Source: a virus
IMG/VR virus record: IMGVR_UViG_3300023196_000245
Coordinates: 1 to 22,405 of that record
Reading direction: 5' to 3' (one strand)
DNA: 22,405 nt
This document shows positions 1-22,405 of this stretch, piece after piece. The position numbers and the translations under genes are program-made. Within the stretch, counting starts at the first letter, position 1; every line of letters starts with the position of its first letter. Below the pieces are notes generated by a model. It had not been told where the DNA came from and ran no database searches. It saw only the letters and a list, made by a program, of their open reading frames with translations.

Positions 1-138
1 GTGGCCAGCGGCCTCAAGATGTCTCGGTCTGCTTTGATTCGGCTGGCGCTGGAGTCTTACTTGCAGAATCCGCACTGGCTGATGCAAGCCGATCAAGCGC
101 AGCAGCCAAGGAATTTACGGATGACCATAACGGACTGA
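1..138 (+). CDS. Partial ribbon-helix-helix (CopG/Arc-like) protein, 3' end only
   Basis: An open frame enters from the left edge and stops at TGA 136-138. Its first visible residues, ASGLKMSRSALIRLALESYL, match the second half of a ribbon-helix-helix DNA-binding domain: a helix, then a turn with S-R-S, then a helix ending in E-x-Y/F-L. The last 20 or so residues have no recognisable pattern. If real, it is a small DNA-binding repressor or antitoxin-type regulator whose beta-strand lies upstream of the window. Its 3' half overlaps, in antisense, the low-complexity tail of the minus-strand HTH gene. The start is not visible, and a chance open frame cannot be excluded because only 45 codons are seen. 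Confidence 0.45.
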   Translation: MASGLKMSRSALIRLALESYLQNPHWLMQADQAQQPRNLRMTITD

Positions 139-256
139 CGGCACCGGACAGCCACCGGCTGACCTGCGGGGGCTGGATGCCAGCCTCGCGGCAGACAGCA
201 TTCATCCTGATGCCGTTGGCCTTGGCCCTGTCCCTGATGTCTTGTACCGATTCCAT
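14..256 (-). CDS. Small Cro/CI-like HTH transcriptional regulator
   Basis: This 80-residue protein has a helix-turn-helix in residues about 6-57: a helix around DIRDRAKANGI, then MNAVCREAGIQPPQVSRWLSG, where QVSRWLSG is typical of the recognition helix, then a closing helix NSLAAALDRL. Residues 58-80 are a Ser/Ala/Thr/Lys-rich tail, probably disordered. Size and layout fit phage Cro-like or short repressor proteins. It lies head to head with the plus-strand operon starting at 367, so it probably controls the promoters between them. No Shine-Dalgarno sequence precedes the ATG at 256, and a predicted promoter would start transcription at that ATG (see the promoter entry). Cro versus CI role is unknown. 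Confidence 0.75.
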   Translation of the reverse strand: MESVQDIRDRAKANGIRMNAVCREAGIQPPQVSRWLSGAVSPLWSSVNSLAAALDRLASASADSASKTPAPAESKQTETS

Positions 257-262
257 GACTTA

Positions 263-291
263 ATTTTAACGGTGGCAAGTTTATTTGTTGA
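263..291 (-). promoter_or_regulatory. Predicted sigma70-type promoter of the HTH gene, giving a leaderless mRNA
   Basis: On the minus strand, TCAACA (291-286, 4/6 to TTGACA) is followed after 17 bases by TAAAAT (268-263, 5/6 to TATAAT). Counting -12 to -7 for the -10 box puts +1 at 256, which is the A of the HTH gene's ATG. The lack of any purine-rich ribosome site before this ATG fits a leaderless message, as known for the lambda cI transcript from PRM. This is prediction only. Confidence 0.5.
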
Positions 292-324
292 CCACTATGC
301 AATTTTATTTATTTAGTGCATAAT
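288..324 (+). promoter_or_regulatory. Candidate rightward promoter elements for the 367-1191 operon
   Basis: TTGACC (288-293) is a good -35 match, and CATAAT (319-324) is a good -10 match, but they lie 25 bases apart and cannot work together. TTGACC with TTTAGT (312-317, 4/6, spacer 18) is one possibility. CATAAT with a weak -35 near 296 is another. The region is AT-rich and lies between two divergent genes, so a rightward promoter is expected here. The exact elements are unresolved. Confidence 0.35.
294..324. promoter_or_regulatory. Inverted repeat, candidate operator
   Basis: ACTATGCA (294-301) and TGCATAAT (317-324) are inverted copies with one mismatch in eight, separated by 15 bases. 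They lie between the HTH gene and the rightward operon and overlap the candidate -35 and -10 positions. The CTATG core (295-299) recurs in the palindrome at 333-350. Binding of the HTH protein or the ribbon-helix-helix protein is a reasonable guess. Confidence 0.4.
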
Positions 325-332
325 CCGTAACA

Positions 333-350
333 CATAGCAAATTCGCTATG
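333..350. promoter_or_regulatory. Near-perfect 18-bp palindrome, candidate operator or leader hairpin
   Basis: CATAGCAAATTCGCTATG pairs at 16 of 18 positions around an AATT centre. It sits immediately before the AAGGAG ribosome site (354-359) of the gene starting at 367. It could be an operator for a dimeric HTH regulator. In RNA, the CATAGC/GCTATG arms could form a short hairpin beside the ribosome site. The half-site CTATG also occurs at 295-299. Confidence 0.5.
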
Positions 351-366
351 AACAAGGAGTAAAAAC

Positions 367-471
367 ATGAGCAAATTAAGCGACCGCGCAGAGGCGGTAT
401 TGGACTACCTGCTGGTGCTGACCATCGGCGTCTGCTTGGCACTGGCCTTGGTGGCATGGTGGTCAGCATGA
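367..471 (+). CDS. 34-aa single-pass membrane peptide, first gene of the rightward operon
   Basis: A strong ribosome site, AAGGAG at 354-359, lies seven bases before ATG 367. The 34-residue product starts MSKLSDRAEAVLDYLLVL and carries one hydrophobic stretch of about 20 residues (YLLVL to ALVAWW), so it should be an inner-membrane peptide. The stop TGA (469-471) overlaps the next ATG (468-470) as ATGA, which supports translational coupling. Such short membrane peptides are common in phage early regions. Function is unknown, and no homologue is recognised. Confidence 0.6.
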   Translation: MSKLSDRAEAVLDYLLVLTIGVCLALALVAWWSA

Positions 472-638
472 AGAAAAAAGCAACACCAGCGCCAGCGCTG
501 AACAAGATGGTCGGCATCTACAAGCCGATTGAACTCAAGCCGTTCACAGGCCGACCTGGGGCCATGGATGCATTCAAGCTGCCGTCCCTGATTGGGACTT
601 CTCGTATATACAGAAAAGACGCAGGAGACCTCAAATGA
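468..638 (+). CDS. 56-aa basic phage protein of unknown function
   Basis: The gene starts at ATG 468, overlapping the previous stop by four bases. An alternative in-frame ATG at 456 would add four residues but lacks a better ribosome site. The product begins MKKKATPAPALNKMVGIYKP and is basic, with a central KPFTGRPGAMDAFKLPS segment rich in Pro and Gly. There is no membrane segment or known motif. It ends in ATGA overlap with the next gene. Context suggests a small early accessory protein. I do not recognise the family. Confidence 0.55.
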   Translation: MKKKATPAPALNKMVGIYKPIELKPFTGRPGAMDAFKLPSLIGTSRIYRKDAGDLK

Positions 639-817
639 GCATGGAGACGGGAATCGTTGCGGCCTTGGAATTGATGGACGACCTGCTGAGCCCCGAGGTG
701 TACGGCCATGCCGTTCCGGCTGATGCTCGGACCAGGGTGTTTGTGGTGCGCGAAATCCTGCGCCGTGAACTTGCCACGCTGACTGGGAACCCCAAGCTGT
801 GGCAAAAAGAGGGCTAA
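635..817 (+). CDS. 60-aa helical phage protein of unknown function
   Basis: ATG 635 overlaps the previous stop as ATGA and has its own AGGAG at 623-627. The protein (MSMETGIVAALELMDDLLSP, then ADARTRVFVVREILRRELATL) is predicted mostly alpha-helical and soluble, with an acidic first half and a basic second half. No motif is recognised. Its 3' end overlaps the next gene by 19 bases. It belongs to the short rightward operon under the control region. Confidence 0.6.
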   Translation: MSMETGIVAALELMDDLLSPEVYGHAVPADARTRVFVVREILRRELATLTGNPKLWQKEG

Positions 818-1191
818 AGCCACGCTGCCAGCCGGCCATTGTCAAGCTCTTGGCGCTTGGCCCGTTGACTGTCCAAGAGATATGGCCTCGGGTGTTCTGC
901 GCAGAGCGCAGCGCTTACATGGTGGTGCGGCAGTTGCATTTGGATCGACTGATCCACATTCAGTCGTACCGGCAGGGTGCGGTCGGCGTGCCGATTGCGG
1001 TCTGGGCCTGGGGCGCTGGCGTTGACGCCGAGTACCCGACATTCAGGACGAACGCCGAGCGCCAGCGGGACTATCGCAAGCGCATGAGCGCCGATGACAG
1101 GGACTTCCTGAAGGCACGCCGCCGTCAGAGAAGTCGAACAATCAAGATCGACCCGCTGATGGCGGCATTCTTTGGGGTGAAGAAGGGTTAG
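799..1191 (+). CDS. Winged-helix-like DNA-binding protein
   Basis: The frame starts with GTG at 799, inside the 3' end of the previous gene. No later start would keep the first helix of the domain. Residues about 13-60 (AIVKLLALGPLTVQEIW to LHLDRLIHIQSYRQ) fit a winged-helix fold: helix, then a helix-turn-helix, then a beta-wing with the arrangement L-D-R-L-I-H-I. Residues 90-120 are very basic (AERQRDYRKRM, then KARRRQRSRTIK), which suggests nucleic-acid binding. Similar proteins are frequent in phages of Burkholderiales and related bacteria. The role, in transcription control or replication, is not known. The stop overlaps that of the convergent gene at 1188. Confidence 0.65.
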   Translation: MAKRGLKPRCQPAIVKLLALGPLTVQEIWPRVFCAERSAYMVVRQLHLDRLIHIQSYRQGAVGVPIAVWAWGAGVDAEYPTFRTNAERQRDYRKRMSADDRDFLKARRRQRSRTIKIDPLMAAFFGVKKG

Positions 1192-2249
1192 GGGGTAAAA
1201 GCGTTGAGCAAGCCTGTTGCTGGCATGTCGTTGACCTCAAGAATTTTGATTAAATCAGGGTCGTAGGTCACATAGTTAACAGACCCAGGTACATCCGGAG
1301 AGTCATAGATCAGGCCAGGTATCCCCTTCTTTCTCATCATCTCTTGAATTTGAGCCTCTTTAACACCAGAGGCTCTTAGTTTTCCAACTATGTCACCGCC
1401 AAGCATGTCACTTCCGGAAATGCCAAGTTCATTGGCAAAAGATTGCACCGCTGCTGGCTGCTCCGAAATTGGCTTGTCGAACAACATGTAATTTGGCAAT
1501 GCTTCGTCAGCAATGTCCAATTTGTACAAATAGCTGTCTCTTGGTAGCTTTTCCAGTTTATTGATGATGCCTTCTGCCTTTTTCGCAAACTCAGGCGAGT
1601 ACTCGCCACTTTTAATAAAATTCTGACGCATCTCACTTGGAAGTTGACTCAACATTGCTGATTCAAGAACTTCCATTGATTCGTAGTCTTTGTTTTTTTC
1701 AGCAGATTTGTACAGGCCCATGACTTTTTCCTCGTAGTCTGGACCCGTTCTCGGAAGGTACTTTCCCTGAGCTTCCCTTCGTGATGCTGCGGCGTAAGCT
1801 CCTTGCGTGTAAGCAGAGCCTGTAGATGGTGCCCTGCTGACATCAAACCGGTTAAACAAATTTGGGCCGGCGTGATAAGCAGTGATGCTTGGCATCAACC
1901 CCTGTCGCTGCAAGTAACCTTCAGCCATGCCGGCTGCTGTCGGTGCAATTGTTTTTGCAGTGGCTTTGGCCAACTGACCGGCAGCCGGTGCCATTGGTGC
2001 CACAGCCAGAGCTGCTTCCAGCACATCAGGCAGCACTCGGGTCGTACCACCAAGGCCACCAGCACCACTGGTCAGTGGTGCGCCGTAGCTCATGCGGTTC
2101 AATGTGCTGGCCACGGCTGGAGCGCCGAGCATTGACATGATGCCCTGCATTTGCTGGGTACGCTCTGGCGATGTTGACGCCTCCAGCAGGTCGGCCAAGC
2201 CACCGAGGAACGGGTTGCGCGGCGTTGGTCGAATGTAGTCTGCCATCAT
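1188..2249 (-). CDS. Putative virion-delivered ADP-ribosyltransferase (ART-PolyVal-like)
   Basis: The protein has 353 residues. Residues about 120-340 resemble the phage ADP-ribosyltransferase domain known from polyvalent proteins (ART-PolyVal). Visible motifs are an opening YHAGPNLFNRFD with His126, TQGAY with Tyr152, LYKLDIADEALPNYMLFDKP (241-260) followed by SEQ with Glu263, and a closing GIPGLIYD plus NYVTYDPDLIKILE. H-Y-E is the triad expected for one ART class. Residues 1-120 are Ala/Gly/Pro-rich with amphipathic stretches, like neighbouring ejection proteins. It is the last gene of the structural operon, which suggests packaging and injection, as known for T4 Alt. The start has TAGGAT just upstream, and ATG 2246 is an alternative. 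The catalytic part is much more AT-rich than the N-terminus. Target unknown. Confidence 0.6.
   Translation of the reverse strand: MMADYIRPTPRNPFLGGLADLLEASTSPERTQQMQGIMSMLGAPAVASTLNRMSYGAPLTSGAGGLGGTTRVLPDVLEAALAVAPMAPAAGQLAKATAKTIAPTAAGMAEGYLQRQGLMPSITAYHAGPNLFNRFDVSRAPSTGSAYTQGAYAAASRREAQGKYLPRTGPDYEEKVMGLYKSAEKNKDYESMEVLESAMLSQLPSEMRQNFIKSGEYSPEFAKKAEGIINKLEKLPRDSYLYKLDIADEALPNYMLFDKPISEQPAAVQSFANELGISGSDMLGGDIVGKLRASGVKEAQIQEMMRKKGIPGLIYDSPDVPGSVNYVTYDPDLIKILEVNDMPATGLLNAFTP
2062..2081. repeat. 20-bp near-palindrome inside the ART gene
   Basis: GCACCACTGGTCAGTGGTGC has perfect nine-base inverted arms around a two-base centre. It lies in the Gly/Ala-rich N-terminal coding part of the ART-like gene, where CACCAC-type triplets are common, so chance is a real explanation. 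In RNA it would make a compact hairpin. No T-tract follows on either strand, so it is not a terminator. Confidence 0.5.
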
Positions 2250-2255
2250 TAAATC

Positions 2256-2651
2256 CTATTCATCATTCGATTCAGAATCCGATTCACTCTTGCCTTCCCA
2301 CGCCATGCAGGTGCGAAGGTTGTGGCAGATGAAATCGAACTTGTGGCAGTAGCCTCGGCCACCGCCGTCCTTGTCCATCGCATCCTGCGGGACATTTTCC
2401 ATCATCTTCATCATGTCCGGCGTGTCATCGAAGTACTCGCAGTTGGCGCAAAGCTGGCGCTTGGCCTGCTCAGGCTTGACCTTCCAGCGGATGGCCATCT
2501 CCTTCCAGTACTCGGTGTTGGGGCCAGCGGTCTTGGCTGGGCCAAGCGCCCAGTACTTGGCGCAGTGGTCCCGATTCTTCTTGTTTTCCTCTTTGGTGAT
2601 GGGCTCCATCTCGTCATCAGAGGAAAGGTCAATTGTGAGTAGTCCGGCCAT
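2256..2651 (-). CDS. Cys-rich HiPIP-like phage protein
   Basis: The start chosen is ATG 2651 (MAGLLTIDLSSDDEMEP), one base after the stop of the upstream ejection gene. An open frame extends to 2738 but would overlap that gene by 86 bases. The 131-residue protein carries Cys68-x2-Cys71, Cys102, Cys109 and Cys115, plus Cys30. The segment GYCHKFDFICHNLRTCMAWEG is typical of small phage proteins annotated as high-potential iron-sulfur-like. C-x2-C and C-x12-C would allow a metal or Fe-S site. It lies between an ejection protein and the ART-like gene, so it may be a virion component. Ligand and function are unproven. The acidic Ser-rich tail is low complexity. Confidence 0.6.
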   Translation of the reverse strand: MAGLLTIDLSSDDEMEPITKEENKKNRDHCAKYWALGPAKTAGPNTEYWKEMAIRWKVKPEQAKRQLCANCEYFDDTPDMMKMMENVPQDAMDKDGGGRGYCHKFDFICHNLRTCMAWEGKSESDSESNDE

Positions 2652-2652
2652 G

Positions 2653-4596
2653 TTATTCACCCGCTTGCGCGGCTCCAAGTTCAGAACCAAAACCAAGTTG
2701 CTCGGCCTTCTGGCGCAGGGACTTCGCCAGCGGGTCAACCTTCATCATATTTGCCTTGCTCATCATCACGGCGGCAATCTTCGGGTCTAGCATTGCCTCA
2801 ACAAGCAACTGCTGGATTTTCTCATCCGGCAGCTTGTAGAGAAAGTCCAGCGGGCGTGTCATGCTGCGCAGCGTTGTGTTGCTGGCCATCGACTCGCTGA
2901 AAACTCGGCCGATCAGGTTGCCCATGCTCATGTTGCGGAAGGTGTCCGAGCCTGGTGCCTTGACGCCTGGCGCTGTAGCCGCCTGACCACGGTTGATCTC
3001 GTTGATGATGTTGTCGAGCTTGGTCTGAGCAGCCGGAGACAAGTCAGCGCCGATGTCCTCGCTCTTTGCCGCCAGTTGCCGGCGAAGTGCGGATGCGGCC
3101 AGCACCGGCTCACCCGTCATCAGGTTGGGCTGGCCAGTGGTGACCTTTGACTCAATACCTTGCAGCAGGCGCATCTGGTCGATGGCGCTCGATGACTTTG
3201 CGAACTGGCTCATGTAACGCTGAAAGCCTGGTGCGCCGGACTCAATCACATTGTCGATCACCGGCAGCAACTGGGCCAATTCACCACGGGCCAGACGGAT
3301 GTTGGCCAAGTCGCCGGACAGCTTGCCACTCATGGCGTCTGTGATGTCCTTGCGCACGCTGTACAAAGCCCGTGGGTCGATGGTGCCTGTCTCTGGGTCG
3401 ATGCGCTTGTTGACCAACTGCTGGACATAGGCCATCGCCTGATCCACGCTTTGGCGCTGCTTCATCGGGTCGGCCAGTGTCATGTTGACAGCCTGAAGCA
3501 CTGGACCAGCCGGCACTGGTGTTGAATTGGCAAATGATTGCGTGCGCAGTGGTGCAGTCACCTCGTAGCGCTTGGTCTCCGCAGCTTCAATTGAACCAGG
3601 CTTGCCGGATATCCGGCGATACGCCTCAAGCAGCTTTTGCTGGTTGGCCGACAGCGTTTGAGCAAACGCACCAGACTGGTCCAGTGCGCGAATCGGCGTC
3701 TCAGCGGCAGCCAGACCTGGGTCACGGGCCAGTGCCGCAGTCGTTGGCCGAACACCTGGCACCAGCGGAGCGCCAGCAGCCAGATTGCGCTGCGCCTGCT
3801 CGGGATTGGTGGCCAGACGGTTCAGCAGGTTGCCGATGATGACCTCGCGGCCTGGCTCGGTGAAGGGCTGAACCAATGTCTTGGGGGCGGCAATGGCACG
3901 CTGGGTGATCGGCAGCTTGGGGCCACCAGGGGCCATCATGCCAGCGCCAAGGGCCCCAAGCAATTGAGCCGGACCGGATGCCCCACCTTCGCGCAAAGAA
4001 GCGCCCGTGCCCGCTGACAGGCCAGACGCTGCGATCTGCTGCGCTGGGTACTTGGCCATCGTCTGCAATACATTGGCTGTAGTCGATGGCATCTGGCCAG
4101 CGCCGATGGCGCTTGCACCCATCTGCGTGCCGATGCGGCCAAGGGCAGCCGGAGCGCCAGCACCACCAGCGGCGGCGCGGGCGATGTCGTATGAGATGCG
4201 CTCTTGCGGGGTCTGTGGCTCGGCCATACCCATGCGCGTCATAAGGGACTCAATGCCCTGTGATGCGGTTGGGATGTTTGTGCCGGCAGCGCGGTTGAAC
4301 AACTGCACCATCGGGTCGGCAATCATCGGGCCAAGTGTGGCAACTGCCGCGCCCGTAGCCGCACCGATAGGGCCACCAAACGGAGCGCCAAGCAAAGCAC
4401 CAGCCACTGCCGGCGTTGCTGCTCGACCAGTCAGGCTAAGTTGACGCATCAGGTTATCAGCCATTGACGGCTGCGGCGCTGGTGCGGCAGCAGCTTGCTG
4501 CGAGTTAATGTAGGCAATCAGCTTGCCAACAGACTCGACATCACCCGCAGCGTCAGCCTTGCGCAGTGCGTCATAAACCTCGTTCATGTCTGCCAT
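2653..4596 (-). CDS. Large internal virion (ejection) protein
   Basis: The 647-residue product starts MADMNEVYDALRKADAAGD. Residues about 60-240 are very rich in Ala and Gly with several weakly hydrophobic stretches (GALLGAPFGGPIGAATGAAVATLGP and similar), as in podovirus ejection proteins that line or cross the cell envelope during DNA entry. Residues 280-620 are predicted helical and charged, with FLYKLPDEKIQQLLVEAML near the end. The stop of the upstream 473-aa gene directly abuts this ATG. Position after the tail genes and in a run of similar Ala/Gly/Gln-rich proteins supports the role. No enzymatic motif was seen. Assignment rests on composition and context. Confidence 0.6.
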   Translation of the reverse strand: MADMNEVYDALRKADAAGDVESVGKLIAYINSQQAAAAPAPQPSMADNLMRQLSLTGRAATPAVAGALLGAPFGGPIGAATGAAVATLGPMIADPMVQLFNRAAGTNIPTASQGIESLMTRMGMAEPQTPQERISYDIARAAAGGAGAPAALGRIGTQMGASAIGAGQMPSTTANVLQTMAKYPAQQIAASGLSAGTGASLREGGASGPAQLLGALGAGMMAPGGPKLPITQRAIAAPKTLVQPFTEPGREVIIGNLLNRLATNPEQAQRNLAAGAPLVPGVRPTTAALARDPGLAAAETPIRALDQSGAFAQTLSANQQKLLEAYRRISGKPGSIEAAETKRYEVTAPLRTQSFANSTPVPAGPVLQAVNMTLADPMKQRQSVDQAMAYVQQLVNKRIDPETGTIDPRALYSVRKDITDAMSGKLSGDLANIRLARGELAQLLPVIDNVIESGAPGFQRYMSQFAKSSSAIDQMRLLQGIESKVTTGQPNLMTGEPVLAASALRRQLAAKSEDIGADLSPAAQTKLDNIINEINRGQAATAPGVKAPGSDTFRNMSMGNLIGRVFSESMASNTTLRSMTRPLDFLYKLPDEKIQQLLVEAMLDPKIAAVMMSKANMMKVDPLAKSLRQKAEQLGFGSELGAAQAGE

Positions 4597-6018
4597 TTAG
4601 CGGCTCCGGTTGTAAGAGTCAATGATGCTTTGGATATCAGTGGGGCGCAGGGCACCAGCAGCCGGTGGCGCGACATACGGCGTGTACGCTTTACCGGCAG
4701 ACTTTTTCATGCCCTCTGTGACCACGCGCCGAGCTTCAGCCTTTTGCTTGATCTTGGCGTCAGAATCACCGACTACTGGGAAGTAGGTTTCGTACTCTTT
4801 GCGGGCCTCATCGGCACCGATTGCAGCGCCAGATTCTTTGCGCAACTTGGCGCGAATCCAGTCCTGCGCAGCTTGGTCGTACATCTGAGTTTCTTCGGTT
4901 TGACCAGATCGAGCCAATGCCCCGCCGATAAATGGCACAGCCTCGGCAACTCGGGTGCCAGCGCCAGGCTGCGATCCAGCCGGCAACTTGCCCAGAATGC
5001 TTTGGGACAACTCCATGCGCTGGGCGAAGCCGGCGGCATTTGATTGGCCTTCAGTTGGTGCTGCACCAGCGCCCATTACTTGCTGACCACCAGCGCCCAT
5101 AACAGGCATTGCTGTACCGCCTGGTGTCTTGGGCACATAGACAAACCCAGTCGGAGTCTCTTTGATTTCATTCGCACCACGCAGGAACTCTTGCTGGCGC
5201 AAATTCAAGCCGCCTTGCGCAACCCGCAAGTTGGCCAACTCGGCTGGCGTCATGGTCTGCTGAAAAGCCTGACCAGCCGTGGCTTGTGACTTGTCGATTG
5301 CAACAGTCTGGCCGCCAAGGTTTTGCAGAACAATGTCACGCTTTGGCCCGAAACCAGCCATTGTGCGCAACTCGCCGCTTTCCATCTGCTGCACCATGAT
5401 CGGCTTGCCGGATGCGTCAGTCACCTCAAACGGCTGACCCGTAACTTTTTCCCGTGGACTCAGCATTTCCGCGATGTCCATGTAAGCCTTGGACTTCGTT
5501 GGATCACCAGCCGACAGAGCCGCAGCCCTACGATATTGCTCGGCTTGCACCATCCTTGGATTGATCTGGGCAGTTGGAGCCTGCGCCAGTGCAGCACGCT
5601 GATTGGTCGGGCCCGTTGGACCGGCCACAGACTCTGGTGCTGCCAGTGCCGCATCTTGCTGAGTTGGCATTCCACCGGCAAAGACGCCTTGAATCTGGCC
5701 AGCCAAAGCCTGCGCACGCTTGGCCTCGTCCAGCTTGCTGCGAAGCAGCATCTGGTTGACAGCGCCGGTAGTGCCCTTTTCCTGCGCCTGCTGGCCAGCC
5801 ATGACGCCTTGGCCAAGTGCTTGGCCCAAGCTGGTGCGCTGTGGTGAGCGGCCACCAGCTTGCAGCAATTGAGCGGCCATCGCCATGATGCTCTGGCGCT
5901 TAATCGCTTCTTGCTGCTGCGCAGTCAGGAGGTCATTCATGCCACTGGCGCCACCGCCAAACAGGTCAAAGCCTGTGCCGCCGGCACCGCCCGTGAAGTA
6001 ATCCATAAAACCGGCCAT
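4597..6018 (-). CDS. Gln/Ala-rich presumptive internal virion protein
   Basis: ATG 6018 has a perfect AAGGAGG ribosome site. The 473-residue product has a Gly-rich start (MAGFMDYFTGGAGGTGFDLF), then a Gln/Ala-rich helical segment (about 30-110), a region with ARQ/QAQ-type coiled-coil patterns, and a Pro/Gly-rich middle. Residues about 370-440 (ALARSGQTEETQMYDQAAQDWIRAKLRKESGAAIG) look helical and better conserved in type; related phage proteins often keep a W-I-R-A-K-LRKESGA segment. There is no catalytic motif. Its place between the 298-aa and 647-aa genes suggests a virion protein that leaves the capsid with DNA. Exact function is not recognised. Confidence 0.55.
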   Translation of the reverse strand: MAGFMDYFTGGAGGTGFDLFGGGASGMNDLLTAQQQEAIKRQSIMAMAAQLLQAGGRSPQRTSLGQALGQGVMAGQQAQEKGTTGAVNQMLLRSKLDEAKRAQALAGQIQGVFAGGMPTQQDAALAAPESVAGPTGPTNQRAALAQAPTAQINPRMVQAEQYRRAAALSAGDPTKSKAYMDIAEMLSPREKVTGQPFEVTDASGKPIMVQQMESGELRTMAGFGPKRDIVLQNLGGQTVAIDKSQATAGQAFQQTMTPAELANLRVAQGGLNLRQQEFLRGANEIKETPTGFVYVPKTPGGTAMPVMGAGGQQVMGAGAAPTEGQSNAAGFAQRMELSQSILGKLPAGSQPGAGTRVAEAVPFIGGALARSGQTEETQMYDQAAQDWIRAKLRKESGAAIGADEARKEYETYFPVVGDSDAKIKQKAEARRVVTEGMKKSAGKAYTPYVAPPAAGALRPTDIQSIIDSYNRSR

Positions 6019-6027
6019 GATGCCTCC

Positions 6028-6924
6028 TTAACTGAAAAGACCAAGCAAACCGCCGCCGATTGCGCCAAGGCCGCCTGGAAAGATTGCATTGCCAGCCATC
6101 GCACCACCAAGGGCACCAGCCGCTGGGTTGCTGTATGTCGGCGTTGAACTCGTCCCGCCCAAGTTGGCAGGGTTCAGACCGATGGCACCCTGCATCAAGC
6201 TCAGACGCTGCAAGTTCAGATTGCGCTGTGCGTCAAGCTGCTGCTGTGCGAACTGCTGACGGGCACCGCCCAGACCCATGAGGGCTTGGCCGGCAGCGTA
6301 CTGGCCGGCAGTCTGCTGCTGACCCAAACCACCCAACTGGCTGGCCGCGCCCATGCGGAACTGAGCGCCCTGCATACCTGCGGACTGGTTGGCCAGTGCG
6401 GCCTGCTGAGCAGCATTCAAGGCTTGCGTGTAGCCCTGACTGCGCAAGTTCGCAATCATGTTGCCGGCTTGCGTGCCGTACTGCTGATTGGTCAGAGCCT
6501 CGGCCACGCCTTGACGCGAACCGCCAAACGCCTTGGCCTGCATCGCCTGCTGGCCGGTCTGCTGCACGGCAGCCTGCCGAGCCTTCTCCAGATCACTCAG
6601 GCCGGTGTTGATGACCTCCTGCGTGTACGGATTGAGATACGACTGAATGGCCGCCTGATCCGCACCGACCATCATCGGCTGGTAGCCGGCACCCGCTCGG
6701 GTAAGTTCCGCTGCGGTGTCCAGATTCTGCATACCCACGCCACCCTGCGCGGCTTGCTCGATCTGAGCCTCGCCGGCTGTGTACTGCGGGTTGTAGCCAG
6801 CAAACTGCTGGGTGCCGAGGTTGTTGGCAACCTGCTGGGCGTAGCCCAAGTTGCCCATGTACGCTTGTTTGACATCCGGATCAATGGATGTCGTGGATGT
6901 TTGTGTGCCGCCGCCCTTGCTCAT
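6028..6924 (-). CDS. Gln/Ala-rich virion protein
   Basis: The start chosen is ATG 6924 (MSKGGGTQTSTTSIDPDVKQ), which has AAGGGG in the 3' end of the upstream gene. The frame itself is open to 7062. The 298-residue protein opens with the phage motif IDPDVKQAYMGNLGYAQQVANNL, followed by a long Gln/Ala-rich helical stretch and a Gly-rich C-terminal tail (ALGGAMAGNAIFPGGLGAIGGG) that could insert into a membrane. The same layout is common in podovirus virion proteins near the tail and ejection genes. It probably belongs to the internal protein set, and no enzymatic motif is present. Confidence 0.55.
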   Translation of the reverse strand: MSKGGGTQTSTTSIDPDVKQAYMGNLGYAQQVANNLGTQQFAGYNPQYTAGEAQIEQAAQGGVGMQNLDTAAELTRAGAGYQPMMVGADQAAIQSYLNPYTQEVINTGLSDLEKARQAAVQQTGQQAMQAKAFGGSRQGVAEALTNQQYGTQAGNMIANLRSQGYTQALNAAQQAALANQSAGMQGAQFRMGAASQLGGLGQQQTAGQYAAGQALMGLGGARQQFAQQQLDAQRNLNLQRLSLMQGAIGLNPANLGGTSSTPTYSNPAAGALGGAMAGNAIFPGGLGAIGGGLLGLFS

Positions 6925-6925
6925 A

Positions 6926-8035
6926 TCAGTACCCCTTAAATTTGCCAACCGCATAGCACAGCGGCTCGAGAACAAAACGATAAGCACGGCCAATTGGGTC
7001 GCGCTTTGTGCCACGCATCTCAGCGCGTAAATCAAGTGACCTGTGACGGGCGCAACTCTCAAGGAACTTGCGCACCATCAGGTTCACCTTGCCGTCACCC
7101 TGCTTGAAGCCAAAATCAACCAGCGGCAAGAAAATGGCGTGGTAGCCAGCTTCGTGGGCCTTGGTCAAGTTGTTTTCAGCGTACTTCAGCCAGATGGCAT
7201 TGCGGAATGACCCGAAGCCGTACTGCTGGTTCATGGCGGTGCAGACGATCTTGCTGCTGCTTTCACTTGAAGACCCAGCAGATTCACCAAAGTTAGCAGC
7301 ATCTTGGGCTGCAATTGTGGCGTCATTGGATACGGTCTGACCGGCAGCGTTTACGCCCATACCAGTTTCACCAATGCTGCCACCAGTCGGTGAATCGCTC
7401 AACATGCCATTGTTTGATTGAACTTGGCCGAAATTTGCATAATCTTGAATGCCGATTGTTTGCGGGTTTGAGTAAGATGTCCCGCCGGCCTTACTTCCCA
7501 TACCCATGCCCGTTTCAGATGTGTACGTTTCCGGCGTGTAGCCACTGGCAATAATTGCGCTGTTGGCAACCCGTTCTGGTGCAAGCAAACCCATCAAAAG
7601 ACCTGGTGTTGTGTAAGACAAAGCCTTTTGACCAAACCTAGTAACTGCGGCCATGTTTGGGTTTGCAGCATAGTACGCAGCGTGCTGTGCATCGGTCATG
7701 TTGTCCCACTCGCTGGGCATGGCACTACCACTATCGCTACCGCCAGAAGACCCAGCGTACCGGCTGGTGTAGCTCGGTGCGTTCAGCAGGCCAGACTGGC
7801 TCATGCTTGGGTACGCCATGCCGTTGTTGCCCTGAATGCCCAGCGGCACTTCACGGGACATCAATTGCTGGCCTGTGTACGAAGGACGCATTGGACGGGC
7901 CAAGATAGCCTGCTGGGCGGCCAGTGTGGGGTCAACATAAGGCATGGGCATCGCATTGGCAGCAGGTGTAGAACCCATCGCGGCCAAGTAATTGCGGATT
8001 TCTTCTTCCGTAAGATTTTTACCACCGAGACTCAT
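6926..8035 (-). CDS. Virion-associated protein with conserved C-terminal KIVCTAMN domain
   Basis: The start chosen is ATG 8035 (MSLGGKNLTEEEIRNYLAAM), preceded by AAGGAG and overlapping the upstream stop as ATGA. The protein has 369 residues. Residues 1-255 are low-complexity, Ser/Gly/Ala/Met-rich and probably extended. Residues about 260-365 form a distinct domain beginning KIVCTAMNQQYGFGSFRNAI and continuing through WLKYAENNLTKAHEAGYHA and FLPLVDFGF. I recognise this domain as recurrent at the C-termini of phage virion proteins and some bacterial proteins, without an established function. One Cys lies in KIVCTAMN and another in FLESCARHR. A role in ejection or tail assembly is likely from context. 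Confidence 0.55.
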   Translation of the reverse strand: MSLGGKNLTEEEIRNYLAAMGSTPAANAMPMPYVDPTLAAQQAILARPMRPSYTGQQLMSREVPLGIQGNNGMAYPSMSQSGLLNAPSYTSRYAGSSGGSDSGSAMPSEWDNMTDAQHAAYYAANPNMAAVTRFGQKALSYTTPGLLMGLLAPERVANSAIIASGYTPETYTSETGMGMGSKAGGTSYSNPQTIGIQDYANFGQVQSNNGMLSDSPTGGSIGETGMGVNAAGQTVSNDATIAAQDAANFGESAGSSSESSSKIVCTAMNQQYGFGSFRNAIWLKYAENNLTKAHEAGYHAIFLPLVDFGFKQGDGKVNLMVRKFLESCARHRSLDLRAEMRGTKRDPIGRAYRFVLEPLCYAVGKFKGY

Positions 8036-8406
8036 AACAACTCCTTGGAAAGAATAAACCACTCGGGTTTATATCCCTCGTCCTTCAAAAATGTTCGCTC
8101 CCAGCCCTTGCGGCCAGCCAGCGAGACCCTTGTGCATCCCACCGACTTACCCCAGCCTTCAATGTGCGAACGCATGATCTTGAGTTCGTCGAGGTCTCCA
8201 CCGGCAAGGAAGAAGTGCAAATCCTTGAGTCGTGGGTAGACAACTATCTCCGTCACCACCGCCGAATTATGATTCGGCCAGAGCTGGTAACGCTGGCTCA
8301 ACACACCCGCCGCAATATCGTCAAATGTGTGTGTGCCCTGTGAGTATTCTAAAGCCGCCTCGATGAATTTGCGACAGCGATTGAGTTCTGAAAATGTATC
8401 GCTCAT
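8032..8406 (-). CDS. GNAT-like fold protein, possibly similar in role to T7 gp13
   Basis: The 124-residue product has the layout of a small acetyltransferase fold: N-terminal helices (FSELNRCRKFIEAALEYSQG), a beta-hairpin with EIVVYPRLKDLHFFLAGGDL, a helix HIEGWGKSVGC, a strand TRVSLAGRKGWERTFLKDEG and a final strand YKPEWFILSKEL. The GRKGWERTF segment is strongly conserved in phage relatives. T7 gp13 is a GNAT-like internal virion protein near the same place in its genome, so a structural or assembly role may apply rather than catalysis. The acetyl-CoA loop is not clearly visible. Both ends overlap neighbours as ATGA. Confidence 0.5.
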   Translation of the reverse strand: MSDTFSELNRCRKFIEAALEYSQGTHTFDDIAAGVLSQRYQLWPNHNSAVVTEIVVYPRLKDLHFFLAGGDLDELKIMRSHIEGWGKSVGCTRVSLAGRKGWERTFLKDEGYKPEWFILSKELL

Positions 8407-8606
8407 AGTGCAGTCGCCGTCAAGACGCCAAGGTTGCTGACCACAATCTGGTATCGCGTACCGTCAGGGCTGGCCAAGATCAATCTGGTCCGGACCTCGA
8501 CATCCTGATTGCGCTTGAAGTTCTGCAAGTCATCGCGCTCGATGATGTTGCGCGTCATGTTTTGATCCAGTTGATCGTATCGTTCGGTGGAATTTGGCAA
8601 CTTCAT
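8403..8606 (-). CDS. 67-aa conserved small phage protein
   Basis: The product starts MKLPNSTERYDQLDQNMTRN and ends with a beta-hairpin-like segment, ILASPDGTRYQIVVSNLGVL, followed by TATAL. Similar short proteins (charged helix, then SPDGTRY-I-V-V-D-N-x-G) are common beside the tail hub and GNAT-like genes of podovirus-type phages. It overlaps both neighbours by four bases, so translation is coupled. The function is unknown. The C-terminal hairpin resembles a small fold used in tail or chaperone proteins, but this is a guess. Confidence 0.65.
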   Translation of the reverse strand: MKLPNSTERYDQLDQNMTRNIIERDDLQNFKRNQDVEVRTRLILASPDGTRYQIVVSNLGVLTATAL

Positions 8607-10084
8607 CGCTTGCCACCCTGCACAGCCTCAAGCCGTGGAATGCCGAGCCGCCAAGAGTCATTCCCGTTGGACTCCACCCGCATCTTGACCTGCCGCGCCG
8701 TGAACCGGACATCGGTCGGGTTAGCCATAGCGTAAGGCCCAAACGATGATTCTTCACCGTTCGGGTAGAACTTGGTCTTGAATGTCATGCTGACCTCGCC
8801 CTGGGTCAACTCATCGGGTACCAGTTGCCGCGCTGCCATCAGGTTGTCGCCAATGCCGATCTGCACTGGTCCGGACTCAGCAAACTGGGTGGCGCTGTCG
8901 TAGTCGTAGCCGACCTCGTGCTCGTACACATAGCCGTCAACACTGACCAGCAGCGGGTTGACAAAGACGCCGCTGTCAGTTCCGCAGGTACGGGCCAAGC
9001 TGCCGATGGACCAGTGGCCCTCTTGGTAGTTGAACGATACATAGGAGTCAACTTCGTTCGAGGTGGCCGAAGGGTAGTACCACCAGATTTCGCGGAATGC
9101 ACTGTTGTGGACAGCGTAAATCTTGCTGGCTTGGCTGGTATTCAGGTTGCGATACACATAGTCACTGACATCAGACGGCAGGGGCTTGACATAACCGTCA
9201 AACATCCAGAAGCCGGACCGGCTCATCCAGACCGCCATCGTGTCCACTGCGGCCACAGCCTGCTGCGAGATCAGGCCGCAGCCGCTGCCGATCTTCTCAA
9301 AGTTGTACACATACGGCTGGCCGATGTACTGACTCTGGTGGACATCGGTGTCTGTAAACAGCAGGTTTACACCCCGAACGCGCTTGCCAGCCATCAGCCT
9401 GCCGGTGGTGGCAATCTCGTAGTCGCCGGCCTGATTGGTGGTTGATGGCGTCCAGACGGTGTTATTTTCTTGGTCGCACCATGCGACCTTGCGGGGGTTG
9501 CCGCCAGCGCCGAGCGCAAAGACGAAACGCTCTGCCGTCACCATCATCGACTGGCAACTGGTGGGCGAGTTTGCAATCTGGGCCGCAATGGTGGGGGTGG
9601 CAAAGTCAATCTGCCACTCATAAATTTTGCCATCCGCATTGCTGCACCCGACAAGGTACTCGCCCCAAGTGTCCAGTGCCCATGTGGTGGCCGGAATCAC
9701 ATTACCGAGGTCAGGGCGGGCCACACCAAAGGCATACGCACCGTAGGAGCCGTACCCGTAGCCAATCGTCACCACGGCGTCAGCGTAGCCGGATGTGAAG
9801 CCAGTCGGGGTAATGTCCTTGATTGTGCCGGCGGTGTTGGACACATACAGGCCGGAGTGCGTGCCGATGCCGATGAATCGCTCGGCTGCATTGGTGCGCC
9901 AAGTAATCATGCCCCGAGCCTTGCCGGAGACTGTGCTGTCTGAGCGCTTGCGCCAGCCGCCGACCGGCAGCATTGAGCCCTCTTTCCAGCGCACCAGATT
10001 GGCGTCAAACCAGCGGCCAGCAGACTGGAGTTCTGTGCCGTTGCGGTAGACGCCTGGTGGAATTTGAAGCGGAATGTATGCCAT
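8603..10084 (-). CDS. Tail hub or stabilisation protein, P22 gp10-like
   Basis: The 493-residue protein begins with IPLQIPPGVYRNGTELQSAG followed by RWFDANLVRW and GGWRKR, a signature of phage tail proteins related to P22 gp10 (stabilisation protein). These form a beta-propeller below the portal and adaptor rings. The body is beta-rich with repeated W-D/G-Y blade-like segments (FIGIGTHSGLYV, TWGEYLVGCSNADGKIYEW, VWMSRSGFWMFDG). It would close the head after packaging and hold fibres. The start at 10084 follows an AGGGG site that may be sequestered by an inverted repeat. The gp10 assignment is by pattern memory. Confidence 0.65.
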   Translation of the reverse strand: MAYIPLQIPPGVYRNGTELQSAGRWFDANLVRWKEGSMLPVGGWRKRSDSTVSGKARGMITWRTNAAERFIGIGTHSGLYVSNTAGTIKDITPTGFTSGYADAVVTIGYGYGSYGAYAFGVARPDLGNVIPATTWALDTWGEYLVGCSNADGKIYEWQIDFATPTIAAQIANSPTSCQSMMVTAERFVFALGAGGNPRKVAWCDQENNTVWTPSTTNQAGDYEIATTGRLMAGKRVRGVNLLFTDTDVHQSQYIGQPYVYNFEKIGSGCGLISQQAVAAVDTMAVWMSRSGFWMFDGYVKPLPSDVSDYVYRNLNTSQASKIYAVHNSAFREIWWYYPSATSNEVDSYVSFNYQEGHWSIGSLARTCGTDSGVFVNPLLVSVDGYVYEHEVGYDYDSATQFAESGPVQIGIGDNLMAARQLVPDELTQGEVSMTFKTKFYPNGEESSFGPYAMANPTDVRFTARQVKMRVESNGNDSWRLGIPRLEAVQGGKR

Positions 10085-10088
10085 TGTG

Positions 10089-10126
10089 ACCCCTGAATAA
10101 TCGCTATTTTCTCACGCCACAGGGGT
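10089..10126 (-). promoter_or_regulatory. Inverted repeat that could sequester the tail hub ribosome site
   Basis: ACCCCTG (10089-10095) and CAGGGGT (10120-10126) are perfect seven-base inverted arms with a 24-base loop, in a 53-base gap between genes. On the minus-strand message the downstream arm contains AGGGG, the likely Shine-Dalgarno of the gene starting at 10084. Pairing would hide it. The long loop makes the hairpin only moderately stable. No T-tract follows. Confidence 0.4.
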
Positions 10127-10137
10127 TTAAGAGCATC

Positions 10138-10278
10138 TCAAACGGCCAAGTACAGCCCGATGTTGGCAAAGGCATAGCCAGCATAAACCACCCCCATCGG
10201 GATATTTCCTTTGAATAACTGCTCCACAGCGATCCCTGCATAGATCACCGTGACCAGAATAATTAGCCATCCGCTCAT
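10138..10278 (-). CDS. 46-aa membrane peptide with two hydrophobic segments
   Basis: ATG 10278 overlaps the stop of the upstream phosphoesterase gene as ATGA. The product (MSGWLIILVTVIYAGIAVEQ, then FKGNIPMGVVYAGYAFANIG, then LYLAV) has two hydrophobic segments joined by a short QLFKGNIPMG turn, so it should form an inner-membrane hairpin. Closely similar 45-50-aa peptides are frequent in phages of Proteobacteria. A holin-like or entry-related role is possible but unproven. It is outside the main lysis cluster. Confidence 0.7.
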   Translation of the reverse strand: MSGWLIILVTVIYAGIAVEQLFKGNIPMGVVYAGYAFANIGLYLAV

Positions 10279-11246
10279 AGTTCTGACACATCGTAGACCT
10301 GACCACGGAACTCAATGCAGCCGTTGCCAAAGTCATGGACAAGCTCGGGCCACAGCAGTTGCCCGTTAAAAAATGTCAGGACGGCAAACCCTGAACGCCA
10401 GTTGGTGGGGTTGTCTTCCAGATAATCAAGGAACTGAGGGCCGCTTGGGTCGGCCAGGGTGCCTGTGTCAACCCCAAACCTGTTGCCGTTGTAATCGGCA
10501 AACGGGGTTACCTTGAGGCTGTGTAAATGTCCAGTGACAATTGACTTGCCAGCGCCAATCGTATTGTTGTGGGTGGCGTGGATGCCGCCCTTGTAACGGT
10601 GCTTGACGGCCACATTCTCGGTCGGCCAGCAGGACCAGCAGGATGTCCAAGCTGGGAAATGGTCTCTAAGGGAAAACCCTTTGACTCCCTCAAACTCTCC
10701 AGCGTTGGCCGCCAGCCTGTTTTCAAACCGGGCATCATGGTTTCCCACTGTCCAGACCAGCTTGGCCCGTCCGGCATCCTCCTCAATCTCGCCCAGGCTG
10801 GCCTCGCACGCCTTGAGTTCTTGGATGATGCTGGGCTTTGTATCCCATCCGATACGCGGATACCGGCTGATTGACGCGCCGTCAAAGGCATCCCCATTGT
10901 TAATGATGGCCTTTGGCTGGAATTCCCTGATGGCCCACAGCAAGCCCTTGAATGCGGTGCTGCGGATTCCAGGCCAGAAGTGTGCATCGCTGAACACAAT
11001 GACAACCCCATTCTCGATGCCAAGCTGGTGCCGAGCCTTGTGGTTGTGCGCAGTTTGCAAGTGGTCAAACTGTCTGGCCCTTGAGTCTTCAGAATTTAGC
11101 TTGATGTGGTGCCTGCGCTCAATCGACCGCCTGCGGCCAAAGACTGCCGCCTGCTCCTGCCCCAAAGCCTTTGCCACCTTCTTTCCTGACTTCAAGTCCT
11201 GCCAAAGTGCAATAAATTCGGCATCTGTGATCTGTGGTGCTGGCAT
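10275..11246 (-). CDS. HTH-calcineurin-like metallophosphoesterase
   Basis: The product has 323 residues. Residues 1-50 (ITDAEFIALWQDLKSGKKVA, then ALGQEQAAVFGRRRSIERR) look like a helix-turn-helix followed by a basic helix. Residues 80-270 carry the full metallophosphoesterase motif set: SDAHFW (Asp87, His89), NNGDAFDG (Asp119), VGNHDARFENR (Asn169, His170, Asp171), GIHATHNN (His223/His226) and TGHLHS (His240, His242). It should be a two-metal phosphodiesterase, nuclease or phosphatase acting in the cytoplasm. Such proteins occur in many phages but substrates are mostly unknown. It sits between a zincin-like gene and a membrane peptide in the late operon. The Cys/Trp segment TSCWSCW (201-207) is unusual. 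Confidence 0.8.
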   Translation of the reverse strand: MPAPQITDAEFIALWQDLKSGKKVAKALGQEQAAVFGRRRSIERRHHIKLNSEDSRARQFDHLQTAHNHKARHQLGIENGVVIVFSDAHFWPGIRSTAFKGLLWAIREFQPKAIINNGDAFDGASISRYPRIGWDTKPSIIQELKACEASLGEIEEDAGRAKLVWTVGNHDARFENRLAANAGEFEGVKGFSLRDHFPAWTSCWSCWPTENVAVKHRYKGGIHATHNNTIGAGKSIVTGHLHSLKVTPFADYNGNRFGVDTGTLADPSGPQFLDYLEDNPTNWRSGFAVLTFFNGQLLWPELVHDFGNGCIEFRGQVYDVSEL

Positions 11247-11247
11247 A

Positions 11248-11619
11248 TCAATCTTTCGTCAAGACGCGCTCAAGCACGTTAATTACACGATGTTCGGCGG
11301 CCTCAATCTGCTCTGCTGATGAACCCCTGTCGGTTGCGATCTCAATTAGGTCGTGCATCAAGACGTGCAGGCACTCGTGCAAAGCTGTTTTTTTCAGGCT
11401 GTCCGGCGTGATCCTTTCAGCGCCAAAGTCACCGATGCGGTAAGTCGCCAGACGCGCAGGCTGGTTGAATTCAACGGATGCCATTGCGCCCTTGGCCGGC
11501 CTTGAGCCACGCTCAATGCGCCAGTCACCAAGCGACAACTCTTCCTGCCAGTGGTTCATGCACTGGTCAAACAAAAGCGCCTGCTCGGCGCTTGGCATGT
11601 TCTTGACTGGGTTTCGCAT
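11248..11619 (-). CDS. Zincin-like putative metalloprotease (HExxH)
   Basis: The 123-residue protein contains HECLHVLMHDL at residues 81-91, a classic HExxH zinc-protease helix (His81, Glu82, His85), with a further His89 and Glu93. The preceding WRIERGSRPAKGAMASVEFN and ATYRIGDF segments fit the beta-strands of a minimal zincin fold. A third zinc ligand is probably among the residues downstream, such as Glu104, Glu111 or His114. A 65-base gap with a possible weak terminator precedes it, and an AGGGG-like site lies near ATG 11619. ATG 11598 is an alternative start. The substrate is unknown. Candidates include a host regulator or a virion protein. Confidence 0.65.
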   Translation of the reverse strand: MRNPVKNMPSAEQALLFDQCMNHWQEELSLGDWRIERGSRPAKGAMASVEFNQPARLATYRIGDFGAERITPDSLKKTALHECLHVLMHDLIEIATDRGSSAEQIEAAEHRVINVLERVLTKD

Positions 11620-11638
11620 TCGTCGCCCCTGTTGCTCT

Positions 11639-11660
11639 AAAACGTGCGGAGAATACCGCA
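11639..11660 (-). terminator. Weak candidate terminator after the endolysin gene
   Basis: On the minus strand TGCGG, six bases and CCGCA form a five-base GC-rich stem, followed by CG and TTTT (11642-11639). It lies in the 65-base gap between the endolysin and zincin-like genes. The short stem and only four Ts make strong termination unlikely. It may be fortuitous. Confidence 0.25.
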
Positions 11661-11684
11661 GGCTTATGACCGGCTTGTGTCAGC

Positions 11685-12107
11685 CTAAGTAAAAACCCTA
11701 GTGCCCGACTTATCAATAATCAGCGCCTGACGACGAGGTGTGCCGTCTGGCGTATTGGTAACGCTGACATGGGTCCACGCATCAAACTCGCGGATGATCT
11801 GGTCAAAAGGCAGGCCAGCAGCAATCACTGCACGCACCACAGCGTCCGGCGTCATACCTGGGACTCGGATGTCAGCCGCGCAGCCAATTCTGTGCTGGCT
11901 GGTGTCCTTGCTGCCTACGCTGTCGTTGACCTGCTTTGAGCGGAATGCGCTGTTCACCATAATTGGCTTGCCACCGAGCGCGGCCTTTACTTGCTCCAAG
12001 AACTCGGCCAGCCGTTGCAGGTTGGCGGTCTCAGTCTCGTTTGGCGTGTTGTCAAACTGCCGATGACTGGTGGCCGTCAATTCAGCAAGGGTGAAATGCG
12101 GGGTCAT
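11685..12107 (-). CDS. Endolysin, peptidase M15 family (D-Ala-D-Ala/L-Ala-D-Glu type)
   Basis: The 140-residue protein starts MTPHFTLAELTATSHRQFDN, the usual opening of phage M15_3 endopeptidases. The zinc site is visible as SQHRIGCAADIRV (His72, Asp79) and WTHVS (His113), with Glu107 in IREFDAW as probable catalytic base. It cuts peptide cross-links in peptidoglycan at lysis. There is no signal peptide, so it needs the holin encoded upstream. ATG 12107 overlaps the preceding stop by one base (TGATG). A GTG at 12110 is a possible but less likely start. Confidence 0.85.
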   Translation of the reverse strand: MTPHFTLAELTATSHRQFDNTPNETETANLQRLAEFLEQVKAALGGKPIMVNSAFRSKQVNDSVGSKDTSQHRIGCAADIRVPGMTPDAVVRAVIAAGLPFDQIIREFDAWTHVSVTNTPDGTPRRQALIIDKSGTRVFT

Positions 12108-12265
12108 CACTTACCCTTGGCTGGCTTTTTAGCGGTCTTGGCCGACTGAGTAAATGCAGTCTTGGTCGGGGCACCCTTGCTGCCTACCTTGCGCATCTTT
12201 TCGCCGCTGCCGGCTTTGATACGAGCCTGTTTTGCGTTGACGTTGGCGTAGAGTCCTGGTTTCAT
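12107..12265 (-). CDS. 52-aa Lys-rich phage peptide
   Basis: The frame starts at ATG 12265, overlapping the holin stop as ATGA, and ends one base into the endolysin start. The product opens MKPGLYANVNAKQARIKAGS and continues GEKMRKVGSKGAPTKTAF, with about a quarter Lys/Arg and almost no acidic residues. Similar peptides with KQ/R-x-R-I-K-A-G-S-G-E-x-M-R-K are widespread in phages, often near head or lysis genes. High positive charge suggests DNA, RNA or capsid-interior binding. The function is unknown. Confidence 0.75.
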   Translation of the reverse strand: MKPGLYANVNAKQARIKAGSGEKMRKVGSKGAPTKTAFTQSAKTAKKPAKGK

Positions 12266-12672
12266 TTCTTGTTCCTCATTTCCATGATGTTCTCAAGGGT
12301 CTTGCCGCCAAAGTAGGCCGACATGATGAGCATCCCCCACTGGCCCAGCAACTGGACATAGGACTCTTTGGCATCGTAGCCAAAGGCGCTCATGAGCGCG
12401 AACAGGAAGTAGCCTACAAAGATAGCCACCAGCGACAGTGGCCGGATGTTCTTGTTTAACCAGCCGTCCGTGGCGTTGTCGGATTTCCAGCGGTCAGTGA
12501 CGTTGTTCTGTTCGGTCTTGTAGACCTCAGTGTCGTTCGCCATCTTGGCAAGCTCACCAGACTGGGCAAGCTGCGCCAATTCAAGCTGCGCCTTGGCCTT
12601 GGCCTCTGGGTCTGGGATGAGTTTGTCGATGAGCTTGCCGCCAACATCAAGTAGCGCTGTGAGGGGGAACAT
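12262..12672 (-). CDS. Holin, GTA/3TM-type
   Basis: The start chosen is ATG 12672, directly after the upstream stop, giving MFPLTALLDVGGKLIDKLIP. The open frame extends to 12708. Of 136 residues, 1-70 form an amphipathic, charged helix region (PDPEAKAKAQLELAQLAQSG) and 83-130 hold hydrophobic segments (IRPLSLVAIFVGYFLFALMS and QWGMLIMSAYFGG). The W-L-N-K-N-I-R-P-L pattern before the first membrane segment is typical of the GTA-type 3TM holin superfamily. It would form inner-membrane lesions that let the adjacent endolysin reach peptidoglycan. It lies two genes before the endolysin, with overlaps. Confidence 0.75.
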   Translation of the reverse strand: MFPLTALLDVGGKLIDKLIPDPEAKAKAQLELAQLAQSGELAKMANDTEVYKTEQNNVTDRWKSDNATDGWLNKNIRPLSLVAIFVGYFLFALMSAFGYDAKESYVQLLGQWGMLIMSAYFGGKTLENIMEMRNKK

Positions 12673-12674
12673 AC

Positions 12675-13169
12675 CTAGCCTTTCTGAAAGCTGCAATTGC
12701 CAGCGCACTGGTCAAGAATGCCAAACGAAAAGTACACGATGGCACCCACCATGATGAAAAAGACAATGCCAATTAGCACAATCTCGATGACCTCATCGAC
12801 CTCTTTCTTGCGCTTGGCCGCAGCTTCTTTTTCTCTGCGGGCTTCATGCGCAGACTCCACATCCATTGCCGCTGCCCTGGACTTGATCTTGTTCCACACA
12901 TCAATCTTGCCGCTCTGCATGAAGAGAAGCTGCAACTCGTCTTCAAAGCGCTTGGCCTGATCTAAAGCCATCTCAATCTGGATGGCAGTACCCATGCTGG
13001 ACTTGGACTTCTTGGCCGCAACCACCGCCTTGGTGGCTGTTGACTTTGCGTCAAAGTACTTGCCCAGCACGGGGCCAAGACTAGACACATCATCAACGGT
13101 CTTGCTGACCTTCTTGATGAGCGCAACCGCTGCCTGGATACCGGCCAGGGCGCTGATTGGATCGATCAT
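12675..13169 (-). CDS. Lysis-region protein with coiled coil and C-terminal membrane anchor
   Basis: The 164-residue protein starts MIDPISALAGIQAAVALIKK, a frequent start of phage lysis-region proteins. Residues 60-130 are long charged helices (coiled-coil-like), ending in the very basic KEAAAKRKKEV. Residues 127-152 (IEIVLIGIVFFIMVGAIVYF) are a membrane segment. The basic side before it implies a cytoplasmic N-terminus. The short C-terminal tail, with two Cys in DQCAGNC, would then be periplasmic. This topology is not that of a classical Rz spanin, which has its coil outside. A lysis regulator or antiholin-like role is possible. Both ends overlap or abut neighbours. Confidence 0.55.
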   Translation of the reverse strand: MIDPISALAGIQAAVALIKKVSKTVDDVSSLGPVLGKYFDAKSTATKAVVAAKKSKSSMGTAIQIEMALDQAKRFEDELQLLFMQSGKIDVWNKIKSRAAAMDVESAHEARREKEAAAKRKKEVDEVIEIVLIGIVFFIMVGAIVYFSFGILDQCAGNCSFQKG

Positions 13170-13291
13170 TTCTTCTCACGCCACTTGAGGCACCACACCA
13201 CAGAGCGGTCAGACGACCACGACCAGCGCACGCACTCAAACACTGGAGCGGGTGCTGTGATCGCTGGCGGGGGTGGCGGCAGCGCGTCCAT
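13166..13291 (-). CDS. 41-aa Pro/Trp-rich small phage protein
   Basis: ATG 13291 overlaps the upstream stop by one base (TAATG), and the stop overlaps the next gene by four. The product starts MDALPPPPPAITAPAPVFEC and continues with two strands, VRWSWSS and SVVWCLKWREKK, with a Cys pair (Cys20 and Cys34) that could form a disulfide. Similar short proteins with a Pro-rich head and V-R-W...C-L-x-W end occur in lysis regions of related phages. There is no signal peptide or lipobox. The longer open frame to 13351 overlaps the upstream gene and is not used. Confidence 0.6.
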   Translation of the reverse strand: MDALPPPPPAITAPAPVFECVRWSWSSDRSVVWCLKWREKK

Positions 13292-13521
13292 TAGCGTGCC
13301 TTGAAGTGATCCCAGAAGGCCGCTGCCGCCACGAACAGACCGCCAATCCACAGCAGGGGCTTGGCAAGTCGGCTCAGTGTTTCCAGCACTTGGAATGCAC
13401 CTTGGGCCGCAGCAAACGCAGCCGTCACGTCCTTGGTGCTTTCTGTCAGCCCATCCACCTTAGTCTCAACAGCCACCAGCCTGTCGTAGATTTCTCGGTG
13501 GGTTACATCGTGGCCGCTCAC
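13291..13521 (-). CDS. XhlA-like membrane protein with N-terminal coiled coil
   Basis: The start is GTG 13521, overlapping the previous stop as GTGA. The 76-residue protein has an N-terminal helical heptad region (REIYDRLVAVETKVDGLTES) and a C-terminal membrane segment, LLWIGGLFVAAAAFW, ending in basic residues. This is the layout of XhlA-type phage membrane proteins, which act with holins in lysis. The location before the holin and endolysin genes supports a lysis role. Family match is by layout, not by a unique motif. Confidence 0.6.
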   Translation of the reverse strand: MSGHDVTHREIYDRLVAVETKVDGLTESTKDVTAAFAAAQGAFQVLETLSRLAKPLLWIGGLFVAAAAFWDHFKAR

Positions 13522-13724
13522 ACTATCGCCCCTTGCAGCGGTGTCAAATCTTCCGTAGTCCAGAAGTCTTTTGCCAACATGATGATCAGATGGTCACGGT
13601 TACGCTGGAGGCAGTCGGCCCAGTCTTCGTCTGTCATCTTCTCAGGCTGACCTGCGTTGATGAGGGCTACGCTGTCGAGGGCGGCAGAGTAGTGCTGCGC
13701 GATTTGTTCGGGGGTGATGTTCAT
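13518..13724 (-). CDS. 68-aa small acidic phage protein
   Basis: The product, [20 protein letters not shown] and onwards, is acidic and predicted helical. The [20 protein letters not shown] segment is typical of short proteins encoded beside tail-fibre or lysis genes in many phages. It overlaps both neighbours by four bases. No membrane segment or catalytic motif is seen. A tail-fibre assembly role would fit the position but is unproven. Confidence 0.65.
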
Positions 13725-14896
13725 GCTTGGCCTTTCAGTGCTGCTACATCAGATTGGAGTTGGGTGATGATGGCGGCTTGTGTATCAACCAATGTCTTGA
13801 GTTTTTTCATTTCGTTGATGATGACAATAGAAAGCATTGAATACGGAATACTGTCTGGAAGAATTTCCCCGTCAATATCTCTTTGCACAACAACATCAGG
13901 GATTTGAGCAAATGTTTCTTCTGCAATTAAGCCAAAGCATCTTTCGCCTGTTGCCTTGTCATCATAAGAAACGGGGCGCAAGTTATATAGATTTGATGTA
14001 TCAAACTCTAAATCTACGATGTTAGTTTTGTACCGCTGAGAAGATGTTTGGTAATACATCTCGCCATTTGAGGCATTAAACCGAAGGTCATTGTTTGCGG
14101 TTGCAGAACTTCTAATGTTTGGAACAAAATAACCATTAGTCCCCGCTATCCACATCCGTGGATTCCCATCTCCATCAGACAGCACGATGTAGTTGCTTTC
14201 TGAGCGAATGTCGAGGCCACCTTGGTTGCCTGAAAAGACGCCGAGGATGGTGTTTTTTGTGCCGCCCGTCATAGCACTACCCGCACCCCTACCAACAAAA
14301 GTGCTGTTAAAGGAGCCGGTTGTAGCCGTGCCTGCTTGGTAGCCTACAAAAACATTTCCATCACCGTTGTTGTGGGTGTACCCTGCGGCGCGTCCAATAA
14401 GAGTGTTTTGAGCGCCAGCGGTATTTGTATACCCAGCCTGATACCCCACAGCGGTGTTGTCGTTGGCGGTGGTGTTGGCTGGAAGAGCGCTTGCACCTAC
14501 TGCCGTGTTTTGCGCCCCTGTAGTATTCGCCGCCAAAGCACTCGCACCCACCGCAGTGTTGGTAGCCACAGCACCAGCGCCACGGCCTACTGTGAGTCCT
14601 TGGATGGTTGCATCAGAGGAAGATGTGAGGGTAGTGAACGCACCTGTGTCTGGTGTCGTTGCGCCGATGGCTGCTGCATCAATCGTGCTTGATGCACCAG
14701 TCACCACCAGCGTGCCGGCCACGCTCAAGGTCTTGCCAGAACCGACATTCAGGCCGACAGAGGTGCCTGTGCCGTCAGCCTTGAAGATGCCGTCAACCGA
14801 GTCTAGATCGGAATTTATCTTTTGCCCCCAAGAATCTGTTGAGGCTCCTACCTCGGGCTTTGTGAGGCCAAGGTTTGTGGTTGTGGTATCTGCCAT
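13721..14896 (-). CDS. Tail fibre with C-terminal S74 self-cleaving chaperone domain
   Basis: The 391-residue protein starts [20 protein letters not shown], a usual fibre N-terminus that attaches to the tail. Residues about 113-215 hold six or seven repeats of 16-18 residues beginning NTAVG/NTLIG/NVFVG, with GxxAG, as in trimeric beta-helical fibres and adhesin heads. Residues 284-391 are an intramolecular chaperone (peptidase S74) domain: SSQRYKTNI gives the S-x-x-R-x-K motif (Ser285, Lys290). RPVSYDD, GLIAEE and a C-terminal coiled coil follow. The chaperone would trimerise the fibre and be cut off at Ser285. The chaperone part is far more AT-rich than the N-terminus. AAGGAA precedes the start. 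Confidence 0.85.
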
Positions 14897-14906
14897 GATT
14901 TATTCC

Positions 14907-15605
14907 TTAAACGGTTTCCCAAACTTCGGCCACATCAGCAATCGGCGTCCATGTCTCTGGCGTGTCACTGATGCCGGTCCACGACTCTGCCGTGTCCCCT
15001 TGATTATTCCATTTATACGCGCCGAATGCGTACATGGTGCTAATGCAATTGATGCTGAAACTAAACGGCATCACCCGCACCGATTCCACCACCAGCATCC
15101 CCGCCGCCTCAATCGTGATCGGCTGGTTGACGATGACATTGGAGTCAATCGCCATCAGCGCGTCACTGGCAATCGTGCAACTGATGAACGCAATCCGCTG
15201 CCCGTTCACCGCCATGCTGGAGTCAGCGGCCACAGCTACATCACCAATCGCGTAGCGCAGGCCCGCAGCCGCGACAGATGAAGCGTCTGAGACGCTGGCG
15301 CTGCCTACCGCGTACCGCAGGCCAGCACAGGCAACCGCTGACGATGCAGCAACAGCAAACGCGCCGTCGATGATCTTGTCGCCGGCAATTGATGCCGATG
15401 AGGATGCGGACACAGAGAACGCACCATCGCGCACTATCTGGCCGGCAACAACCTCAGTCGATGCGGCAGCAACATCAGCCGCACCAATGCAAACGCGAGT
15501 CGCTGCAATTGATGCAGAACTCGCGCTTGTAATATCTACGGCACCGAGACTTACCCCGAAGGAGTAATTGCCCCCGCCGTAGTAGCCGGAGCCGTATGCG
15601 GCCAT
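14907..15605 (-). CDS. Repeat-built tail or fibre protein (20-residue repeats)
   Basis: The 232-residue protein has a Gly/Tyr-rich start (MAAYGSGYYGGGNYSFGVSL) followed by eight consecutive 20-residue repeats (residues 22-181) with consensus near A-x-x-V-x-A-x-S-x-A-x-I-A-G-x-R-I-x-x-G. Small residues alternating with aliphatic ones suggest a beta-solenoid of one repeat per turn. Residues about 207-232 add a second pattern, a ten-residue E-[ST]-W-T-x-I-x-D-x-x unit. It lies between the fibre gene and a tail protein, so it is probably part of the receptor-binding or decoration apparatus. No catalytic motif is seen. Confidence 0.6.
   Translation of the reverse strand: MAAYGSGYYGGGNYSFGVSLGAVDITSASSASIAATRVCIGAADVAAASTEVVAGQIVRDGAFSVSASSSASIAGDKIIDGAFAVAASSAVACAGLRYAVGSASVSDASSVAAAGLRYAIGDVAVAADSSMAVNGQRIAFISCTIASDALMAIDSNVIVNQPITIEAAGMLVVESVRVMPFSFSINCISTMYAFGAYKWNNQGDTAESWTGISDTPETWTPIADVAEVWETV
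15063..15542 (-). repeat. Eight tandem 60-bp coding repeats
   Basis: These are the coding units of the 20-residue repeats. The period is exactly 60 bases throughout, with no gap. Some neighbours are also similar at DNA level: CGTAGCGCAG at 15251 and CGTACCGCAG at 15311 lie exactly 60 bases apart. Copies towards 15063 have diverged more. This fits growth by tandem duplication. Confidence 0.7.
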
Positions 15606-15606
15606 C

Positions 15607-16002
15607 TTAGGTCAGCGTGACTGTCAGGCTGGAGGCCGGAACGCGGAACACATCGCCATCGTTGATGGTGCGTGATGTAGTCAGGGCAGACCATGCAAGC
15701 ATGTTGCCGCCAGTGCTGGCATCAAAGATGGCAGCGTGAGTCAATGTGCCCCAGTTGCCGCCAGATGCGGGATCAAACTCAATGGCCGCTGCATTGGTGG
15801 CCGTGGTGGCCGTGCCGGTAATAGTCATCGTGCCGGTGGCCTTGCGGGCGTAGCCGTTGCCAGAGACCTCAGTGCCGCCACCCGTGTCGCTCGGGGCTGC
15901 CGTAAACAGTCCGACATACCAAGCCGTTGGGCGGGTAGCGCTGTTGGTGGTCAGAAGCCAGTTGAGAACCAGGTTCTCGGTGTAGTCGGTAAAGGATGAC
16001 AT
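15607..16002 (-). CDS. Phage tail protein of the YVGLFTAAP type
   Basis: The 131-residue protein begins MSSFTDYTENLVLNWLLTTN and contains AWYVGLFTAAPSDTGGGTEV, GNGYARKA, NWGTLTHAAIFDASTGGNML and a final VPASSLTVTLT. I recognise this order of motifs in many small beta-rich phage tail or fibre-associated proteins. It probably decorates or joins tail fibres. It is encoded just after the adaptor (one-base overlap, TAATG) and before the repeat protein. There is no enzymatic signature. The exact structural place is unknown. Confidence 0.65.
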   Translation of the reverse strand: MSSFTDYTENLVLNWLLTTNSATRPTAWYVGLFTAAPSDTGGGTEVSGNGYARKATGTMTITGTATTATNAAAIEFDPASGGNWGTLTHAAIFDASTGGNMLAWSALTTSRTINDGDVFRVPASSLTVTLT

Positions 16003-16631
16003 TAACGCACTCCAAAGGGTTTAACTCGTGATTTCAAAACGCCACGGCTTGATGTCGCACCCTGATCGGCCACCCGCAGGGCATCCAATCCGGCAGCGTA
16101 CAGTGTGGTCCAGACATTGATCCGTTCATCGTCCTTGAGATACGGGGCCGACTGGATCAGTGCGCCGTACAGGTAGATGTCGGGTGCCATCGTCAGCAGC
16201 CAGTTGGTCGGCGCGGCATCCGTCAGGCGCGGGATTTTGGCGAAGTAGGACAACTCTGCCGTGTAAGACGAGTCCGGCGCAGGATGCACGCGGAACTGGT
16301 TACCCACCATGCTGAAGTACAGCGGGCGGCTCGGTGCCGTGTTGCTGGCGTCCATGCTGTCCATCTCGTCATCAGTCGCAAACTCCAATGGCTGGACTGG
16401 CGATGTGCTGGTCAGTTTGAATGTGCGGGCCTGCAAGAAGTCAGACGGGACTGCGCTGTACTTGGTGTCAATGGTGGCGTCAGCGCGGGTCAGCATCTGC
16501 CGCACCCGCAAATTGCGCTCGGTCTGGGTCTCAGACAGCGCAATAAAGTTGGCAATCGCAGCCGACAAATCCGACCGATTCAGCCAGTCGGCGACAGCGG
16601 ATTTCAGTTCAGTGTATGTTGTGATTGCCAT
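16002..16631 (-). CDS. Head-tail adaptor protein, SU10-like
   Basis: The 209-residue product starts MAITTYTELKSAVADWLNRS and continues with helices (LSAAIANFIALSETQTERNL) and a beta-region ending with FRVHPAPDSSYTAELSYFAK. The pattern Y-x-E-L-x-x-A-V-x-D-W-L-N-R and R-P-x-x-Y/F-x-x-x-G/N is typical of phage adaptor proteins that form a ring under the portal in podoviruses such as SU10. YLYGALIQSAPYLKDDERIN is the conserved C-terminal helix. It would connect the portal to the tail hub protein at 8603-10084. Position after capsid agrees. Confidence 0.7.
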   Translation of the reverse strand: MAITTYTELKSAVADWLNRSDLSAAIANFIALSETQTERNLRVRQMLTRADATIDTKYSAVPSDFLQARTFKLTSTSPVQPLEFATDDEMDSMDASNTAPSRPLYFSMVGNQFRVHPAPDSSYTAELSYFAKIPRLTDAAPTNWLLTMAPDIYLYGALIQSAPYLKDDERINVWTTLYAAGLDALRVADQGATSSRGVLKSRVKPFGVR

Positions 16632-16638
16632 GACTCAA

Positions 16639-16953
16639 TCATACCTTCCCAGGCCGTGTTCGGAACACCTGGTTCGCGCTGTCATTAAGCCAAGCCTTGA
16701 GCCTTTTCGGGTCTTGCAAGATGCCCTGCTTTTGCAGGTCATGGTAAATGCTCATGGGGATGCTGCCGACCTTGTGCATCTCGCCCTTCCAGTTGGCCTT
16801 GCCGTCAACATTGTTGTAGGTGGCCTTGTTGTTCTCGATGATGTCGGTGATGTCCTGCTTGGTCTCAATCGTCACACTGCCGTCAGTGTGCTCATGCCAA
16901 AGCTGGGTGATACCCGCACTCTTGTTTTGAGAAAGAATTCTTGTGTCGATCAT
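16639..16953 (-). CDS. 104-aa conserved podovirus-type phage protein
   Basis: The product opens MIDTRILSQNKSAGITQLWH and ends with HKVGSIPMSIYHDLQKQGIL and WLNDSANQVFRTRPGKV, an arrangement found in many podovirus-type phages next to the capsid gene. It is predicted alpha/beta and soluble. It probably acts in head or connector assembly; the exact function is not known. The start codon is only two bases after the T-tract of a terminator hairpin, with no ribosome site. The conserved opening RILSQ argues against a later start. Translation may rely on readthrough transcripts and an unusual initiation mode. Confidence 0.7.
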   Translation of the reverse strand: MIDTRILSQNKSAGITQLWHEHTDGSVTIETKQDITDIIENNKATYNNVDGKANWKGEMHKVGSIPMSIYHDLQKQGILQDPKRLKAWLNDSANQVFRTRPGKV

Positions 16954-16955
16954 GT

Positions 16956-16989
16956 AAAAAAAGGGGCTGAGTTATTAGCCCAGCCCCTT
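16956..16989 (-). terminator. Strong intrinsic terminator after the major capsid gene
   Basis: Read on the minus strand, AAGGGGCTG (16989-16981), an 11-base loop and CAGCCCCTT (16969-16961) form a nine-base perfect stem. It is followed by a run of seven Ts (complement of A16956-16962) that overlaps the stem's foot. An alternative inner GGGCT/AGCCC pairing exists. It lies 16 bases after the capsid stop. It should end most head transcripts and lower expression of downstream tail genes, as the terminator after T7 gene 10 does. Confidence 0.9.
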
Positions 16990-17005
16990 AGTTGATTACC
17001 TCAGA

Positions 17006-17962
17006 TTAAGAGGTGGTCAGGTCGAAGGCACCGCCGTGGGCGACTTCGGTGTGGACGCGCAGAGCCCACTCGCACAGCAGCAGCTTTTTCTCAGCATCGC
17101 CGGTCTTGGCCATGTCCATCGTCTGCATTGGGCGCAGGTAGTCGATGGATGCGTACTCGCCGTCAACCACAAAGGCATCGCGCTCACGCTGGAACCTCGA
17201 GGGGACGATAGAAACATTGCCGAAATCACTTACATAAATATCGGCCGCTGCAACTATAGTACTAGGTTTTGCACCGTCAACATTGAAGCGCGAGGCAGCG
17301 ATACCAGCGAAGGCAGAGACCTTGGCCTTGTTGACTGGGCCAACCAGCAGCATCTTGGGGGTGCCGCCTTCGGTCCAGACCTGCTGGATGACATCCTTCA
17401 GGATCGCTTCAGTGAAAGCACGCTGGGTGCCGTCATTGCGGGGATCAGTTGGGATGGTGGTGTACACGGGGTCAGTACCATCGCTGGCCTTGTTCGTGTT
17501 GGTCTTCAGGAACGCTTGCAGGGAAGCAGTCGTGCGGGCAGTCGTGGAATCACCAGCCACTGCGGCTTGGTTGTTCAGGCACGAAAACTCGATGTCACGC
17601 TTCATCTCAGAACCCTTCTTGGCGATCTGATAAGCGACTTCAGACTTGCGGCCAGCCTTGTTCACTGTGTCTTCAGTGCCGGAGATGACAACCGACTTGC
17701 GGCTGATCTGGGCATAGTTTTGCAGACGAACAGTGGCGGTCACTGCGTCATAAGAAGTCTCGTCGCCCTCAAGCTGGGCATTGGCAGCAGCAGCGGCCAG
17801 TGCATCGGTCTGCCAGTCGAACAGGGTGTTGGAGATCGAACCCTTGCCGATGTTGGAGACGAAAGGAGTCTCCTCTGGCGAGATGTTGTAGATCACATTG
17901 GAGAGGTCTTCACGGATACCCTTGGCAGAGTAGGTGAGAAATGTATTGGAAGCAATAGCCAT
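17006..17962 (-). CDS. Major capsid protein, SU10/DUF5309-like HK97 fold
   Basis: The 318-residue protein begins MAIASNTFLTYSAKGIREDL, then SNVIYNISPEETPFVSNIGK, the typical start of SU10-type (DUF5309) capsid proteins. NTLFDWQTDALAAAAANAQL, NYAQISRKSVVISGTED and SEVAYQIAKKGSEMKRDIEF follow in the usual order, with a C-terminal DYLRPMQTMDMAKTGDAEKK and VHTEVAHGG. It forms the icosahedral or prolate shell. It follows the scaffold gene by 17 bases, with AAGGAC before the start, and is closed by a strong terminator. A stretch around 17190-17280 uses rarer codons (ATA, AGG, AGT) than the rest of the gene. Confidence 0.85.
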   Translation of the reverse strand: MAIASNTFLTYSAKGIREDLSNVIYNISPEETPFVSNIGKGSISNTLFDWQTDALAAAAANAQLEGDETSYDAVTATVRLQNYAQISRKSVVISGTEDTVNKAGRKSEVAYQIAKKGSEMKRDIEFSCLNNQAAVAGDSTTARTTASLQAFLKTNTNKASDGTDPVYTTIPTDPRNDGTQRAFTEAILKDVIQQVWTEGGTPKMLLVGPVNKAKVSAFAGIAASRFNVDGAKPSTIVAAADIYVSDFGNVSIVPSRFQRERDAFVVDGEYASIDYLRPMQTMDMAKTGDAEKKLLLCEWALRVHTEVAHGGAFDLTTS

Positions 17963-17979
17963 GATAAGTCCTTAAAAAG

Positions 17980-18957
17980 TCAAAGTAGTCGTTCAATGAG
18001 ATTGGCCGCATCGCGGACATTCCCAGTTTTGGCGAGACGCTGTTGAGATTGCTTGACTATGCTCGACTGTGGTTGCTTGGAGATCGTGCCTGGCCGTGCC
18101 GTGGGCGTTGAACTCTGCACCGGCTTCAAGTCTTTACGCTTGGCCACCATCGCATCGTAGGCAGCCAGCTTTCGCAGCGCCAACAGAATCCGATGATCCC
18201 TCACATTATTCAACTCTTGCTCGGACAACCCGACTGCCTTACCTGCTGAAATCCAATCCTGTTTCGCTTTCGCGGCAGTCTTTGGGTCTCTCAGTTCCGG
18301 AGCTTGCGACAGCAGCAAATCTTTCTCTTTGGACAATTCATCCTTCAAGTAGGCGTTTTGCTCTTTCGCTTGCTCGTCAGCCAAACGCTTTTGCTCTGAC
18401 GCAATTGCCGCCATTCGCTCCGCATTCGACCGCTGCAATTCACGCTGCTTGACCCATTCGATGGGGTCCTCGTTGTAGAGGTAGTCCATATCGACTTGGG
18501 GCGTTGCTTGCGTCAACTGCTCCTGCAAGGCACCTAACAGTTGAGCGTATTGGGCACGCTCGTTTCGCACAGACTCAAACTCGGCCTGAGCTTGCTTACG
18601 CTCTTGGGCCAGCGCTTGGGTTTTGCGCGTGTAGTCCTCGGTCCTGCTGTAGCCCTTCTGCAACTCGTCCAGCGTCACCTCAACATCCTTGCCGTCAACT
18701 TTGACGGTGAACTTCGATGGCTGTTCTTCTTGCTCAGGTTCCTCAGCGTCCTCAGACTCTACATCTTCAGATTCCACCTCTGCCGCGTCATCTTCAGCAG
18801 AAACTTCCTCATCGATGGTTTCGGGCTCATCGCCCATCAGCGCCTCGGGCTCCTGCTGTTCTCCGTCTCCGGACAGCATCGACTCGATGGCATTTGCGGC
18901 TTGGTCAGCCGTCATGGCTTGCGAAACACTGGCCGAGGCCGTGGTGTCATTGCTCAT
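17980..18957 (-). CDS. Capsid scaffold protein
   Basis: The 325-residue protein is encoded just before the capsid gene. Residues 30-80 are strongly acidic (EDDAAEVESEDVESEDAEEP). Residues 81-125 carry KFTVKVDGKDVEVTLDELQK with GYSRTEDYTRKTQAL, a motif common in phage scaffolds. Residues 110-235 are long charged helices, and the C-terminus (LAKTGNVRDAANLIERLL) is a short basic/amphipathic end of the kind that binds capsid protein. It would guide prohead assembly and then leave. No protease motif is present, so release may be without self-cleavage. Confidence 0.8.
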   Translation of the reverse strand: MSNDTTASASVSQAMTADQAANAIESMLSGDGEQQEPEALMGDEPETIDEEVSAEDDAAEVESEDVESEDAEEPEQEEQPSKFTVKVDGKDVEVTLDELQKGYSRTEDYTRKTQALAQERKQAQAEFESVRNERAQYAQLLGALQEQLTQATPQVDMDYLYNEDPIEWVKQRELQRSNAERMAAIASEQKRLADEQAKEQNAYLKDELSKEKDLLLSQAPELRDPKTAAKAKQDWISAGKAVGLSEQELNNVRDHRILLALRKLAAYDAMVAKRKDLKPVQSSTPTARPGTISKQPQSSIVKQSQQRLAKTGNVRDAANLIERLL

Positions 18958-18976
18958 GTAATTGGTTCCTAGTTTA

Positions 18977-19225
18977 TCAAGTATTCATCTTTTGCAGTTG
19001 CTTCTTGGCGATCTTCCCATCGTCAATAAACACTTGCAGCTTGGTTTTCAAATCATCCAGCACCCGCAGGCTCATATAAACCTGCTCACGCTTTGCAGAC
19101 TCGTCAACTTTACTTGTTTTCCAGTTGTTTGTGTATTGCATTTCAAGTTCATTGAATGCAGTCATCAGGGTATCGTCACCGAGCAACTGCTCGGCGCGAG
19201 TACCTAAATCAATTTTTCGTTTCAC
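18977..19225 (-). CDS. 82-aa helical protein between portal and scaffold
   Basis: ATG 19225 overlaps the portal stop as ATGA. The product (MKRKIDLGTRAEQLLGDDTL, then NELEMQYTNNWKTSKVDESA, then REQVYMSLRVLDDLKTKLQV) is predicted as three helices with a pattern R-A-E-Q-L-L and W-x-x-[ST]...R-E-x-x-Y/W, common in small phage proteins at this locus. It may assist portal or scaffold assembly. The function has not been established. The gene is more AT-rich than the portal gene. Confidence 0.7.
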   Translation of the reverse strand: MKRKIDLGTRAEQLLGDDTLMTAFNELEMQYTNNWKTSKVDESAKREQVYMSLRVLDDLKTKLQVFIDDGKIAKKQLQKMNT

Positions 19226-21444
19226 TGTGGTGGCATCCCTGTTTGTATTTGCATCTGTGCGTTGCGATCACGCTCAATCTCCGCATTCAGTGCAATCTCG
19301 TCAAGTTGTACGCCGTATTTTAATTCAAGCTCACGAATCTTTACATACTTGTCAATTTCCAGTTTGTCGCGCTCACGGTCATCCTTGCGAATCATGTCTT
19401 CACGCTGCAACTGGAGGTCGGCGGCTTTCTTTTGGATGTCAGCCTCAATCGACTTAACCTGTACCATCGCCAGCATTTCCTCGGGGGATTGCTTTTGCTG
19501 CGGGGCTGGTGGCTGGTAGTCGGCTGGAATAGCGTTAAAGAATTGGCTGGAGTCCTTGAACCCAGACAACTCGACCATCTTGCGCAGGGTGTTGGCGTAC
19601 TGCGCTGGCGTCACCAGCGGGTTGCCTGGCCCCATCAGTTGCAGCGCCTGCTCTTGCTTGCTGGCAATCATGCCCAGCATGGACATCTTCTGCTCGGTGT
19701 CGCCGTTGCCCAGCCCGACATTGATGGACACATCCATTGTCGCGTCCCACATGCGCGGGTCAACCTGCACCCACTTGTTGCGCAGACGGATCATCCGAGC
19801 CTTGTCCTGATTGGCCACGGTCAACTGGAGAATCTGCTTGAACAGCTTCTTCATGCCCTCGGCCAAGATGCGGGTGGTCAACTCCAGACGGCTCTGGCTG
19901 GCGCTGATGGTGGCGCTCACAGCGGCCTTGGTTGACGATTGCAGCGCGTCAGCATTCAGGCCCATAGACGCACGGCTCATGCCGGTGCGGTCTTCCTTAA
20001 TGCCGTCCATGTACTCCAGCATCGGGAATGCTTGCTGGCCGACAAACGGCATCGACAGGGCTTGCACCATGCCAGGTGCCCGCATCCGGATCACAGCGCC
20101 GGTCTCGTTGTTGAGCACATCGTCCATATTGACCTGACCCTCAACCACGGCGGTGCGCGGGTGGATGGCTTGGGCCAAGCTGTCCAGCGTGTTGCGCAGG
20201 ATGTCAGACTTGATCTCTTGCAAGTCCTTGGCGTAGTCGTAAACGCTGTTGGCCTCCAGTGGCGATGTGTGCGGCTCTGGGTCAAACGGGAAGTCAGCAA
20301 AGCCAACCATGTCGGCTGGCTCGTTACGCATGATGGTGTTGCCCTCGCCCATGCAGCAAATCTTGCGCAACTCAGGGATGCCGTCACCGTCATAGTCGAT
20401 GCGCATGAAACCCTCGATGTACAGCACGCGCTGCATAAACGGATTCATGCTCTCATTCATCGACCCAATGGTGGTGGTCGTCGGACGGCGGCGCAGGTAC
20501 TCCTCGTTGTTCTCGAAGTCGGTGCTGGTCACATACTCGCTCACCTCGTCCTCGTCATACCCCATTTCAATCAACTCAGCCACAGTCGCCATCTTGCGGT
20601 GGCCGACAAACGCAGCAGTCTCAATCGAGCGTGCGTTGCGGTCGATCAGGAATTCCTCTGGTGGCACGCCCTCGATGCAGACGCGGCCATCGGTAATGAC
20701 GCGCTTGACCTCGACATCGTACAGCTTGGGCACTGGCATCAGCGTGACGGCGCCAGTCATCGGGTCAACCATCGGCTGCGGCTCACCGAACTCAGGATCG
20801 TCATACTCCTCGATGATGGTGACGAAGCTGTCGGGCTCCTGCTCGATCATCATCTTGGTGCCATCGTCCAAGCCGGTGTACTTCTCAGTGCGCACCGTGG
20901 TGGTCTTGGCCCACCAAGTCTTCACGATGCCGCACTTGCGCACCAGCGAATCCTTGAAGGTGCCGTACAGCACCGTGAAACCGGCGTTGTCTTGGTTCAG
21001 GATGTAGTTGGCGTAATCGGTGGCCTGCTCGGCTGCCGGCACATCTTCCTCGCTGCGGGGCACATACTCCACGGTCTTCTCAGAACTGAAGAAAACCCGC
21101 ATGATGCTTGGCAGCATACTGTTCACCGTGTCGCGCACCTCGGTGGCAACCACTTGGCTTTGGCCTTCTTCCTCGTTGCCGAACAGGTCGCCACGGTAGT
21201 AGGCAGTCGCCTGCGCACGGTACGGGCTCAGGTCGCTGTCGATGTAGCTGATGGCGTCCGTGATCTCGGTGGCCACGATGGACTGCATCTCCACATCGTC
21301 CATCGGAGGATTCTCACCAGACTCCTCTGCCGCCAGCGTTGCCGTCTTGCGCTCGAGCGCCTCGGCCTTGGCCATCGGGTCCAGCATGTCATCGTCTCGC
21401 GTCAAGATTTCCTTGACCGCTTTTTTCAAATCTTGTTTTTTCAT
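19222..21444 (-). CDS. Portal protein, P22-like class
   Basis: The 740-residue protein has the large size of podovirus portals. Early residues include VVATEVRDTVNSMLPSIMRV, then FFSSEKTVEYVPRSEEDVPA and AEQATDYANYILNQDNAGF, followed by DSLVRKCGIVKTWW, the usual order in P22-like portals. The core wing and stem follow (EVKRVITDGRVCIEGVPPEE, then FLIDRNARSIETAAFVGHR). Residues about 650-735 are a long charged helix, like the C-terminal barrel of P22 gp1. It forms the dodecameric DNA channel and binds terminase. It is coupled to the upstream 50-aa gene and the downstream 82-aa gene by ATGA overlaps. Confidence 0.85.
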   Translation of the reverse strand: MKKQDLKKAVKEILTRDDDMLDPMAKAEALERKTATLAAEESGENPPMDDVEMQSIVATEITDAISYIDSDLSPYRAQATAYYRGDLFGNEEEGQSQVVATEVRDTVNSMLPSIMRVFFSSEKTVEYVPRSEEDVPAAEQATDYANYILNQDNAGFTVLYGTFKDSLVRKCGIVKTWWAKTTTVRTEKYTGLDDGTKMMIEQEPDSFVTIIEEYDDPEFGEPQPMVDPMTGAVTLMPVPKLYDVEVKRVITDGRVCIEGVPPEEFLIDRNARSIETAAFVGHRKMATVAELIEMGYDEDEVSEYVTSTDFENNEEYLRRRPTTTTIGSMNESMNPFMQRVLYIEGFMRIDYDGDGIPELRKICCMGEGNTIMRNEPADMVGFADFPFDPEPHTSPLEANSVYDYAKDLQEIKSDILRNTLDSLAQAIHPRTAVVEGQVNMDDVLNNETGAVIRMRAPGMVQALSMPFVGQQAFPMLEYMDGIKEDRTGMSRASMGLNADALQSSTKAAVSATISASQSRLELTTRILAEGMKKLFKQILQLTVANQDKARMIRLRNKWVQVDPRMWDATMDVSINVGLGNGDTEQKMSMLGMIASKQEQALQLMGPGNPLVTPAQYANTLRKMVELSGFKDSSQFFNAIPADYQPPAPQQKQSPEEMLAMVQVKSIEADIQKKAADLQLQREDMIRKDDRERDKLEIDKYVKIRELELKYGVQLDEIALNAEIERDRNAQMQIQTGMPPQ

Positions 21445-21593
21445 TTTTTCTTCATTCGTTTGGCTTCGCTCAGTGCGATGGCGATTGCTTGGTCACGGCT
21501 CTTGACCTTCTGGCCGCTGCTGGACTTGAGTTTCTTGTCCTTGTACTCGCCCATTACCTTGGCGATCTTGGCCGCTGCTTTGGTGAATTTCAT
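21441..21593 (-). CDS. 50-aa basic protein, DUF6496-like
   Basis: The frame runs from ATG 21593 to a stop overlapping the portal start as ATGA. The product opens MKFTKAAAKIAKVMGEYKDK, continues with KLKSSSGQKVKSRDQAIAIA and ends LSEAKRMKKK. The order K-I-x-K-V-M-x-E-[YF]-K...L-K-S-S-S-G-x-K-V-x-x-R-x-Q-A-I-A-I-A-L-S-E-A is typical of the small DUF6496-type proteins found in phages and bacteria. It is very basic and may bind nucleic acid or the portal interior. The function is unknown. Confidence 0.8.
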   Translation of the reverse strand: MKFTKAAAKIAKVMGEYKDKKLKSSSGQKVKSRDQAIAIALSEAKRMKKK

Positions 21594-21594
21594 G

Positions 21595-22332
21595 TCAGAA
21601 CCCCGTGTTAAAAATTAAAATACCTTCTGCCGCCAAAGAAACCTCATTGCTGCCAGAACTTGATTTGGCCTGCAATTTAATCGTTGTTCTTTGTTCGTAC
21701 TTAAACGGCAACTGCCGAATAACCTCAAACGTATTTGTGAACGTGGCTTGGGCCACATCGAAGACAGTAACATTTCCACCGTCTTGTTCGGTGTGGTTTC
21801 GGAATGTCAAGTACTTGCTAGCCCCCGTGGCGGTGGCCGACCACCCGCTAATTCGGTGAAGGTAAAAGGAACAGTTATTTGGGACCGTGTACTGCGCCAT
21901 CTGGCTGGTGCCGACACCTGCGGTAATCTGGCCGTAAACCGTAGCGCCCACGCTCAAAGTGATGTTTCCAACAGCGATACCCATGACCTGAATCATCTTG
22001 TTGATGCGCAGGTAGGATTTTGTCGTGGTCACGCCAGTTGTGCCGTTTGTCACCAGCACCTCTTGAATCTGGTTGTAATCAGAATCCAAGCCCTGTATCA
22101 GCACGGACACAGCGGTGTCTGATGCGGAGGTGCTGACCATTGTCATGGTAGACGCCGATGCCGGCACCACATAATCGGCGGCAACTTCCCACGGCGTGAC
22201 AAAGCTCGTGCCGACCGCTGTATTAAAGCCAAATATGTTGACCACACTGTGACGCTCAATCTGACCCCTCGCCACTTGAAGTTCAAATGGCTCAGTCGTG
22301 TCGTTGAGGCTGATTGATGGGGCAAATGACAT
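21595..22332 (-). CDS. Virion structural (decoration or fibre-like) protein
   Basis: ATG 22332 has an AAAGGGA site upstream. The 245-residue protein has the segment QVARGQIERHSVVNIFGFNT, then AVGTSFVTPWE, ASTMTMVSTSASDTAVSVLI and QGLDSDYNQIQEVLVTNGTT. This beta-rich pattern is shared by structural proteins of many aquatic phages, where it is probably a head or tail decoration protein. Here it is first in the visible head block, before the portal. The gene is somewhat AT-rich compared with the portal (26 of 60 bases are G or C at 21601-21660). No enzymatic motif is seen. Confidence 0.65.
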   Translation of the reverse strand: MSFAPSISLNDTTEPFELQVARGQIERHSVVNIFGFNTAVGTSFVTPWEVAADYVVPASASTMTMVSTSASDTAVSVLIQGLDSDYNQIQEVLVTNGTTGVTTTKSYLRINKMIQVMGIAVGNITLSVGATVYGQITAGVGTSQMAQYTVPNNCSFYLHRISGWSATATGASKYLTFRNHTEQDGGNVTVFDVAQATFTNTFEVIRQLPFKYEQRTTIKLQAKSSSGSNEVSLAAEGILIFNTGF

Positions 22333-22367
22333 GGGTGTCCCTTTGTGGTTGCCCTATTTTCGCTGAT

Positions 22368-22405
22368 TTAAGCCAGTCGGGGGATGTTCCGGCGCAGGGG
22401 CTTGG
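22368..22405 (-). CDS. Possible C-terminal end of an upstream gene (partial)
   Basis: One minus-strand frame enters from the right edge and reads KPLRRNIPRLA before TAA (22370-22368). A second open frame ends at TAG (22356-22354). The first looks more protein-like, but 12 codons are too few to decide. A structural or terminase gene would be expected upstream. Identity cannot be given. Confidence 0.3.
   Translation of the reverse strand, partial: KPLRRNIPRLA

What the first reader, a model, noticed from the sequence alone, without database searches (positions are those of the whole stretch)
1188..2249. Putative injected ADP-ribosyltransferase as last gene of the late operon
The gene encodes an Ala/Gly-rich N-terminus like the neighbouring ejection proteins, joined to a domain with ART-PolyVal-type motifs (YHAGP with His126, QGAY with Tyr152, SEQ with Glu263, closing IPGLIYD). 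T4 carries a virion ADP-ribosyltransferase (Alt) that modifies host RNA polymerase at infection. A podovirus-type phage injecting an unrelated ART would be a new host-takeover or counter-defence route. The packaging idea is inference from the N-terminus and location.
Basis: partly seen in the sequence, partly recalled or inferred. Interest (0 to 1): 0.7.

Follow-up and report, generated by a model that had tools for sequence, protein, structure and literature searches.

The report
Swappable phage effector carrying ADP-ribosyltransferase domain
The gene makes a short, exchangeable-cargo protein of a small bacterial virus: a conserved ~95-residue leader joined to an enzyme domain that probably tags host proteins with ADP-ribose, and related viruses join the same leader to a dozen other enzyme domains, which suggests a modular tool kit delivered at infection.

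Summary
The ORF at 1188-2249 (-), 353 aa, is intact, last in a tightly packed late operon, and its ART domain is under strong purifying selection among relatives. Residues ~122-339 are an ADP-ribosyltransferase (ART) domain of the ART-PolyVal group. A direct Pfam search misses it. Intermediate relatives, a confident AlphaFold model and Foldseek (ParT, RES toxin, exotoxin A, diphtheria toxin) show it. His126 and Tyr152 are invariant in 48/48 relatives. Glu263 is not conserved (18/48), so it is a poor catalytic candidate; Asn325 (48/48) and Asp258 (44/48) are better.

The larger finding is the N-terminus. Residues 1-95 are a leader found in 52 IMG/VR loci, fused to 13 clusters of C-terminal modules: ART-PolyVal, a second probable ART type, PBECR RNase, GNAT, metallopeptidase, ParB-like and others. 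A close relative shows the swap directly: 93% identical DNA up to codon 95, unrelated cargo, then homology again from the stop codon. A second, unrelated leader carries overlapping cargo, beside terminase. All recognised neighbours are late/virion-block genes.

I read it as a small polyvalent-type effector, probably packaged and injected. Packaging, NAD use and target are unproven. Closest kinds: polyvalent proteins, MuF toxins, T4 internal proteins/Alt.

The parts
1188..2249 (-). Whole gene: leader + linker + ART-PolyVal-type domain, 353 aa
   Evidence: ORF; 100% copy on another contig; purifying selection on the ART domain among relatives
1965..2249 (-). Leader, residues 1-95, conserved in 52 IMG/VR loci with many different C-termini
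   Evidence: no Pfam family name among the hits of 40 members that would fit this region
1887..1964 (-). Linker, residues 96-121; in most leader-bearing relatives the junction reads ATKGLPVGASI
1233..1886 (-). ART domain, residues 122-339 (mostly confident AlphaFold model)
1872..1874 (-). His126, strand-1 NAD-site histidine candidate, 48/48
1794..1796 (-). Tyr152, strand-2 tyrosine candidate, 48/48
1275..1277 (-). Asn325, invariant 48/48 at the start of the NYVTYD strand; candidate third active-site position
   Evidence: also kept in phiGT1_5, vir555 and in ART members retrieved by leader, not by this motif
1461..1463 (-).
1196..1965 (-). Cassette replaced in the close relative L012: homology 93% up to 1966, none here, 75% again from 1195
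2256..2651 (-). Cys-rich small protein (6 Cys, 131 aa), also found upstream of many leader genes
2653..4596 (-). Ala/Gly-rich putative ejection protein C (by position; no family match)
4597..6018 (-). Ala/Gly-rich putative ejection protein B (by position; no family match)
6028..6930 (-). Putative DNA ejection protein A (phrog_4287, E 2.4e-5)
799..1191 (+). Convergent gene ending at the ART stop; kept in L012 with a different cargo, and the region is 77% identical in MW202879, so not cargo-specific immunity

Best explanation
The gene encodes a small phage effector built of two exchangeable parts. A conserved ~95-residue helical leader, probably the part that gets the protein into the virion and out through the tail, carries a C-terminal ADP-ribosyltransferase of the ART-PolyVal (His-Tyr) group. 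The protein is made late, packaged with the ejection proteins, and injected with the DNA, where the ART modifies one or more host macromolecules from NAD+ to favour takeover or to disarm a defence. Across related small phages the leader is kept and the cargo is swapped, as expected if the cargo is in an arms race with varying hosts. Shown: ORF, late-operon position, ART fold and His/Tyr conservation, leader conservation, cargo swap. Inferred: packaging, injection, NAD-dependent activity, target.
For: ART fold: AlphaFold pLDDT mostly above 80 over the domain. In Foldseek/PDB the 12 best matches are ARTs, ParT first (prob 0.99, E 0.009); BFVD gives ART-PolyVal proteins at E 8e-14. Pfam ART-PolyVal matches intermediates L007 (E 0.0015) and phiGT1_5 (E 1e-6), which align with the window protein through its whole domain. 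H126, Y152, Y242, N325 48/48. Leader: 52 IMG/VR loci, 13 first-module clusters in 54 proteins; Pfam/PHROGs name ART-PolyVal in 20 of 40, PBECR5, GNAT, LPD23, metallopeptidase, ParB_C. Swap seen in DNA against L012 and, for the whole gene, MW202879. Recognised same-strand neighbours are ejection, phosphodiesterase, Cys-rich, TerS, TerL and portal genes. A second unrelated leader carries eight cargo clusters, with terminase the nearest recognised downstream gene in 60 of 75.
Against: No proteomics links this protein or the leader to a virion. The leader model is of low confidence (pLDDT below about 65), no known packaging signal was matched, and no conserved cleavage site was looked for. Putative ejection proteins B and C match no family, and none of the three matched phiM5 virion proteins. 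Foldseek E-values against PDB are modest. The window's ART subclade has lost GEGAQ and the FAE glutamate that most relatives keep, so activity could be altered. The third active-site residue is unresolved.
Confidence: 0.7

Rival explanations
1. Late-expressed intracellular effector, not packaged: the ART acts in the producing cell (for example on host transcription or on superinfecting phage), and the leader is a localisation or oligomerisation element.
For: No virion data; T4 ModA/ModB are non-packaged phage ARTs acting later in infection (PMC5512222, PMC9503650); the leader matched no known family.
Against: Co-location with ejection/terminase/portal genes; cargo set of the kinds found in polyvalent proteins, which are argued to be injected; leader conserved independently of cargo.
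Confidence: 0.17
2. Polymorphic toxin aimed at competitors of a lysogen (MuF-like), with a cognate immunity gene.
For: Conserved N-terminus with variable toxin-like C-termini, as in MuF toxins (PMC5576092).
Against: No cargo-specific small ORF follows: the downstream convergent gene or region stays when cargo changes, and in several loci TerS begins under about 90 nt after the stop. No leader copy found in one genome for each of 84,980 bacterial and archaeal species, so no sign of prophages. No MuF domain.
Confidence: 0.05
3. Structural or ejection protein in which the ART-like fold is a catalytically dead scaffold.
For: Subclade lost GEGAQ and FAE residues; Asn rather than Glu at the likely third position.
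Against: His, Tyr, Tyr242 and Asn325 invariant; purifying selection; cargo is replaceable by unrelated enzymes, which a structural part would not be.
Confidence: 0.08

Closest known systems
ART-PolyVal (PF18760; Tox-ART-HYD2 clade) in phage polyvalent proteins (PMC5512222)
   Same: Same ART fold, His in strand 1, Tyr in strand 2, late-gene context, predicted early-infection effector.
   Different: Short protein with a single enzyme domain and its own ~95-residue leader; divergent subclade below Pfam detection; invariant Asn in a late core strand where the published family signature names Asp in strand 5.
MuF polymorphic toxins of phages (PMC5576092)
   Same: Constant N-terminal phage part fused to many alternative toxin/enzyme C-termini, including ART and nuclease.
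   Different: Leader is not MuF, no linked immunity ORF, no sign of temperate carriage, found beside ejection or terminase genes.
T-even internal proteins Ip1-3 and Alt (PMC12373910, PMC9503650)
   Same: Proposed working principle: N-terminal packaging element plus variable injected body that acts on host functions; Alt is an injected ART.
   Different: Leader unrelated and longer; Alt belongs to the R-S-E ART group; packaging not shown here.
phiGT1_5 of Sulfitobacter phage phiGT1 (MT584811)
   Same: ART-PolyVal domain behind an unrelated N-terminus, between portal and scaffold genes of a related podovirus.
   Different: Different leader and different place in the virion block; its virion status could not be read here (Table S3 of PMC10386132).
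ParT / RES-domain toxins
   Same: Closest solved folds (Foldseek prob 0.99 for ParT).
   Different: Toxin-antitoxin components with other active-site residues; no antitoxin recognised here.

Membership tests
ART superfamily | ART fold | tested here: met
   confident domain model; the 12 best PDB matches are ARTs.
ART superfamily | Conserved NAD-site residues at strand 1 and strand 2 | tested here: met
   H126 and Y152 48/48.
ART superfamily | NAD+-dependent transferase or glycohydrolase activity | not testable with these tools
   Needs purified protein.
ART-PolyVal (PF18760) | Direct match above the Pfam gathering score | tested here: not met
   No PF18760 match for the window protein; intermediates match weakly to near cut-off; leader-bearing L145 is above it, with its second module.
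ART-PolyVal (PF18760) | Homology through intermediates over the whole domain | tested here: met
   BFVD proteins named ART-PolyVal at E 8e-14.
ART-PolyVal (PF18760) | H-Y-D signature (PMC5512222) | tested here: inconclusive
   H and Y met; D330 is D in 38/48, D258 in 44/48, N325 48/48; which is the third site is not resolved.
Large polyvalent proteins | Two or more effector domains in one protein | tested here: not met
   The window protein has one; several leader-bearing relatives have two.
MuF toxins | MuF domain | tested here: not met
   No MuF family among the hits of 40 leader proteins.
MuF / polymorphic toxins | Constant N-terminus with variable C-terminal effectors | tested here: met
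Polymorphic toxins | Cognate immunity gene downstream | tested here: not met
   the downstream gene or region does not change with the cargo.
T4 Alt | Alt/VIP2-type (R-S-E) ART | tested here: not met
   The window protein is of the His-Tyr group.
Virion-injected effectors | Presence in the virion and transfer into the cell | not testable with these tools
   Context only.

The most novel reading that the evidence does not exclude
Small uncultured podovirus-type phages use a general delivery platform: short leaders (at least two unrelated ones) act as interchangeable virion-loading tags to which a shared pool of effector domains (two ART types, RNase, acetyltransferase, metallopeptidase, ParB-like and unknown ones) is joined by recombination at the leader-cargo junction. 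The window gene is one state of this cassette.
Probability: 0.55. Interest if true: 0.78.

Novelty: new variant of a known kind. Interest (0 to 1): 0.62.

Why it matters
If the leader is a loading tag, it gives a short sequence handle for finding injected effectors in metagenomic phages regardless of cargo, and a natural experiment on what phages need to inject. The unknown modules behind the leader become candidates for new host-takeover or counter-defence activities. It would also add a compact delivery route for podovirus-type phages to the known MuF, T4-Ip and giant polyvalent-protein routes.

Tried and rejected
Direct Pfam and PHROGs searches of the window protein gave nothing significant (RES E 0.03). 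A PDB sequence search gave only chance hits; a profile search gave a weak PARP14 match (E 0.16). Phage tblastn gave one marginal ART (BK063671, E 0.004). Two genome scans for host or prophage (leader alignment, portal) found nothing, so the host is unknown. The two leader families are not detectably related. The putative ejection proteins did not match those of phiM5, C72C1 or MW202496. Glu263 as catalytic residue was rejected. MuF, Alt-type and large-polyvalent membership rejected as listed. The phiGT1 mass-spectrometry table, which would say whether a related ART is in virions, is a supplementary file that could not be opened. Literature searches for a described leader-cargo family of this type found none, but the library holds only part of the literature.

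Full report
Observation. The ORF at 2249-1188 on the minus strand encodes 353 aa. It sits behind putative ejection genes A (6028-6930), B (4597-6018), C (2653-4596) and a Cys-rich gene (2256-2651), with gaps of 9, 0, 1 and 6 nt, and ends against a convergent gene with a 4-nt overlap. Portal, scaffold, capsid and tail genes lie upstream on the same strand. The portal is related to that of phiM5, a LUZ24-like podovirus (PMC10386132). A 100% identical copy of the gene lies on another contig.

ART domain. The window protein alone gives no significant family hit. Relatives from IMG/VR close the gap: 59% (L003, L004), then 28-33% (L006, L007). L007 has the classical pattern YHGTPH...YGYGMYYAE...DKPL...GIRYLD..SR...NFVVFDP and matches ART-PolyVal at E 0.0015. 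phiGT1_5, a head-block protein of a cultured phage, matches at E 1e-6. These align with the window protein from His126 to Asp330. In 48 relatives His126, Phe135, Gly150, Tyr152, Tyr242, Gly312, Tyr315 and Asn325 are invariant. Part of the set was retrieved with motifs that contain His126 or Asn325, so that invariance is partly built in. Five ART members retrieved by the leader instead keep all of His126, Tyr152 and Asn325. The AlphaFold model is mostly confident over the domain and poor over the leader. Foldseek's best solved matches are ParT, a RES toxin, exotoxin A and PE-like toxins and diphtheria toxin, with tankyrase further down; several of the best viral models are named ART-PolyVal.

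Active site. The published signature for this group is His (strand 1), Tyr (strand 2), Asp (strand 5) (PMC5512222). His126 and Tyr152 fit. Glu263 is Glu in 18 and Gln in 19 of 48, so it is unlikely to be the catalytic residue. Asn325 is invariant in the strand that, by comparison from memory with the NEYIVYD strand of PARP1, would hold the catalytic Glu; Asp330 (38/48) and Asp258 (44/48) are alternatives. This is unresolved.

Leader. Residues 1-95 recur on L005/L012 at 98% identity with a different C-terminus. An alignment of four leaders (A3, two of them from deposited phages MW202462 and MW202710) found 52 loci in IMG/VR. Their proteins share MADYIRPTPRNPILGLLAD...ERMAYGEPLTTG.GMTT...ATKGLPVGASI and then diverge. 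Clustering of the first module after the leader gives 13 clusters in 54 proteins. Named modules: ART-PolyVal in 20 of 40 non-redundant proteins (as first or second module), PBECR5 RNase in 3, GNAT in at least 2, LPD23 in 2 (one with a clear metallopeptidase match), ParB_C-profile matches in 9. Those ParB_C matches include the RGSHTAP module, whose model resembles R-S-E ARTs (Vis, cholera toxin), though weakly (best E 0.07, prob 0.35). Many members have a second module behind a PQQEALDTAQRNAALP linker, ending RSRFAAFDP.

Swap in the DNA. Against L012 the window is 93% identical from 2654 to 1966, has no match from 1965 to 1196, and is 75% identical again from 1195. Against MW202879, whose portal is 98% identical, homology stops at 2271 and resumes at 1184, so there the whole gene is replaced. 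Conversely the window's ART, at about 79% identity, sits behind other N-termini in L003/L004 and L020-L024. Leader and cargo therefore move independently.

Second leader. The L020-type leader (A8) is unrelated to the first by profile comparison. It has at least 80 loci. In 75 examined it carries eight cargo clusters (ART in 45; a 17-member cluster; RGSHTAP-like, GNAT-like and others), and terminase is the nearest recognised downstream gene in 60. The two leaders draw on an overlapping cargo pool.

Context. First-leader genes lie either after ejection or phosphodiesterase genes (window, L012, L099, L105, L107-L109, L113, L114) or between the Cys-rich gene and TerS/TerL/portal (most others). No locus with recognised neighbours departs from this; recognition was limited to a reference set of such genes, so unlisted neighbours were not scored. 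This matches the contexts that led others to predict head packaging of ARTs (PMC9503650). No cargo-linked immunity gene is seen: the convergent gene is kept in L012 when the cargo changes, and the matching region in MW202879 is 77% identical. No copy of the leader was found in one genome for each of 84,980 prokaryote species, so there is no sign of prophages and the host is unknown.

Mechanism. Shown: gene, position, fold, conserved His/Tyr, leader-cargo swapping, purifying selection. Inferred from context and from the families involved: packaging, injection, NAD+ use, host target. By analogy with T4 Alt (injected ART) and T4 Ip1-3 (N-terminal packaging signal plus variable anti-restriction body; PMC12373910), the most likely action is modification of host macromolecules at the onset of infection. 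Whether it takes over transcription or counters a defence cannot be told.

Verdict. The domain is a new, divergent member of a known ART group. The arrangement, short unrelated leaders with an exchangeable effector pool in small podovirus-type phages, is a new variant of the polyvalent/MuF/internal-protein theme; I found no description of it in the papers available.

Noticed in passing
window 2256-2651 (-): Cys-rich 131-aa protein (Cys 30, 68, 71, 102, 109, 115; annotated elsewhere as 'high potential iron-sulfur protein') occurs upstream of most leader genes; function unknown.
   Followed up: partly
L148-L226: Second, unrelated leader family (MPTLADIYSAI...NPAG) with eight cargo clusters, mostly upstream of terminase.
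   Followed up: partly
L008:10756-12270 (MW202879): A 504-aa protein (P0001) without the leader and without any family match occupies the same slot in a phage with 98% identical portal.
   Followed up: partly
L103:2-2410: What looks like two successive genes of this kind: the end of one with a WYHGTTGD module, then a complete leader-ART gene.
   Followed up: no
L024:4308-5621: The window-type ART gene is extended at its C-terminus by about 130 aa whose end resembles the GNAT-bearing module of L127/L143, perhaps a further fusion.
   Followed up: no
L100, L113, L124, L133, L135: A short module of unknown function (LTMEEMLKVRDIPTVERVQ...) directly after the leader, in L100 as the only cargo.
   Followed up: no
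L005:5738-7585: Putative ejection protein C is also replaced by an unrelated protein in the relative that swapped cargo, so the end of the late operon is generally mosaic.
   Followed up: partly
MW202879, MW202462, MW202710 records: Deposited as Myoviridae although their portals match LUZ24/phiM5-type podoviruses.
   Followed up: no
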